From positions 1 to 64,000 of the forward strand of contig JAEINR010000002.1 in the NCBI GenBank assembly GCA_016342325.1: DNA of 64,000 bases. The letters are read 5' to 3'. Source of the DNA: Desulfobacterium sp. (lineage in GTDB: Bacteria; Desulfobacterota; Desulfobacteria; Desulfobacterales; Desulfobacteraceae). The stretch's first letter is position 1; every line of letters starts with the position of its first letter. A program made the translations under genes and the position numbers. A model generated the notes under the pieces. The model ran no database searches. It was not told where the DNA came from and saw nothing but the letters and a program-made list of their open reading frames with translations. Shown in pieces: positions 1-64,000 of this stretch.

Positions 1-829
1 TTCTAAGCCAATCAATCAAATTTTTCAGAATAGAGACATTTTTTTTAACTACAAAGATGACTGGCTCATTAAACTGGCTGATTTGTGCTCTGAGTTGAGT
101 TGCAATTTTTCTATCAAAATCCTGAGTGTTTGTAGTCAGAGGTACCGGTGAATGCCATGTTTTAGCGTCATAAAATTTTCCGACACCTGTTAATTTTTCG
201 TTAAGATTTGTTGATTTTAATTGCAGGGAACTGTCCAAACCGACAAATCCTTCATCAATACGTTCCTGTGTCTGGTCCCTTAGTGGATTTAATAATCCTG
301 CCAACACAATAATAACTTTGTAACCAGCATCAGCAGCTTTGCATATTACACCAATATAGTTTGCTGTTTTTCCTGATTGAACATGGCCTACACAAAGCCC
401 CTTCCTCTTCCATGCTCCCTTTTTTTTAGGGTTTTCAAGGTGGTCGAGGTTTTTATCGGTATCAAGATCCAGAACATTTATGACTTGACGATTGAACCCC
501 TTGTCAGGAAGAAGTCGTTTATAGCGTTCCCAATAGTAGCCGTCGATACCTTTACGTGCATCATCAAGCCACGGAGTATAACCTTCTGCTGAAATCAAGC
601 TTCCAGCTTCCATTCTGATATCAAACCTCGCCTCCAGCCGTTTGGTGATATATAGAATATCCTGATCTGAAATTATTTCGTCATAGTTTTGGTTATCCAC
701 CATCAGTCTGACAAAACTAATTATGTTCTTTCGATCTTGTTTTCCCCCATCAAGAATAATTGCAGTAGCGTCTTCAATCTTTTTTAAAAAATCAATCTTG
801 TCATTGGTTCTATTATAATAGTCCTTCAT
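1..829 (-). CDS. Z1-domain protein of a MORC/methyltransferase defence system (C-terminus off window)
   Basis: This reading frame runs from an ATG at 829 down to base 1 without a stop, so only about 276 N-terminal residues are visible. Around residues 148-157 it reads GHVQSGKTAN, the P-loop-like signature of Z1 domains, followed by a hydrophobic strand and the segment LLNPLRDQTQERIDEGF. Z1 proteins are helicase-like ATPases that occur beside MORC-type ATPases and DNA methyltransferases (the family association described by Iyer, Abhiman and Aravind, 2008). The start lies one base after the stop of the upstream ATPase gene, with AAAGGGA as ribosome site, so the two are cotranscribed. The exact biochemical role of Z1 is not established; a motor or nuclease-loading role is inference. 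Confidence 0.82.
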   Translation of the reverse strand, partial: MKDYYNRTNDKIDFLKKIEDATAIILDGGKQDRKNIISFVRLMVDNQNYDEIISDQDILYITKRLEARFDIRMEAGSLISAEGYTPWLDDARKGIDGYYWERYKRLLPDKGFNRQVINVLDLDTDKNLDHLENPKKKGAWKRKGLCVGHVQSGKTANYIGVICKAADAGYKVIIVLAGLLNPLRDQTQERIDEGFVGLDSSLQLKSTNLNEKLTGVGKFYDAKTWHSPVPLTTNTQDFDRKIATQLRAQISQFNEPVIFVVKKNVSILKNLIDWLR

Positions 830-830
830 G

Positions 831-2306
831 TTATAATCCCTTTTGCCGTAGCAGTTTTTCAACTTCTTGTGGGTAAGATGCGAAAGGATCAATAGATTTC
901 AACCGTTCTGATATCTCAATTTTAGGGATCTCGCTCCGAATCATATGATTTATAAACTTGTCCAGAATGGAGGAAAACTGTTTTTCATTGAATATCGGTT
1001 TACTGAGAGCTTCAGGTTCTTTTGCAACATCGCTGTAGAATAGTTCGGTCGGAAAGCTGCTTTCGAGCATGAAAATCAGATCTTTTAATTTCTGTCGTTC
1101 GTCTGGCTGCAGAGTTTCTTCAATTTGTACGATTAAAGGATGGCCTCGATTGATCTGATAGAATATTTTTCCTTCAGCTGCAGTCCTGGTCCAGCCGGGT
1201 GCTTTCACTGTATCAGACAGTTTCTGGCCTCTTTGACGGTACACTCTTTTGCCGGATGTTGCAATTTTATCGATTATTTGTTTCAGTTCATTTCTGATCG
1301 TTTCTGGAGGTGTCGCATTTGATTTTTTTACATCAATCTTCCAGAAATGGTCTAAAGAATTAGGAATATCAACCTGAACACGCAAAAGTTTTGTCAACTC
1401 TTCCTTTTTAATAAGCCTAAACCATGTCCCTTTGATAATAAGCCTTCGGTTTCTATATACATAAAATCCCTGGTTTTGCAGGTAACCACCTTCTCCAGAA
1501 TACTTTTCATATTCATCATGTGAGGTTTTGTTGTAATGTGGTAATACAAAAGGTTGTACTTTGACCGTCTCTCCTTCTACCAGTATGGCTTGCTCGGGTA
1601 ATTCCTGTGTGGCGTTATGTAAGGGGTTAAAAGGATTAAATGCAATAAGAGGATCATTGTTCAATGAAATATTAAGTCGTTTTTTTCCTCGACTTGGAGA
1701 TAAAAAACGATGGAATATTAATTCAAGATGTTCTCTGGCATGACCAAGAAGCGAATTTAATTTTTTTTCTAATCCGTCATAACGATCCAGTTTTCGCCAT
1801 AAAACAATGGTTCCTCGGTGTTGGATAAGAGGCAGCAGTCCGGCAATGTGTTTATCCTGTTGCATTTCTGAATTATCAAGGACTCTCAATTTCCAACCGC
1901 TGTCAGGGTCTTCTTCAATTAAGTCCAAATCCCATTCCTTGCTCGTCGACATTCCATCTTTATTGCTGATCAGGGTTAATTGACGGCATTGGGAGAATGA
2001 TGCTGTTTTTAAACCAAGCCCGAATCTGCCAAGATCGTTATTTTTTCTTTCTTCCAATGGGTTTTTGCTTCCGAGTCTCATGGCATCGGTTAGCTCAGCA
2101 GGAGTCATGCCATTCCCATCGTCTATAATCGCAAGCCATGGACTTCCATCATTCCATGCAAAATTGACATTGATTTTTTCTGCTCCGGCTGTAATAGAAT
2201 TGTCAATTACGTCAGCAATGGCCGATTCCATTGAATAACCGATATCGCGGAGAGACTGGATAAGAGCGGAAGGAGAAGGTCTAAGATTTAAGAAAATTTC
2301 ACTCAT
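831..2306 (-). CDS. MORC/MutL-like GHKL ATPase of restriction-type defence island
   Basis: A 491-residue protein with an N-terminal HATPase_c_3 fold. The GHKL motifs are clear: the N box DVIDNS (residues 32-37), the G1 box DDGNGM (62-67) and the G2 box GRFGLGLK (93-100). The rest is a MORC-like region with a lysine/arginine-rich middle (KRVYRQRGQK) and no recognisable nuclease motif. Proteins of this type are paired with Z1, Vsr and cytosine methyltransferase genes in restriction-like operons, where the ATPase is thought to clamp or loop DNA. Here it is followed after one base by the Z1 gene and lies about 1 kb from the divergent methyltransferase-Vsr gene. High A+T and separation from core genes suggest horizontal acquisition. 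Confidence 0.85.
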   Translation of the reverse strand: MSEIFLNLRPSPSALIQSLRDIGYSMESAIADVIDNSITAGAEKINVNFAWNDGSPWLAIIDDGNGMTPAELTDAMRLGSKNPLEERKNNDLGRFGLGLKTASFSQCRQLTLISNKDGMSTSKEWDLDLIEEDPDSGWKLRVLDNSEMQQDKHIAGLLPLIQHRGTIVLWRKLDRYDGLEKKLNSLLGHAREHLELIFHRFLSPSRGKKRLNISLNNDPLIAFNPFNPLHNATQELPEQAILVEGETVKVQPFVLPHYNKTSHDEYEKYSGEGGYLQNQGFYVYRNRRLIIKGTWFRLIKKEELTKLLRVQVDIPNSLDHFWKIDVKKSNATPPETIRNELKQIIDKIATSGKRVYRQRGQKLSDTVKAPGWTRTAAEGKIFYQINRGHPLIVQIEETLQPDERQKLKDLIFMLESSFPTELFYSDVAKEPEALSKPIFNEKQFSSILDKFINHMIRSEIPKIEISERLKSIDPFASYPQEVEKLLRQKGL

Positions 2307-3341
2307 TTATTTACTTGTGGCTTTGGCTGTTGTTCTATTCACCCGCCGTACCCTTTTTATGGACGTTTAAGATACGTTTGAAAAGAGTAATGGATTAAAT
2401 CGATTACCCACCAATGATTGTTGTCACCTCATTCATATTCCTTCAACTCTAACTCGCATATCATCCACTTTTGAATGGGTTGATAGTTAATCAATTGTAA
2501 ATTATAAACACCTATGAGCCTATACCAATAATAATAACCTCTGTAAAGGGGAGGGGGGACAAACTGGTATCTTTCCACTGAATAGATATTCTGGTCACAA
2601 AAATAATCGGTTGCTTACCTATTATTTGAAAAAAATCTATGGTGTTTCGTGAAAACTATTTTCTGGAAAATGGAATCTGCTTTACCACTCCGTATATGGT
2701 TTACAGGCTATCTTCAAATTTAGAAATCTTGATTTTAACAATTGGTTATTATATAAAAAGGTCGAACTTTTTTGTAAGGTTAGATTAGGAGCGGGTGAAT
2801 TTTACCAAAGAATTATATTGGTTTTTCGATGTTTTCGCGTTTTATAAATTAATAATTCAACCCGTTAATATGGAAAACAAGTATGATACAGTAGCGTATG
2901 CAACCGGAGTGACGATTGAATCTCTGTAGACTCACGGGGTTACCTTGGACACAACGGTGCCTATTTTATAGATAAACAGTATGGCAACTGGGGTAAAAAA
3001 TGAATGTCTTGATATCAGGTCGTATGGAGTTGCTTCTTAGATTGCAATTATAGAGTCCGTGGCATTATTATTCTATGAATAATGTTTAATTCAGTTCATG
3101 GTGCAGGAAGCAGGGCCTATCACCTTTGGGCAATGACGCTTTAAGACAGAGCAGTCGGAAAATGGAAATAGACGGATTCGGCAAAGACCGAATATCTTGC
3201 CAAAGGTGTACAGTCATGAAATTATAAAAAGCAGTGAAGACAGAATTTTATTCCTGTGAAGTATCGAACAGGAATAAGCATCTGCTGATGCAGGAAAAAG
3301 TTGCAAATGATTTATTTATGGAATTAGGATAAGAAAATATA
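2307..3341. other. 1 kb intergenic region with hairpins, no gene recognised
   Basis: This AT-rich stretch separates the two divergent halves of the defence island. I find no coding frame of credible length. Its right half carries several inverted repeats: 3063-3084 (CATTATT/AATAATG), an outer stem pairing 3121-3133 with 3197-3208 (CACCTTTGG(G)CAA/TTGCCAAAGGTG) that encloses ATTCGG/CCGAAT at 3176-3193, and a perfect 10-bp stem at 3248-3257/3268-3277. It probably holds the divergent promoters and either a structured leader or a small RNA. No ribosome site or known RNA family could be recognised. Confidence 0.5.
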
Positions 3342-5330
3342 GTGAAGATTCAGGTTGTTGATCTCTTTGCAGGCCCAGGGGGATTGGGAGAGGGTTTTGC
3401 ATCTCTATCAGACGAAGACGGTGAAAGTGTATTTGACATTGTTTTGTCCGTTGAAAGCAATCCTATTGCTCATAAAACCCTGGAATTGAGGAGTTTTTTC
3501 AGAAAATTTAAAAAATGTGAAGTTCCGGAAGAATATTATCAATATCTTCGAAAAAAAATCAGTCGTGATGAACTTTTTGAAAAATACCCTAAAGAGGCGG
3601 CAGCGGCACAGGTAGAAGCATGGTGCGAAACTCTTGGTAGTGGTGAAGAACTCAACACTAAAATGGATAAACGCGTAAGAAAGCTGACGGAAAGTTGTCA
3701 CGATAAATGGGTTCTTATTGGTGGACCTCCATGTCAGGCTTACTCGATAGTGGGGAGGTCTCGCCGAAAAAAAATAAAAGACTATATTCCAGAAGAAGAT
3801 GAAAGAAACTATCTTTACCGAGAATACTTACGGATTATAGCCGAACATCAACCTGCAGTTTTTATAATGGAAAACGTTAAAGGCATGCTCAGTTCCAGGC
3901 TCAATGGCGGTTCCATGTTTAAAAAAATACTTGAGGATCTAAAATGCCCTTCCGGGGCATTTGATAAAAAAGAAAAGGATTCTGGATGTAAGGGGGGAGG
4001 GGGAGAGTATGAGCTTTATTCCTTGGCAATTCCCTTTTCGGATATAGCCCAGAATGATGGTAAATATGCTCCGGCTGATTTTATTATTGAGTCTGAAAAG
4101 TACGGTGTGCCGCAGGCAAGACACCGAGTGATCCTACTTGGGGTGAAGAAGGGACTGACCCAACGTCACCCTGAAGTCATTAAAGAAGAAAGACCCGTTT
4201 GGACAGATCATGTCCTATCTGGTCTACCTCCCTTGCGGAGTGGGCTTTCTCGGGAAAAGGACAGTCTTGATCGCTGGAAAACTGTAATATTAGACAGCCT
4301 TGATCGTCACTGGCTCAATCATGGTCTCAGGCCAAAGGGAATTCCGGATTTAGAGGAAAATATCATGGCCGCTTTGGTTGATCTGGCAACCATAGATCTG
4401 AGTCGGGGAAATGAATTTGTTGAAGGGAAACTCAGTGTCAAAGATGAGCTTGCTTGGTGGTACCTGGATGACCGACTCGGTGGTGCTTGTAATCATGCAA
4501 CTCGAGGACATATGAACAGTGATCTCCACCGTTATATGTTTGCCGCCTGCTTTGCAGCTAAATTCAGGCGGTCGCCAAAGATACAGGAATTCCCTACTCG
4601 ACTGTTACCTAAACATAAAAGTGCAAAGAGTGGAGATTTTGATGACCGGTTCAGGGTACAGGCAGCTGGCAGTCCCTCAGCGACAATTACCAGTCATATT
4701 TCGAAGGATGGTCATTATTATATCCATTATGACCCTGTTCAGTGTCGTAGCTTGACGGTGCGTGAGGCAGCCCGGCTCCAGACCTTTCCTGATAATTATT
4801 TTTTTGAAGGAAGCAGGACCCAGCAGTATCTTCAGGTGGGTAATGCCGTACCACCTTTGTTGGCCAGAAAGATAGCCGTCATTGTTAAGAAGACCTTTGG
4901 TCTGATAAAGAACCGAAGTCACACGGATAAATTGTCCAAGGAAAAACGATCTTGGAATATGGCCCAGATAAAAAGTCGTGATACAAAGCCAGAGATGATC
5001 GTTCGCGGACTTCTGTTCAGAATGGGGCATGGTTTTCGGGTTCATCGACAAGATTTACCAGGTAGTCCAGACATTGTTCTATCTCGATTAAAAATGGTAA
5101 TTTTTGTTCATGGTTGTTACTGGCATCGACATGAGGGATGTCGGTATGCTTATAATCCAAAAAGTAGAGTCGATTTCTGGCAGACTAAATTCAGACGAAA
5201 TGTGGAGAGGGACAAAAAGGTTCAGCAGGCTTTAAAGGAGCTTGGCTGGCAGGTGGAGGTTATTTGGGAGTGTGAGACCAAGGACTGTGAACAGCTGGAA
5301 AAAAAGCTGATGAAAATTTTCGAAGGCTGA
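3342..5330 (+). CDS. C5-cytosine DNA methyltransferase fused to Vsr endonuclease
   Basis: A 662-residue fusion. Residues 1 to about 520 carry the C5-methyltransferase motifs in order: motif I DLFAGPGG (7-14), motif IV GGPPCQ with nucleophile C131, motif VI ENV (177-179), motif VIII QARHRV, motif IX REAARLQTFP and motif X GNAVPP. From about residue 528 it continues in frame as a complete very-short-patch-repair endonuclease, with the family marks KSRDTKPEM, the LPGSPDIV metal-site Asp segment, FVHGCYWHRH and the VIWECE end. In Dcm systems Vsr nicks T:G mismatches left by 5-methylcytosine deamination; here both activities share one chain. The GTG start at 3342 is preceded by AGGA. It is the modification arm of the island; the partner ATPase and Z1 genes are divergent. 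Confidence 0.92.
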   Translation: MKIQVVDLFAGPGGLGEGFASLSDEDGESVFDIVLSVESNPIAHKTLELRSFFRKFKKCEVPEEYYQYLRKKISRDELFEKYPKEAAAAQVEAWCETLGSGEELNTKMDKRVRKLTESCHDKWVLIGGPPCQAYSIVGRSRRKKIKDYIPEEDERNYLYREYLRIIAEHQPAVFIMENVKGMLSSRLNGGSMFKKILEDLKCPSGAFDKKEKDSGCKGGGGEYELYSLAIPFSDIAQNDGKYAPADFIIESEKYGVPQARHRVILLGVKKGLTQRHPEVIKEERPVWTDHVLSGLPPLRSGLSREKDSLDRWKTVILDSLDRHWLNHGLRPKGIPDLEENIMAALVDLATIDLSRGNEFVEGKLSVKDELAWWYLDDRLGGACNHATRGHMNSDLHRYMFAACFAAKFRRSPKIQEFPTRLLPKHKSAKSGDFDDRFRVQAAGSPSATITSHISKDGHYYIHYDPVQCRSLTVREAARLQTFPDNYFFEGSRTQQYLQVGNAVPPLLARKIAVIVKKTFGLIKNRSHTDKLSKEKRSWNMAQIKSRDTKPEMIVRGLLFRMGHGFRVHRQDLPGSPDIVLSRLKMVIFVHGCYWHRHEGCRYAYNPKSRVDFWQTKFRRNVERDKKVQQALKELGWQVEVIWECETKDCEQLEKKLMKIFEG

Positions 5331-6102
5331 TTCTTTTTACATTTGTACGGAGTCTGTTGCTGATAAATTTCAAAGCCATTATAGGTGCTGCTTATGCCTT
5401 TTGAATATGACCCAACAAATTCCATCAATTTCAGGAACGGTAGGGGATCTCACATTTTTTGTCATACAATTTCAAGAAAAAACAGCTATCCTCTTTTGAA
5501 TCGTGTAGGTTGTGAATCTATGTCTTTTTTGATCTCGAATTCTGTTACCAATTATGTAAATGATCTAAAAATATAAAGAAATTGGCTTTGATAAAAATAT
5601 AATATGTACATTATCTTTTACGTTATTAATGGTTCTAACATATTTATAATTGTTTTTTATATTCATCTTGCCATATATAAAAGGGTTCTTGGTAATATTG
5701 TCCACTCACTCACTCGACCAGGTTAGAGTAAAAGGTGTTTGTAACCGTTCTGAAATCTACCTTAGGGTAAAATGTAAAATTTAACACTAAGAGCCCCGTA
5801 TTTTAGGGGCTCTTTTTTGTCGCTCAGGCTGTTTGTTTGCTAACGCTGTGTCCCGTTTCTTAAAAAAGGCATTTATGGGCCTATTCCCTGGAAGCTTTCT
5901 GGCCATTTTCACCGTTTCGCCCTCCCCTCTTAATAAATCGTAATCTGAACCGCCTAATGAGGTTGCACAAATTTATAGATATTTAATGGGATTCGTTTGT
6001 CATTCTTGTAACAGATACTGTAAAATGGCAATTGGATACACTAAATACTGGTTCCGGCAATGTTATAATGGAAGAGTCCGTTCCACAAAGGGAAAATAAA
6101 TT
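5331..6102. other. Intergenic region between defence island and Fic gene
   Basis: No gene is supported here. The left part (5331-5780) is very A+T rich, like the island. A factor-independent terminator lies at 5791-5818 and an extended -10 element (TGTTATAAT, 6061-6069) precedes the Fic gene. Base composition changes across this stretch, so it is a candidate right boundary of the island, but no direct repeat or tRNA end marking an attachment site could be found. Confidence 0.45.
5791..5818 (+). terminator. Intrinsic terminator (GAGCCCC stem)
   Basis: GAGCCCC (5791-5797) and GGGGCTC (5806-5812) form a 7-bp stem around an 8-nt loop, followed by six T on the plus strand. It is 460 bases past the methyltransferase-Vsr stop, so it may close that transcript or an unrecognised short RNA. 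Confidence 0.8.
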
Positions 6103-6846
6103 ATGATCGATTTTAGAAAACTTGACCAACTCAAGCAGAAACTGGACTCTTTTCGTCCACTTCCGCGTGAAATTGTGGAAAACCTGCATGAAGATCTTGT
6201 GTTACGCTGGACCTATAATTCCAATGCCATTGAAGGCAATACGCTTACATTGAAAGAAACCAAGGTGGCATTGGAAGGCATCACTGTCGGTGGGAAAACC
6301 ATAAGGGAACATTTTGAAGCCATCAATCACAGGGATGCGATTTTCTTTGTTGAAGAATTGGTCAAAAAGAGAGATGGCTTGTCTGAGTGGGATATAAAAT
6401 CCATCCATCAGCTTATTTTGAAACAGATTGATGACAAGAATGCCGGTGTTTACCGGAATGTAAATGTCACCATTTCCGGTGCGGATCATGTCCCGCCGGA
6501 TACCTTTCAGGTTAAGGACGAGATGGGTAAATTTATAGAATGGTACAAGAATGATGGTCAAAAACTGCATCCGGTTGAGCGCGCTGGGCGTGTGCATGCA
6601 GATTGTGTCAAGATTCATCCCTTTGTTGATGGAAACGGGCGCACTTCCCGTCTTTTGATGAACCTTGAATTGATGAAAGACGGTTTTCCCCCTGTTGTTC
6701 TGCCTGTTGAAAAACGGCTGGAATATTACGAGGCTTTGGATAAGGCTCACACCGTGGGTGACTACACGCCATTTCTGATTTTGGTTGCAGCTACAGTTGA
6801 AAGAAGTTTTAATCCATATTGGCATGCCTTGGGCGTGAACGGATAA
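6103..6846 (+). CDS. Fic family protein (AMPylator-type) with N-terminal inhibitory motif
   Basis: A 247-residue Fic-fold protein. The catalytic loop HPFVDGNGR lies at residues 172-180, a full match to HPFx(D/E)GNGR, so nucleotidyl transfer should be possible. The inhibitory-helix motif (S/T)xxxE(G/N) appears at residues 40-45 (SNAIEG), N-terminal to the Fic core, which defines class II Fic proteins that keep themselves inactive through the glutamate. There is no C-terminal winged helix, so it is shorter than the usual 350-380 residue class II members. A TATAAT box at 6064-6069 suggests its own promoter. The target protein cannot be predicted. It stands alone between the defence island and a nuclease gene. 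Confidence 0.9.
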   Translation: MIDFRKLDQLKQKLDSFRPLPREIVENLHEDLVLRWTYNSNAIEGNTLTLKETKVALEGITVGGKTIREHFEAINHRDAIFFVEELVKKRDGLSEWDIKSIHQLILKQIDDKNAGVYRNVNVTISGADHVPPDTFQVKDEMGKFIEWYKNDGQKLHPVERAGRVHADCVKIHPFVDGNGRTSRLLMNLELMKDGFPPVVLPVEKRLEYYEALDKAHTVGDYTPFLILVAATVERSFNPYWHALGVNG

Positions 6847-6851
6847 AGGCT

Positions 6852-7487
6852 TTATTTTCGGGGATGTTGCTTGCGCCAGGCCCTCGGGCTCTGGTAGCGG
6901 TACCCCAGGGACCAGATTCCCTTGTAGCTGCGTTTGGCTGCGGCCTCGGCCTGGCGGTAGCGGTCAAGGTCAATGCCCTTGGCAATCTGTCCCTGGTACA
7001 CCTCGGCAAGGCCCGCTTTTAAGAGCTCAAGGTTCACGTTGCCGTCCTGGGTGAACACTTCGGCCAGTTGGCGGTTGTAGGCGCCGGTGCCATAGCTTTT
7101 GAGGATGACCTTTTTCCCGGATACCAGTTTTTTGAGCAGCCGGGTGGATTCCTGGCTGAAGGGCTGGCCCGGGGTCTTTCCGTGTCCGGTTTCAGGGGCG
7201 TCAATGCCAACCAGCCTTACCATGAGGGTGAGGTTTGATCCTCTGACCTTGATGGAGTCGCCGTCATACACGGTGAGGACTTTGTATAATTGGCCGGTGG
7301 GTATTACGGGTTTGGGCTTGGGAGGGGAGCGTGTTTCTTTGACGATCCTCGGAGGGGTCTTGGATGGGGGGGATTCTACATTACTGAAATGTTTTATGCC
7401 GGTCCCATCGGTCCAGATGTATATTTCTGTCCGGCCCGTGGCCGTTGCCAAGGATATCATGAGAAGGAGCAAGACGATTCGGGTCAT
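6852..7487 (-). CDS. Secreted SNase-like nuclease with DUF4124 domain
   Basis: A 211-residue exported protein. After a hydrophobic signal peptide (MTRIVLLLLMISLATATG) comes a short DUF4124-type segment (EIYIWTDGTGIKHFSN), a proline-rich linker and a staphylococcal-nuclease (thermonuclease) domain. The SNase active-site pattern is complete: VYDGDSI, RLVGIDAPE and the later arginine in YNRQLAEV. It should cleave DNA or RNA outside the cytoplasm with calcium. An upstream in-frame ATG would add 21 residues, but the ATG at 7487 has a strong ribosome site (GGGAGGT, 8 bases away) and puts the signal peptide at the N-terminus. It is convergent with the Fic gene, five bases from its stop. Confidence 0.88.
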   Translation of the reverse strand: MTRIVLLLLMISLATATGRTEIYIWTDGTGIKHFSNVESPPSKTPPRIVKETRSPPKPKPVIPTGQLYKVLTVYDGDSIKVRGSNLTLMVRLVGIDAPETGHGKTPGQPFSQESTRLLKKLVSGKKVILKSYGTGAYNRQLAEVFTQDGNVNLELLKAGLAEVYQGQIAKGIDLDRYRQAEAAAKRSYKGIWSLGYRYQSPRAWRKQHPRK

Positions 7488-7580
7488 GGTAAGGGACCTC
7501 CCTGGGGTGCAGGCGTTTTTAAAGCGGAGCCTGAAGGGGCGATCCTTCATTTATGGACGGTTTGCAGGGGGCAAGTCAAT

Positions 7581-7613
7581 AAAAAAAAGGCTGCCCCGGT
7601 TGGGGGCAGCCTT
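7581..7613 (-). terminator. Intrinsic terminator after the fadN-fadA operon
   Basis: On the minus strand an 11-bp G+C-rich stem (AAGGCTGCCCC/GGGGCAGCCTT) is followed by a run of T. It lies just past the thiolase stop codon and before the nuclease start. Confidence 0.88.
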
Positions 7614-7640
7614 GATTATGTCACTTTAACCTAGGGCTAT

Positions 7641-8819
7641 CTATAGTCTTTCAAAGATTCCCGCAGCACCCATGCCGCCGCCGATGCACATGGAGACAAT
7701 GCCGTAGCGACCCTTGACTTCCTTGAGGTTGGCCAGGCATGTGGCGGTGAGTTTTGCACCGGTGCATCCCAGGGGATGGCCCAGGGCGATGGCGCCGCCG
7801 TGGATGTTGATTCTGTCCATGTATTTCTCGATACCGAGCTCCCGGATGCTGTAGATGGCCTGGGAGGCAAAGGCCTCATTGATCTCGTAGATATCGATGT
7901 CGTCTACGGTCAGGCCGGCTTGTTCCAGTACCTTTGGGATGGCGTATCGGGGGCCGACACCCATCTCGTCTGAGCGGCATCCCACGGTTGCGTAGGAAAC
8001 CAGGCGTCCAATGGGTTTAAGACCCAACTCGTCGCATTTCTCTTTGGAGGCGATGATGGTGGCGGCAGCGCCGTCCGTGGTCTGGGAGGAGTTGCCGGCA
8101 GTGACGCTGCCGTTGGCGGCAAATACCGTGCGGAGCTTACCAAGGCCCTCGGGTGTGGATTGACGGATACCGTCGTCGGCATCCACCATGAACTGCTCCT
8201 TTTTATAGGTGCCGTCCGCCTGCTCCACATACTTGTAGGCCGGGGTGGGAACGATCTCGGTAAAGAGGCCGTTGTCCCTTGCATTCGCAGCCTTGTCCTG
8301 GGAATCAGCGGCAAACTTGTCCTGATCTTCCCGGGAGACGTTGTATCGGTTGGCCACGTTCTCCGCAGTCATACCCATGTTGATGTACATGTCGGGGTTG
8401 GTCTTGGAATATTCGGGATGGGGGCGGGGTGCGTTTCCACCCATGGGAACAAAGCTCATGGACTCAACACCGGCACCGATAACAACTTCGGACCACCCCA
8501 TGGAAACCCTGGCCGTTGCCAGGGCGATGGCCTCAAGGCCGGAGGAGCAAAACCGGTTGACCGTGGCGCCTGAAACACTGTCGGGAAATCCCGCCATTTT
8601 TGCGCCGATCCGTCCGATGTTGAGGCCCTGCTCTCCCTCGGGAAAGGAGCATCCACACATGACATCCTCGACCTGGTCAGCTGTGAGGCCTTCCGTACGA
8701 TCCACGGCCGCTTTCAGGATGAATGAAATGAGCTCTTCCGGACGGGTCTCTTTGAAGTGACCCCTCTTCTGCTTGCAGCCTGGGGTTCTGATTGACTGTA
8801 CTATATATGCGTCTCTCAT
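7641..8819 (-). CDS. fadA: Acetyl-CoA acyltransferase (3-ketoacyl-CoA thiolase)
   Basis: A 392-residue thiolase of normal family length. The acyl-accepting cysteine is C91 in NRFCSSG, the catalytic histidine H348 in GGAIALGHPLGCTGA and the second cysteine C378 in SMCIGGGMG. It cleaves 3-ketoacyl-CoA to acetyl-CoA and a shortened acyl-CoA, or condenses two acyl-CoAs in the reverse direction. It is the second gene of a two-gene operon, 14 bases after the 3-hydroxyacyl-CoA dehydrogenase/enoyl-CoA hydratase gene, with an AGGAGG ribosome site, and a terminator follows. The pairing supports beta-oxidation of fatty acids; a butyrate-type chain length or biosynthetic role cannot be excluded from sequence. 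Confidence 0.92.
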   Translation of the reverse strand: MRDAYIVQSIRTPGCKQKRGHFKETRPEELISFILKAAVDRTEGLTADQVEDVMCGCSFPEGEQGLNIGRIGAKMAGFPDSVSGATVNRFCSSGLEAIALATARVSMGWSEVVIGAGVESMSFVPMGGNAPRPHPEYSKTNPDMYINMGMTAENVANRYNVSREDQDKFAADSQDKAANARDNGLFTEIVPTPAYKYVEQADGTYKKEQFMVDADDGIRQSTPEGLGKLRTVFAANGSVTAGNSSQTTDGAAATIIASKEKCDELGLKPIGRLVSYATVGCRSDEMGVGPRYAIPKVLEQAGLTVDDIDIYEINEAFASQAIYSIRELGIEKYMDRINIHGGAIALGHPLGCTGAKLTATCLANLKEVKGRYGIVSMCIGGGMGAAGIFERL

Positions 8820-8833
8820 TTGAAATCCTCCTT

Positions 8834-11242
8834 CTAGTTTCTGAGCGGTTTACCGGTTTTCAGCATGTGATCGATCCTGGCCATGGTCTTCTCTTCTTTG
8901 GCAAGGTCGCAAAAGGCCTCTCGTTCGAGTTTGAGGATCGCTTCCTCGGTCACAAGGGTGTTCTTGTTGACATCACCGCCGCTCATAACATAGGCGATAC
9001 GTTTGGCAAGGAATGCATCATATTCGCTCATGAACTGACCTTCGAGCATGTTGTAGATCTCAGCATTGACCATGCCCTGGCCTGAATTACCCATGACCAG
9101 GAGACGTTTTTTTGCAGGGGGAGCATAGGCATCATCAACCATTCTCAGGACCTCTTTCTTGGCTTCGCCAATGAGGTTATCCCGGTTGAAGACGATCCTG
9201 TCTGCAAGGCCCAGATAGCCGTTGCCCTTAGCCTGGGCTGCGGACATGGAAACCTTGGCCATGGCAACGTTCATGAAAGCTGGGATGAATAACTTGGCAA
9301 GGTCGCTGTCCTTGGCCGTTCCTGCGGGAAGTGCGTTGATGAATTTCTTCCAGATGTTCATGCAACCACCACCGGCAGGCAGAAGGCCTACGCCGATCTC
9401 CACAAGACCCATATAGAGCTCTGAATGGGCCACGATCTTGTCGGCACCCAGGCAGGTCTCACATCCGCCGCCCAGTACCATGCCGTAGGGTGCTGCAACC
9501 ACGGGGAAGGGAGCGTATTTGGTTCTCTGGATGCCGTCCTGGGCCTTTTTAAGGAAGGCGTCGATCTCGGTGTATTTCTTGGCGTGGCAAAGTTTGGATA
9601 CAAAGGCAAGGTCTGCGCCTGCGGAAAATGCGCCGGGCATGCCGCCTGCCTCGTTTCCAATCACCATGCCCACACCGTTGGCATCCACATGGTCCAGGGC
9701 CTGGTCGATGGAATCGACGATCTCACCGTTGATGGCGTTCATCTTGGTGTGGAACTCTACGCAGAAAACACCGTCGCCGATGTCGATGAGGCTGGCTGAG
9801 GCATTCTCGAACACGGTTTTGTTGTTGCCCTTGGCCGCTGCCAGGGAAACCATGGTCTTGCTGACTGGGATGGCCTTGTAAGAAGCTGAGGCAAAGTCAT
9901 AGAACTCTTTGACGCCGTTCTCAAGCCTGTAGAAGCACTTGTTGCCGGCAGCGAGCATGGCCATGACATTGGCTGGAACCTCAAGACCTTCGGATTTCAT
10001 CCGCTCAACGGCCGCTTCCACGCCATAGGTGTCCCATACTTCAAAGGGGCCCATCTCAAAATTGTATCCCCATTTCATGGAGTTATCGATTTCGATGATG
10101 GTGTCTGAAATCTCGGGGATCCGGTTGGCGGCATACTGGAAGCTGTTGGCGGCCATCTTCCAGGCAAACTTGGCGCCCTTGTCATCTCCCGTGAGAACGC
10201 AAACCACTTTTTCAGCCAGGGTTGCCTTTTTCTTGGCCGCATCCAGGCAGGGGAAGGTGGGACGTACAAGATCTTCATACTCCAGGGTGGCGGGGTTGAT
10301 CACTTTTCTGATCTTTTTCCACTCAGGGGTGAGGTCGGTCTTGTAGAAACCCGCCCGGGTTTTGTTGCCCAGGAGATTCTTCTCGATCATTTTTTTGACA
10401 AACTCAGGAACAATAAAGGCGTCCCGCTGCTCGTCATCTTCACAAAGATCGTAGGAGTTCTGGCAGACATGGGACATGGTGTCGAGACCCACAAGGTCAG
10501 TGGTCTTGAAGATGGCTGTCTTGGGGCGGCCCAGGGCCGGTCCGAAGATGGCGTCCACTTCAGGAACCGTGAGGCCCTCTTCCAGCATGGCCTGCATCAC
10601 CTTTCCAATACCCTGTACGCCGATGCGGTTACCCACGAAGTTGGGGGTATCCTTGGCCCAGACAATACCTTTTCCGAGGTTTTTCTCGCCGTAGGTGGCG
10701 ATGAACTCAAGAACTTCGGGAAGGGTTTCAGCACCGGGGATCAACTCCAGGAGGTGCATGTAGCGGACGGGATTGAAAAAATGGGTGCCCATGAAGTGAT
10801 GCTTGAAATCAGGGGAAAGTCCTTCGGACATATCCTTTAAGGGGATACCCGAGGTGTTTGAGCTGATGACGGAACCGGGTTTTCTGATTCCTTCGATCCG
10901 CTTGAACAGCGCTTGCTTGATCTTGAGGTTTTCAACCACCACCTCAACGATCCAGTCACACTCTGCGAGTTTGTCAAAGTCGTCTTCCAGGTTGCCCGTG
11001 GTGATGAGCGCGGCATCCTTTTTGGTCATAAACAGTGACGGTGCCGATGCAAGGGCTGCATCCATACCGGCTTTTACAATTCTGTTTCTTGCTGTGGGAT
11101 CGTTTTTTTCTTCATCCTTCAGATCAAATGGAACAATGTCCAAAAGCAGTACATCCACTCCAGCACCGGCGAGGAGAGCAGCGATTCCGCCGCCCATGAT
11201 TCCAGACCCGATTACTGCAGCCTTTCTGATCTTTCTACTCAT
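8834..11242 (-). CDS. fadN: Bifunctional 3-hydroxyacyl-CoA dehydrogenase/enoyl-CoA hydratase (FadN type)
   Basis: An 802-residue multifunctional beta-oxidation enzyme. The NAD-binding GSGIMGGG motif begins at residue 12, followed by the 3HCDH N- and C-terminal domains (SSNTSG and HFFNPVRYMHLLE are visible). The crotonase (enoyl-CoA hydratase) domain comes last, from about residue 495, with the oxyanion-hole segments AFSAGAD and GMVLGGGCE. This dehydrogenase-first order is that of Bacillus FadN, opposite to enterobacterial FadB. It hydrates enoyl-CoA and oxidises 3-hydroxyacyl-CoA, passing product to the thiolase encoded directly downstream. A FadR-like palindrome lies 44 bases upstream of the start. 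Confidence 0.93.
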   Translation of the reverse strand: MSRKIRKAAVIGSGIMGGGIAALLAGAGVDVLLLDIVPFDLKDEEKNDPTARNRIVKAGMDAALASAPSLFMTKKDAALITTGNLEDDFDKLAECDWIVEVVVENLKIKQALFKRIEGIRKPGSVISSNTSGIPLKDMSEGLSPDFKHHFMGTHFFNPVRYMHLLELIPGAETLPEVLEFIATYGEKNLGKGIVWAKDTPNFVGNRIGVQGIGKVMQAMLEEGLTVPEVDAIFGPALGRPKTAIFKTTDLVGLDTMSHVCQNSYDLCEDDEQRDAFIVPEFVKKMIEKNLLGNKTRAGFYKTDLTPEWKKIRKVINPATLEYEDLVRPTFPCLDAAKKKATLAEKVVCVLTGDDKGAKFAWKMAANSFQYAANRIPEISDTIIEIDNSMKWGYNFEMGPFEVWDTYGVEAAVERMKSEGLEVPANVMAMLAAGNKCFYRLENGVKEFYDFASASYKAIPVSKTMVSLAAAKGNNKTVFENASASLIDIGDGVFCVEFHTKMNAINGEIVDSIDQALDHVDANGVGMVIGNEAGGMPGAFSAGADLAFVSKLCHAKKYTEIDAFLKKAQDGIQRTKYAPFPVVAAPYGMVLGGGCETCLGADKIVAHSELYMGLVEIGVGLLPAGGGCMNIWKKFINALPAGTAKDSDLAKLFIPAFMNVAMAKVSMSAAQAKGNGYLGLADRIVFNRDNLIGEAKKEVLRMVDDAYAPPAKKRLLVMGNSGQGMVNAEIYNMLEGQFMSEYDAFLAKRIAYVMSGGDVNKNTLVTEEAILKLEREAFCDLAKEEKTMARIDHMLKTGKPLRN

Positions 11243-11285
11243 GACTCCCTCCTGTATGTAATTTAAAATACATGTAACAATCTTA

Positions 11286-11303
11286 TGAATGAGTATTCAT
11301 TTT
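11286..11303. promoter_or_regulatory. FadR(TetR-family)-like operator upstream of fadN-fadA
   Basis: The sequence TGAATGAGTATTCATTTT matches the Bacillus subtilis FadR operator pattern TGAATGANTANTCATTCA, as I recall it, at all but two defined positions. It stands 44 bases before the fadN start, where a repressor would block transcription. The cognate regulator is not encoded beside it. Confidence 0.6.
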
Positions 11304-11468
11304 GGCTTAACAGAGTTGTTCATGGAATGTCAAGGAAATTCATCAATTATCTTCTTTGGGTAGGGCCGCTTTTTTGTCTTTCAATTTCAGAAAGTTATCC
11401 TTAATACTATAAGGGTTCCCTTCAGGGGGAAGAAAAAGGCACCCCGGAATGCTTACAGGTAAATGTTA

Positions 11469-11486
11469 TGAATGACGGTTCATGAC
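11469..11486. promoter_or_regulatory. Second, half-degenerate FadR-like palindrome
   Basis: TGAATGACGGTTCATGAC keeps the full left arm TGAATGA and four bases of the right arm of the neighbouring operator. It lies about 100 bases before the divergent toroid gene, so the same regulator may act on both sides. Confidence 0.35.
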
Positions 11487-11584
11487 ACTTCTTTGGCTGT
11501 ATCACCTTGCCATTCATCATAGGGTTTGATATTAAATTTAAATTTGTCCTGTTTTTAACGTAATTTCCGTCTGAGGAGAATTTA

Positions 11585-12625
11585 ATGGAGTTCGAAAATT
11601 TTCAAGCACGATCCTGTCCGACCCTGAATATTGACTCAGTGGCGCGATTCATCGTCTCTCTCCAGAGGGAAAGCGGAGAGATTCCCTGGCATGAAGGGGG
11701 GAAAACTGACCCCTGGGATCTCGTGGAATCGGCCATGGGATTGAATGTTGCCGGCTTTTACCGGGAAGCGGACCGGGCCTTTGAATGGATGCTCAGTAAC
11801 CAGAATGCCGACGGATCCTGGTACTCCTCCTATGTGGAGGGGCGGCCCAAGGATCGGACCTGTGAGACCAACATGAGCTCATACATCGCCACCGGGGTCT
11901 TCCACCATTGGCTGATCCGCAGGGAGATGGATTTTATCGAAGCCCTGTGGCCGGGGGTGGAGAAGGGTCTGGATTTTGCCATCTCCCTCCAAACCGAACG
12001 GGGAGAGATATACTGGGCCAAGAGCCCCGAGGGTGATGTCGATCCCATGGCGCTCCTGACCGGGTCCAGCTCCATCTATATGAGTCTGAAATGCGGCTTA
12101 AGCCTTGCCCGGCTCCTGGGAAAAGAGATGCCCCACTGGGAGCGGGCCTTTGAAAAGCTTGGCAGCAGCATCAGGGACAACATCCATATCTACAATATCA
12201 GCAAGTCCCGCTTTTCCATGTACTGGTTCTATCCGGTGCTTTCAGGGGTTCTCACCGGGGATGCGGCAGCCAAAAGGATCGAGCGGTACTGGAAAAAATA
12301 TGTGATCGAGGACCAGGGGGTCCGATGCGTGTCTGACCGCCCCTGGGTGACCATGGCCGAGACATCGGAGCTGGTGCTGGCCATTGCTGGCATGGGAAAG
12401 CCCGGGCTTGCAAAGATCGTTTTTTCCTGGATACAGGACCGGGTGTATGAGGATGACACCTTCTGGTGCGGCTACACCTTCCCCGACATGACCGTCTGGC
12501 CGGAGGAGAAGATCTCCTGGACCAATGCCGTGGCGCTCATGGCGGCCGATGCCCTCTATTCCATCACCCCCGGATCCCGGTTGTTCAGCCACGACGCCTG
12601 GGACGGGTTCAGGTTCAAGGGGTAG
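11585..12625 (+). CDS. Alpha/alpha-toroid (prenyltransferase/cyclase-like) protein of unknown function
   Basis: A 346-residue soluble protein. Repeated segments of the kind SQ.ESGEIPWHEG, NQNADGSWYSSYVEG and LQTERGEIYWAK resemble the QW-like repeats of alpha/alpha-toroid folds (terpene cyclases, prenyltransferases, six-hairpin glycosidases). I see no DxDD or DCTAE motif, so a squalene-hopene type reaction is not supported. The gene overlaps nothing, ends four bases before a hexapeptide-repeat acyltransferase gene, and the two are clearly cotranscribed. The pair may modify a lipid or surface glycan; that is inference. A FadR-like half-palindrome lies upstream. Confidence 0.6.
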   Translation: MEFENFQARSCPTLNIDSVARFIVSLQRESGEIPWHEGGKTDPWDLVESAMGLNVAGFYREADRAFEWMLSNQNADGSWYSSYVEGRPKDRTCETNMSSYIATGVFHHWLIRREMDFIEALWPGVEKGLDFAISLQTERGEIYWAKSPEGDVDPMALLTGSSSIYMSLKCGLSLARLLGKEMPHWERAFEKLGSSIRDNIHIYNISKSRFSMYWFYPVLSGVLTGDAAAKRIERYWKKYVIEDQGVRCVSDRPWVTMAETSELVLAIAGMGKPGLAKIVFSWIQDRVYEDDTFWCGYTFPDMTVWPEEKISWTNAVALMAADALYSITPGSRLFSHDAWDGFRFKG

Positions 12626-12629
12626 CGCC

Positions 12630-13352
12630 GTGCGAAAAGATCACCGTCCCTACCTCATCAAAAAAGCGTGGTTCGGCCTCCAGGACTTTTACCTCCACCA
12701 TTTTTTCGAACCCCAGCTGGAGAGTCTGGGTGCCAATCCCTATGTGGTGAAGCCCTGGCACATTGAGGTGTTTGGTGCGCCTGTGAAGATCGGTTCCCAT
12801 GTTACGTTGCTTGGGGCTTCGGATAAAAAAACCCGACTTACGGTCTGGACTGACAAGCCCGATGTCCCGGGCATCGAGATCGGCGACCATGTGCTCATCT
12901 CCCCGGGGGTCAGGATCAGTGCGGCCCAGGAGATCGTTATCTCCGACAACTGCATGATCGCCAGCAACGCCTACATCACCGATTCCGACTGGCACGGCAT
13001 CTACGACCGCAGCCTGCCCCCGGCCACGGCCTGTCCGGTTCGGCTGGAACCCAACGTCTGGATAGGGGACTCCGCCATTGTGTGCAAGGGGGTCACCATC
13101 GGTGAGAACAGCATTGTGGGGGCCGGGGCCGTGGTCTCCTCCGACATTCCGGCCAACGTCATTGCCGTTGGTAATCCGGCCCGGGTGATCAAGGAACTGG
13201 ACCCCGACCGGCCCATCACCACCCGGAAGGACCGGTTTTCGGATGTGGACCGGATCTCCATGCTTCTGGACAACCAGGACCGGGAGATGCTCCGGGAAAA
13301 CACCTTTTTCGGCTGGTTCCGCCACCTGCTCTTTCCCTCCAAAAATGGATAG
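12630..13352 (+). CDS. Left-handed beta-helix (hexapeptide) acyltransferase
   Basis: A 240-residue protein of the LbetaH acyltransferase superfamily. Hexapeptide repeats run through residues 45-190 (VKIGSHVTLLG, IEIGDHVLISPGVRIS, VWIGDSAIVCKGVTIGENSIVGAGAVV, IPANVIAVGNPARVIKEL), the last being the typical acetyltransferase C-cap. The sequence DSDWHGIYDR probably holds the catalytic histidine. A longer frame exists upstream, but it would overlap the previous gene by 100 bases; the GTG at 12630, four bases after that stop and preceded by AAGGGG, is preferred. It likely transfers an acetyl or other acyl group to a sugar or lipid, acting with the toroid protein; the substrate is unknown. A terminator follows. 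Confidence 0.8.
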   Translation: MRKDHRPYLIKKAWFGLQDFYLHHFFEPQLESLGANPYVVKPWHIEVFGAPVKIGSHVTLLGASDKKTRLTVWTDKPDVPGIEIGDHVLISPGVRISAAQEIVISDNCMIASNAYITDSDWHGIYDRSLPPATACPVRLEPNVWIGDSAIVCKGVTIGENSIVGAGAVVSSDIPANVIAVGNPARVIKELDPDRPITTRKDRFSDVDRISMLLDNQDREMLRENTFFGWFRHLLFPSKNG

Positions 13353-13436
13353 GCCCCACCGGATTTAAGTTCCTGTTGTATGGTGTAAAAAATTTCGGCG
13401 TTGCAAGCCGGGGAGCCGTCCCGTGATGTTTTATTG

Positions 13437-13463
13437 AAATCCCCCAAACGGGGGATTTTTTTT
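13437..13463 (+). terminator. Intrinsic terminator after acyltransferase gene
   Basis: AAATCCCCC (13437-13445) pairs with GGGGGATTT (13450-13458) across a four-base loop, followed by a run of eight T. Confidence 0.9.
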
Positions 13464-13504
13464 GTCCTTTCCCCCTGATAGGGTTCCCTAAAAAACAATA
13501 AGGT

Positions 13505-13554
13505 CTTGACAGGAATCAAACAATGTTTAAAATACACATTCAAACATTGTTTAA
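13505..13554 (+). promoter_or_regulatory. Sigma70 promoter with two TetR-type operators
   Basis: TTGACA (13505-13510), a 17-base spacer and TAAAAT (13528-13533) form a near-consensus promoter. Two copies of AAACANTGTTT, at 13518-13528 and 13542-13552, each a palindrome, sit with centres 24 bases apart across the spacer, the -10 box and the start region. This arrangement fits repression of the tetR-efflux operon by its own first gene product. Confidence 0.7.
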
Positions 13555-13586
13555 ATCGGCGGAAACGCCATATCAAGGCAGGAACC

Positions 13587-14252
13587 ATGAAAGATACAAA
13601 AACGCGGATTCTCGATGCCGCGGAACGGCTCATCACGGAGTTTGGAGCGGAAAAGGCCTCCCTTCGAAAAATTACGGATGAGGCCGGCGTCAACCTTGCG
13701 GCCATCAATTATCATTTTGGCTCAAAAAATAACATGATCTCGGCCATCATGGAGCGATTCCTCGCTCCCCTTTCAAGGGAACTGCACCAGAGCCTGGACA
13801 GGGTTTTGACCGGTGTTGAAAACGAAGTTCCGGAACTTAAGGCGGTGATCCGGGCCTATCTGACCCCCCTGCTCGAGTTTTCATTAAGATGCCCGGATCA
13901 TCAGAATTTTTTTATACAGATATACAGATACTATGATGACAAAGATGTGTTCATGCAGAGCATCCGGGGGATTGTTGAAAAAGACATAAACTACTATGCA
14001 CAAGCCTTTCTAAAGGCCCTGCCCCAGTTCTCCGAACAGACTGTTCTGTTGCGGCTGGCTTTTTTCAGGAACACCGCCTTTGGCATCATGGAGGGGGATT
14101 GTGTCATGGAGGAGAGCATTGGGGTGCTGGGACTTGACCTGGAGCGGGAGGAGATGATCGAAGAGATGGTGACCTATGCGGCGGCAGGGTTCAGGGCCGA
14201 TGCTAAAGATAAATTGTCAACTATTAAGAATGGGGAAAAGAATGAAAGTTAA
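13587..14252 (+). CDS. TetR/AcrR family transcriptional repressor of the efflux operon
   Basis: A 221-residue regulator. The N-terminal TetR helix-turn-helix is typical (TRILDAAERLITEFG, then LRKITDEAGVNLAAINYHFGSKNNMI). The C-terminal ligand-binding domain resembles the group of CerR/YbiH-like repressors. The ATG at 13587, with AAGGCAGGA in front, is chosen because the longer frame would include the promoter and operators at 13505-13554. It overlaps the following periplasmic adaptor gene by 11 bases and so belongs to the efflux operon, which it presumably represses until an inducer binds. Confidence 0.88.
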   Translation: MKDTKTRILDAAERLITEFGAEKASLRKITDEAGVNLAAINYHFGSKNNMISAIMERFLAPLSRELHQSLDRVLTGVENEVPELKAVIRAYLTPLLEFSLRCPDHQNFFIQIYRYYDDKDVFMQSIRGIVEKDINYYAQAFLKALPQFSEQTVLLRLAFFRNTAFGIMEGDCVMEESIGVLGLDLEREEMIEEMVTYAAAGFRADAKDKLSTIKNGEKNES

Positions 14253-15312
14253 GAACGGAATATTGGGACTGTTGATGGTGTCTGTGATGGTTGCAGCAGG
14301 ACCCTTGAAAGCAATGGCAAACGACGGCGGCCCACCCCCGGCCAGGGTAGTGACGGCGCCTGTCATCGAACGAAATGTTGCGGAAAGCACCCAGGTGGTG
14401 GGAACTCTTTTTTTTGACCGGGTCAGCAACCCCTCCACCGAGGTGAACGGGATTGTCCGTTCGGTCCATGTCAAAGAGGGGGAACTGGTGAAAAAAGGGG
14501 CTGTGATGTACCGCCTCAACACCGACTTCATCGATAACGAGATCCAATCGGTCCAGGCCAACATGGCCCAGGTCAAGGTGCGCCTTGTTAAGGCGGAAAA
14601 GGATCTGGGGCGATATGAAACCCTGTTCCAGCAGGAAGCGGCCAGTGAAAAGGAGTATGACGACATTGCCCTTTCCCGGGAGGATCTGATCAAGCAGACC
14701 GCCATCCTTTCCACCCAGCTGGACCTGGCCCGGCTTAAAAAACAGAAGAGCGTTATCCGGGCTCCCTTTGACGGGGTGGTGCTGGAAAAGACGTCCGAAA
14801 CCGGTGACTGGGTGTCCCCGGGCTCCAAGCTCTGCTCCCTGGGATCCATCAACGATCTCTTTGTCAAGGTGGGGGTGTCCGAGGATATCCTCTCCTTTGC
14901 GAAAAAAGGAGAGGCGGTGGCGGTGTCCATCGCCTCCCTTGAAAAAGAGGTGACCGGCACCATTGCCGGGGTGATTCCCGTGGCCGATCCCCAGACCAAG
15001 AGTGTGTTTGTCAAGGTGCGGCTGCCGGCCATGGAGAATCCCGTGCTCAACATGTCCGCCACCGTGGCCATGCCCGTGGGGGAGAAGAAGGACATGCTGC
15101 TGGTGCCCCGGGATGCCTTGGTGAGCCATAACGGCCAGTACATGGTCTACACGGTGGACGGGGGCAAGGCCGCTCCCATGCCTGTCACCATCATCTCCTA
15201 TGTGGGACAGCATGTGGCCATTGAATCCAATGGCTTCAAAGCGGACATGCCCCTGGTGGTGGACGGGAACGACCGGCTGAGACCTGGCCAGGCAGTGACC
15301 ATCATCAACTGA
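14242..15312 (+). CDS. RND efflux periplasmic adaptor (HlyD/membrane fusion protein)
   Basis: A 356-residue adaptor with a signal peptide (MKVKNGILGLLMVSVMVAAG...). A biotinyl-lipoyl-like half motif (VNGIVRSVHVKEGELVKKGA) is followed by a coiled-coil hairpin (residues about 95-155), the second lipoyl half (KSVIRAPFDGVVLEKTSETGDWVSPG) and beta-barrel domains. It bridges the inner-membrane RND pump and the outer-membrane channel encoded next. The ATG at 14242, inside the last codons of tetR and preceded by GGGGA, places the signal peptide at the N-terminus; the longer frame does not. The 206 bases after it carry a dispersed repeat. Confidence 0.9.
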   Translation: MKVKNGILGLLMVSVMVAAGPLKAMANDGGPPPARVVTAPVIERNVAESTQVVGTLFFDRVSNPSTEVNGIVRSVHVKEGELVKKGAVMYRLNTDFIDNEIQSVQANMAQVKVRLVKAEKDLGRYETLFQQEAASEKEYDDIALSREDLIKQTAILSTQLDLARLKKQKSVIRAPFDGVVLEKTSETGDWVSPGSKLCSLGSINDLFVKVGVSEDILSFAKKGEAVAVSIASLEKEVTGTIAGVIPVADPQTKSVFVKVRLPAMENPVLNMSATVAMPVGEKKDMLLVPRDALVSHNGQYMVYTVDGGKAAPMPVTIISYVGQHVAIESNGFKADMPLVVDGNDRLRPGQAVTIIN

Positions 15313-15398
15313 TATCAATAATAGCTTCTCGCCTGGGAATTGAGCCCTTCTCTTATCGCAACAGGTAACCCAAGGGATCCATTCGAGTGCAGACATCT

Positions 15399-15471
15399 TT
15401 AGCTTCTTAGCTCTGATTAGCGTGTTATTTTGGCAAGAGAGTAAGAAAACTTTTTGGGTTCTGGCTTGTCC
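15399..15471 (-). repeat. Dispersed repeat, copy A
   Basis: Read on the minus strand, this segment matches copy B (25117-25191) over most of 73 bases, including GACAAGCCAGAACCCAA, TTGCCAAAATAAC and ATCAGAGCTAAGAAGCTAA. It interrupts the efflux operon between the adaptor and pump genes. It does not look coding. Confidence 0.75.
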
Positions 15472-15518
15472 AGGTTAAGGGAGCGAAGGCCCGGCAGTAA
15501 CCGGGGGAATGATAAATT

Positions 15519-18500
15519 ATGAATGTGATTAAGAGTGCAATAGAGAGACCTGTTACCACGGCTGTCATGGTGATTCTGATCGTTCTGTTCGGTGTGATCG
15601 GGCTGATGAAGCTACCGGTTCAGCTGGCACCGGATACGGATCTGCCCGAGATTGAGGTGAGGACCTCCTGGTCCGGGGCTAGCCCCACGGAGATGGAAAG
15701 CGAGGTGGTGGAACGCCAGGAGGACAAGCTCAAGAGCCTCCAGAATCTCCAGAAGATGGAGAGCTCCTCCTACAACGACTACGCCACCATCACCCTCACC
15801 TTTGACCTGGCAACCGATATTGACACGGCCATGTTCCGGGTCTCCAACAAGCTCAACGAGGTGTCCGATTACCCGGACAACGTGCTGGAGCCCGTTTTGT
15901 CCAGTTCCGGCGGCTCTTCCCAGCCCATCATCTGGATGCTGATGAAGACCAAGGACGGGCCGGACACGGAGATTCTCAAGTACAAGACCTTTTTCGAAAA
16001 TGAGGTGCGCCAGTACATAGAGCGTATTGAGGGGGTTTCTTCCCTTTTGATCTTCGGCGGCACCGAGGACCAGCTGGAGATCGTGATTGATCCGGAAAAG
16101 ATGACCCGCCGGGGCATCACCATCAACCAGATCATTTCCAAGGTGAAGGCCGCCAACAGCGATGTGTCAGCCGGGGTGCTGGGCATTGACCGGAAGAATT
16201 ACCGGATCCGGACCGTGGCCAAGTTCCAGAACAGCTTTGATCCCCTGGACGTGGTGGTCTATGACGACGGCATGAAGCGGGTCTTTCTCAGGGATGTGGC
16301 CACCACCCGCATCGGGTACGAGCCCCAGTTTGTTTCGGTGATGGAGAACGCCCGGGAGGGTATTGTCATCGGTGTGAAAAAGCAGAAGGGCGCCAATGTC
16401 ATCGAGATCGTGGAACGGGTCAGGGCCGAAGTGGACCGCCTGAACACCGAGGTGTTGGCGGAAAAGAACCTCTACATCAACTGGGCCCATGATGAGGCGC
16501 CTTACATCCTGCAATCCATTGATAACATGAAGAAGAATGTGATCATCGGTGGTGTGCTGGCCATCATCATCCTGCTCATCTTTTTGGGAAGCCTGCGATC
16601 CACCATCACCATCGGCCTTGCCATTCCCATCTCGGCCATCGGCACATTTATTTTTCTGTGGCTGCTCGATCGGAACCTGAACGTGGTCAGCCTTGCCGGC
16701 ATCTCCTTTGCCGTGGGCATGCTGGTGGATAATTCCATTGTGGTGCTGGAGAACATCGACCGCCACCGCCAGACCGGAAAAAAAATCTTCGATGCCGTGC
16801 TTGATGGCGCCAACGAGGTGTTCGGGGCGGTGGTGGCCTCCACCCTTACCACGGTGGCGGTGTTCCTGCCGGTCATTTTCATCAAGCAGGAGGCGGGCCA
16901 GCTGTTCAAGGATATCTCCATCGCCATCACCGCCTCCATCGTTCTGAGTCTTCTGGTATCGGTCACCGTGATTCCTTCGTTCATGCATTTTATCTACAAA
17001 AACCAGAAGGTCCTTGGGGACAACAATAAAAAAAGCGTTTCCAAATCCGTGGGGGGGTTCTTTGTGAACCTGATCATGGGGGTGTCCAACCAGTTCCAGC
17101 GGAATGCCGTCACCCGGATTCTCTGCATTTTCGTGTTTACTTCCTTCTCCCTGGCCAGCGTCTGGGCCCTCATGCCCAAGGCCGAGTACCTGCCCCAGGG
17201 CAACCGGAACTTTGTCATGAGCATTCTGGTGCCGCCCCCGGGGTATTCTGCGGAAAAGCGCCGGGAGGTGGGGGAGTATCTGTTTGAACAGACAGATCAG
17301 TACAGGACCGCCGGGGACCACGGCCTGCCCGTGATCCGTAACATGTTCTATTTTTCCTCGGATTTCATGTCGGGCTTCGGCTTGTCTGCCATTGACGAAT
17401 ATGAGACCGAGGCAGGCCGGTTCATCCCGGCCATGAACCGAATCATCAACTCCCTCCCCGGCATGTTCGGTATCAGCATCCAGCCCGGTATATTTGAGAC
17501 CGGCATGGGCAAGGGGCGAACCGTGGATCTCAACATCTCCGGTGAGGACATGAACGAGATCGTCAAGGCCGGCGGCATGCTCTATGGGGCGGTTTCCCAG
17601 GCGGTTCCCGGGTCCCAGATCCGTCCGGTGCCCTCCCTTGAGATCACCTATCCCGAGGGACGGGTGATTGCCGACAAGCTCAAGCTTGCCGCCAACGGGC
17701 TCAACGAACAGGAGCTTGGCATCTATGTGGATGTGCTCATGAACGGCAGAAAGGTGGACGAGTTCGGTCCGGAGGGTCAGGACCGCATCGACCTTGTGGT
17801 ACGGGGCTCTGAAACCGAGTTCAAGACCCCGGAGGATATCCTCAACGCCCCCATTGTCAACAACATCGGCCGCCAGGTGCGGATCGGGGATGTGGCCACC
17901 ATCAAGTATGAGACGGGCATGACCCAGATCGACCGGCTGGAGAAGAAGCGGAACGTGCGGCTGGAGATCACGCCCCCGGTGTCCGTGCCCCTTCAGACGG
18001 CCATCGAGACCATCCAGGCCACCTGCGACACCCTGCTGGCATCGGGCCAGGTAAAAGATATCACCCTTGATCTCGGCGGCAATGCAGACAAGCTCGTGGA
18101 CACCTTCAACGCCCTGAAGTGGAACCTGCTTCTGGCACTCATGATCACCTATCTGTTGATGGCGGCGCTGTTTGAGAACTTTCTCTATCCGTTGATAATC
18201 ATGTTCAGCGTGCCCTTGGCTGCGGCCGGCGGGCTCATGGGCCTGAGGCTCGTGGACCTTGTGATCGCGCCCCAGCCCCTGGATGTGCTCACCATGCTCG
18301 GGTTCATCATCCTCATCGGCACCGTGGTGAACAACGCCATCCTCATCGTTCACCAGTCGTTGAACAACGTCAGAAACAAGGGCATGGAGGGAATGATGGC
18401 CATCTCGGAATCGGTGAAGACACGGATACGCCCCATCTTTATGAGCGCCTTTACCTCCATCTTCGGCCTCATGCCCCTTGTGATCGCCACCGGGTCCGGC

Positions 18501-18644
18501 AGTGAGCTCTACCGGGGCATCGGCAGTGTGCTGTTGGGCGGGCTTGCCCTCTCAACCCTGTTTACCCTGTTCGTGATTCCGGCCCTGCTGGCCTTTTTCA
18601 TCGGTATTGAAAAACGTAAGGTGGACCAGGCAGCAAAAGCCTGA
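15519..18644 (+). CDS. RND-family efflux pump, inner-membrane transporter (HAE1 type)
   Basis: A 1041-residue protein with the standard RND layout: one N-terminal membrane helix, a large periplasmic loop, helices 2-6, a second loop and helices 8-12. The transmembrane-4 proton-relay region reads GMLVDNSIVVLENIDRH, so the first acidic residue is present and the second Asp of AcrB-type pumps is Asn, as in many HAE1 members. It exports hydrophobic compounds by proton antiport together with the adaptor upstream and the outer-membrane channel downstream. Substrate cannot be told from sequence; the TetR control suggests a toxic or membrane-active inducer. Confidence 0.93.
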   Translation: MNVIKSAIERPVTTAVMVILIVLFGVIGLMKLPVQLAPDTDLPEIEVRTSWSGASPTEMESEVVERQEDKLKSLQNLQKMESSSYNDYATITLTFDLATDIDTAMFRVSNKLNEVSDYPDNVLEPVLSSSGGSSQPIIWMLMKTKDGPDTEILKYKTFFENEVRQYIERIEGVSSLLIFGGTEDQLEIVIDPEKMTRRGITINQIISKVKAANSDVSAGVLGIDRKNYRIRTVAKFQNSFDPLDVVVYDDGMKRVFLRDVATTRIGYEPQFVSVMENAREGIVIGVKKQKGANVIEIVERVRAEVDRLNTEVLAEKNLYINWAHDEAPYILQSIDNMKKNVIIGGVLAIIILLIFLGSLRSTITIGLAIPISAIGTFIFLWLLDRNLNVVSLAGISFAVGMLVDNSIVVLENIDRHRQTGKKIFDAVLDGANEVFGAVVASTLTTVAVFLPVIFIKQEAGQLFKDISIAITASIVLSLLVSVTVIPSFMHFIYKNQKVLGDNNKKSVSKSVGGFFVNLIMGVSNQFQRNAVTRILCIFVFTSFSLASVWALMPKAEYLPQGNRNFVMSILVPPPGYSAEKRREVGEYLFEQTDQYRTAGDHGLPVIRNMFYFSSDFMSGFGLSAIDEYETEAGRFIPAMNRIINSLPGMFGISIQPGIFETGMGKGRTVDLNISGEDMNEIVKAGGMLYGAVSQAVPGSQIRPVPSLEITYPEGRVIADKLKLAANGLNEQELGIYVDVLMNGRKVDEFGPEGQDRIDLVVRGSETEFKTPEDILNAPIVNNIGRQVRIGDVATIKYETGMTQIDRLEKKRNVRLEITPPVSVPLQTAIETIQATCDTLLASGQVKDITLDLGGNADKLVDTFNALKWNLLLALMITYLLMAALFENFLYPLIIMFSVPLAAAGGLMGLRLVDLVIAPQPLDVLTMLGFIILIGTVVNNAILIVHQSLNNVRNKGMEGMMAISESVKTRIRPIFMSAFTSIFGLMPLVIATGSGSELYRGIGSVLLGGLALSTLFTLFVIPALLAFFIGIEKRKVDQAAKA

Positions 18645-18694
18645 TCTGGACAAGTTGGAATTTGAACCAAACATTACTTTGAATGGAGTGTGGA

Positions 18695-19969
18695 ATGAAA
18701 AAAAATATAGCGGCAACCCTGATGGTGATGACGGTGGTGCTGGTGGCAGGGGTGACCGCCCCGGGTGCCGCCACCCTTGAAGCCCTTCAGCAGAGCGCAT
18801 ATGACAACCGTGACCTTGTTAAGCAATACCAGGCAGACCTGGATATCACCCGGGAACAGGTGAAAGAGGCCCGGGGTGAGTTTCTGCCCTCCCTGGATAT
18901 GGGCTACACCCTGAACCGCCTCAACCACGACACGGCCGTGGGCGAGAACCGGAAGAACGACACCTTTACCACCGGGGCTTCCTGGAATGTGTTTGCCGGG
19001 TTCAAGGATCACTATACCCTTAAGGCGGCCGAGACCCTGACCCATGCCAGCGGATTCCTCCTCGACTCCGTCAAGCAGGATATCAGTCTCAGGGTGGCCC
19101 TGGACTATCTTGCGGTTTACCGGGCCCTGGAAAACCTGAAGGTGTCTGAAACCGAGGTGAAGCTCTACCAGGACCGGCTGAAGCAGATCCGCCTCAAGGT
19201 CAAGGTGGGGGTGCTCAAGAAGACCGACCTGTTAAAGGTCAAGGTGGAGATGGACAACGCCCTTCAGAACCGGCGGCGAACCGAGGCGGCCGTTGCCGTT
19301 TCGGTCAACCGGCTTGGCTTTGAGACCGGCACCCGGGTGGAGCGGCAGACCCTTGATTTTTCCTTGTTTGATCAGTTGCCGGACCGGGGCGAGTCCACGG
19401 CCTACGAGAAGACTCTCCTTGAGAACCGCAGCGAGCTCAATGCGCTGAAGCGCTCCCTTGAGGCATCGGGCATGCAGGTTGCCGCATCTAAAGCGTCCCT
19501 CTATCCCCGGGCAGACCTTAAAATGAGCTATGCCTCCCACACCCGGGATGATTTCTTTGGGGACGGGTTTGAGAATTCCGACGACGAGGTGCGCTGCCAG
19601 GCCGTGATCTCCATGAATCTCTTTGACGGCATGAAGAAATATGCCCGGACAAGCCAGGCCCGGCTTGCACAGAAAAAAATCGGGTTTGAGATTACCGAGC
19701 TTGAGGAGGCGCTGAAGACCGAGCTGAAGAACACCCTGATCAACCTGGATGTCGCCTTTGACAACCTTGCAGTGGCCAAGGCTGGAACCGCCGAGGCCCA
19801 GGAAAACCTGAGGGTCACGGACCTTGGGTTTGGCCAGGGGCTGGGTACTTCCTCGGATGTGCTGGACGCCATCTTCAACCTCTCCCGGGCGAAGTTCAAC
19901 CTGATCAGCGCCTATACTGAGGTGTTTGAGAACGATTTTAAGCTCAAACGTCTGGTGGAGCGTTTCTGA
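18695..19969 (+). CDS. TolC-like outer-membrane efflux protein
   Basis: A 424-residue outer-membrane factor with a signal peptide (MKKNIAATLMVMTVVLVAGVT). Two repeated OEP regions can be seen, each with long amphipathic helices (ITREQVKEARGEFLPSLDMGY and LEASGMQVAASKASLYPRADL are the characteristic repeat starts). It forms the trimeric channel of the tripartite pump encoded by the two preceding genes. The ATG at 18695 has GGAG six bases upstream; an ATG four codons earlier is less well placed. A hairpin terminator follows at 20067-20108. Confidence 0.9.
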   Translation: MKKNIAATLMVMTVVLVAGVTAPGAATLEALQQSAYDNRDLVKQYQADLDITREQVKEARGEFLPSLDMGYTLNRLNHDTAVGENRKNDTFTTGASWNVFAGFKDHYTLKAAETLTHASGFLLDSVKQDISLRVALDYLAVYRALENLKVSETEVKLYQDRLKQIRLKVKVGVLKKTDLLKVKVEMDNALQNRRRTEAAVAVSVNRLGFETGTRVERQTLDFSLFDQLPDRGESTAYEKTLLENRSELNALKRSLEASGMQVAASKASLYPRADLKMSYASHTRDDFFGDGFENSDDEVRCQAVISMNLFDGMKKYARTSQARLAQKKIGFEITELEEALKTELKNTLINLDVAFDNLAVAKAGTAEAQENLRVTDLGFGQGLGTSSDVLDAIFNLSRAKFNLISAYTEVFENDFKLKRLVERF

Positions 19970-20066
19970 TCCATTGAATGTCTGCATGCTGCGCCTTGTC
20001 AAAAGGAGGGGCTGGCTGAAACACCTGGTGGCGGTTTTTTGATCCACTGATTATAGTAAATAGAAG

Positions 20067-20108
20067 AAAAGGGCATGGGCAAACCGAAAAGGGGTGCCCA
20101 TGCCTTTT
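20067..20108. terminator. Bidirectional terminator between tolC-like gene and pqiC
   Basis: AAAAGGGCATGGGCA pairs with TGCCCATGCCTTTT, with one bulged base, across a 13-base loop. A and T runs flank the stem on both sides, so it can serve both convergent transcripts. Confidence 0.85.
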
Positions 20109-20168
20109 CTATTAACAGACGCCTTGGGGCATCAATTCGAGTGGGAATCTCCCCCACTTTGTGTCAGG

Positions 20169-20837
20169 TTACCCCTGTACCACCTTATACATGCCCCCGG
20201 CAATGTCCCGGCTCAACGCCCCAAGGGCTGTACTCTGGGCCTTTACATAGGCGGCCATGCCCGTCCCCTCGACAGGTACGGAGATGGTAAACCCCCGGGT
20301 CAGTATCTGTGTCTGGGTTTCCGTGGCAACGATCTGCCACACGGCATCCAGGGTGGTCCCCTTGCCTGGCTCACCTTCAAATTGGTGAACCGTCACATGC
20401 ACCTGGTATTGGGGACGCAAGGCCCGTTCCCAGGGATAAATCGTCACCCGGGGCGTCTGGAGCAGTGCCGATAAATTCATCACAAGGGTTTCCGCAACCT
20501 GACGTTTCAGGGAATCCCCCCAGCGGTGGAATTCATTAATGGCAATACGGTGTTGCCCGGCACGGGTGACAATTTGCGGGCGGTCCAAATGACCGGGAAT
20601 GCTCACCGGCCCAACACCAATGGCGATATTTTGTAACGGCGTTCTGTCCGGCACCATGGGGCTCGGCCCATTCAGCACATAATAGGAGGACGGTTGTGTG
20701 GCACAGCCATAGCCTGAAAACAGAATGAGCAGTCCCAGCAACAGCAATCTGCAGCGCCCGGCATGGGAATGTAGCCCCTTTTCCGTTGTCATCGGTACTC
20801 TGGTTTCCCTTCGCGTGCAAACATCTACAATGCCCAT
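20169..20837 (-). CDS. pqiC: PqiC-like outer-membrane lipoprotein
   Basis: A 222-residue lipoprotein. A hydrophobic stretch (LLLLGLLILFSGYGC) ends in a lipobox cysteine, after which the ABC-transport auxiliary domain (YmbA/PqiC) begins with the usual SSYYVL. PqiC sits in the outer membrane and binds the end of the PqiB tube. The ATG at 20837 overlaps the pqiB stop region and has GGGGGAG in front, but gives an N-terminal region of about 30 residues before the hydrophobic core; the ATG at 20792 gives a conventional signal peptide, so the start is uncertain. It is the last gene of pqiABC. Confidence 0.85.
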   Translation of the reverse strand: MGIVDVCTRRETRVPMTTEKGLHSHAGRCRLLLLGLLILFSGYGCATQPSSYYVLNGPSPMVPDRTPLQNIAIGVGPVSIPGHLDRPQIVTRAGQHRIAINEFHRWGDSLKRQVAETLVMNLSALLQTPRVTIYPWERALRPQYQVHVTVHQFEGEPGKGTTLDAVWQIVATETQTQILTRGFTISVPVEGTGMAAYVKAQSTALGALSRDIAGGMYKVVQG

Positions 20838-22511
20838 TTATTCTCCCCCTTTTCCTTTTAACAATGATTCCGGGTGACGCTCCAGGTACTCAGCCAGAAG
20901 ACGGATGGCCCGTGCCGCCTCGCCCAGGTCGCCTAGGGCACGCTGGAACTCCACAACGGTGGAAGAATCCCTGGCGACCAGCGCATTCAGGCCTTCCATG
21001 GTCTGTCGCGCTTGTTTTACCGTTGGCGGCAATTGCGTTTCCAACCCATTTGCCAGTTTTTGAATATGCAGCAGTGTGGCATCCAGGTTCTTCATTGTAT
21101 TGTGAACCTCCCTGGATGCTGCCAAGGCGCCAATGCCGTCACTGGTGGCCTGAACGCTTTGAAGGGTATCCAGAATACCGACACCGATTTTTTCCATGGG
21201 AATTTTTTGAATGCTTGCAAGCACTGCGGATAGGTTGCCCGCGATCTCTTCAATGGGCGTGGCAATGGTGGGAATTTCGGAAATGCCGTTATTGGCAGTC
21301 ATCCTGGCCGGCTCGGCAGACGGGAAAAAGTCCAGGGCCACATACAGTTTGCCCGTGATCAAACTGGCGGTTTTGACCTGCCCCCGCATTCCCTGTTCAA
21401 CCAAAATGTCCAGGACTGACGTTTTCTCCGGGAGGGGTGCCCCGGATGCGATGCGAAGCAGTCGCTCCTGGGCCACCTCAATGCCCACCGGCACAAGCAC
21501 GTTTTTGTGTTCCCAGTCAAACTCAATGCCGATGTCCACGACCCGCCCCACTGGAAAACCCTTGAATTCCACAGGCGCTCCGATTTCAAGCCCCCGGACC
21601 GACTGGGAAAAGTTGAGCCGGTAGTATTCCTTTTCCGTAAATTGTTCCGCCATTGCCGCATCCCGGCTGGGGTACAGGGGGAAAACAGCCCCTCCACCGG
21701 CCAGCGGTCGGGTGTCCAGGTGGCCGGGATTGGCCAGCACAATTCCGCCGATGAGAAGGCTCATCAGGGATTGGGTGTTAATGCGAAGCCCGTCGGTACT
21801 CACATCCATGTCCAGGCCGGAGGCGGACCAAAACCGGGAAGATTCCGTGACAATGCGATCATGGGGGGCGTCAATGAACACCATGACATCCACCCCTTTT
21901 CCTTCCTTTTGAAGGGCATACCCGGTGACCTGGCCCACCTTGACCCCCCGGTAATGGACCGGGGAGCCATAGTCCAGGGAATCCAGTTTGTCGGCCTTCA
22001 GGGTAAACACCTTGCCCCGCAGATCACCGGTCACCATGGGCGGAATCTCAAGTCCCGTGAAATCAAATTGCGCCTTTCCCTGCCTGCCCGGCTCAACGGC
22101 AATGTATACCCCGGACAGGAGGGTCCCCAGGCCACTCACCGTGCTGCCGCTGAGGCGGGGCCGGACCACCCAGAACCGTGCATGCTCCGTCAGGTAGTCC
22201 TTGGTCTCTTTGGCAAGGTCCACCGTGACCCGTACGCCTTTCATGTCGTGGGTCAGCTCCACACTTTGGACCTGGCCGATCTCCACATCCTTAAATCTCA
22301 CTTTCGTCTTTCCGGCCTCAAGACCTTCTGCCGACGCAAAGGTGATGGTCACGGTGGGGCCTTTTTCTGTAAATGTCGTATAGATTAGCCCTGCACCGAT
22401 GAGCAGGGCCACAATGGGCACCACCCATATGAGAGAGAGTCCCTTTTGGGGGCTCACGGTTGCCTGGGGTAATTCTGTTGACGGGAATGTCGGTGGGGGC
22501 TGTTCCATCAT
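20838..22511 (-). CDS. pqiB: PqiB, MCE-domain lipid-transport tube protein
   Basis: A 557-residue protein (E. coli PqiB 546) with one N-terminal membrane helix (SLIWVVPIVALLIGAGLIYTTF) and three MCE domains starting near residues 50, 165 and 290 (GPTVTITFASAEGLEAGKTKVRFKDVEIG is the first MCE signature). The C-terminal 120 residues are helical, matching the needle of PqiB. It stacks into a tube that spans the periplasm and carries lipids between membranes. It lies three bases after pqiA and directly before pqiC on the minus strand. Confidence 0.93.
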   Translation of the reverse strand: MMEQPPPTFPSTELPQATVSPQKGLSLIWVVPIVALLIGAGLIYTTFTEKGPTVTITFASAEGLEAGKTKVRFKDVEIGQVQSVELTHDMKGVRVTVDLAKETKDYLTEHARFWVVRPRLSGSTVSGLGTLLSGVYIAVEPGRQGKAQFDFTGLEIPPMVTGDLRGKVFTLKADKLDSLDYGSPVHYRGVKVGQVTGYALQKEGKGVDVMVFIDAPHDRIVTESSRFWSASGLDMDVSTDGLRINTQSLMSLLIGGIVLANPGHLDTRPLAGGGAVFPLYPSRDAAMAEQFTEKEYYRLNFSQSVRGLEIGAPVEFKGFPVGRVVDIGIEFDWEHKNVLVPVGIEVAQERLLRIASGAPLPEKTSVLDILVEQGMRGQVKTASLITGKLYVALDFFPSAEPARMTANNGISEIPTIATPIEEIAGNLSAVLASIQKIPMEKIGVGILDTLQSVQATSDGIGALAASREVHNTMKNLDATLLHIQKLANGLETQLPPTVKQARQTMEGLNALVARDSSTVVEFQRALGDLGEAARAIRLLAEYLERHPESLLKGKGGE

Positions 22512-22514
22512 AAA

Positions 22515-23774
22515 TTAATCCTTTTTGTCCCAAATCAGTCGAGCATCAAAGCTTTCTGCCGCAAGCATGGTCATCACCACCACGGCAGCGAAATATATGG
22601 CGCCGGGGCCGGCCTCAATGGCGCCAAGGGGGCCTAACTGCACCAGCGCCACCAGCACTGTCACCACGTACACATCCACCATGGACCAGCGACCCACAGC
22701 TTCAGTGAAGCGGTATAGTCGGGTCCGGTCTTCCGGTTTCCATTGGGAGCGAAACTGTACCGAAAGCAGTAAGTAGATCAAACTCACCAGTTTTAGGATC
22801 GGAATAAGCACACTGGCGACAAAAATGACCAGGGCAATATGCCATGAACCGGAGAACATGAAGTAGATCACGCCGCTCATAATGGTATCGGCCTGTTCCC
22901 TGGCAACCGTGCGGGTGAAGGTGATGGGCATTAAATTGGCGGGTGCGTAAAAAACGATGGCCGTCAGCACCAGGGCCCATGTGCGCTGGATGCTGTTTGG
23001 CTTTCGGGCGTGTAACCGGGCGTTACACCGGGGACAACGGGCGTTACCCCAGGGTGAACGGGTCGGTACCTGGACCATGAGCGTGCAGCTGTGGCAGGTG
23101 GCCGCCCGGACCGGGCCATGGACCCCTTCATCCCTGGCCCTGGGGCTTAGGGGAATGCGCCGCCATATGTCGTCGGGGTTGAGGCCGGAAAAAGCGGCCA
23201 GAAGCACAACAATAAGCCCTGCAAACGCCCATAACGCCACCCCTGGTATGATGTCGGCCATCTTGGCCAGCTTGATCATGGAAACCAGAATGCCCAGCAT
23301 AAACACTTCCATCATGCTCCAGGGCCGCAGGCGCTGGAGGGCCCTGAAAACGCCTGCACTGCGTCCGGCCAATCGTCCGATCACCATGGGAGAAAGGAGA
23401 TACACAAGCCCCATGAGCTGCACAAGGGGAACCAGCACACTGGTTAGCAGCACCAGGCCGGAGAGCCCGGGCATGCCTTGGTGGTAGAGGCCTGCAATCC
23501 CCGTAATAAGAGTGGTTTCCCGAATTTGTCCTTCAAGTCTCATGGAAAGAAACGGATAGACATTGGCAATGGCAAAGAGAATCAGCCCGGTCACCGCAAG
23601 GGCTAATGTGCGCTGCACCGTATCCGGGGTTTTCCGGAACAGCACCGCCCTGCAACGACCGCACATGGCCTTGCTGCCCACGGGTAAGTCAGGGAGCTGC
23701 TGCACCCGGCCGCAATCATGGCATGCCGTTATTGGCGGTGGGGGCGTACGCATTTCAATGCTGGTTTTTGCCAT
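22515..23774 (-). CDS. pqiA: PqiA, paraquat-inducible inner-membrane protein
   Basis: A 419-residue integral membrane protein with two tandem PqiA domains, each with four membrane helices. Each domain begins with a zinc-ribbon: CHDC...CGRC near residue 18 and CHSC...CPRC near residue 220. PqiA feeds lipid substrate to the PqiB tube. It is the first gene of pqiABC, and the ATG at 23774 is preceded by AAAGAGAA. Despite the name, the operon serves membrane lipid homeostasis and need not respond to superoxide in an anaerobe. Confidence 0.92.
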   Translation of the reverse strand: MAKTSIEMRTPPPPITACHDCGRVQQLPDLPVGSKAMCGRCRAVLFRKTPDTVQRTLALAVTGLILFAIANVYPFLSMRLEGQIRETTLITGIAGLYHQGMPGLSGLVLLTSVLVPLVQLMGLVYLLSPMVIGRLAGRSAGVFRALQRLRPWSMMEVFMLGILVSMIKLAKMADIIPGVALWAFAGLIVVLLAAFSGLNPDDIWRRIPLSPRARDEGVHGPVRAATCHSCTLMVQVPTRSPWGNARCPRCNARLHARKPNSIQRTWALVLTAIVFYAPANLMPITFTRTVAREQADTIMSGVIYFMFSGSWHIALVIFVASVLIPILKLVSLIYLLLSVQFRSQWKPEDRTRLYRFTEAVGRWSMVDVYVVTVLVALVQLGPLGAIEAGPGAIYFAAVVVMTMLAAESFDARLIWDKKD

Positions 23775-24214
23775 GTTCTCTTTCTTTAAAGACGATTTTT
23801 TTAGATTTCGATCTGTTTCCAGCCCTGAATGTATGCCAAAGCTTTGCTGATGGCAAGTTTGTTATTGGAAGGTTTATTCAATTTGTGATCCTTATATTTC
23901 CCTGCCGCCCCAAGCTTGCCCTTGGCCTGGGGCGACACGGATACCCCTGTGGGTGTTACCCTTTGGGCCCTGGCGGAATGTTTCACGTGAAAAGAGAGCA
24001 CTGTGGATGCCGGGCGCTTTTCCTTGGAAGTAATTCTTGACTATTTTTCTTGAGCTTATAAATTAGGGGGCTGAACCATTGGAATTCGTTTGTTGGAGCA
24101 GGATCGATGGATGTTTGCACTCGACGGGATGCCTGCTTTACCTGTTGTAATAAAAAAAGGGCTCTGTTCATAAGCGAAGAGCTATAACCACGACAGCATG
24201 ACAGGATGACCACC
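23775..24214. other. Intergenic region upstream of pqiA and the radical SAM gene
   Basis: A 66-codon minus-strand frame at 23801-24001 has no ribosome site or family resemblance and is not called. The region contains a parS-like 16-mer at 23979-23994 and presumably the divergent promoters for pqiABC and the radical SAM gene. Confidence 0.45.
23979..23994. promoter_or_regulatory. parS-like site
   Basis: TGTTTCACGTGAAAAG matches the bacterial ParB-binding consensus TGTTTCACGTGAAACA at 14 of 16 positions, with an intact TTTCACGTGAAA core. It lies between pqiA and a radical SAM gene. No par or replication gene is in the window. Confidence 0.4.
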
Positions 24215-25096
24215 ATGAAATATGAGGGCCAGATATTCAGACCGTTCAGTGAGGCAAACAGTTATATTCTCCAGTGCACCATCGGCTGTTCCCACAACGG
24301 GTGTTCGTTTTGCGGCATGTACAAGGACAAGCGCTACAGGGTTCGATCCCTTGATGAGATCAGCCGGGATATCCGCATGGCAAAGGACCATTACGGGGAT
24401 CTGGAAAAGGTGTTCCTTTGCGACGGGGACGCCATTGCCATGGAGAACGACCTGTTGCTGGAGATTCTACGTCAACTCTATGAAACATTCCCCTCCCTCC
24501 GCCATGTGGGATCCTATGTGGGCCCCCAAAGTACCCTGGGAAAGAGCATGACCGAACTTTGTGCCCTGCGGGCCGCCGGCCTCACCAAGGCGTATCTCGG
24601 GGTGGAGACCGGGGACGAAGAAATGTTGAAGCAGATCAACAAGGGGGTGACCGCAGATGAGATGCTGGCTGCCGGAACGCGCCTGGTGAATGCCGGTATC
24701 AACCTGTCTGCCATGGTGCTCCTGGGCCTTGCCGGCAATGACAAGGCGGTTCAGGAACGTATCGCTATTGCCACGGCCGAGATCTGCAACCGGATGAAGC
24801 CCCGGTACCTTGCCGCATTGACTGTGACCCCGGTGCCCGGTACACGGCTTTACACGGAGATGGAAAAGGGCCGTTTTGTGGTGCCCGATGCCTTTGCCAC
24901 CCTGGAGGAGATGAAGACCCTGTTTGAACATATCCATGCCGACAACATGAAATTTGTCGGAGTCCACGCCTCCAACCACCTGCCCATCAACGGCACCCTC
25001 CAGAAGGACAAGGCACGCATGGTGGCGCTGATCGATTCTGTCCTGGAAAAAAGGGACCTGTCCCGCCTCAGGCCTGAGACCACGCGGTCGCTTTGA
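24215..25096 (+). CDS. Radical SAM protein (COG1032-like), paralogue of the gene at 36925
   Basis: A 293-residue radical SAM protein. The cluster cysteines are spaced C-x4-C-x2-C (GCSHNGCSFCG) instead of the usual C-x3-C-x2-C, as is also true of its paralogue at 36925-37794. Other radical SAM features are LCDGDA after the first strand, LGVETGD and VLLGLAG. The ATG at 24215 is chosen because MKYEGQIFRP aligns with the paralogue's MHYEGNIIRP and because AGGA lies nine bases upstream; an ATG nine bases earlier has poor spacing. The reaction is unknown. Its neighbours give no pathway. Confidence 0.82.
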   Translation: MKYEGQIFRPFSEANSYILQCTIGCSHNGCSFCGMYKDKRYRVRSLDEISRDIRMAKDHYGDLEKVFLCDGDAIAMENDLLLEILRQLYETFPSLRHVGSYVGPQSTLGKSMTELCALRAAGLTKAYLGVETGDEEMLKQINKGVTADEMLAAGTRLVNAGINLSAMVLLGLAGNDKAVQERIAIATAEICNRMKPRYLAALTVTPVPGTRLYTEMEKGRFVVPDAFATLEEMKTLFEHIHADNMKFVGVHASNHLPINGTLQKDKARMVALIDSVLEKRDLSRLRPETTRSL

Positions 25097-25116
25097 TTGC
25101 GACCCGTTATGTATAA

Positions 25117-25191
25117 CCAGGACAAGCCAGAACCCAATAACTTTCTGATGCTTTTGCCAAAATAACGCGAAAATCAGAGCTAAGAAGCTAA
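25117..25191 (+). repeat. Dispersed repeat, copy B
   Basis: About 75 bases shared with copy A (15399-15471, inverted) and partly with copy C (43845-43896). The most conserved part is TTTTGCCAAAATAA followed by AGAGCTAAGAAGCTAA. It fills the gap between a radical SAM gene and a small membrane-protein gene. Confidence 0.78.
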
Positions 25192-25212
25192 CATATATAA
25201 GGAGATGAAAAC

Positions 25213-25539
25213 ATGATCTATAACCTGCTAATCTTGAGCGTGGCCATTTTTCTGGTGTCATACCTGTTACCGGGAATTCGCATCAAGGACGTCTGGACCG
25301 CGGTGATCGTGGCCCTGGTCTACTCGACCATCAATTTTTTCACCGGCTGGCTTTTGGCGCTGCTGACCTTTCCCCTCATGATCGTGACCTTCGGGCTGTT
25401 CAAGTTTGTGATCAACGCCTTTCTTCTGTGGATCACGGACAAGCTCATGGAGGACTTTGAGATTAACTCCATTGGAACCACCCTGGTGGCCGCCTGCCTG
25501 ATCACCCTGGTGGATTCTTTGCTCCACTGGATCTTTTGA
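25213..25539 (+). CDS. Small four-helix membrane protein (phage holin family 4-2 type)
   Basis: A 108-residue protein made of four hydrophobic helices (MIYNLLILSVAIFLVSYLLPGI, VWTAVIVALVYSTINFFTGW, LALLTFPLMIVTFGLFKFVIN, IGTTLVAACLITLVDSLLHW). This is the PF04020-type family, annotated as phage holin 4 superfamily but common in chromosomes away from prophages; no lysis genes are nearby, so a holin role is not supported. An AAGGAG ribosome site precedes the ATG. It is convergent with the radical SAM gene at 25548. Confidence 0.82.
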   Translation: MIYNLLILSVAIFLVSYLLPGIRIKDVWTAVIVALVYSTINFFTGWLLALLTFPLMIVTFGLFKFVINAFLLWITDKLMEDFEINSIGTTLVAACLITLVDSLLHWIF

Positions 25540-25547
25540 TCTGTTGA

Positions 25548-26456
25548 TCACCGGGACCAGTGATTGACGTTTTCTGACGCCGCCTGTTGGAGCCGTTTCA
25601 GGGTGGCAGGATCGTTGAACAGCTCACGGCACAGGTCGCACTTTCTGTAGCGGATAATCTGTCTTGACGTGAATCCCGCAAAAAGGGCCAGGCGGGTGAT
25701 GCCTGCGGTGCGTATCAGGTGGAAAAGACGGTTGGTTTCGCTGGCCTTGAAGAGCCCATCAACGCTGTTGTCGGCAAGGTTGCCCAGGAAAAAGACCTGG
25801 GTGTCGGTGAAGTGACTGCCGGCATCGCAGCAGGCGTACATGTCAAGTTCCGGGGTGAGATAGGGGTTCATGGCACAGCAATTGGCCTGGAAATCCGTGC
25901 AAAGGGGGCCATGGTCAAAGCTGGCTGCCCGGCCCGAATAGATCAGGGGCTCGGGAAAGAAGCGAAGGGCGTTTGCCCTGAGGAACGCCTCGTGGGGATC
26001 ATCCTGTTCGGAAAAATCGGTCACAAACGAGACAAAATAATCCACCCCGTATGTTTGACAGCTTTCGGCGGCATTGACTACGTTCCGGGGAGGCAACCCC
26101 TGTTGATGCCATCGGCTGTAGCTGAGCCGCAGCTGACAGAGTCCGTTCTTTTTCAGCGCCTTAACCACCGTGTCCGCCCTTTCCCGGGTGGGGGCCCAGA
26201 AACTGTTGGTAACGATTCTTGTGTAAATGCCAAGGTCGTGGCAGAGCCGGACAAGTTCGTTGATCTCGTTGAGAAAGATCAGGGGCTCGCCTGCGGTGAA
26301 GCTGATCCCCTTGACCTTGCTTGCTGCCATTTCATGGATAATTTCCCGTGCCCGGCCAAGGTCCATGGTGCTGGTGTCAGGGATCTCTCCCTTTGCCACA
26401 CAGTGCCCGCACCTGAGGTTGCACTGGGTTGAATATCCAAACGCGATTGTTCTCAT
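25548..26456 (-). CDS. Radical SAM protein with C-terminal SPASM-like cysteines
   Basis: A 302-residue radical SAM enzyme with a canonical CNLRCGHC cluster motif at residues 12-19 and FTAGEPL following. Further cysteines (CTDFQANCC, YACCDAG, then KCDLC near the end) suggest one or more auxiliary iron-sulfur clusters as in SPASM/twitch maturases. Such enzymes modify peptides, proteins or small molecules. The divergent gene 220 bases away encodes a small conserved protein with several cysteines, a possible but unproven substrate. It is convergent with the holin-like gene. Confidence 0.82.
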   Translation of the reverse strand: MRTIAFGYSTQCNLRCGHCVAKGEIPDTSTMDLGRAREIIHEMAASKVKGISFTAGEPLIFLNEINELVRLCHDLGIYTRIVTNSFWAPTRERADTVVKALKKNGLCQLRLSYSRWHQQGLPPRNVVNAAESCQTYGVDYFVSFVTDFSEQDDPHEAFLRANALRFFPEPLIYSGRAASFDHGPLCTDFQANCCAMNPYLTPELDMYACCDAGSHFTDTQVFFLGNLADNSVDGLFKASETNRLFHLIRTAGITRLALFAGFTSRQIIRYRKCDLCRELFNDPATLKRLQQAASENVNHWSR

Positions 26457-26676
26457 GGAATGGTTTCCTTCTGGTTGCTGTCTCTTTATCTCTTGCCAAG
26501 GGGGTTATACCGCTTTCTCCAGGCGAAATATAGGAAAAACCCGATGGGGACTCTTCTTTTACCCAAGGGAATGCCCCAAATAATAATATGTTAATGGGTT
26601 GATTTTTCTGCCGTCCCTCCCTATAAGAAGCAGAGCCTTTCGAGGGTATGTTTATCATCAAGGAGAAGAAAAGATC

Positions 26677-27006
26677 ATGGGTAAGGATGCAACTGAATTG
26701 GAAGTTTTTGCCGGGATTTGCGGCTTCACGACAACCATACACGCCACGCCGGAGGAGGGATACAAGGCGCAGCTTTCCCTTTCAACCGATTGCCCCAATT
26801 ACAAAAAAGTGGCCGAGGCCCTTGGCGCGGAACCGTTGAATGTGATGGACGAGCTGTTTAAAAAAGGGGAGTCCCGGGTGCTTGCGGCCTGTCAGAACCA
26901 TGTCCCCCATGTGTCGTGCCCGGTGCCCGCGGCCATTCTCAAGGCCCTGGAGGTGAGCGTGGGCCTGGCACTGCCCAGCGATCCAAAGATCACTTTTCTC
27001 AGCTGA
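26677..27006 (+). CDS. Small conserved protein with Cys residues (DUF6951-like)
   Basis: A 109-residue cytoplasmic protein with five cysteines (ICGFTT, STDCPNY, AACQNH, VSCPVP). I recognise it as a small domain found in anaerobes, often listed as a domain of unknown function, and cannot assign an activity. The ATG at 26677 follows AAGGAG and is preferred over a frame extension of 26 codons. Its stop overlaps the start of the Nudix gene (TGATG), so the two are translationally coupled. A divergent radical SAM gene lies upstream. Confidence 0.75.
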   Translation: MGKDATELEVFAGICGFTTTIHATPEEGYKAQLSLSTDCPNYKKVAEALGAEPLNVMDELFKKGESRVLAACQNHVPHVSCPVPAAILKALEVSVGLALPSDPKITFLS

Positions 27007-27425
27007 TGGATTCTCCTTTAATCAGCGGTGCCATGAAGCCCAGGGGATGCAGCATCGTGTTTTTGAATCGCCGTAACCAGATCCTGCTCTTGCTACGGGA
27101 TGAGAAACCGGGTCTTCCCTGTGCTGGCATGTGGGATCTCCCGGGCGGTCATGTGGAGGCTGATGAGACCCCGGAGCAGTGCATTGTTCGGGAGATGGAC
27201 GAGGAGATGGGGCTTACGCTCTGCCCGCCTGCCCTGTTCCAAGTGGTTGCGTTTGATGACAGGACCGAGTATGTGTTCTGGCAACCCTCGGACCTTGATA
27301 TCCATGCCATTGTATTGACCGAGGGCCAGTGTCTGAAGTGGTTTGACCGTGACGAGGCATGTGGGACAGTGCTTGCCTTTGGGTTTAACCAGTTAGTCGA
27401 AGCCTTTTTTGCCGCCATGGCGTGA
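27006..27425 (+). CDS. Nudix hydrolase
   Basis: A 139-residue protein with a complete Nudix box, beginning GGHVEADETPEQ and ending with the metal-binding REMDEEMGL, in line with GX5EX7REUXEEXGU. It hydrolyses a nucleoside diphosphate linked to another moiety; MutT-like cleansing of oxidised nucleotides is one possibility. The ATG at 27006 overlaps the previous stop. An internal ATG at 27033 is an alternative start. Confidence 0.88.
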   Translation: MDSPLISGAMKPRGCSIVFLNRRNQILLLLRDEKPGLPCAGMWDLPGGHVEADETPEQCIVREMDEEMGLTLCPPALFQVVAFDDRTEYVFWQPSDLDIHAIVLTEGQCLKWFDRDEACGTVLAFGFNQLVEAFFAAMA

Positions 27426-27509
27426 TGCCGTCACACTGTGTGTGATGTTTCCCCCCTTACCTCCCCCCACCTCTCATCTTATCGTGTCAATTCCATGGAT
27501 CTGACCCCT

Positions 27510-28787
27510 CTATCTTATAAAACCGGCCATCCACATGGTAACAGGCGGGTAAAACGTGATGATCATGAGGTCCACCAGCAGAATGGCCAGAAAGGGCAGC
27601 ACCCGGCGGCTCACGGCACCTATACTCTGTTTTGAGATGGCGCTGGACACGATGAGGCAGATGCCCATGGGTGGGGTGAGCATGCCAATGGCAAGGTTGG
27701 TCACCACGATCACGCCCAGTTGGATAATGTCGATGCCAAGGGCGGGCAGCATGGCGGTGATCATGGGGACCAGCAGGATCAGGGCGGCCGTGGTTTCCAC
27801 AAAGGTGCCGGCGATGAGAAGAACGGCGTTGATGATCAACAGCAGCAGAATCCGGTTGTCCGTGATCCCGAGGATGCCCCCTGCCAGGGCGGAGGGGATA
27901 TCCTCCACCGCCGCCACCCAGGAGAAAACAGAGGCCGTGGCAATGATGAACATTACGATGGACGAGGTGACGGACCCGTTGACGATGATGGTGTAGAGGT
28001 CTCTGGGTGTGATCTTCTTGTAGACCACCATGGACACGAACAGGGCATAGACCACGGCCACGGCTGCGGATTCCGTTGCTGTGAAGATGCCCAGCAGAAT
28101 GCCGCCCAGGATGATGACAGGGGCCCCTAAAGCTAACCAGGCCCGGCGAAAGGTGGTCCACACCCGGGGGAGGGAAAACCGGGTCTCAGGGGCGTAGCCC
28201 CGGCGATGGGAGATGATGGAGCTGACGGCAATGAGGGAGACGCCGATGAGAAGACCCGGAATGATGCCTGCGGCAAAGAGCCGGCCGATGGAGGCGCCGG
28301 TGAGGAATCCGAAGATGATCATGGGGATGGACGGGGGGATGATCACCCCCAGGGAGCCGCCGGATGCCTGGACCGCGGCGGCAAAGTCGGGTTCGTACCC
28401 GGACCGCTTCATGGCCGGGATCAGCACGGCGCCCACGGCTGCTGCATCGGCCGCAGCAGAGCCTGATATTCCCGCAAAGAACATGGCCGAGACGATGGTG
28501 ACGGCGGCAAGGCCCCCGGGAAGCCACCCGGCCAGGGCATTGGCAAGATCGATGAGCCGCTGGCTGATCCCCCCCTTTTCCATGATGATACCCACGTACA
28601 TGAACAACGGCACTGCCATGAGGTGAAAGGAGTCGGTTCCGGAAAACATCCGCTGGACCACCATCATCAGGGAGAAATCCCCCTGGACCAGGATGGCGAT
28701 CACCGAGGCTGCGCCAATGGCGATGGCGATGGGGGTGTTCAGGGCGAAAAGCACCATGAGCGATAGGATGAGCACGGTTGCGATCAT
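27510..28787 (-). CDS. dctM: TRAP transporter large permease (DctM)
   Basis: A 425-residue protein with about twelve membrane helices and the DctM family pattern (ISGSAAADAAAVGAVLIPAM, the Ser/Ala-rich substrate region, and PPSIPMIIFG). It is the substrate-translocating subunit of a sodium-driven TRAP transporter. It overlaps dctQ by four bases. All three TRAP genes run leftward in the order P-Q-M. Confidence 0.93.
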   Translation of the reverse strand: MIATVLILSLMVLFALNTPIAIAIGAASVIAILVQGDFSLMMVVQRMFSGTDSFHLMAVPLFMYVGIIMEKGGISQRLIDLANALAGWLPGGLAAVTIVSAMFFAGISGSAAADAAAVGAVLIPAMKRSGYEPDFAAAVQASGGSLGVIIPPSIPMIIFGFLTGASIGRLFAAGIIPGLLIGVSLIAVSSIISHRRGYAPETRFSLPRVWTTFRRAWLALGAPVIILGGILLGIFTATESAAVAVVYALFVSMVVYKKITPRDLYTIIVNGSVTSSIVMFIIATASVFSWVAAVEDIPSALAGGILGITDNRILLLLIINAVLLIAGTFVETTAALILLVPMITAMLPALGIDIIQLGVIVVTNLAIGMLTPPMGICLIVSSAISKQSIGAVSRRVLPFLAILLVDLMIITFYPPVTMWMAGFIR

Positions 28788-29272
28788 TTCGCTCCCCCCT
28801 GGATCTCTTTAATGAGAAACCGGACGCCATGGACCATGAGTATGGCCCCGCTCAAGGGAATAATGCCCATGACGATCCACTTGGGGATGGCCAGGGCCGG
28901 GGTGATCTGGAGCCGTACAAAAACGGCAAACTTGACGCCATGGACCACCATGATTGAGAAGAGTCCCAGGGAGACAAGGTGGACCGTGACGGCCAGGAGC
29001 CGCTCCATTTTTGGGGTGAGTCTTGAAAACAGCAGGTTCACCCCGGGATGGACCCGGTCGTGGTAGGCGATGGAGGCACCCAAAAAGGAGATCCACACCA
29101 GGCAGTAACGGGCAAGCTCCTCGGACCAGAACAGGGAGTTGTTCAACACATACCGGGCAAACACCTGGAGCACCACGATGACGGCCATGGCAAGGCCAAG
29201 GCCAAACACCAGGCGCTCCACCCATTGGTTGAGGCGGTTGCTGAAGGTTTCCAGGCGATTTGCGTCAGTCAT
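28784..29272 (-). CDS. dctQ: TRAP transporter small permease (DctQ)
   Basis: A 162-residue protein with four membrane helices and the DctQ hallmark RYVLNNSLFWSEELARYCLVW. It is the small membrane subunit that pairs with DctM. It starts seven bases after dctP and ends inside the dctM start. Confidence 0.92.
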   Translation of the reverse strand: MTDANRLETFSNRLNQWVERLVFGLGLAMAVIVVLQVFARYVLNNSLFWSEELARYCLVWISFLGASIAYHDRVHPGVNLLFSRLTPKMERLLAVTVHLVSLGLFSIMVVHGVKFAVFVRLQITPALAIPKWIVMGIIPLSGAILMVHGVRFLIKEIQGGAK

Positions 29273-29279
29273 GTCTGGC

Positions 29280-30257
29280 CTATTGGGTGGCGTCGAGCAT
29301 CTTTATTAACAGGGCGTGGACCCTGGGATCCTGGTAGAGATCCATCTCCTTGAGATCGGCCACCTTTGCCCGGAACGCGTTGATGTCCGGATCGGTTTCG
29401 ATCTGCATGCCCTTGGCCTCAAGCAGTTGCAAGCGTTCTGCATTCTTATCCCGGTTGCTCGTCCGCTGGAACCGGGCGGCATCCTTCATGGCAGTTTGGA
29501 TCATCTCCTGGTTTTCCTGGGAAAGCGTCTGCCACCATCCAAGACTTGCCACGTCCAGGTGGGGGGAGTAGACATGGCGGGTCAGGGTCATGTACTGCTG
29601 GATCTCGTAGAACTTGTACACCTCCATCACCCAGAGGGGGTTTTCCTGGCCGTCGATCACCCCCTGTTCCAGCTCCGTGTAGATGGGCCAGGGCATGGGG
29701 GTGGGGTTGGCCCCCAAGGCCTGCCAGATGGTCTTGTGAAGGGCTGAGGACATCACCCGAATCTTGAGGCCCTTGATATCCTCGGGGGTCTTGACCGGGC
29801 CCCGGCTGTTGGTCAGGTTCCGGAATCCGTTTTCTGAAAAACAGAGGCCCTTGAACTTTGAGGTTTCCAGGCTCTTGAAGATCTCCTGGCCCAGGGGGCC
29901 GTCCAGGACGGCGTCTGCCTGGGCATTGTCCTTGAACAAAAAGGGATAGTTGATCACCCGGACGATGGGGTCGAAGGTGTCAAAGGGGCCGCCGGTGATG
30001 ATGCCCATCTCAATGGTGCCCATCTGGATCTGCTGGAGGATTTCGGTTTCGTTACCCAGGGAGGCCGAGTGGAACACCTTGACCCGGATCTTTTTGTTGC
30101 TCCGTTCCTCCACAAGGGCTTTGAATTTTTCCGCCACGATGTTCTGGGCGGAACCGGGCTTTGTGACCACCCCGAGTTTGATTTTCAGGGCCGCCGTTGA
30201 CGGGGTTGAGAACGCGAGCAGCAGAACCGTGGACAAAAGCAATGATAATTTTTTCAA
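29280..30257 (-). CDS. dctP: TRAP transporter solute-binding protein (DctP)
   Basis: A 325-residue periplasmic protein with a signal peptide (MKKLSLLLSTVLLLAFSTPSTA). Family features include FHSASLGNETEILQQIQMGTIEMG and GLKIRVMSSALH, with the arginine of KIRV expected to bind the carboxylate of the ligand. It captures an organic acid and delivers it to DctQM. The ligand cannot be named from sequence. A GGAGGATT ribosome site precedes the ATG. It is the first gene of the operon and may share a promoter region with, or be downstream of, the DUF4139 gene 25 bases away. Confidence 0.92.
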   Translation of the reverse strand: MKKLSLLLSTVLLLAFSTPSTAALKIKLGVVTKPGSAQNIVAEKFKALVEERSNKKIRVKVFHSASLGNETEILQQIQMGTIEMGIITGGPFDTFDPIVRVINYPFLFKDNAQADAVLDGPLGQEIFKSLETSKFKGLCFSENGFRNLTNSRGPVKTPEDIKGLKIRVMSSALHKTIWQALGANPTPMPWPIYTELEQGVIDGQENPLWVMEVYKFYEIQQYMTLTRHVYSPHLDVASLGWWQTLSQENQEMIQTAMKDAARFQRTSNRDKNAERLQLLEAKGMQIETDPDINAFRAKVADLKEMDLYQDPRVHALLIKMLDATQ

Positions 30258-30282
30258 GACAATCCTCCGTTGAGATGATGGG

Positions 30283-31698
30283 CTACTTTGTCTGGGCCGT
30301 GTAGCCGAGGGTCGCTTCCCCCCGGGCCGGTACGCTGATCTGCCATTGGGCCCTGTTGCTTGCGGCCTTGGTGTGGGGATGGCTTTGCCGGGTGATTCGC
30401 CAATCCCCGGGCACGGGCTCGGATACGGTGACGGTCACAGGAATTGCTTTGGCGTTGGAGATCTTAATCTCATAGGCGGACTGATACCGAAAGGCGTCCT
30501 TGCTTGAGGTGGACAATTTTTTGAAATCGGTCTGCTTCTTTTCAGCGGTGATGTCAAAGGCGTTGCCAAGGGTAAGCTTTAACGCGCCCTTGTCAGGGGT
30601 GTGGTCCATGTGGTCTTCGCCTGCAAATTGAAGCATGCCCTGGCTGTCCTGTTTGTAGACCCGGATCACCCCTTTGGGAAGGGGCATGCCCAGGTTGTTT
30701 TTCTTTTCGTTCTCCAGGTGAAGCAATACCTGCACCTTGGGGTTTTCACCGTCAGGCCCCATGCTTCGGGAAAAGTAGTAGCCCTGGCCGTCAATGCGGT
30801 ACGCCTTGGTGCAGGGAACGTTCTCTGCCTGGAGCAGGGCCACCTGCTTGGTTTGGTTGTTCTTTAAGGTGGTTTTGCGCTCCAGGGTGTAGAGGTGGTA
30901 CTCGAACATCTCTTCCTGGGCGAACCCCCCGTCGGCCTCCACCGACGTCATCATCATGGGCATGGCCCGATTGCGTTGTTCCCTGGGGGCCAGGTGGATA
31001 TCCCCTGCCACCAGCTGGAGGGTGGCATCAAGGTAGTCGGTCCGGCTGGTGTTGGTGAGGGTGACCCAGGCCTTGAGGTTCAAGCGGTCGTCATCCGGGT
31101 TGAGCTCGGCCACATAGTCGGCCCGCCAGGTGAGGCCCCGGGTGAGGTAGGACAGTTCCAGTTCCCGGCTTTGGGGGGCGCTGTTCAGGACCGTCATGGT
31201 CAAGGTGGGGCTGGTTCTCAGGTTGTCCGGAATATGGGGAAAGAGGAGCCTGCCCGGAATGCCGGTCTCAATGCCCGTGGGCGTTTCAAGGACGACCCCG
31301 TTCTGGGTGGCAAGGACCGTTGCCGTAAGCCGTGTCTCCCGGCCTGTTTCCGGGTGGGTCTTGATGAGTTCCACGGTTTTTCCGGTGAATTTTTCAAGCA
31401 GGGATTCCGGGGAGAGCAGGTCAAACTCGAAGTTCTGCTCCACCACCCTGAGTCCCTTGGATTTCAACAGGGCCGTTTCCGGGATGATCCTGCCGCTCAC
31501 GTCCCTGAAGGCCAGGGTTGACTCCCCCCCGGGCAGGACCACTGCGCGTTTCTCCTTCACAAGGGCCATGTCCTGGTTATAAATGGTGACAAAGAGGCTG
31601 GTCTGATCCTTGGCCCCTGTGTCGATCTCCCCTGGCCTGGCGTGGCAGGGGGTGGTCATTAAGTGTACAAACATTACTAAACAAATAAATCGTTTCAT
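30283..31698 (-). CDS. Secreted DUF4139-domain protein
   Basis: A 471-residue exported protein with signal peptide MKRFICLVMFVHLMTTPCHA. The central and C-terminal parts (LSYLTRGLTWRADYVAEL, LKAWVTLTNTSRTDYLDATLQLVAGD, YEIKISNAKAIPVTVTVSEPVPGDW) match the mucoidy-inhibitor A-like DUF4139 family, built of beta-rich domains. Function is unknown. The ATG at 31698 has AAGGAGG in front; a 17-codon extension has none. It is followed 25 bases later by the TRAP operon, so cotranscription is possible although a functional link is not evident. Confidence 0.83.
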   Translation of the reverse strand: MKRFICLVMFVHLMTTPCHARPGEIDTGAKDQTSLFVTIYNQDMALVKEKRAVVLPGGESTLAFRDVSGRIIPETALLKSKGLRVVEQNFEFDLLSPESLLEKFTGKTVELIKTHPETGRETRLTATVLATQNGVVLETPTGIETGIPGRLLFPHIPDNLRTSPTLTMTVLNSAPQSRELELSYLTRGLTWRADYVAELNPDDDRLNLKAWVTLTNTSRTDYLDATLQLVAGDIHLAPREQRNRAMPMMMTSVEADGGFAQEEMFEYHLYTLERKTTLKNNQTKQVALLQAENVPCTKAYRIDGQGYYFSRSMGPDGENPKVQVLLHLENEKKNNLGMPLPKGVIRVYKQDSQGMLQFAGEDHMDHTPDKGALKLTLGNAFDITAEKKQTDFKKLSTSSKDAFRYQSAYEIKISNAKAIPVTVTVSEPVPGDWRITRQSHPHTKAASNRAQWQISVPARGEATLGYTAQTK

Positions 31699-31975
31699 GG
31701 CAGCCTCCTTTTTTATCGCAACAATATGCGGAATTGTTCTGGAAAGCAAGAATTTTAAGGGGGGCCCATCCCCCCTGTTTTTGATAATCTTTGACTTTTA
31801 TTTTTCCTTTTAATATGGTCTTTCTTTTCAAGCCGTGACCGTCCTATCATGCCCGGCCAGCAAGCCTTGATATCTGATTTTGATATCAGGCGGAAGCGTT
31901 TGAAAAACGTTATAAAATTGTGATGTTAAGCTGTCGGATTCAATGTTTTTACTAGTAAACAAGAGGTACACTTAG

Positions 31976-33901
31976 ATGAACTTTACACTTAAGAAAAAAC
32001 TCGTCCTGGCCTTTCTCGCTTCTACCATCCTGCCCATCCTACTCATCTGCACCATTCTTGGGTATAACATCAAACGTGATTCCATGGACACCTTTTACCA
32101 ATCCACGGGAAAAGAACTCACCCAAGTGGAAATGGCCATGTCCATCTTCATGGAGGAGATTCGGAACAACATTATCATGGCGGCCCAACATCCCGATGTG
32201 GTTGCCGCTGATGAGTCCCTCTCCTCGTTCATAGATATTCCGGAGCCAAAGAGCCCGCTGGATTTTGACTTGAGTCTTGTGGAGCAGCGGATGATCAACC
32301 TGTTCAAGAGCTTTAAGAGTTCCCACAAGCATTATCTCTACGCCTACATGGGAACTCCCTTTGGCGGTTACACCTACGGACTTGATACCTATAAGACAGA
32401 CCCGGGTTACGATCCCAGGACACGGCCCTGGTATACCGATGCCCTTGCCAACCGGGGCAAACCTACCATCACCAAAGCCTACAACTCCACGGAAGGGGGG
32501 GCCATGATCAGCGTCTCCCACACGGTGCAGGGGGCCAACGGCGCCATCAAGGGAGTGATGGCCTTTGATGTTACCCTCCAGGCCCTCAGTGATTTCATTG
32601 ACGGCATCAAGGTCGGGGAGTCCGGGTATGTGATGCTGGTCCAGGACGACGGTGTGATCCTGGCCGACCCGTCCGATGGCGAGCATCTGTTCAAGCAGCT
32701 TGATGCGGTTAACGATGGGGCATTCACCCCGATCAACAAGATCTCCTCCGGGGATCTGCTGGTGAATATCAAGGGGGTTGACTATGCTGTCAAGGTGATG
32801 ACATCCAAGGATCTTGGATGGAAACTTGTTGGACTGATCAAAAAGAACGAGATCATGGGCAAGGTGCGCTCCATGCTCTCCATCATGGCCGTTGTCGGGG
32901 TGTTGCTTGCAGGGTTGTTCGGTGTGTGCGCTTATTTTCTGGCCGTGTCCCTGGCAAGGCCCATTGGCAATGCCACTGAGATGATCAAGGATATTGCCGA
33001 GGGCGAGGGGGATCTCACCCGGCGGCTTGAGGTGGAGACACGGGACGAGGTGGGAGAGCTTGCCCGCTGGTTCAACGTTTTTCTGGATAATCTCCAGGCC
33101 ATCATCAAGGAGCTTGCCGTCAATGTTGGGGTGGTGGACACCTCTTCCGCAACCCTGCTGGATATATCAAACAAGATGGCCGAGGGCGCCCAGTCTACTT
33201 CGGCCCTGGCCAACGGGGTGGCCAGCGCCACAGAGGAGATGACCTCCACCATCAATGAGATCGCCATGAATTCGGAAAAAGCCCGTGGTATTTCGGAAAA
33301 GGCCGTGGTCCAGGTGGCCGGGGCCTCGGAAAAGATGAACCAGCTGGGCAAGGCCGCCCTGGCCATCGGCGCTGTCACCGAGACCATCACTGATATCTCC
33401 GAGCAGACCAACCTCCTTGCACTTAACGCCACCATCGAGGCGGCCCGGGCCGGTGAGGCCGGTAAGGGGTTTGCCGTGGTGGCCAACGAGATCAAGGAGC
33501 TGGCCCGCCAGACAGCGGACGCAACCGCCGATATCAAGGCCAAGATCGACGGGGTCCAGGACACCAGCAGGGAAACCGTTGTTGAGATCGACACGGTGGC
33601 CCGGGTGATCAACGACATCAACGAAATCATTGGCACCATTGCCACGGCCATTGAGGAGCAGTCCGCCGTTACAGGTGAGATCTCCTCCAATGTGGGACAG
33701 GTGTCCCAGGGGATCCAGGACGTGAACGAGAACGTGACCCAGAGTTCCGCTGCCATTGGCGAGATATCCAAGGATATTGCCATGGTGGATGCCTCCGCAA
33801 GTGAAATCTCCAGGAACAGCAATGGGATTGCCGAGAATGTCGGAGAGTTGAAACAGATGGCTGTGGAACTCAACGAGATTGTCGGCCGTTTCAAGTATTA
33901 G
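31976..33901 (+). CDS. Methyl-accepting chemotaxis protein with dCache sensor
   Basis: A 641-residue chemoreceptor. Order of parts: membrane helix (residues 8-30), periplasmic dCache domain with the ligand-pocket motif DPRTRPWY near residue 145, second membrane helix (about 300-322), HAMP domain, and the cytoplasmic signalling hairpin with the conserved tip [31 protein letters not shown]. It signals to CheA/CheW. The pocket motif resembles amino-acid or carboxylate binding dCache sensors, but the ligand is unassigned. It starts a new transcript divergent from the DUF4139 gene. Confidence 0.92.
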
Positions 33902-33966
33902 TTTTTTTCGGCGGCCATGACTGCTGAAAGTTGAGTGAACAATAAACCACAACAAGGTTGAATCTA

Positions 33967-34749
33967 ATGGACTTGTTCCAGGGAATAAAAGGAATTCGAT
34001 ATCTGCTCACCGATATCGACGATACGATCACAAACAACGGCCGGATTCCGGCCTGCGCTTTTGCTGCCATGGAGCGGCTGCAACAGGCTGGCATCCGGGT
34101 GGTACCCATCACCGGCCGGCCCGGGGGCTGGTGCGACCACATCGCCCGGATGTGGCCCGTGGACGGGGTGGTGGGCGAGAACGGGGCCTTCTATTTCTAT
34201 TATGATGAAGGGTCGAGACGGATGGTTCGTCGCTACTTCAGAACCGAGGCAGAAAGGGCTGGGGACAAAAAAAAGCTGGTGGCCATCGAAAAAGAGGTGT
34301 TGGTCCGGGTGCCGGGATGCCGGGTGTCGGCGGACCAGGCCTACCGGGAGGCGGATCTTGCCATCGATTTCTGTGAAGATGTGCCCCCCCTGGACAAAGG
34401 AGAAATCGATACCATCGTCGACATCTTCGAGGCCCACGGGGCCGTGGCAAAGATCAGTTCCATCCATGTCAACGGCTGGTTCGGAGACTATGACAAGCTT
34501 TCCATGACCTCCCTCTTTTTCAGGGAGGTGTTCCAGGTGGATCTTGAAACCATCAAGGAGCAGGTGATTTTTTCCGGGGATTCCCCCAATGACGAACCCA
34601 TGTTTGAATTCTTTTCCAACTCCGTGGGGGTGGCCAACATTCTTGCTTTTGCGGATCAACTCCGGCACAAGCCCACCTGGGTCACCCAAGGGGAGGGGGG
34701 CCTGGGCTTTGCCCAGATGGCGGACCTTATTAATCGGGGTCAGGCCTAG
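33967..34749 (+). CDS. HAD-superfamily (class IIB) phosphatase
   Basis: A 260-residue HAD hydrolase. The nucleophile motif is DIDDT (D16, D18), motif II is PITGRPG, and the metal-binding end is FSGDSPNDEPMF. The inserted cap between motifs is of the C2B type seen in Cof, trehalose- and sucrose-phosphate phosphatases and phosphomannomutases. It likely dephosphorylates a sugar phosphate. The ATG at 33967 is preferred to the TTG three codons earlier. The stop codon lies inside the left half of a repeated GGGGTCAG sequence, and a hairpin follows. Confidence 0.85.
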   Translation: MDLFQGIKGIRYLLTDIDDTITNNGRIPACAFAAMERLQQAGIRVVPITGRPGGWCDHIARMWPVDGVVGENGAFYFYYDEGSRRMVRRYFRTEAERAGDKKKLVAIEKEVLVRVPGCRVSADQAYREADLAIDFCEDVPPLDKGEIDTIVDIFEAHGAVAKISSIHVNGWFGDYDKLSMTSLFFREVFQVDLETIKEQVIFSGDSPNDEPMFEFFSNSVGVANILAFADQLRHKPTWVTQGEGGLGFAQMADLINRGQA

Positions 34750-34756
34750 CTTATTG
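34736..34756 (+). repeat. Partial copy of the GGGGTCAG repeat arm
   Basis: GGGGTCAGGCCTAGCTTATTG is nearly identical to the left arm of the hairpin at 34799-34845 and contains the stop codon of the HAD phosphatase gene. Confidence 0.6.
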
Positions 34757-34798
34757 TCGTTATTATGATAAAGGGACCGGGCCAGACTCGTGATAGCC

Positions 34799-34853
34799 GG
34801 GGTCAGACTTAGCTTATTGCGGAGCAATAAGCTAAGTCTGACCCCTTTTTTTT
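34799..34853 (+). repeat. Long REP-like hairpin, also a terminator
   Basis: A perfect 22-bp inverted repeat with a three-base loop: the left arm starts GGGGTCAGACTTAGC and the right arm ends CTAAGTCTGACCCC. A run of eight T follows on the plus strand, so it can terminate the HAD phosphatase transcript. The GGGGTCAGAC form is typical of repeats mobilised by REP-associated (IS200-like) transposases; none is in the window. Confidence 0.75.
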
Positions 34854-36858
34854 ATTTGTTCAAGAGCGCCTTGGCGTTCTCAATGATGTTTTCCTTGGTA
34901 AATCCGTACTCGCTGAGCACCTTGTTGCCCGGTGCGGATGCGCCGAACCCATCAATGCCGATCACTTTTCCGGCGTCACCCACATAGCGCTCCCATCCCA
35001 TGGAGATGCCCGCTTCAACGGCAAGCCGCGTCTTGACAGCCGGGGGAAGGATTCGCTCTTTGTAGTAGTCCGGGGCCTGCTCAAAGAGCTCCCAGGAGGG
35101 CATGCTGACCACCCTTGCCTGGATGTTCTCCGCTGCCAGGGCCTCTGCTGCTTCAACACAGAGATGAACCTCGGAGCCGGTGGCAATGAGGATGATCTCG
35201 GGCTCGCCCTCGGTATCCTTGAGGGTGTAGGCACCGTTGGCCAGTGCGCCGTCCGCCTTCGTGGTGTCGAGGATGGGCAGGTTCTGGCGGCTCAAAATCA
35301 GGGCCGTGGGGGCGTTCAGGGTTTTCAGGGCCTGTTTCCAGGCGTCTGCCGTTTCATTGGCATCTGCCGGACGGATCACGGTGAGACCGGGGATGGCCCG
35401 GAGGGAAGCCACATGCTCAACCGGCTGGTGGGTGGGGCCGTCTTCGCCTACAGCCACGCTGTCATGGGTGAGCACGTAGATCATGGGCAGTTTCATGAGG
35501 GAGGCCACCCGGATGGCCGGTCTCATGTAGTCGGCAAAGACCAGGAAGGTGCCGCCAAAGGGGCGGACACCGCTGTGGAGGTACATGCCACTCATGATGG
35601 CGGTCATGGCGTGTTCACGGACACCGAACCGGATGTTCCTTCCCTCCGGGGTCTCGGACTGGAACTCATCGAAACCGTTGAGAAAGGTGTTGTTTGAGGG
35701 GGCAAGGTCGGCCGATCCGCCCATGAGGGTGGGCAGGTTCTTTGCAATGGCGTTGAGCACCTTGCCCGAGGCCGCCCGTGTGGCCACTGGCTTGTCCTCG
35801 GTTGAAAAGACCGGAACCTCTTTGTCCCACCCGGCTGTCAAAAAGCCGGAGATGGCATCCACAAAGTTGTCGGCAAGTTCGGGATTCTCTGTTTTGTATG
35901 CATCAAAGATTGCCTGCCATGCCGTCTCGCTTTCCCGGCCCTTGTCAATGGCCTTTCTGCACTCGGTGAGAACCGCTTCAGGCACATAAAAGTCCTTGTC
36001 CACCGGTGCGCCGTAGAACGCTTTCACAAGTTTGATCTCATCCACGCCCAGGGGAGCGCCGTGGGCGCCTGGGGAGTCCTGCTTGTTGGGGCTGCCGTAG
36101 GCAATATGGGTCTTGAGTTTGATCATGGTGGGCCGGGCAGTCTCTTCCTTGGCAGCCGTGATGGCGGCCCGGATCTTCCCAAGGTCGTTGCCGTCATCCA
36201 CCACCAGCACCTGCCAGTTCAAGGCCTCGAACCGTGCCTTGACATCCTCGGTAAAGGTGATGTCGGTCTTGCCCTCGATGGAGATGGAGTTGTCGTCGTA
36301 GATGCACACGAGTTTGCCCAGGCCAAGATGCCCTGCCAGGGATGCGGCCTCGTGGGAAACACCCTCCATGAGATCCCCGTCGCCGCAGATCACGTAGGTG
36401 TGGTGGTCGATGAGGGTCTTGCCGTTCCGGTTAAACCGTGCTGCCAGGTGGCGTTCTGCCATGGCCATGCCGACGGCGTTGGCAACGCCCTGTCCCAAGG
36501 GGCCGGTGGTGGTCTCAACCCCTGCTGTGTGTCCGTATTCCGGGTGTCCCGGGGTCTTGCTGCCCCACTGCCTGAAGCTTTTGAGGTCGTCCAGGGTGGT
36601 GCCGTATCCGTTCAGGTAGAGCAAGCTGTACAGGAGCATGGATGCATGGCCCCCGGAGAGAACAAACCTGTCCCTGTCGATCCATGCCGGGTTTTCGGGG
36701 TTGTGTTTCAGAAAATCCTTCCACAGAACAAAGGCTGCGGGCGCAAGCCCCATGGGTGCTCCGGGATGGCCGGAGTTTGCCTTCTGGATGGCATCCATGG
36801 AAAGGGTCCTGATGGTAGTGATACATTGTTGGTCAAGGTCTGTGTTGGCGCAAGCCAT
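34852..36858 (-). CDS. tkt: Transketolase
   Basis: A 668-residue transketolase of normal length. The thiamine-diphosphate motif [25 protein letters not shown]...DDN lies near residues 155-185, the central domain has the catalytic histidines ([25 protein letters not shown]) and the C-terminal domain is complete. It moves two-carbon units between sugar phosphates in the non-oxidative pentose phosphate pathway. The stop codon abuts the T run of the converging REP-like hairpin. The next upstream gene on the same strand, 66 bases away, is the radical SAM paralogue. Confidence 0.95.
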
Positions 36859-36924
36859 TGTGTTTCTCCTGTTTCTTGTGCTTTTTTTAATAGGGACGTT
36901 GCCCGGTGATTTCTTAATTGTTGA

Positions 36925-37794
36925 TTATAAAGCTCTCATGGACTCGGGCTTGAGCCCGATTTTACCCTCCAGGGCCTTGGCAATATGGGCAAGGGTCTTT
37001 TCCTTGTCCCGGGGAAGCTCGGCCCTGATGGGAAGATAGTTGGATGCGTGGTTGGCATGGAACAGCCCCTGGGTGAGGTGGGTGGCCGAGATCATGGCCC
37101 CCAGTTCGATGAGCATCTCGTCCGGGTTGATCAGGTCAAACTTGCCTTGTTCGTACAGGTCGTGCATCTGGGTGCCCGGGATGAGCATGAGGCTCAAGGC
37201 GCCAACATACTCGGGATCAATGGCCGTGAGCACCCTGCCGGTCTCCCTGGCATGGATCAACGACCTTTCTCTGCCTGCAATGCCGGCAAGGACCGTGACG
37301 GAGAGTTTGAACCCGGCACTTCTGATCTTCTGGCCCATCTCGATCATCCGCTGGGCGTCGGCGCCCTTGACGATCTTCTCAAGGGTCACGTCATCTCCGG
37401 TTTCAAGGCCCATGTAAGCGATGGTGACCCCCAGTGCCCGGAGCTCTTCCAGTTCCTGTTTCGACTTCATCCGGATACTCTTGGTGTTGGCATAGAGGCC
37501 GATGCGCTCGATCCAGGGTAGTCGCTGGTTGATTCTTTCAAGGATCGGGACCAGGCGCCGTTGGGGGATGATCAGGGCATCGCCGTCGCAGAGAAAGAGC
37601 CGGTTCTGATTTCGGAAGTGTTTGGCCGCGAACTCGATATCCTCCATGATTATGGGATCTTTTTTGATGGTGAACCGTTCTCCCTTGTAAGCGCCGCAAA
37701 AGGTGCACTTGTTGTGGGAACACCCCACTGTTACCTGGAGGAGAATCGAGTTTGCCTCGCTGGGAGGCCGTATGATGTTGCCTTCATAGTGCAT
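36925..37794 (-). CDS. Radical SAM protein, paralogue of the gene at 24215
   Basis: A 289-residue radical SAM protein closely similar along its length to the product of 24215-25096. Both share the YEG.I.RP.SEANS start, the GCSHN.C.FCG cluster region with C-x4-C-x2-C spacing, FLCDGDALI/FLCDGDAIA, LGLETGD, and the C-terminal HASN(Y/H)LPI. Function is unknown. It has AAGGAATGGGAG before the ATG and reads toward the transketolase gene. Confidence 0.83.
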   Translation of the reverse strand: MHYEGNIIRPPSEANSILLQVTVGCSHNKCTFCGAYKGERFTIKKDPIIMEDIEFAAKHFRNQNRLFLCDGDALIIPQRRLVPILERINQRLPWIERIGLYANTKSIRMKSKQELEELRALGVTIAYMGLETGDDVTLEKIVKGADAQRMIEMGQKIRSAGFKLSVTVLAGIAGRERSLIHARETGRVLTAIDPEYVGALSLMLIPGTQMHDLYEQGKFDLINPDEMLIELGAMISATHLTQGLFHANHASNYLPIRAELPRDKEKTLAHIAKALEGKIGLKPESMRAL

Positions 37795-38107
37795 ATTGTT
37801 TCTCCCATTCCTTTAAATGGCCATGACAATAAAATCCTTGCACCCATCAACCACCCGGGGGCCATGGCTCCGTGGTCGTGATGACGCACGATAGTTAACA
37901 GGTTTTGCCCTAAAAATCAATATAATCAATGGATTGATCTTTGATATTATGTTTTTTTGTCCTTGGACGGTTTTTTGGGGCCTTGGAAGCCTGTTTTCGG
38001 TAATCTTTTCCGGTCCCCGCCTTGACAATCGTGAATTTAAACCAATTATTTAGGACAAAAATAGATTTAATAATCGTTGTTTATGCAGGAAACAAATAGG
38101 AGAAGTT
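37795..38107. other. Divergent intergenic region upstream of htpG
   Basis: No gene is seen. A likely htpG promoter is at 38022-38050, with TTGACA, a 17-base spacer and ATTATT. AGGAG at 38099-38103 is the htpG ribosome site. The leftward promoter for the radical SAM gene was not resolved. Confidence 0.45.
38022..38050 (+). promoter_or_regulatory. Putative htpG promoter
   Basis: CCTTGACA with a 17-18 base spacer to ATTATTT. The CTTGA part could also be read as a heat-shock -35 box, but the -10 does not match CCCCAT, so the sigma factor is uncertain. Confidence 0.4.
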
Positions 38108-40032
<1,925 letters not shown>

Positions 40033-40036
<4 letters not shown>

Positions 40037-41367
40037 TGATTTTTCTCGAAAGCTTGGGGTGCTGCCGCAACCAGGTGGACAGCGAAGTCATGCTGGGCAG
40101 ACTTGGGGCAGCGGGTCATGGCATTGTCCATGACCCTTCCCTGGCAGAGGTGATCATTGTGAACACCTGTGGATTCATATCAGCAGCCTCGTCAGAGGCT
40201 GTTGATATCATCCTTGCCATGGCCGAGTACAAAAAGGAAGGCAAGTGCAAACGCCTGGTGGTCACCGGATGCATGACCGAGCGGTTCAAGGAGGACGACC
40301 TTGTGTCCGAGCTGCCCGAGGTGGATGCCTTCCTGGGTACCGGGGCCTGTGATCGCATTGTGGATGTGGTTGAGGACGGTTCAGGTAAGACGCTTACTTT
40401 GTTTCCCGACACTTGTGCACGGGAGATGCAGGGGTTTCCCCTGCCCCGGATCACCACCCTTGACCATCTTGCCCATGTCAAGATTTCCGAGGGATGCAAC
40501 CGCCACTGTACCTATTGCATCATTCCCCAGCTCAGGGGAATCCAGCGGAGCCGTACGGTTGCGGAAGTGGTGGCCGAGGCTGAAACCCTTGTTCGTCAGG
40601 GGGTCCGGGAGATCGTTCTGGTGGGGGAGAACACCTCGGATTACGGGGTGGATCTGGACACGGGGTGCGATCTTGCGCTCCTGATGACGACCCTGTCCAA
40701 ACGGATTGCATCCGTTGCCCCGGAGGTGTGGATCCGGCTTCTGTATACCCATCCTTCTTCCTTGAGCAAGGAGATGATCCAAGCGGTTGCCACCCTTGAC
40801 AATGTGTGCACCTATTTTGACGTGCCGATTCAGCACGCAAGCTCCAGGATGCTGCGGCTCATGGGCAGGAACTACAACCGGGAGGATCTCTACGATCTGT
40901 TTGCCTTTATCCGCAAGTGTGATCCCAATGCCGCCCTCAGGACCACCCTGATCACTGGGTTCCCCGGCGAGACAGAGGCGGATTTCCAGGAGCTGCTCGA
41001 TTTTGTCAAGGAGATCCGCTTTGACCAGCTGGGGGTGTTTGCCTACTCCGACGCCGACGACCTGAAATCCCATTCCCTGAAGGACCATGTGCCCGAAGAG
41101 ACCGGCGAGATCCGGCGGGACACCATCATGGCGGCCCAGGCCCTGATCTCGGAAGAGATCAACGAAAAGTACCTGGATCAGACCGTGACCGTGCTGATTG
41201 AGGAGAATCCCGATGAGGGCATCTATCTTAGCAGGGCCGAGTTCCAGGCGCCGGAAGTGGACGGGTTCACATTTGTTTACGGCTCAGGACTTGAAATCGG
41301 TACTTTTGTCAGGGTAAAGATCAACGACACCCATGAGTATGACCTTTCAGGAGAGATTGCAGAATGA
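40033..41367 (+). CDS. rimO: RimO, ribosomal protein S12 methylthiotransferase
   Basis: A 444-residue MiaB/RimO-type enzyme. The N-terminal UPF0004 domain has its three cluster cysteines ([19 protein letters not shown]), the radical SAM motif is C155-x3-C159-x2-C162 in [15 protein letters not shown], and the C-terminal TRAM domain is present. The RGIQRSR sequence after the radical SAM motif favours RimO over MiaB. It adds a methylthio group to an aspartate of S12. It overlaps htpG upstream and the polyprenyl synthase gene downstream by four bases each. Confidence 0.92.
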
Positions 41368-42347
41368 AAAGTGCTCTAAAGAGCAGAATCGTATCAGCGG
41401 TTGAAGGGGATCTTGCCCGGATTGAGGTGGCCCTGTCTGACAACCTGACCCCAAACCTCAGCCTTGTGAAGGATATTGCAGGGCACCTGCTGTTCAGTGG
41501 CGGAAAACGGCTTCGTCCCCTGCTCTTTCTATTGAGTTCACGGCTTTGCAATTACCCGGACGACCTTGCCGTAAGGTTCTCCACCCTGTTTGAATACCTC
41601 CACGCCGCAACCCTTCTCCACGACGATGTGGTGGACCGGGCCGATATGCGGCGGGGGAAACAGACGGCCCATGCCACCTGGGGTGCCCCCCGGGTGGTGC
41701 TGACCGGGGATTTTCTCCTCGCCCGCTCCCTCACCCTTGCTTCTGAGACAAACCTTCCCAGAATTATCAAGGTGATCGCCAATATTACCGAAGAGATGTC
41801 CCAGGGCGAGATCGATCAGCTGGAGAAAAAGGGGAAGCTCGATCTCACCGAGGCCGAATACATGGCCGTTATCCAAGGGAAGACCGCCGTGCTCATCGAG
41901 GGTGCCTGTAAGAGCGGTGCCATCATCGCCCAGGCGTCCGAGGAAAAGGAGGCGGCGCTTTGTGATTACGGACACCATTTGGGGATTGCCTTTCAGATGG
42001 CCGACGACCTCTTGGACTATACGGCCGATGCCAAGACCCTGGGGAAAAACCCAGGCGCCGATATTCGGGAAGGAAAGTTGACCCTGCCCCTGATCCACGC
42101 CCTGGAACAGGCCGAGGAAGGGGACCGGCAATGGATGGAGAAGGTGATCTCGGACAAGGCGTTCAACGATGACGATTTCAACGGGATTGTTGAAAAACTC
42201 CGACTGTACGGGGGGATCGACTATACCGAGTCAAAGGCCCGGGACCATGTTGACCTGGCAAAGAAGAGCCTCGGGGTCTTTGACGACTGTGAAGCAAAAA
42301 ATATCATGATGATGCTGGCCGATTACGCCATTGCAAGAAACGTATAG
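41364..42347 (+). CDS. ispB: Polyprenyl diphosphate synthase (IspB-like)
   Basis: A 327-residue trans-prenyltransferase. The first aspartate-rich motif is DDVVD (in LLHDDVVDRADMRRG) and the second is DDLLD. The residues just before the first motif are small, as in enzymes making long chains of 30-40 carbons, so quinone side-chain synthesis is likely. Exact chain length cannot be read from sequence. It is third in the htpG operon and overlaps rimO by four bases. Confidence 0.9.
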   Translation: MKSALKSRIVSAVEGDLARIEVALSDNLTPNLSLVKDIAGHLLFSGGKRLRPLLFLLSSRLCNYPDDLAVRFSTLFEYLHAATLLHDDVVDRADMRRGKQTAHATWGAPRVVLTGDFLLARSLTLASETNLPRIIKVIANITEEMSQGEIDQLEKKGKLDLTEAEYMAVIQGKTAVLIEGACKSGAIIAQASEEKEAALCDYGHHLGIAFQMADDLLDYTADAKTLGKNPGADIREGKLTLPLIHALEQAEEGDRQWMEKVISDKAFNDDDFNGIVEKLRLYGGIDYTESKARDHVDLAKKSLGVFDDCEAKNIMMMLADYAIARNV

Positions 42348-42356
42348 GAGAGTTTG

Positions 42357-43601
42357 ATGATGAGACGAGTTTTTACGGGCCTGGCAGGTTTGACCTGCCT
42401 GGTTGTGTTGCTGGCCCTGGGTACGGAAAATTGTTTTGCCGATTCAGGGGAGGGCAATGCCGTTGCCCTTGGAAAACGACCCATCCTCAACGATAATCTG
42501 CCCCACGCAAAAAAAGAAGCTGTTGCCGACGCCCTTAAGGCATCGGTGGAACGGGCGGTGGTGGCCATGCTTTCCCGGTCGGACATTGCCGAGAACCTTG
42601 ATTTTCTGTGGGAACAGGTGCTAACGGATCCCCGGAAGTACGTGGAGACCTACCGGGTGGTCGGCGAGCTTGAAAAGGAGAATCAATACATGGTGGCCGT
42701 GGCGGCCACGATCAATGCCCGGGCCCTGGAAGCGTTTTTTACCCAGGCAAAGATTCTCAACATTGCAAAGGAGACGCCCTCGGTTCTTTTTTTCATCAGC
42801 GAGCAATCCTTTAACGAACTCCTTCCCAGGTATTGGTGGGGCAACAACCCCCTGCCCTATAATTCGGTTGCCGAAGACGCCCTTACCACTCTCCTTGAAA
42901 AACAGGGATATACCATTGTGGGGAACGACACCCCCCGGCCCGACCCTGAAGCCGTTGGCATCTCCTTTGATTTTGTCCACGATGACACCGCCGCCCTCAA
43001 GCTTGGGGCAGCCCTCAAGGCCGACATGGTGGTCATGGGAAGGGCCCGGGCGGAAGAGCCGTCCAATCGCATGGGCGACGATCGCTCCTATGGGGCCGCC
43101 ATTGCCCTGGACCTTTTCGACACGGCCACAGGGGAACGGATTGCAACCCTTGAACATTCTGCAGTGGTGAAGAGCCAGGCGGACGATGAAGGGACGAGGC
43201 ATGCCCTTACCCAGGCTGGATCGCTTGCAGGGCAAGCTCTCCTGTCCAAGCTCCAGGCATACTGGGCCGCCCATCAGCGAACGGTCAGGGCCATCGAAAC
43301 CCGGGTGGAGGGCGCTGACTATCTGTCCAGCTTTATCATGCTGAGAAAGGTGCTCAACGACATGCCCGGCATCGAGGATGTCCGGACAAAGGAGATCGGA
43401 TCCGACCAGGCGGTGGTGGATATCCTGTTCAAGGGCAATGGGGGCAAGCTTGCCGATCTTCTCATGCTCAAGACCTTTGACTCCTTTGGCATTGAGATGT
43501 CCGAGGTGACCGAAGACGCCATGGTGATCCGCTTTGTCACCAAGGAGGATGTGGCACCGGTGGAGGCGTCTGAGATAAAAAAAGCATATATTTCAGAATA
43601 G
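42357..43601 (+). CDS. Exported protein of unknown function, FlgT-like in organisation
   Basis: A 414-residue protein with signal peptide (RVFTGLAGLTCLVVLLALGTENCFA). The next part (AKKEAVADALKASVERAVVAML) resembles the start of FlgT/LPP20-type domains, in which a helix packs on a beta sheet; the middle forms two alpha/beta repeats. No catalytic motif is seen. It is the last gene of the htpG-rimO-polyprenyl synthase operon, ten bases after the synthase. No flagellar gene is in the window, so a flagellar role is only suggested by the loose resemblance. Either ATG at 42357 or 42360 fits the GGAG site. Confidence 0.6.
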   Translation: MMRRVFTGLAGLTCLVVLLALGTENCFADSGEGNAVALGKRPILNDNLPHAKKEAVADALKASVERAVVAMLSRSDIAENLDFLWEQVLTDPRKYVETYRVVGELEKENQYMVAVAATINARALEAFFTQAKILNIAKETPSVLFFISEQSFNELLPRYWWGNNPLPYNSVAEDALTTLLEKQGYTIVGNDTPRPDPEAVGISFDFVHDDTAALKLGAALKADMVVMGRARAEEPSNRMGDDRSYGAAIALDLFDTATGERIATLEHSAVVKSQADDEGTRHALTQAGSLAGQALLSKLQAYWAAHQRTVRAIETRVEGADYLSSFIMLRKVLNDMPGIEDVRTKEIGSDQAVVDILFKGNGGKLADLLMLKTFDSFGIEMSEVTEDAMVIRFVTKEDVAPVEASEIKKAYISE

Positions 43602-43615
43602 GGTCTCTTATTTTC

Positions 43616-43644
43616 TTGACAACACCGTTGGAGGGTGATAAAAA
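43616..43644 (+). promoter_or_regulatory. Promoter of tRNA-Val
   Basis: TTGACA (43616-43621), 17-base spacer, TAAAAA (43639-43644), placed 14 bases before the first tRNA base. Confidence 0.65.
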
Positions 43645-43657
43645 CCTTCCAACATAA

Positions 43658-43733
43658 AGGCGCGTAGCTCAGTTGGTAGAGCGCTACCTCGACACGGTAG
43701 AAGTCAACAGTTCAAGCCTGTTCGTGCCTACCA
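43658..43733 (+). tRNA. tRNA-Val (GAC), with C at position 33
   Basis: A 76-base cloverleaf with encoded CCA. Acceptor AGGCGCG/CGTGCCT (one G-T pair), D arm GCTC/GAGC with GG in the loop, anticodon stem CTACC/GGTAG, variable loop AAGTC, T arm AACAG/CTGTT with TTCAAGC loop. The anticodon loop is TCGACAC, placing GAC at 34-36, which reads valine codons GUC and GUU. Position 33, almost always U in tRNAs, is C here. A promoter precedes it and a terminator follows. Confidence 0.92.
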
Positions 43734-43742
43734 TAAAAAATT

Positions 43743-43784
43743 AAGGGCTTACAGTTTTCCAACTGTAAGCCCTTTTGTTTTTTT
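43743..43784 (+). terminator. Intrinsic terminator after tRNA-Val
   Basis: A 14-bp perfect stem (AAGGGCTTACAGTT with AACTGTAAGCCCTT), loop TTCC, then a T-rich tail to 43784. Confidence 0.93.
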
Positions 43785-44231
43785 GCGATCATTCTGTGAC
43801 CAATCAAAATATAACACCCTCCAAACGACACGCCGCCGTCGCGGTTTTCTAATGCTTTTGCCAAAATAATACGAAACTCAAAGCTAAGAACCTAACGGAC
43901 ACCACTGGGAATTAATACAAATTTTCCGAAATGGTTCTTCTCTAAAAACGCTTGCTGGGCATGGGCAATTCTCTCCAGGAAGTTGAATCCTGATCGTCGC
44001 ATTCACAGTCTATCCGTCTCTTGTTTATCAACACCGTTCCCTTTGGTTCGATATAGGATAGGACGTTACCCCTGTCCCTGGCGACGTCGAAGGAACCGAT
44101 ATGGGTACGCCTCTTGCATTATAGCTTTGAATTTTAGAAAGTGTCGTATACGGGTCGGAGAATATGACATGGGAAATGGTTGTGGATAGGAAAAACCTGG
44201 TCAGATATTTTTAACAACTGGAGATGGCAAA
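43785..44231. other. Intergenic region before the OYE gene
   Basis: No gene supported; a 68-codon plus-strand frame here is rich in arginine and cysteine and has no ribosome site. The stretch contains dispersed repeat copy C (43845-43896). A weak purine-rich segment (GGAG, 44220-44223) precedes the ATG at 44232. Confidence 0.5.
43845..43896 (+). repeat. Dispersed repeat, copy C (shorter, diverged)
   Basis: TTTCTAATGCTTTTGCCA, AAATAATACGAAA and AAAGCTAAGAACCTAA line up with the right two thirds of copy B (25117-25191). The GACAAGCCAGAACCC part is missing. Confidence 0.65.
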
Positions 44232-45359
44232 ATGAACAACATGTTTCAACCCTGGAAAATGGGTACACTTGAAATTAAAAATCGTTTGGTCCGAAGCGCT
44301 ACGGTGGAAGGCTTGTCAATGGATGACGGCGCACCCCGTCAAAGACTGATTGATATCACCCAGGAGATTGCCAGGGGTGGCGCAGGCCTTATCATCGCTG
44401 GAACGGCCTATATCAGCCATGAAGGCCGGGGGGACAAGAACACCACTGGAATGGACAATGATAAACTGATCGAACCTTTAAGTCGATTGTGTGGGGCGGT
44501 TCACACTGCCGGTGGCATCCTGGCGGCCCAGTTACTCCATTGTGGTTCCACCCTTAATCCTGAAATCCTACCGGAAAAAAAGGCGCTTTACGGCCCTTCT
44601 GCCATGATCGATCCCGTATGTGGTCATCCGGTGGTGGAATTGAGCAAAGATCATATTCTAAGGATTGTGGATGATTATGCAAATGCGGCACGGAGAGCCA
44701 AACAAGCCGGGTTTCGAGCGGTTCAGATCCACGCCGCCCACGGTTATCTCATCAACCAATTCTTAAGTGCATCCCGCAACCGGCGTAAAGACGCCTACGG
44801 CGGGTCCCTTGAACATCGTGCCCTGTTGCTGCACCAAGTTTATGAGGCGGTAAGGGGGACGGTGGGCAGGGATTTTCCAATATTCATCAAAATGAGCGGC
44901 TATGACGGATTCCCCGGTGGCGTTGAGCCGGACGAGGCTGCCCGGGTGGCCGCGTCACTTGATGCCATGGGGCTTGATGCCATTGAGGTGAGTGCAGGCA
45001 CCCCCGAGGGAGCGAAAAAGGGGGGCTGGGACCATATCATTCCTTCGCCCTTTGATGAAGGATCCTTAGTGAAATATGCCTTGAAGATCAAGGCAAAAGT
45101 CCGTTGTCCGGTCATTTCAGTGGAGGGGTGGCGAACGCCCCTAAAAATTGCCAAAGCCCTGGAACAGATCGATGCGGTTTCCATGAGTCGTCCCTTTATC
45201 AGGGAACCGGGCCTGGCCAATCGCTGGTTGGGCGGAGACCTTACGCCTGCCCATTGCATCTCCTGCAATAAATGCCTTGATTTAATCATGGGATCAGGGT
45301 TGGGGTGTATCTTCAACAACCGTGGAGAAGATAAAGCAAATTCGCTTTCACGGCCTTAA
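44232..45359 (+). CDS. Old Yellow Enzyme-family NADH:flavin oxidoreductase
   Basis: A 375-residue protein with the FMN-binding TIM barrel only. Visible marks are KNRLVRSAT near the start, QLLHCG, the active-site-region HAAHGYLINQFLSASRNRR.D.YGGS and SRPFIREPGL. The C-terminus reads CISCNKCLDL...GLGC, a cysteine set that could hold a 4Fe-4S cluster as in 2,4-dienoyl-CoA reductase relatives, but the usual second FAD/NAD domain is absent, so length is about half that of those enzymes. It lies on the same strand just before the quaternary-amine methyltransferase cluster. OYE-type proteins (DgcA, StcD) take part in N-demethylation elsewhere; a role on dimethylglycine-like products here is inference. 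Confidence 0.85.
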   Translation: MNNMFQPWKMGTLEIKNRLVRSATVEGLSMDDGAPRQRLIDITQEIARGGAGLIIAGTAYISHEGRGDKNTTGMDNDKLIEPLSRLCGAVHTAGGILAAQLLHCGSTLNPEILPEKKALYGPSAMIDPVCGHPVVELSKDHILRIVDDYANAARRAKQAGFRAVQIHAAHGYLINQFLSASRNRRKDAYGGSLEHRALLLHQVYEAVRGTVGRDFPIFIKMSGYDGFPGGVEPDEAARVAASLDAMGLDAIEVSAGTPEGAKKGGWDHIIPSPFDEGSLVKYALKIKAKVRCPVISVEGWRTPLKIAKALEQIDAVSMSRPFIREPGLANRWLGGDLTPAHCISCNKCLDLIMGSGLGCIFNNRGEDKANSLSRP

Positions 45360-45421
45360 ATCAAGCCCCGGGCGCCCCATCCAAGTCTCTTTAATGTTAG
45401 ATTATACACAATCGCATACCT

Positions 45422-45500
45422 CCATACGATTCTGTATGGATCGGTGGTTGGGGCACCCTGGGGCGTTAAACGGTTTTCCCATACAGTTTCGTATGGGAAA
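45422..45500. promoter_or_regulatory. Paired palindromic upstream activator sites
   Basis: Site 1 (45422-45439) reads CCATACGATTCTGTATGG. Site 2 (45475-45500) has arms TTTCCCATAC and GTATGGGAAA with a six-base centre. Read on the opposite strand, the 16-base core of site 2 differs from that of site 1 at only two positions, giving CCATACGAWWCTGTATGG overall. Centres are 57 bases apart, and lie about 142 and 84 bases upstream of the -24 GG, a typical range for sigma54 activators. Confidence 0.65.
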
Positions 45501-45569
45501 CCATCGTCATCTGAAATCCTGAATCTCCAGACCTGTTGATTTACGCGCCCTAACCCCTGTTTTGCCCTA

Positions 45570-45586
45570 TTGGCATATCTCTTGCT
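45570..45586 (+). promoter_or_regulatory. Sigma54 (-24/-12) promoter
   Basis: TTGGCATATCTCTTGCT fits the sigma54 consensus YTGGCAYGNNNNTTGCW, with GG and GC exactly ten bases apart. It lies 87 bases before the GTG start of the MttB-family gene and downstream of two palindromes; a sigma54 activator gene ends the cluster. Confidence 0.78.
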
Positions 45587-45672
45587 ATCCCTGGTCTTGT
45601 GTCGGAATGAACAATAATCGTCGGCCTGTTTGTTCCGGCAATCCAACAATGAATTTATTTAGGAGGTTGCTC

Positions 45673-47103
45673 GTGTTTAAGCGCATGGAAGGTTTTAGTG
45701 AAAATGATATAGATAAAATCCACAATGCTGTTATGGAAGTGCTCCGGGATATCGGAGTGGCATTCCATGAGCCCGAAGCGTTGGAGATTTTTAAAAACCA
45801 CGGATTCAAGGTTGAGGGTAGGACGGTTTATTTTAGTGAGAACCAGGTGATGAAGGCCTTGGATACGGTACCTTCTGAGTATACGATATTTGCCAGAAAT
45901 CCGGAAAACGATGTCAAGGTGGGGGGGGATAATTTCGCGCTTCTTCCGGGTTGGGGGGCTCCGTTTATCATTGATAACGATGGCGAACAGAGAAATGCCG
46001 TCATGGAAGACTATGAAAACTTCTGCAAGCTTGTTCACACCTCAAAGTATCTGGACATGAACGGCTTCCTGATGGTGATGCCCTCGGATATTAATCCCCA
46101 AGAGTCCCATCTTGATATGATACTTGCCAATATACTCCTGACGGACAAGGCGTTCATGGGAAGCCCCCAGGACAGGAGCAAGGCCGTGGACAGTCTTGAA
46201 ATGGTAAGCATTTTATGGGGGGGAAAGGATAAAATCCTCAACAAACCCGTTCTTCCGTCAAAGGTCAACCCGGTCTCTCCGCTGATCTATTCAGAGGAGA
46301 TGGTCGGAACCCTCATTGAATATGCAACCCTTGGTCAGCCACTGGAATTTCCAGATCTGATTCTATCGGGAACAACGGCTCCCATTACCCTTGCCGGCAC
46401 GGCCACAGTCATGATGGCCGAGGACCTGGCAGGCGTGGTCTTGGCCCAGCTCATTAATCCGGGAACCCCCTGTGTCATCGGCGGAAACACCTGTGCCACG
46501 GACATGCGTACGGGCGGCATGGCCCTGGGCGGACCCGAAGCAATTAAAATTATTCATATCATTGCACAGATGGGCAGGTTCTATGGGGTGCCCACCAAGT
46601 CCGGTGGGTCCCTCACCGACGCATTTTTTCCCGATATGCAGGCAGGGGTCGAGTCAGCCTTGAGCATGTTCACCTCCATTGCTGCCGGATCCCATTTCAT
46701 GAATCAGTCCTGCGGTATTCTAGCAGGGTTTAATGCCATGAGTTTTGAGAAATTCCTCTTGGATGAGGAGATTTGTGGCATGGTTCGAAAAATCGTTACC
46801 CCGGTGGAGGTTACCGAAGAGAGCATCGGCATGGATCAGATCAAAAGAGCGGGTATTGGCGGGGCGTATATCACCTTTCCCGAAACATTTAAAAAATGCA
46901 GAACAGAGCTCTTTATGCCTGAGCATGCGACCCGGGGAAGCTATGAAACCTGGGCGGTCCAGGGTAAGAAAAAGGTCCATACAAAGGCCCATGAATCATT
47001 GATCAAGCGCCTTGATACCTATAAAAAACCGGATATCGATCCTTCCATTGAAAAGGAGCTTCGCGAATTTGTTGCGCAAAGGCGCGCTGCCATCAGCAAG
47101 TAA
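45673..47103 (+). CDS. MttB-family (non-pyrrolysine) quaternary-amine:corrinoid methyltransferase
   Basis: A 476-residue member of the trimethylamine methyltransferase family. It has no in-frame amber codon, so it lacks pyrrolysine, like glycine betaine methyltransferase MtgB and relatives (MtpB, MtcB) and unlike true MttB. It should transfer a methyl group from a quaternary amine to the corrinoid protein encoded next. Two BCCT carriers downstream point to glycine betaine or a similar osmolyte, but proline betaine or carnitine remain possible. The GTG at 45673 is chosen because AGGAGG ends six bases before it; the longer frame starts upstream of the sigma54 promoter and cannot be translated from that transcript. 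Confidence 0.88.
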   Translation: MFKRMEGFSENDIDKIHNAVMEVLRDIGVAFHEPEALEIFKNHGFKVEGRTVYFSENQVMKALDTVPSEYTIFARNPENDVKVGGDNFALLPGWGAPFIIDNDGEQRNAVMEDYENFCKLVHTSKYLDMNGFLMVMPSDINPQESHLDMILANILLTDKAFMGSPQDRSKAVDSLEMVSILWGGKDKILNKPVLPSKVNPVSPLIYSEEMVGTLIEYATLGQPLEFPDLILSGTTAPITLAGTATVMMAEDLAGVVLAQLINPGTPCVIGGNTCATDMRTGGMALGGPEAIKIIHIIAQMGRFYGVPTKSGGSLTDAFFPDMQAGVESALSMFTSIAAGSHFMNQSCGILAGFNAMSFEKFLLDEEICGMVRKIVTPVEVTEESIGMDQIKRAGIGGAYITFPETFKKCRTELFMPEHATRGSYETWAVQGKKKVHTKAHESLIKRLDTYKKPDIDPSIEKELREFVAQRRAAISK

Positions 47104-47191
47104 CCTTTTGTTCAATGGTTGGGGGATATGCCCCCCAGTTGATTACCAATTACAGCAGGTACGTTGATCGTTAAATCTTAAGGAGAGACCC

Positions 47192-47824
47192 ATGGAAGAC
47201 CATACTCAAATAACCGAAACCCTTATCCAGGGTGATGATGAAAAGCTTATAATCCTTGTCCAGGAAGCCCTTGACAGTGGTGCCAATCCCGGCAAGCTCT
47301 TGAACCATGTGTTGATCCCGGCCATGGACGTGATTGGGGAAAGAATGGAATCAGGGGAGATGTTCATCCCCGAGGTCCTCATGGGCGCAAGAGCCATGGG
47401 CCTTGCCGTTGAAATGCTTAAACCCCTTCTTGGTGATGGAGAATCTTCCTCTGCCGGCAAGGTGATCATTGGAACGGTCAAGGGAGATCTCCACGACATC
47501 GGAAAAAACCTTGTTTCCATGATGATGGAGAGTGCAGGATTTGAGGTGACGGACCTGGGTGTGGACATTGCACCTGAAAATTTCATTGCGGCCATCAAGG
47601 ATCAGAATGCCACCATTGTTGCCCTTTCAGCCCTCTTGACCACCACCATGCCCATGATGAAGGCGACTGTTGAGGCGATTTGCGAGAGCGGGCTTCGGGA
47701 GCAGGTAAAGATCATCGTGGGCGGCGCCCCGGTGAACCAGAGCTTTGCCGATGAGATCGGTGCGGACGGCTATGCCGCAGATGCAGGCTCTGCAAGCAAG
47801 CTTGCCAAATCGTACCTGAATTAG
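47192..47824 (+). CDS. mtgC: Corrinoid protein (MtgC/MttC type)
   Basis: A 210-residue methyltransferase cognate corrinoid protein. Residues 1-85 form the helical cap (B12-binding-2) and the rest the Rossmann-like cobalamin domain with the lower-ligand motif D99-x-H101-x-x-G104 (GDLHDIGKN) and a later GGAPV. It carries the methyl group on cobalt between the MttB-family enzyme and the tetrahydrofolate methyltransferase. A strong AAGGAGAG site precedes the ATG. The symbol follows the glycine-betaine system by context; substrate is unproven. Confidence 0.9.
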   Translation: MEDHTQITETLIQGDDEKLIILVQEALDSGANPGKLLNHVLIPAMDVIGERMESGEMFIPEVLMGARAMGLAVEMLKPLLGDGESSSAGKVIIGTVKGDLHDIGKNLVSMMMESAGFEVTDLGVDIAPENFIAAIKDQNATIVALSALLTTTMPMMKATVEAICESGLREQVKIIVGGAPVNQSFADEIGADGYAADAGSASKLAKSYLN

Positions 47825-47916
47825 ATCGTATGTTATTGCGGGCAGGGTGCAGATTCAATGGACTCTGCGTCCTGCCCTCCACCATGGATTTTCAGCAAAG
47901 AGCAGAGGTGTACCCC

Positions 47917-48717
47917 ATGTTTGAAGTTATCGGAGAGAGGATCAACACAACATTTAAGAAAGTTAAGGCCGCCGTCATTGATCGGGATGGGGCATACATC
48001 CAGGACGATGTGCAAAAGCAGGAGGCCTCCGGCGCCACCTATATTGATGTGAATGCAGGCGCCAGGATCGGCCATGAAAAAGAGGACATGGAATGGCTTT
48101 TAAAGGTTGTTCAGGAAGCGACGACCCTTCCCCTGTGCCTTGACAGCCCCGACCCGGAAGTCCTGGAGATGGCTTATTCCATGGTGAACACGACCCCCAT
48201 GGTCAACTCCATCAGCCTTGAAAAGGATCGGTTCGAGGCCATGATGCCGTTTCTTAAGGGAAAGGAGTGCAAAATCATAGCCCTTTGCATGGATGACTCG
48301 GGCATGCCAAAGACCGTCGATGATATTGTCAACCGTGCCAAATCCATCGTGGGTGAACTTGAGGCCATTGGGTTTAAACGACAGAACATCTATGTGGATC
48401 CCCTGATCCAGCCCATGAGCGTTGACGGCAATAATGGGATGATGGCCATGGATGCGGTTAAGGCGATCATGACAGAGCTTGAAGGGGTGCATACCACAGG
48501 GGGCCTGTCCAACATCTCCTATGGGCTTCCCCAGCGAAAGATCATCAACCGCATTTTCCTTGCAATGATGATGAAGCAGGGGTTTGATTCCGCCATCATG
48601 GACCCCCTTGATAATGAGATCATGGCGGTTGTGAAAACAGCAGATATGCTCAAGGGCAATGATAATTTCTGCATGAATTTTCTAAAGGGCGTCCGGGCGG
48701 GAACCATAAAAGCCTGA
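47917..48717 (+). CDS. mtgA: Methylcorrinoid:tetrahydrofolate methyltransferase (MtgA-like)
   Basis: A 266-residue pterin-binding TIM barrel of the AcsE/MtgA/MetH-domain family. Features are VIGERINTTFKK, the pterin-contacting DVNAGAR and DSPD, and GLSNISYGLP. It should pass the methyl group from the corrinoid protein to tetrahydrofolate, feeding methyl-THF into the Wood-Ljungdahl pathway. The ATG at 47917 follows AGAGGTG and matches family length; a 29-codon extension is not supported. It follows the corrinoid gene by 92 bases and is cotranscribed. Confidence 0.88.
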   Translation: MFEVIGERINTTFKKVKAAVIDRDGAYIQDDVQKQEASGATYIDVNAGARIGHEKEDMEWLLKVVQEATTLPLCLDSPDPEVLEMAYSMVNTTPMVNSISLEKDRFEAMMPFLKGKECKIIALCMDDSGMPKTVDDIVNRAKSIVGELEAIGFKRQNIYVDPLIQPMSVDGNNGMMAMDAVKAIMTELEGVHTTGGLSNISYGLPQRKIINRIFLAMMMKQGFDSAIMDPLDNEIMAVVKTADMLKGNDNFCMNFLKGVRAGTIKA

Positions 48718-48769
48718 TTTCCAGCTTTGCTTCTCGCATAAAACGATGGTTTAAAAAAGGAAACAAGTC

Positions 48770-50335
48770 ATGTCAGAAACGGTAGAGAAGAAACAAATTG
48801 ACCCGGTCACGTTTTTCGGGTCCATAGCGATTATCACCATTGTCTGCACCTATCTTATTGTGAATATTGAGCGCGGCACCGCAATGGTTAACAAGATTTT
48901 TGGGTTTCTCACGGGTCCCCTGGGCTGGTCCTATGAATGGTATGCCATGTTCATGGTAGGGGTGCTTGTCTATTTTATTCTGGGCAAATATGGTGATGTC
49001 CGCCTGGGTGAAGGCAAGCCCGAATTTAAAACCATGTCGTGGATCGGCATGCTGTTCACGGCCGGTGTGGGTTCCAGCATCACCTATTGGGGCACCATCG
49101 AGTTCTTCTATTACTATAAAAGTCCGCCCTTTGGCGCAGAACCTTTTTCCGTTGAAGCGGCACGGTGGGCATCGGCCTATGGCCTTTTTCACTGGACCGT
49201 GGGCAATGCCATGTATGCGGTGATGGGGGTTGTGTTTGCGTTTATGTTCTTTGTCCAGAAAAAGGATGTTCTCCGTCCCAGTATGGCCTGTAAGCCGATC
49301 ATCGGCAAAGCGGCCGACGGCTTGGTTGGAAAAATGATCGACATCTTTTTTATCCTGGGGCTCATCGCCGGAATTGCCACTACCCTGGGCCTTGCGACCC
49401 CCCTTATCAGCGAAATTATCTCCCAGCTTTTTGGGTTTAAACGGTCATCGGGCATGGATATTTTCATTGTCATGTCCCTGACAGGTCTCATTGCGCTCAC
49501 CGTCTACCTGGGGCTTCACAAAGGCATTCAGGTGGCCAGCGATTTCAGGGTCTACCTGACCCTGGGGCTTCTTTTGTTTGTTTTGCTGGCAGGGTCCACC
49601 GGGTACATGCTCAACACCTTTACCGAGGGCCTGGGGATCATGTTCCAGAACTTTTTTGAGATGAGTTTCTACACCGATGCCCAGGGCAAGAGTGGCTTTC
49701 CCCAAGGCTGGACCATTTTTTACTGGGCATGGTGGGTGGCATTTTCCATTCAAATGGGAATCTACATCGCCCGGATCTCAAAAGGGCGCACCATTCGTGA
49801 GGTGGCGGTGGGGTCCATGGTGTCCCTTTCCTGCGGTTGCTGGTGCTTTTTCCTCACCCTTGGCAACTACAGCATGGACGTATTCCAGAAGGGTATTGTT
49901 CCCCTGAAGGAACTCATGGCCAATGAGGGGGCTCCCGCTGCCATTGCCGCCCTCTGGGCTTCCCTTCCCATGGGTAAAGTCACCATGTTTCTTCTCATGT
50001 TTGTGACCTTTCTGGGGGCCGTAACCTCCTTGAGCAGCTCCGGTTTTACCCTGGCTGTGGTGACCACGAAAAAAATAACCGGTGAAGAGGAACCCGCCAG
50101 ATGGACCCGTGTCTTCTGGAGCCTTGCTTTGGGTGTTGCAGCCATCACCCTGATGCTGCTGGGCGGGCTTCGACCCCTTCAGACCGCGTCCATTGTGGGG
50201 TCGTTTCCCATGATGTTTATCACGCTGATCATTATTGCCGGTTTTTTCAAGGAGCTCAGGAAGGTGTATGCGTCGCAAAAAGAGCCCTCCCGTGTTGAGC
50301 TGCCCCATGGGGAGCCCGGAATAGACATGTCCTAA
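48770..50335 (+). CDS. BCCT-family betaine/carnitine/choline transporter 1
   Basis: A 521-residue carrier with twelve membrane helices. The BCCT signature is clear: GMLFTAGVGSSITYWGTIEFFYYY...PP, ASAYGLFHWTVGNAMYAV, and the Trp-rich FYWAWWVAFSIQMGIYIARISKGRTIRE. It imports quaternary ammonium compounds, using sodium or proton gradients or acting as an antiporter. It starts 52 bases after the methyl-THF methyltransferase gene, which links uptake to demethylation. AAAGGAAAC precedes the ATG. Confidence 0.93.
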   Translation: MSETVEKKQIDPVTFFGSIAIITIVCTYLIVNIERGTAMVNKIFGFLTGPLGWSYEWYAMFMVGVLVYFILGKYGDVRLGEGKPEFKTMSWIGMLFTAGVGSSITYWGTIEFFYYYKSPPFGAEPFSVEAARWASAYGLFHWTVGNAMYAVMGVVFAFMFFVQKKDVLRPSMACKPIIGKAADGLVGKMIDIFFILGLIAGIATTLGLATPLISEIISQLFGFKRSSGMDIFIVMSLTGLIALTVYLGLHKGIQVASDFRVYLTLGLLLFVLLAGSTGYMLNTFTEGLGIMFQNFFEMSFYTDAQGKSGFPQGWTIFYWAWWVAFSIQMGIYIARISKGRTIREVAVGSMVSLSCGCWCFFLTLGNYSMDVFQKGIVPLKELMANEGAPAAIAALWASLPMGKVTMFLLMFVTFLGAVTSLSSSGFTLAVVTTKKITGEEEPARWTRVFWSLALGVAAITLMLLGGLRPLQTASIVGSFPMMFITLIIIAGFFKELRKVYASQKEPSRVELPHGEPGIDMS

Positions 50336-50364
50336 AATTTTAAGACGCTAGTATATAATTCCAG

Positions 50365-50399
50365 CAACAGTTTTCATGCGTTTCGTGTGAAAACTGTTG
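50365..50399 (+). other. 12-bp hairpin between the two BCCT genes
   Basis: CAACAGTTTTCA (50365-50376) pairs perfectly with TGAAAACTGTTG (50388-50399) around an 11-base loop. No T run follows directly, so it is more likely an RNA processing or stability element, or a protein site, than a terminator. Confidence 0.55.
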
Positions 50400-50456
50400 T
50401 TGTATATCTTGTCCAAGATAATTATTATCTATTGTTTTAAAAAAAGAAGGTGAGAT

Positions 50457-52133
50457 ATGTCTGATCGCGTTGCATTAAAAAAAGCATCCCCGGTGGAATG
50501 GACAATCCTAATTCCATCTGCCACAATTGTATTTTTTTTAAGTGTTTTGTTGGTTGTCTTTCCTGCCCAATCATCCCAAACCCTTTCCTCGGTGAAGGAA
50601 TATATGACCCATCAGCTTGGCTGGCTCTACATGGGTTTTGGTTTCTTTTGCGTCGTATTTCTTGTCTATATGGCTTTTACAAAATGGGGCAACATCAAAC
50701 TTGGCGACACGGATGAAACGCCGGAGTTCAGGACAGGGTCCTGGATCGCAATGATCTTTTCAGCAGCCATGGGGGCCTCGGTCTTATATTGGGGGGCCAT
50801 TGAGTGGGTCTATTACTATTCTTCGCCGCCCCTGCACCTTCAAATGAAAACAGCCCTGGCGGCCGAACTGGGTTCGGCCTATGGTTTGTTTCACTGGACC
50901 GTGACCCCCTGGGCCATTTACTGCGTTCCCGCCATTGCCATGTCCTACATGATGCATGTCCGCAAATCCTCGGTCATGCGCCTTTCTGATGCCTGCCGTC
51001 CCATCATCGGAAAACATGCGGATGGTACGCTGGGTAAAATCATGGACGTTATTTGCGTTTACGGCCTGGTTGCCGGCGCCGCCACCACCCTCGGGCTGAA
51101 TACCCCCCTTGTTGAAAAATGGTTCCAGTACTTTTTCAACCTTCCCAGTGATCTTTTTGGCATCCAGGGTGGCCTTGTTGCGTTTATCATTTTGATCTGG
51201 ACGGCCTTGATTGCTTTAAGTGTTTACTCGGGTCTTTATAAAGGCATTAAAATACTGTCAGACACCAATGTTTATATTGCCATTGTGCTTTTGGCTGTGA
51301 TTGTCATCTTGGGCCCAACCGCCCATATTTTTAACAGCATTTGTCATTCTGTGGGGCTGCTTTTTCAAAATTTTATCGTGATGAGTTTGAATACCGACCC
51401 CATTACCAAGACCGGATTCCCCCAGGGATGGACGGCCTTCTACTGGGCATGGTGGTTGTGCTACGCACCGTTCATGGGCCTTTTTGCCGCGCGTATTTCC
51501 AAGGGCCGGACCATTCGTGAACTGATTGTTGCAGAAGTGTTTGCCGGCGCCCTTGGAAACGCAGTGTTTTTCTTTGTGATCGGCAACTCATTTATATGGA
51601 TGCAATTTGCGCCGGTGGATTCAGGCCACTTCGTTGATATTATCGGTGTCATGGATAAAATGGGACCGCCGACCGCCATCGTTACCGGCATAAGTTCCCT
51701 TGCAGGGGGCGGTGTTATCCTTTTTATGTATGGTCTCCTGGCTATTTTCTTCCAGGTCACATCCTTTGACTCAACAGCCTATACCGCGGCAGCCGTATGT
51801 TCCAAAATCATAGACAACGACCACGAACCGGCCCGCTGGCATCGTCTTTTATGGGCGTTTGCCCTGGGGGCTGTTGCCCTGGCCTTGCTCATTGTCGGTG
51901 CGATTCAAAATAATCCCAAAGCACACCTGATCAATCTTCAATCCCTATCCGTTGTTCTGGCTGCGCCGTTGATTGTTTTCCTCTGCATCTTGATAGCCGG
52001 TTTTATCAAAATGGTTCGCCAGGATTATTCAAATGCACTGACCGGGAAGGTTCTGGTGGCCATGGATATGAATCCCGGGCGTTCTTATCGCCCTGCAAAG
52101 GGTGATGATTCTTTGTCTTCCCATTTGAATTGA
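50457..52133 (+). CDS. BCCT-family betaine/carnitine/choline transporter 2
   Basis: A 558-residue carrier with the same family marks as the preceding gene (GASVLYWGAIEWVYYYSSPP, GSAYGLFHWTVTPWAIY, FYWAWWLCYAPFMGLFAARISKGRTIRE). The two are diverged paralogues and not a recent duplication; this one carries its own 121-base leader with a hairpin. A second carrier beside a demethylation system could import another betaine, or exchange the product such as dimethylglycine for substrate; that is inference. GAAGGTGAG precedes the ATG. It is convergent with the regulator gene, 22 bases away. Confidence 0.93.
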   Translation: MSDRVALKKASPVEWTILIPSATIVFFLSVLLVVFPAQSSQTLSSVKEYMTHQLGWLYMGFGFFCVVFLVYMAFTKWGNIKLGDTDETPEFRTGSWIAMIFSAAMGASVLYWGAIEWVYYYSSPPLHLQMKTALAAELGSAYGLFHWTVTPWAIYCVPAIAMSYMMHVRKSSVMRLSDACRPIIGKHADGTLGKIMDVICVYGLVAGAATTLGLNTPLVEKWFQYFFNLPSDLFGIQGGLVAFIILIWTALIALSVYSGLYKGIKILSDTNVYIAIVLLAVIVILGPTAHIFNSICHSVGLLFQNFIVMSLNTDPITKTGFPQGWTAFYWAWWLCYAPFMGLFAARISKGRTIRELIVAEVFAGALGNAVFFFVIGNSFIWMQFAPVDSGHFVDIIGVMDKMGPPTAIVTGISSLAGGGVILFMYGLLAIFFQVTSFDSTAYTAAAVCSKIIDNDHEPARWHRLLWAFALGAVALALLIVGAIQNNPKAHLINLQSLSVVLAAPLIVFLCILIAGFIKMVRQDYSNALTGKVLVAMDMNPGRSYRPAKGDDSLSSHLN

Positions 52134-52155
52134 TGTCGGCTTGGGGCGTCACATT

Positions 52156-53904
52156 TTAACTGAGGCCGTATTTTCTCATCTTTCTGTTTATGGTGGGCTG
52201 GGTCACCCCAAGGGCCCGGGCCATTTTATCCTGACTGCCGTATTGTTCCCTGGCCTTTGCAAGGGCCGAACGTTCCACGCGTTCCATGAGCGTGGTAAGG
52301 GTTTCTCCCTGTTTCAGGCTGTTGGTTTCCGGGGGTGCACCGTTTGCATCGTTAACGGGGGTGAACGGCAGATCCCCCGGCATGATGTATTCCCGGTCCG
52401 TCATCACGACAATTCTTTCGCAGATATTGATGAGCTCCCGGATGTTTCCGGGATAATTATATGCGACAAGGGCTTTTATGGCCTTGGGCGACAGAATCCG
52501 TTTTGTCTTCATCTTGGCGGCAAAATGATTGATATAGTGCTTGATCAGGTATAAAATGCATTCGTTACGATCTCTTAAGGGCGGAACAGTTATGGATATG
52601 ACGTTGAGGCGGTAGTAGAGATCGAGTCGGAATTTATCCTGCTCAACCTTGCCTTTAAGATCGCTGTTTGTCGCTGCAATGATACGAACATCCACCTTCT
52701 TTTTTTCGGTGCTGCCGATGCGAAGGATGGTGCCCTCATCCAGAAATTTCAAAAGCTTTGATTGGGAGGCCATTGACAGCTCCGCAATTTCATCCAGAAT
52801 GAGCGTCCCTTTGTTTGCCATCTCGATGAGTCCAAGCTTTCCTTTGTCCTTTGCACCGGTAAAGGCGCCCTTGACATAGCCAAATAATTCAGACTCAATC
52901 AGAGATTCGGGAATGGCCGCACAATTAATTGCCAGCATCGGGTATTGCGAGCGGTTTGAATTTTTGTGAATCAGTTCGGCGATGACCGTTTTTCCGACAC
53001 CGGATTCACCAAGGATGAGGACTGACGAGTCAACGCCACTGACTTTAACCACCTGGTTCAAGACGGTGAGCATGGGTTTGCTTTTGGCGATGATGGTGTC
53101 GGAAAGTTTGTTAAGGTCCTGGAGTTCTTCCAGGCGAAGTTGAAAACTTGCCTGGAGAGCCGCCTGTTCTTCAAGGTGCTGGTGGAGGGCTTCAAGCTTT
53201 GTAATATCGCGCTCGGTACCAATAACCATGACCAATTTTCCTGTGCTGTCAAAAATTGGTTTAGAGGTTGAGAGGACCTTGATACCGCATTTCTCAAGGT
53301 ACACAAGCCGGGTGATTGTTTTTCTTTCTTTTATGGCTTCAATGGTGCCGCAATCTTTGAAAAGGCCCAGTTCCTCCAATTCATCCATTGTTTTGCCGAT
53401 CACGTCGGAAGGATCAATGCCATTGAGTTTGGCCGATTGCGGATTGACCCGGAGAACCTTTCCTTTTCCATCACAGACCCAAATGCCTTCGGAGACGGCG
53501 TCGATGATGGCATCCCGCTCAATTATCAACGCTTTTGTTTCAGTCTTGAGGAAATTCTCTACAAACGAGGATGAATCCTTGAATAAAGAGCAGAAAACCG
53601 GACGGGTTCCATCGCCACCCTCCATGGGAGAAAAGCATACCAGGAGCTTGCTGGATTTCAGCCACCCGATGGTCTGGATCTTTTTTTGTAACGCCAGTTC
53701 AAGGGGCTTGGCAAGTTCCGGCATTGTCGCCTTGAGATCCATACCCTTGGTTATTTTAAGCTGTTCTGCAAAGGCCGGGTTACAATAGGTTATTGTGCCC
53801 ATCTGATCTAAAGATGCCATGCCCATGGAAGCGGATGTAATATGATCCGGGTTCAGCCGTCCCAAATCGTTTCCATGGGATTTTTCAAAAGGATTCATGG
53901 ACAT
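52156..53904 (-). CDS. PAS-domain sigma54-dependent transcriptional activator
   Basis: A 582-residue enhancer-binding protein. The N-terminal part has two PAS-like domains (residues about 20-115 and 145-245) and no receiver domain, then the AAA+ domain with Walker A GESGVGKT, the sigma54-contacting GAFTGA and Walker B GTLILDEIAEL, and a C-terminal helix-turn-helix (KMARALGVTQPTINRKMRKYG). It should sense a small molecule directly and drive sigma54 promoters. The only sigma54 promoter I found in the locus is that of the methyltransferase operon at 45570, making this its probable regulator. It lies at the far end of the cluster, convergent with BCCT 2. Confidence 0.93.
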   Translation of the reverse strand: MSMNPFEKSHGNDLGRLNPDHITSASMGMASLDQMGTITYCNPAFAEQLKITKGMDLKATMPELAKPLELALQKKIQTIGWLKSSKLLVCFSPMEGGDGTRPVFCSLFKDSSSFVENFLKTETKALIIERDAIIDAVSEGIWVCDGKGKVLRVNPQSAKLNGIDPSDVIGKTMDELEELGLFKDCGTIEAIKERKTITRLVYLEKCGIKVLSTSKPIFDSTGKLVMVIGTERDITKLEALHQHLEEQAALQASFQLRLEELQDLNKLSDTIIAKSKPMLTVLNQVVKVSGVDSSVLILGESGVGKTVIAELIHKNSNRSQYPMLAINCAAIPESLIESELFGYVKGAFTGAKDKGKLGLIEMANKGTLILDEIAELSMASQSKLLKFLDEGTILRIGSTEKKKVDVRIIAATNSDLKGKVEQDKFRLDLYYRLNVISITVPPLRDRNECILYLIKHYINHFAAKMKTKRILSPKAIKALVAYNYPGNIRELINICERIVVMTDREYIMPGDLPFTPVNDANGAPPETNSLKQGETLTTLMERVERSALAKAREQYGSQDKMARALGVTQPTINRKMRKYGLS

Positions 53905-54285
53905 TGTCTTCCTTATAAAAGGCGGTGAAACCGATGGCAGCGTTTAAACGGCCAGCTGGGTTAATTCGGTTTTTTATATTAAACAAAACCTCTGATCAAG
54001 GACCTCTCACATTCAACCCAAACACTGAAACAGAGGCGGTTTGCCCAGGAAAACTATCAGGGTCTTGATCAAAAGGCAATTGAAATATAAGCCCCTGCAC
54101 GGGGGGGATATGGGACAGGAAGACCTGAAAAGAAGGCTTGTGCCTATCTTAAAAATCAAGGGTTTACCGTTTTCGGCTGTCAGTCCGTTCTGTTTTTTCG
54201 TCTCTTTCCCCCCGGCTGTTTGACACAACGGGCGGGTTGCTGGTACACATGACCTGTTCTCAAACAGTGACGAAAGGAATCCCAA
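53905..54285. other. Intergenic region between regulator gene and lnt
   Basis: No gene or strong repeat is seen. It should contain the leftward promoter of the sigma54 activator and the rightward promoter of lnt; TTTGACA near 54220 is a possible -35 for lnt without a clear -10. Confidence 0.4.
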
Positions 54286-55833
54286 GTGACAGTTCTTCAT
54301 AAGCAATCGGCTCTTGTACGGTATTTTCCAGCGGTTTTAAGTGGTATCCTCCTGACCCTGGCATTTCCTGCCCCGGGACTTAGTTTTCTTGCCTGGGTGG
54401 CCCTGGTGCCCCTCATGGTCTCGGTCCATGGCCTGGAAAGCAAACAGGCGTTCCAGGCCGGGCTTGTGGCCGGCATGGTTCACTTTCTCTCCCTTTTGTA
54501 CTGGATCGTCCCCACCATTCGGGTCTACGGCGGGGTGCCCCTGGTGCTGGCCCTGCCGGTGCTGGGGCTGCTTGCCCTCTACCTTGCCCTCTATGTGGCC
54601 CTGTTTTGCCGGGGCTTGAAGCTGTTTTCCCCCTGTTCCCCATGGATGCCCTTTGGCGCCGGGGCCCTGTGGGTGGCCGCCGAATATCTTCGCGCATCGC
54701 TCTTTACGGGGTTTCCCTGGGGGGGGCTGGGCTATTCCCTATACACGAACCTGACCATTATCCAGGTGGCGGACATGGCCGGGGTGTACGGGGTCTCCTT
54801 TGTTGTTGTTGTGGTCAACGCCTGTTTCGCCCTGGTGTGGGGAGCCTTTCGCCAGGGAACCCGGATGGGACGGATGTCCCTTTCTGTCCTTCCGGTGCTT
54901 TTGCTGGTGTTTCTGGTGGTCTGCTATGGCCGGGTGCGCCAGGAAACGGTCCATCAGGCCATGGATGCAGCCGACAAAATACGGGTCAGCGTGGTCCAGG
55001 GTAATATCAGCCAGGCCGTGAAATGGGACCAGGCCTATAAGGAGTCCACTGTGGACACCTATTGCCGGCTGTCCCAGCAGGCCGTGGCCGGGGCGCCGGA
55101 CCTGATCGTGTGGCCGGAAACCGCCCTTCCCTTTTACTATGGCTGGGACAAGGACTTGTCGGACCGGGTGGATCGCTGCATCCGGGATTCCAAAACCTGG
55201 TTCCTGGTGGGAAGCCCTGCCCTTGGGGAGGAAAGTTCAGGCTATACCTATTATAACCGGGCCTACATGATCAATCGGTTGTCCCTTGTCACGGGCTGGT
55301 ACGACAAGGTTCACCTGGTGCCCTTTGGGGAGTATGTGCCTTTGGGACGCTATCTTCCGTTTCTGGGGAAGATTACGGCCCAGGCCGGGGATTTCTCTTC
55401 GGGAAGCCCCGACGCAGGTCCCCTTGTGTTTGGTAAGGGGTCGGCCGGGGTGCTCACCTGCTTTGAGGTGATTTTTCCCTCCCTGGCCCGGAACATGGTG
55501 ACCCGGGGGGCCAAGATCCTGGTGACCATCACCAATGATGCCTGGTTCGGCTATACCTCGGCCCCGGCCCAGCATTTTTCCATGGCCGTGTTCAGGGCGG
55601 TGGAGAACCGAAGGGCCGTGGCCCGGGCTGCAAACACCGGGATCAGCGGATTCATTGATCCCCTGGGCCGGATCCTTGACGCCACCGATCTTTACACCGA
55701 GGCGGTCCAAACCCGGTCCCTTCCCCAGGTTGAGATCAAAACCCTTTACTCGGCGGCCGGGGATTGGTTTGCCGTGATCTGTGTTATTGCAATTATACTG
55801 GTTTTTATGGTAAAAAGAAGGTTGGGGCGATAA
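54286..55833 (+). CDS. lnt: Apolipoprotein N-acyltransferase
   Basis: A 515-residue inner-membrane enzyme. Six to seven N-terminal membrane helices precede a carbon-nitrogen hydrolase domain with the catalytic triad E278 (WPETALPF), K341 (YDKVHLVPFGEYVP) and C392 (LTCFEVIFP), and a last membrane helix. It transfers an acyl chain to the N-terminal cysteine of lipoproteins. The start is GTG at 54286, with AAAGGAA upstream. It is followed by prfB. Confidence 0.95.
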   Translation: MTVLHKQSALVRYFPAVLSGILLTLAFPAPGLSFLAWVALVPLMVSVHGLESKQAFQAGLVAGMVHFLSLLYWIVPTIRVYGGVPLVLALPVLGLLALYLALYVALFCRGLKLFSPCSPWMPFGAGALWVAAEYLRASLFTGFPWGGLGYSLYTNLTIIQVADMAGVYGVSFVVVVVNACFALVWGAFRQGTRMGRMSLSVLPVLLLVFLVVCYGRVRQETVHQAMDAADKIRVSVVQGNISQAVKWDQAYKESTVDTYCRLSQQAVAGAPDLIVWPETALPFYYGWDKDLSDRVDRCIRDSKTWFLVGSPALGEESSGYTYYNRAYMINRLSLVTGWYDKVHLVPFGEYVPLGRYLPFLGKITAQAGDFSSGSPDAGPLVFGKGSAGVLTCFEVIFPSLARNMVTRGAKILVTITNDAWFGYTSAPAQHFSMAVFRAVENRRAVARAANTGISGFIDPLGRILDATDLYTEAVQTRSLPQVEIKTLYSAAGDWFAVICVIAIILVFMVKRRLGR

Positions 55834-55868
55834 CTTATATCAGATAAAAAAAATCAGGAGATCGAGAC

Positions 55869-56970
55869 ATGTCCACAGAACTTAAACAGAGTATCGCAGG
55901 GTTTTACGAAAAAGCAGAACAGCTCAAGGAGTATCTTTGACCTCCCTGTCAAGAGAAACCGTTTAAGGGAACTGGAGAGCATGACCGGCCAGGAGGAATT
56001 CTGGAACGACCCGGACCGTGCCACAACCCTGTTAAAGGAAAGAACCCGGGTATCCGACCTCATCGACACCTGGGATGGCATCTTTGAAGAGATCGAGGAT
56101 GCGGAAACCCTGCTGGAACTTGCCCATGAAGAGGGGGACAAGGAAACTGAGCAGGAGGTGGCTCGCCAGCTTGGGGAGCTTGAGGCCCGGGTCAAGACCT
56201 TTTCAGTGGCCATCATGCTGGACGGCGAAGACGATGATAAGAACGCCATCGTGTCCATCAATGCCGGCGCTGGCGGTACCGATTCCCAGGACTGGACCGA
56301 GATGCTTTATCGGATGTACTCCAGATGGGTGGATAAAAAAGGGTTTAAATTCCAGATGATCGATTTCCAGCCAGGGGACGAAGCCGGTGTCAAGGGCGTC
56401 ACCTTCAGCGTGTCCGGGGAATACAGCTACGGTCTGCTCAAGGTGGAGTCCGGGGTGCATCGCCTGGTGCGCATCTCCCCCTTCAATGCCAATGGAAAGC
56501 GCCAGACCTCCTTTGCATCGGTCTTTGTCTATCCTGAGCTCAAGGACGAGATCCGGGTGGAGATCGATGATAAAGATCTGCGCATCGACGTGTTCCGGGC
56601 AAGCGGTGCCGGTGGCCAGCACGTGAACAAGACCAGCAGTGCTGTCCGCATCACCCATCTCCCCTCCGGGGTGGTGGCCCAGTGCCAGCAGGAGCCCTCC
56701 CAGCACCGGAACAAGGAGATCGCCATGAAGGTGCTCCAGTCCCGCCTCTACCAGATCGAAAAGGAGAAGCTGAACCGGAAGATGCAGGACCTCCACGACG
56801 GCAAGGACGATATTGCCTGGGGCAGCCAGATTCGCTCCTATGTGCTCCATCCCTACCGCATGGTCAAAGACCATCGCACCGATTTTGAGATGGGGGACGT
56901 GGACAAGGTCTTGGACGGCGGTATCGACCGGTTCATCGAAGAGACCCTGATCTCGGGAAAGGTCAAGTGA
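55869..56970 (+). CDS. prfB: Peptide chain release factor 2, with programmed +1 frameshift
   Basis: Release factor 2 in two frames, 366 residues after shifting. The first 23 codons run from ATG 55869 to CTT at 55935-55937, followed by TGA (55938-55940). An internal Shine-Dalgarno-like AAGGAG lies three bases before the CTT, the standard RF2 autoregulatory site. Translation resumes in the +1 frame with GAC at 55939 (DLPVKRNRLRE). Downstream are ISPFNANGKRQT, the RF2 anticodon-like SPF, and the peptidyl-hydrolase GGQ in GAGGQHVNKT. Low RF2 favours the shift, so the protein controls its own synthesis. It ends overlapping the HD-protein start. Confidence 0.95.
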
Positions 56971-57554
56971 GCCCGGAAGAAATCATCCTTGAATACTATC
57001 CTTCGGGCTCCAGGGCCTGTGAGATCCTGATGCGCCATGGGGAGCAGGTGGCGGACAAAAGCCTTGAGATCGCAGGCCGCCTCTCCCATTTAAACCCGGA
57101 TCTGGATTTTATCCGGGAGGCGGCCATGCTCCATGATATCGGGATCTTCATGACCAAGGCGCCCGGCATCGGGTGCTTTGGTAAACACGCTTACCTCTGC
57201 CACGGCTTTCTTGGCAGAGAGCTCCTGGACACCCTGGGCTTGCCCGGCCACGGCCTTGTGGCCGAGCGCCACACCGGTGCCGGCATCACCAAGGCCAACA
57301 TCCTGGACCAGGGCCTCCCCCTGCCCTGCCGGGACATGGTGCCCGAGACCCTGGAGGAGACCATTATCTGCGTGGCGGATAAATTCTTTTCCAAGAGCCC
57401 GGAAAAAGACAAGGGGGAAAAGACCAGGGAAACCGTCATCAACGAGCTGGCACGCATGGATGCAACCCATGCCCAGCGCTTTTCCCAATGGGCGGACCAG
57501 CTCATCTCCTCCCCGTCATGGCCCCCTCCGGGGAACCGTTGCCGACACGCCTGA
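56967..57554 (+). CDS. HD-domain phosphohydrolase
   Basis: A 195-residue protein with an HD fold: the first histidine in RHGEQVAD (H24), the HD pair H56-D57 in AMLHDIGI, and a distal VADKFFSKS. It is of the short uncharacterised HDIG type that hydrolyses phosphate esters, probably nucleotides. The GTG start overlaps the prfB stop by four bases, so it is translationally coupled to RF2; a functional link to translation is not implied. Confidence 0.8.
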   Translation: MSPEEIILEYYPSGSRACEILMRHGEQVADKSLEIAGRLSHLNPDLDFIREAAMLHDIGIFMTKAPGIGCFGKHAYLCHGFLGRELLDTLGLPGHGLVAERHTGAGITKANILDQGLPLPCRDMVPETLEETIICVADKFFSKSPEKDKGEKTRETVINELARMDATHAQRFSQWADQLISSPSWPPPGNRCRHA

Positions 57555-57773
57555 AAACCTGATCCTTCACTGGTAAAATTCGTTTACAATCCGGTAAAAA
57601 TACTGACACCCCGGTTGCATCAACGCCGTGGCATCCCCTTCTCCCATGGGGCCATGGGGTGTTACCGTGTATGGCACGCCCTTTGCTCTCCTGGGGGTAC
57701 GGGGAGGGTCTTTTTCGGCCCTTTGCAGTTGTTTGCGCCTGTTTGCGAAAATCTATAATCCCAAGGAGGAGCT

Positions 57774-58547
57774 ATGATGGACTATTGTGAGGACGGAAGC
57801 CTGTTTTCCGGCGAGAGACATGGGCGGGTGGCGGTGGTGAAATTCAAGGAGGACCTTCTCAAGAACCTGACCCGTCTCGATGCAAAGGAGAGATTGTTCA
57901 GTTTTCTTGACCAGATCGAGGTGGACCAAAAGGTGCGGGTGGTCCTGATCTTTGGCGCTCCCAGGCGTATGGACCAGGAGGAGTGCCAACGCTTTTACAA
58001 AACGTTTGCCACGGGCCAGGCAACCCTTGGCGATCTCGAACGGTTGAACAATGCGGTGAACCAGTTTGTCCTGAAGATGGTCCAGTTCAGGAAGATGGTA
58101 ATCCATGCCGGCAGTGGCCGGGTGGCCCCGGTGTTTTTCAACATGGGATTTGCCTGTGACTGGCGCATCGCCGGGGATGATACGGTTTTCCAAAATCCCT
58201 GTGTGGAGATGGGACTCTTGCCAAAGGGGGGCGGGATCTTTTTCTTTGAACGGCTCATGGGCAGGGGGGCCACGGCCACGCTCCTCTATTCCGGAAGGCA
58301 GATCTGCGCCACGGAAGCCCTGGCCCTGGGCCTGGTGAACCGGGTGGTTCCCTCTGTTCGGCTCGAAACCGAGGCGCTCAGGGTGGCAGAGGGGTTTTCC
58401 CAAAAGTCCGTGACCGCCATTCTGGGAATCAAGCGGTTGCTCAACTATCCTGTGCAGGCGCTCTCCGATTTCCTCGATCATGAGGACGAGGTGATCCGGA
58501 ACTCTTTGCTTAAATCCTTTTCGGCCGGGAACAGGATCGCTTCCTGA
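57774..58547 (+). CDS. Enoyl-CoA hydratase/isomerase-like (crotonase) protein
   Basis: A 257-residue crotonase-fold protein. VAVVKFKEDLLKNL resembles the first strand, NMGFACDWRIAGDDTVFQNP the active-site and CoA region, and EMGLLPKGGGIFFFERLMG the trimer-core helix. The usual glutamates of hydratases are not obvious: the first oxyanion loop (GAPRRMDQEE) is atypical, so hydratase activity is doubtful and another crotonase reaction or none is possible. AAGGAGG precedes ATG 57774, with a second ATG next to it. Confidence 0.75.
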   Translation: MMDYCEDGSLFSGERHGRVAVVKFKEDLLKNLTRLDAKERLFSFLDQIEVDQKVRVVLIFGAPRRMDQEECQRFYKTFATGQATLGDLERLNNAVNQFVLKMVQFRKMVIHAGSGRVAPVFFNMGFACDWRIAGDDTVFQNPCVEMGLLPKGGGIFFFERLMGRGATATLLYSGRQICATEALALGLVNRVVPSVRLETEALRVAEGFSQKSVTAILGIKRLLNYPVQALSDFLDHEDEVIRNSLLKSFSAGNRIAS

Positions 58548-58606
58548 GTCCCGGGCAACCATTTTTTTATTGACCTTTCAGGGGGATCTCTGACTATAAC
58601 TGAAGC

Positions 58607-59332
58607 ATGCAACTACGGGAATCTGATACCTACGACGGATATATCAAGGCGTTGACCGACATCAGTCGGGCCATCACCTCGGATCTTTACATCGAGGATC
58701 TGCTCAAGCTGATTGTCATGGTCACGGCCCGGGTAACTGGGGTGGAGATTTGCTCCCTCTGGCTGATCAACCTGGAGGAGGATCCGCCCAAGATTCGTCT
58801 CAAGGCAACCCAGTCCATCTCTCCCGAATATATCAAGGACCGTTCCCTGAGCCTGAACGAAGGGGTTGTCGGACATGTGGTCACCCACCGCCAGCCCTTG
58901 TTGCTCAAGGATGTCATGACTAGCCGAAGGTTCAAGGAAAAGGAGATGGCCAAGCGCCTGGGCCTGGTCTCCATGGCCGGGATCCCTCTACAGGCACGGG
59001 ATGAAACCGTGATCGGGGTGCTGAACTGTTTCACGGCCGTTCCCCATGATTTCTCCGATACCGAGGTGAACCTTTTAACTGCCGTGGCCAATCAGTCCGC
59101 CGTTGCCATCCTCAACACCGAACTCATGGTCAAGACAAAGGTGATCCAGGAAGAACTTGAGGCCCGTAAAAAGATCGAGCAGGCCAAGGAGATCCTCATG
59201 CACCAGCGGAGCATGATCGGCAACGATGCCTATCGATGGCTCCAGAAGCGAAGTATGGACTCCCGTAAATCCATCCGTGAGGTGGCCGAGGCCGTGATCC
59301 TCTCCAACGAGATCTTCAACTCAAACCGTTGA
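58607..59332 (+). CDS. GAF-ANTAR RNA-binding antitermination regulator
   Basis: A 241-residue protein. Residues about 20-175 form a GAF sensor domain. The last 55 residues are an ANTAR domain (EELEARKKIEQAKEILMHQRSM, DAYRWLQKRSMDSRKSIREVAEAVI), with the A/KEILM core and the later aromatic-rich segment. ANTAR domains bind RNAs made of two consecutive hairpins with six-base loops having A at 1 and G at 4, and prevent termination; many control nitrogen-metabolism genes. An amino-acid permease follows directly, and a candidate two-hairpin target lies at 62433-62471 before a glutamate-synthase-like gene. The GAF ligand is unknown. Confidence 0.85.
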   Translation: MQLRESDTYDGYIKALTDISRAITSDLYIEDLLKLIVMVTARVTGVEICSLWLINLEEDPPKIRLKATQSISPEYIKDRSLSLNEGVVGHVVTHRQPLLLKDVMTSRRFKEKEMAKRLGLVSMAGIPLQARDETVIGVLNCFTAVPHDFSDTEVNLLTAVANQSAVAILNTELMVKTKVIQEELEARKKIEQAKEILMHQRSMIGNDAYRWLQKRSMDSRKSIREVAEAVILSNEIFNSNR

Positions 59333-59491
59333 CCCCCCCCTGTGTTCTTTGGCGCCAGCCCTTTGGAACACAATTTCTGAATCCCGAAAAAATTAAATGA
59401 ATGCTTTTTATTCTTTTAAAAATGGTTTATGCACTCCTGTGTACGATTGTGAGGCGTTCAAAGCCTATTGATATTGGGAGGTTGGTTGGAG

Positions 59492-60916
59492 ATGGAGAAG
59501 TGCAACACAGGGCCTGAGAATTTTGTAACGGAACACAAGGGGTTGAAGCGGGAGATGAAGGGCCGCCACCTGCTGATGATATCCATCGGCGGCACCATCG
59601 GCACCGGGCTGTTCATGGGGGTGGGGTACACCATCAACACGGCAGGTCCCCTGGGCACGGTGCTTGCCTACATGGTGGGCGGGCTGATCATGTATCTTGT
59701 CCTGCTCTGTCTTGGGGAGCTTGCCACGGCCATGCCCGTGGCCGGCTCGTTCCAGACCTATGCCACCCGGTTTATTTCGCCTGCGGCGGGCTTTGCCACC
59801 GGCTGGCTCTACTGGCTGAGCTGGGCCCTGTGCATTGCCGCGGATTTCACGGCGTCCGGCATCATCATGAACACGTTCTTTCCATCGGTGCCCATCTACA
59901 TATGGTGCGCCCTGTTTGCGGTGTTGTTGTCGTTTCTGAACCTGTTGTCCGTCAAGGCTTACGGGGAGAGTGAATTCTGGTTTGCCAGCATCAAGATTAT
60001 CGCCATCGTGGTCTTTATCATCGCAGGGCTCGGGCTCATCCTGGGGTGGGGAGACATGGACCCCAGGGGGCTTTCCAACTTTGTAACGGACAAAGGCCTC
60101 TTTCCCAACGGTTTTGGGGCGGTGGTGATCACCATGGTGGCCGTTGTCTACTCCTTCCAGGGATCTGAGCTTGTGGGCATTGCCGCAGGCGAGTGCGAAA
60201 ATCCCAGTGAGAACGTTCCTAAAGTGATCAAGGCTGTGGTGCTGCGCATTGTTATCTTTTTCTGGCTGGCTGTGTTTGTACTGGCCGCAACCATCCCCTT
60301 TGGCGCGTCCGGGGTGATGGAGAGCCCCTTTGCCCATGTGTTCACCCTCACCGGTATCCCCTATGCAAAGACCGTGATGACACTGGTGGTGCTCACGGCC
60401 GCCCTTTCAGCAGGCAACTCCGGCCTCTATGCCTCATCCCGGCTTCTTTGGTCCATGTCCAAGGATGGACAGGCCCCACGGTTCTTGGGTAAGCTCAATG
60501 CCCACGGGGTGCCCTACAATGCCATCATGCTCACCGTTGCCGTTGCCTGTGCCTCCCTGTTGACCAAGGCCATTGCCGCAGATACGGTTTACCTCTTTCT
60601 CATCTCCAGCACCGGGCTCACTGGTTGCCTCATCTGGATGGTGATCGCCGTCTGCCAGATCAACTTTCGGCGGGAGTTTATCGCCAAGGGGGGTAAGATC
60701 AAGGATCTTGTCTTCAGGACGCCCCTGTTTCCCTTTGTGCCGGTGGCCACCCTGCTGACCAACCTGGTGGCCATCCTCGGTCTCTATCTGGAACCGGATT
60801 ACCGTTACATGCTTTTTGCCAGTGTTCCCGTGGTTCTGGTGGTCTATGGCATTGGGCTTTGGCATTGCAGGCCCAGGGGCGAAAAAAGAGACGGCCGGGG
60901 GCGAATTCAGGGGTGA
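59492..60916 (+). CDS. Amino-acid permease (APC superfamily, LysP/GabP type)
   Basis: A 474-residue carrier with twelve membrane helices. The AAT family signature is GGTIGTGLFMGVGYTINTAGP in helix 1, with GELATAMPVAGSFQTYATRFISP next and YSFQGSELVGIAAGECENPSE in the middle. It imports an amino acid with protons. The ATG at 59492 follows GGGAGG at ten bases; a TTG eight codons earlier is less likely. It directly follows the GAF-ANTAR gene. Its stop at 60914-60916 is immediately followed, in the same frame, by the decayed IS607 transposase, so its last residues may have been altered by that event. Confidence 0.9.
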   Translation: MEKCNTGPENFVTEHKGLKREMKGRHLLMISIGGTIGTGLFMGVGYTINTAGPLGTVLAYMVGGLIMYLVLLCLGELATAMPVAGSFQTYATRFISPAAGFATGWLYWLSWALCIAADFTASGIIMNTFFPSVPIYIWCALFAVLLSFLNLLSVKAYGESEFWFASIKIIAIVVFIIAGLGLILGWGDMDPRGLSNFVTDKGLFPNGFGAVVITMVAVVYSFQGSELVGIAAGECENPSENVPKVIKAVVLRIVIFFWLAVFVLAATIPFGASGVMESPFAHVFTLTGIPYAKTVMTLVVLTAALSAGNSGLYASSRLLWSMSKDGQAPRFLGKLNAHGVPYNAIMLTVAVACASLLTKAIAADTVYLFLISSTGLTGCLIWMVIAVCQINFRREFIAKGGKIKDLVFRTPLFPFVPVATLLTNLVAILGLYLEPDYRYMLFASVPVVLVVYGIGLWHCRPRGEKRDGRGRIQG

Positions 60917-61309
60917 GCGTTTCCCCATTTCGTCGAATTCGCGAAAAGACTTGACAATGCATCCGGTTTTTCGGTTTCCAATGTTATCAAGGAGACTGGA
61001 TCAGGCTTAAATGATAATCGTCCTAAACTCACAAAGCTATTGACCGATATAGAAGTTACCCATATAATTGTGGAACATAGAGATCGCTTGACAAGATTCG
61101 GGTTTAATTACATCAAGAACTGGATGGCATCACGACAATGTAAAATTGTCATCATAAATAAAGTGGAGACAGATAAGGACGGTTTAATGCAGGATTTTGT
61201 CTCTTTGGTGACTTCCTTTGTAGCCCGTCTATATGGGTTACGCAGAAGCAAAAGAAAAACTGAACAATTGATCATAAACTTGTCAAATGAAGATAAAAAT
61301 ATCGAGTAA
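60917..61309 (+). pseudogene. 5'-truncated IS607-family TnpA serine recombinase
   Basis: From about 60944 the frame reads VIKETGSGLNDNRPKLTKLL, VTHIIVEHRDRLTRFGF and SLVTSFVARLYGLRRSKRK, the C-terminal part of IS607 TnpA. The N-terminal MerR-like DNA-binding domain and the catalytic serine segment (YARVSS) are missing, and no start with a ribosome site exists, so this transposase is inactive. The frame is continuous with the end of the permease gene. Its 3' end overlaps the tnpB start by 23 bases, as usual in IS607 elements. Confidence 0.85.
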
Positions 61310-62396
61310 ATGCAGCTTGAAGTTTTTGACTGAAGATAAAAAACGGCAACTTTTTGAAGTGATGGAAGAGTATTCAGGAGTCGTCAATTTTTTCATAGAT
61401 ATTTTCTGGTTGAATGATTTCACCAAAAAAGACCTGACAAAAGATGTATATAATTTGTCGCCTACATGGTTGTCTGCGCGAATGAAGCAGTGTTCGGCAC
61501 GGGAAGCATTGGCCATGTGTCAGTCCAATAATCAGTACAGGAACAAAAGCAATTCGGAATTGGAAGTGGAGCGACTATTGGACGACAATACGGTGTTCAG
61601 TGAGAAGGTGAAGCCCCATCATCATGCCCGCAGGATGATACTCTCCTCCCAGATTGTGTCCATCGAACAGGGCAGAAACTCTTTTGATATCTGGGTAATC
61701 CTTTCTGCAATAGGAGAAAAAATAAAAATTTCAATACCTGTCAGGCAACATCGACATTTCAATCAGTTTAATTCCTGGAAACTATCGACATCCATTGTTA
61801 TCACTCGAACATACATTCAATTTTCATTTGAAAAAGAAATCGAGCCCAAAAAACAATCTGGTGTTATTGTAGGAATGGACGTGGGTATCAATCATCTTAT
61901 TGTCACTTCTGATAAAGAATTTTTGGGTAGTGAGATTAAGTCTTCGATTATCGATATAAAACGCAAAAGACAAGGATCAAAAGCATATATTAGAGCCAAA
62001 AAAACTTTGAAATATCGCATAAACCAAGTTGTTAAAGAATATTTCAACAATAAAAATTTGCGACTGGTTGTTGTTGAAAAGTTACATAATTTAAAAAAAT
62101 CTGCCAACGGCAGATCAAAAGAGTTCAGAAAGACGTTGAGTAACTGGAATTACAGGGAGCTTCTGGAAATCATTCAGAAACACACTGAAATTAACCGTGT
62201 TAGTTTTAGAAGTGTAAACCCCTATAAAACAAGTCAAATGTGTCCGGTTTGTAATCACACTCAGCGGGAGAATCGAAATGGAGAGAATTTCAAATGTCTG
62301 GAATGTGGTTTTTCAGAACAGGCTGACTATGTTGGCTCATTGAATATTCGAGATCGATTTCTCACAGGACGATATGGTGCCTGTTTCAAAACCTAA
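61287..62396 (+). CDS. tnpB: TnpB, RNA-guided nuclease of an IS607-type element
   Basis: A 369-residue TnpB with an intact RuvC active site: D198 (GMDVGINHL), E264 (VVVEKLHNL) and D347 (QADYVGSLNI), and the zinc finger CPVC...CLEC between the last two. The N-terminal OB-like and helical regions are present. TnpB is guided by the omega RNA made from the element's right end and cuts DNA next to a short motif; it favours element retention. Low GC (about 37 percent by eye) contrasts with the neighbouring genes. The TnpA partner is truncated, so the element can move only with help. Confidence 0.93.
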   Translation: MKIKISSKCSLKFLTEDKKRQLFEVMEEYSGVVNFFIDIFWLNDFTKKDLTKDVYNLSPTWLSARMKQCSAREALAMCQSNNQYRNKSNSELEVERLLDDNTVFSEKVKPHHHARRMILSSQIVSIEQGRNSFDIWVILSAIGEKIKISIPVRQHRHFNQFNSWKLSTSIVITRTYIQFSFEKEIEPKKQSGVIVGMDVGINHLIVTSDKEFLGSEIKSSIIDIKRKRQGSKAYIRAKKTLKYRINQVVKEYFNNKNLRLVVVEKLHNLKKSANGRSKEFRKTLSNWNYRELLEIIQKHTEINRVSFRSVNPYKTSQMCPVCNHTQRENRNGENFKCLECGFSEQADYVGSLNIRDRFLTGRYGACFKT

Positions 62397-62480
62397 GCAA
62401 TACTATTGTTTAAGTAACTATTGAATTAAGAAGGTATCAACGCTGATACCTATCGGCACAATGGGGTGCTGACCCGATCA
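62397..62480 (+). ncRNA. Right end of IS element / omega RNA 3' part, or ANTAR target
   Basis: After the tnpB stop comes TTGAATTAAGAA, which resembles the conserved right-end sequence of TnpB elements, then two hairpins. Hairpin 1 (62433-62450) is GGTATC-AACGCT-GATACC. Hairpin 2 (62454-62471) is CGGCAC-AATGGG-GTGCTG with one G-U pair. The first hairpin fits the end of the omega RNA. Both six-base loops also have A at position 1 and G at position 4, as in ANTAR-binding RNAs, and an ANTAR protein is encoded 3 kb upstream. A T5 run lies at 62526-62530. Confidence 0.5.
62433..62471 (+). promoter_or_regulatory. Tandem hexaloop hairpins before the glutamate-synthase-like gene
   Basis: Two six-bp stems separated by three bases, with loops AACGCT and AATGGG. 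They lie 100 bases before the start of the FMN-dependent glutamate synthase-like gene. The pattern matches ANTAR antitermination targets; the alternative reading as part of the TnpB omega RNA is given in the preceding entry. Confidence 0.4.
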
Positions 62481-62571
62481 AATCTAAAATGGACAAAGGC
62501 GTCTCTTTCTTCGAAGGCAGGCGGCTTTTTGCGTTCTGCCGGTGACAACCTTTTAAACAGGAGAAACTGCC

Positions 62572-64000
62572 ATGAGATTTGCAAAGTCAAACGATGTTCT
62601 TGGAACCACTAACCGTGGAAATCCCGCCGAATCCGGCCTCTGCACCCTTTGCCGCGCCGACTGCAAGGGCAAGTGCGAAACCTGGCTGTCAAGCATGGTG
62701 GGCCGTAAACTGCTCTATCCCAGGAGTTTCGGCCTGGTCACGGCAGGGGGAAACAACACCACCCATGTGGGGGTCTCCTATAATTCCTTGCGCATCCAGG
62801 GCTATGCCTACGGTTCCCAGGGTATTTCCGATGCCATGACCCACAGCCCGGACGACTGTATCTTTCCCAACGTCAACCTTGCCACGGAATTTGGCAAGCG
62901 AAAAAAGACCCGGATTCGCATGCCCTTGATGACAGGCGCCATGGGATCCACCTTTATCGCGGAAAAGTACTGGGACGCCTTTGCCATTGGCGGGGCCCTG
63001 GTGGGCATTCCCGTGGTGATCGGCGAAAACGTGGTGGGGGTGGACCGGGGGTCAAAGATCGCACCGGGGGAGAACAAGCAGGGGAAGATCGAGACGGCCC
63101 CGGAGCTGGACAGACGGATCGATACCTACCTGCGCTACTATGACGGATACGGGGCCATCATCGTCCAGCTCAATGTGGAAGACACCCGGAACGGCGTGGC
63201 TGAATATGTGGTGGACAAGTATGGGGACAAGTGCATCATCGAGCTCAAATGGGGCCAGGGTGCCAAGAACATCGGCGGGGAGATCCAGGTGAGAAGCCTG
63301 GATTACGCCATGTTCCTGAAAGATCGCGGCTATGTCGTGGATCCCGATCCCTCCATCCCCGAAGTGCAGAAGGGGTTTGAGCAGGGGGCCATCAAGAGCT
63401 TTGCCCGGCACAGCCGTTTGGGGGGGACCCATCTTGACTCCGTGGCCAAAGTGGAAGAGGATTTCATGAACAGCGTGGAGTACTTAAGGTCCATCGGGTT
63501 TGATCGGGTCACCCTCAAGACCGGCTCCTACGGCATGGAAGAGCTGGCCATGGCCATCCGGTTTGCCACCGACGCCAACCTGGATCTTTTGACCATAGAT
63601 GGTTCGGGCGGGGGAACGGGCATGAGTCCCTGGAACATGATGCAGAGCTGGGGGGTGCCTTCCATCAACCTCCATGCCAAGGCCCACGAGTATGCGGCTA
63701 TCCTGACGGCCAAGGGAAAGAGTGTGGTGGACATGAGCTTTGCTGGCGGGTTTGCCCTGGAGGATCACATCTTTAAGGCGTTGGCCCTGGGTGCCCCCTA
63801 CACCAAGCTCATCTGCATGGGCCGGGCCGTCATGATCCCGGGCTTCCTGGGGGCCAATATCGAAGGCTCTATCTATCCGGAAAGAAGGGCTGAGGTGAAC
63901 GGCAACTGGAACGAGCTGCCCAAGACCGTACTTGAGGTGGGAAAAACCGCCGGCGAGATCTTTGCCGGGTACCACGATCTGGAAAAGAAGCTGGGCCGGG
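62572..64000 (+). CDS. FMN-binding glutamate synthase-family protein (C-terminus off window)
   Basis: An open frame from ATG 62572, preceded by AGGAGAA, to the window end, at least 476 residues without a stop. An N-terminal cysteine cluster (C24-x2-C27-x3-C31-x3-C35) may bind iron-sulfur. The rest is the GltB central FMN barrel: MTGAMGSTFIAEKYW, ELKWGQGAKNIGGEI, the FMN-binding TIDGSGGGTGMSPW and MGRAVMIPGF. The glutaminase domain of complete glutamate synthase is absent at the N-terminus, as in the archaeal-type and single-domain members; it may work with separate amidotransferase subunits downstream. It likely takes part in ammonia assimilation. The ANTAR regulator and amino-acid permease upstream fit nitrogen metabolism. 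Confidence 0.85.
   Translation, partial: MRFAKSNDVLGTTNRGNPAESGLCTLCRADCKGKCETWLSSMVGRKLLYPRSFGLVTAGGNNTTHVGVSYNSLRIQGYAYGSQGISDAMTHSPDDCIFPNVNLATEFGKRKKTRIRMPLMTGAMGSTFIAEKYWDAFAIGGALVGIPVVIGENVVGVDRGSKIAPGENKQGKIETAPELDRRIDTYLRYYDGYGAIIVQLNVEDTRNGVAEYVVDKYGDKCIIELKWGQGAKNIGGEIQVRSLDYAMFLKDRGYVVDPDPSIPEVQKGFEQGAIKSFARHSRLGGTHLDSVAKVEEDFMNSVEYLRSIGFDRVTLKTGSYGMEELAMAIRFATDANLDLLTIDGSGGGTGMSPWNMMQSWGVPSINLHAKAHEYAAILTAKGKSVVDMSFAGGFALEDHIFKALALGAPYTKLICMGRAVMIPGFLGANIEGSIYPERRAEVNGNWNELPKTVLEVGKTAGEIFAGYHDLEKKLGR

Follow-up and report, generated by a model that had tools for sequence, protein, structure and literature searches.

The locus described here raises the question of what a Vsr mismatch-nicking endonuclease does when it forms one chain with a cytosine methyltransferase beside putative anti-phage genes. 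It lies at the left end of a 64,000-nucleotide stretch of a Desulfobacterium sp. contig (JAEINR010000002.1, assembly GCA_016342325.1), the whole of which we call the window. Such a fusion would combine methylation with mismatch repair in a single molecule within a defence cluster, and it provides a single-gene test of whether a Vsr near defence systems serves to repair methylated sites or to attack. Judging from sequence, we consider it probable (roughly 0.65) that this is a methylation-coupled Mza or type 3 MORC anti-phage cluster in which the fused Vsr repairs the methylated site, the fusion having arisen from two neighbouring genes.

Gene content and assembly of the locus

The following features were delimited:

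2..892, minus strand: MzaC homologue, a Z1 SF2 ATPase (5' part of the gene, cut by the window edge); the ATG at 829 is the likely start
831..2306, minus strand: MORC-type GHKL ATPase, MzaB homologue, 491 aa
2307..3341, no strand: intergenic region between the divergent transcription units
3342..4901, plus strand: C5-cytosine DNA methyltransferase domain, residues 1–520
4902..4979, plus strand: linker, residues 521–546, extending into the N-terminal arm of Vsr
4923..5330, plus strand: Vsr mismatch-nicking endonuclease domain, in frame at the C-terminus

The start of the window is a contig end in a draft assembly of 205 contigs. The cluster continues on contig C190 (locus L003), which has the window's first 77 bases in common with it and was the only other match in its own genome to window positions 1–5330 (E ≤ 0.001). 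The remainder of the Z1 gene occupies L003:1–1984, and the two frames joined gave a protein of 932 aa with no internal stop. The MzaC model of PADLOC matched both parts (window part 1.2e-48, profile positions 58–265; C190 part 2.8e-105, profile positions 245–794); the Z1 domain proper (PF10593, 1.3e-82) lies outside the window, on C190. The first-pass annotation had predicted further genes of DUF4420 or AIPR type to the left, and leftward extension recovered both. C190 encodes an AIPR protein (MzaE-like, 2.7e-107) and a DUF4420 protein (MzaD-like, Pfam 6.2e-64, "Putative PD-(D/E)XK"). In the DUF4420 protein the D and ExK were located by pattern (the first E of E-D-ExK is outside the pattern), and it presumably represents the RE-fold family of Iyer et al.

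The assignment of a GHKL (MORC-like) ATPase, with a Z1 protein on the same strand, was upheld. The ATPase matched Pfam HATPase_c_3 (1.1e-33) and PADLOC MzaB (2.6e-87), showed weak similarity to MutL, and carried the MORC S5 motif GhXhhpXXRhl as GFYVYRNRRLI at residue 280 of the 831–2306(−) protein; a slightly looser pattern matched 61 of 64 relatives. The SF2 helicase motif DThhQXuRhFG was present as DTLMQMGRWFG at residue 593 of the joined Z1 protein and in 51 of 60 relatives.

The 1,035-bp region between the MzaB homologue and the methyltransferase–Vsr gene was considered as the site of a hidden gene or RNA. The longest frame between stops was at most 64 codons (frames judged by length), no Rfam match reached the gathering score and a search of the genome returned the region itself with no second copy. 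Promoter-like sites were at the level of shuffled sequence (4 versus 4.3), and terminator-like sites were slightly above it (2 versus 1.0). The G+C content of the cluster was 37–46%, compared with mostly 52–58% farther out, and recombinase genes adjoin it; the cluster was probably acquired horizontally.

Relation to known defence systems

Homologues of MzaB, MzaC, MzaD and MzaE lie in one operon here, with PADLOC matches to all four. The mzaABCDE system is reportedly that of Gao et al. 2020. It is also described in the available text of PMC9523054. The present cluster differs in the adjoining methyltransferase–Vsr gene and in that its MzaB, MzaD and MzaE homologues fall far below the NCBIfam equivalog cut-offs (355 bits versus 850, 114 versus 420 and 378 versus 1050, respectively); MzaC scored 411 against a cut-off of 1500, with the C190 part alone scored. 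On these scores the cluster was not assigned to Mza outright. MzaA, a sigma factor, had no match among the cluster proteins scanned, the presence of an MzaA model in the library being unconfirmed.

Two further descriptions fit the gene set. In the accessible part of Iyer, Abhiman and Aravind 2008 (PMC2292703), type 3 MORC operons combine a MORC GHKL ATPase, a distinct SF2 helicase with DThhQXuRhFG and an RE-fold protein with E-D-ExK, and methylase and VSR genes are frequent in MORC-type neighbourhoods. The motifs of both ATPases recur here, in agreement with the earlier remark that the gene set was known from MORC surveys; that part of the paper describes methylase and VSR genes and makes no mention of their fusion. 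The putative defence system Type II of PMC9523054, with approximately 20% identity to mzaBCDE, comprises Z1, a PD-(D/E)XK protein, a cytosine methyltransferase and AIPR with MORC nearby, as far as the available text goes. All of these were found here, matched by description, although the paper gives DUF4220 and the domain here is DUF4420. The gene set is thus already known, from MORC operons, mzaBCDE and this Type II system. The best PADLOC model for the methyltransferase was DrmMII of DISARM; since DrmA and DrmB had no match among the cluster proteins scanned, an identification as DISARM was rejected. The first-pass annotation had mentioned none of these closer matches (mzaBCDE, the Type II system, a DISARM-type methyltransferase).

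The methyltransferase–Vsr fusion

Positions 3342–5330(+), divergent from the MzaB homologue, form a single uninterrupted frame of 662 aa, so that the in-frame fusion noted in the first pass stands. Its methyltransferase domain (Pfam PF00145, DNA_methylase, 1.4e-45; PADLOC DrmMII PDLC02649, 6.1e-98) contains motifs I, IV (PPCQ), VI (ENV), VIII, IX and X. The Vsr domain (Pfam PF03852, 1.2e-27) scored 143.6 bits with TIGR00632, above the cut-off of 97.85, and aligned with E. coli Vsr 1cw0 (7.2e-30) across the catalytic region, which is kept. A structure model of the chain was of moderate quality (mean pLDDT 73, pTM 0.67, 24 alignment rows) and was used solely for the flexible linker, where pLDDT was under 50, and for the Vsr match (Foldseek against 1cw0_A: 2.3e-9, TMt 0.71, with a poor rmsd of 13.0). 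In E. coli, Dcm is likewise a C5-methyltransferase followed by Vsr, and the Vsr domain here aligns with that of E. coli through the catalytic region; Dcm and Vsr are separate genes of one operon according to the available text of PMC12907096, whereas here they form one chain in a defence cluster.

A codon comparison placed the linker, residues 521–546, at the point where, in relatives, the methyltransferase ends and vsr begins. Sense codons in register with G377 and G606 replace both signals here. On the tree of methyltransferases, a separate Vsr frame lies downstream in the four nearest relatives (support 0.997) and in the ten others of a wider clade (0.884). The Vsr frame of L036 is short (43 bits). 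The downstream Vsr was in the frame of the methyltransferase in 7 of 30 genes, a count that left out 14 loci (L001–L004 and ten short versions later retrieved in full), and among the four nearest relatives in G606 only; for this reason a same-frame ancestor is likely, not certain. The simplest derivation of the fusion would be from a G606-like pair that lost both the stop of the methyltransferase and the start codon of vsr.

These comparisons also bear on whether a base error in the draft assembly joined two separate genes. The fusion is a single case from a draft genome, several near relatives have methyltransferase and vsr in different frames, and shortly before the junction there is an out-of-frame TGATAA. 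Starting from a G606-like pair, however, two signals have been replaced, the stop and the start codon of vsr, so one base error alone would be insufficient, the other signal remaining in place; the junction also has no long homopolymer. A frameshift artefact at the junction is unlikely, and to an assembly or sequencing error as the origin of the fusion we assign a very low probability.

The single chain had been called uncommon. A genome-contig profile search (best 80 of at least 574 confirmed relatives) and a viral search (75 loci) yielded no second methyltransferase–Vsr fusion of the 3342–5330(+) family; another could sit among loci outside those fetched. Family-profile thresholds for the methyltransferase miss fusions to distant methyltransferases, and for these the Vsr family was searched in 395 genomes of one phylum. 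The opposite order, with Vsr first, occurred in four of them (G025, G102, G330 and G386). There, too, both domains are in one chain (by Pfam for three, by eye for G386), but the Vsr profile match begins at position 9–10 instead of 1, and the methyltransferase scored 23–28 bits with the family profile, with no match for G102. A 609-aa frame around the Vsr of G332 was not upheld; the Vsr frame there is 152 aa. The fusion is the unusual part of an otherwise known gene set, the two genes being separate in the relatives examined.

Possible repair or attack by the fused Vsr

In the reading we prefer, the methyltransferase domain would mark a site in host DNA with 5-methylcytosine, and the divergent operon (MORC GHKL ATPase, Z1 SF2 ATPase, DUF4420 PD-(D/E)XK protein and AIPR protein) would attack DNA without the mark. 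Deamination of 5-methylcytosine at the marked site would give a T:G mismatch, at which a Vsr nick could initiate very-short-patch repair and restore C. The fusion would hold nuclease and methyltransferase at 1:1, while an internal TTG start could still yield free Vsr.

Alternatively, Vsr might be a restriction effector: the MORC ATPase, as a relative of MutL, would activate it to nick foreign DNA that is unmodified, at the site targeted by the methyltransferase, to which the fusion would bring the nickase. The weak MutL similarity of the GHKL/MORC protein MzaB is consistent with this, as are, in the accessible portions of the respective papers, the binding and stimulation of Vsr by MutL in Neisseria gonorrhoeae (PMC6116569) and the Vsr-type domains predicted as nucleases of YprA-family immune helicases (PMC12458937). 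Against it, the available text of PMC12907096 reports no MutL binding by Caulobacter VsrA in a two-hybrid assay, and a PD-(D/E)XK protein is already encoded in the cluster.

The distribution of Vsr was surveyed at methyltransferase loci, 49 of which had all four MzaB–E homologues. A Vsr lay within 600 bp of the methyltransferase at 27 of the 38 loci that had three or four Mza genes and at 14 of the 19 that had none. It was this near at 0 of 5 with one or two, which counts against the preferred reading. The loci were collected with an alignment headed by the fused protein; those with a nearby Vsr may for this reason be favoured, and the set contains near-duplicates (L039 and L084 seem to be one contig, and several IMG/VR loci are alike). 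Among the 49 four-Mza loci, eight had no Vsr in the fetched stretch (flanks are short at L067 and L097) and five had one more than 600 bp from the methyltransferase, which speaks against an effector. In some full clusters Vsr stands apart from the methyltransferase, at L038 adjoining MzaE at a distance of 7 kb, an arrangement that would suit an effector and shows that Vsr is not always kept with the methyltransferase. The similar frequency of Vsr with three or four Mza genes and with none makes a role in repair more likely than one as a core restriction nuclease, though this is not proof. Overall, we regard the effector role as doubtful.

A bolder version of attack would have the one chain either methylate its own site or, when stimulated on foreign DNA by the MORC ATPase, nick there, the MutL-like/Vsr pair being reused as a methylate-or-nick enzyme that loads the Z1 helicase and the DUF4420 nuclease. 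We give this very little credence.

A further reading is that Vsr penalises loss of the methyltransferase and thereby helps to retain the modification gene, and with it the cluster, in the genome. In the accessible text of PMC12907096, a Caulobacter methyltransferase deletion lowers fitness and induces the SOS response in a vsrA-dependent manner. In a fusion, however, losing one part alone would be harder and the effect would end on most losses; moreover, a second fused copy was not seen among the best 80 of at least 574 relatives and the 75 viral loci scanned. We hold such a stabilising role to be very unlikely here, and repair of the methylated site remains our preferred reading.

At two loci (L034 and L048), a related methyltransferase–Vsr pair adjoins DrmA/DrmB of DISARM. 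That one such module occurs beside Mza-like genes in certain genomes and beside those of DISARM in others suggests an exchange of self-marking modules between defence systems.

A Mza-like cluster continuing on a second contig

The cluster lies at the end of a 202-kb contig (C182) of a 6.67-Mb draft genome; the window covers the initial 64 kb of this contig.

Cluster genes in the window
2–892, minus strand: 5′ portion of a larger protein truncated by the contig end, MzaC (PADLOC, 1.2e-48)
831–2306, minus strand: GHKL ATPase of 491 aa, MzaB (PADLOC, 2.6e-87)
3342–5330, plus strand: single 662-aa frame with a C5 DNA methylase (MTase) and Vsr in the same chain (Pfam)

The top PADLOC model for the MTase was DrmMII. 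When region 1–5330 was searched against its own genome, the only match elsewhere was to contig C190, in the opposite orientation and over the first 77 bases of that contig. Joined over this 77-base overlap, the Z1 protein had 932 aa without an internal stop, and its two parts covered successive stretches of the MzaC profile (58–265, then 245–794; PADLOC). Further along C190 were genes for DUF4420 (MzaD) and AIPR (MzaE) proteins with overlapping ends, where the first-pass annotation had expected additional genes. Beyond MzaE the coding strand switched, with a helicase gene followed by two small and three large genes.

Genes beyond MzaE on C190 (stretch L003)
L003:4977–12934, strand opposite to MzaD and MzaE: consecutive genes for a RecD-like helicase (HHH_RecD2 domain), for two small unknown proteins and for three large proteins of recombinase type (Pfam, NCBIfam)

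Two of the three large genes were phage integrases (Pfam); the third, without a match in Pfam, PADLOC or NCBIfam, was judged by eye to be a recombinase. One recombinase-type gene matched NCBIfam integrase_1 with 613 bits and another had a weak match, under the cut-off, to GmtY of the gamma-mobile-trio. Together these genes possibly constitute a mobile element carrying the Mza-like cluster. The G+C content was 37–46% in the cluster, 44–51% in the helicase and recombinases and mostly 52–58% further out, the lower values being as expected for an acquired island. A gene for a Fic/DOC family protein (6103–6846; PADLOC SoFic, 2.7e-32) lay between the cluster and the flank of higher G+C.

The window ATPase (831–2306) had Asp in its N box, at a position which we take to correspond to the catalytic Glu of MutL. 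Since 51 of 64 MzaB relatives shared this Asp (the pattern failed in the other 13), it looks like a family trait. The ATPase also contained the MORC-defining motif, and the Z1 protein the helicase motif DThhQXuRhFG, both as given in excerpts of Iyer et al. 2008 (PMC2292703). The gene set is already known and the MTase-Vsr fusion appears to be what is new: the same excerpts describe MORC operons accompanied by methylases and VSR genes, and an excerpt of PMC9523054 describes a Type II system of Z1, PD-(D/E)XK, cytosine methyltransferase, AIPR and MORC proteins, compared there with mzaABCDE. In NCBIfam, MzaB, MzaD, MzaE and the scanned part of MzaC matched the Mza models below their equivalog cut-offs.

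The MTase-Vsr fusion and its probable origin

The Vsr domain aligned with E. coli Vsr (1cw0; 7.2e-30), with Val in place of Thr before HGC. The pattern used for this residue matched 78 of 118 relatives and failed in 40; of the 78, 73 also had Val. PD, HGC.WH.H, the next Cys and WEC, presumably the catalytic and zinc residues, were kept, and the MTase domain contained the patterns that we take to be motifs I, IV, VI, VIII, IX and X. In the structure model of the fused chain, residues 521–546 had a pLDDT < 50; Foldseek matched the model to 1cw0_A (E 2.3e-9, target TM 0.71, rmsd 13.0), other matches being mostly methyltransferases.

Among fetched loci L001–L199, 192 had an MTase match and 132 a Vsr match, and under the thresholds used the only frames containing the two domains together were L001 and L004, both the window itself. 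In the 152 loci with an MTase above 300 bits, Vsr was downstream in 30, upstream in 14, on the opposite strand in 43 (three of them > 600 bp away), far in 6 and absent in 59. Across 395 genomes of the phylum, a search for the Vsr family yielded 95 matches, spread over 79 genomes, and five of these matches were in frames > 500 aa: the window, G025, G102, G330 and G386. The last four had the reverse order, with Vsr first and an MTase of a different kind second (three confirmed with Pfam, G386 by eye), a recurring fusion unlike that of the window in 4 of 395 genomes.

Fusions with Vsr first and C5-MTase second
L042:7266–8993
L234:5828–7834
L236:7472–9109
L235: from about 1771 to the stretch's low end

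The fused protein had matches in 40 of 291 genomes of the order; besides the window, full-length matches were G606 and G453, both with a stop. Among 40 matched plasmid records, query coverage reached 80% at a single place, where the two genes are apart, and it did so in 0 of 11 matched phage records. A limited search of excerpts from the literature on Vsr fusions with methyltransferases did not yield a description of an MTase-Vsr fusion.

MTase and vsr were in the same frame with one stop between them in G273, G377, G606, G453 and locus L045. In an ungapped codon count starting at the conserved GNAVPP, the MTase stop aligned to window CGA (Arg) for G377 and AGT (Ser) for G606, and the vsr start (GTG and ATG, respectively) to window ACG (Thr) in both. 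Since they align to sense codons, the MTase stop and the vsr start are both lost in the window gene. Same-frame pairs were a minority, with 7 of 30 downstream Vsr genes and one of the four nearest relatives (G606). In a tree of 124 MTase sequences, the fused MTase was placed in a five-member clade (support 0.997), whose other four members had a separate downstream Vsr frame, as did 10/10 other members of a wider clade (0.884; intermediate clade 0.815). The fusion looks derived. In one near relative (L036, genome G339), the Vsr frame behind the MTase was short (L036:13059–13253, 65 codons, 43 bits), a partial or broken vsr.

Vsr and its partners

Among loci with at least 6 kb on each side, Vsr was ≤ 600 bp from the MTase in 27 of 38 where three or four Mza genes were present, in 14 of 19 lacking any and in 0 of 5 carrying one or two. 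In the 49 loci with the full set of four Mza genes, Vsr was within this distance in 36, further away in 5 and absent from the fetched stretch in 8, two of which have short flanks. At locus L038, Vsr adjoined MzaE instead of the MTase. The same MTase-Vsr pair adjoined DISARM DrmA and DrmB at L034 and L048. Vsr thus mostly accompanies the MTase, whatever the effector set, which favours a role in the repair of deaminated 5-methylcytosine. The alternative that the MORC ATPase drives Vsr has a precedent in MutL, which drives Vsr according to an excerpt of PMC6116569; we consider this alternative unlikely beside repair.

Locus L255, in a genome from the window's own family, encoded DrmE_C, MZB and AIPR proteins and is a possible DISARM-Mza hybrid. 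Its gene order (L255:1–12240) was DrmE_C protein, NERD-helicase, large helicase, MZB protein, AIPR (MzaE-like), MTase and vsr.

Among the 49 four-Mza loci, the MTase shared the strand of the Mza genes and was nearer MzaB in 26 or nearer MzaE in 3; on the other strand, it was nearer MzaE in 18 and nearer MzaB in 2. The last is the layout of the window and the rarest of the four. Two of the nearest relatives, L036 and L047, have B-C-D-E-MTase-Vsr all on one strand, so a rearrangement is likely.
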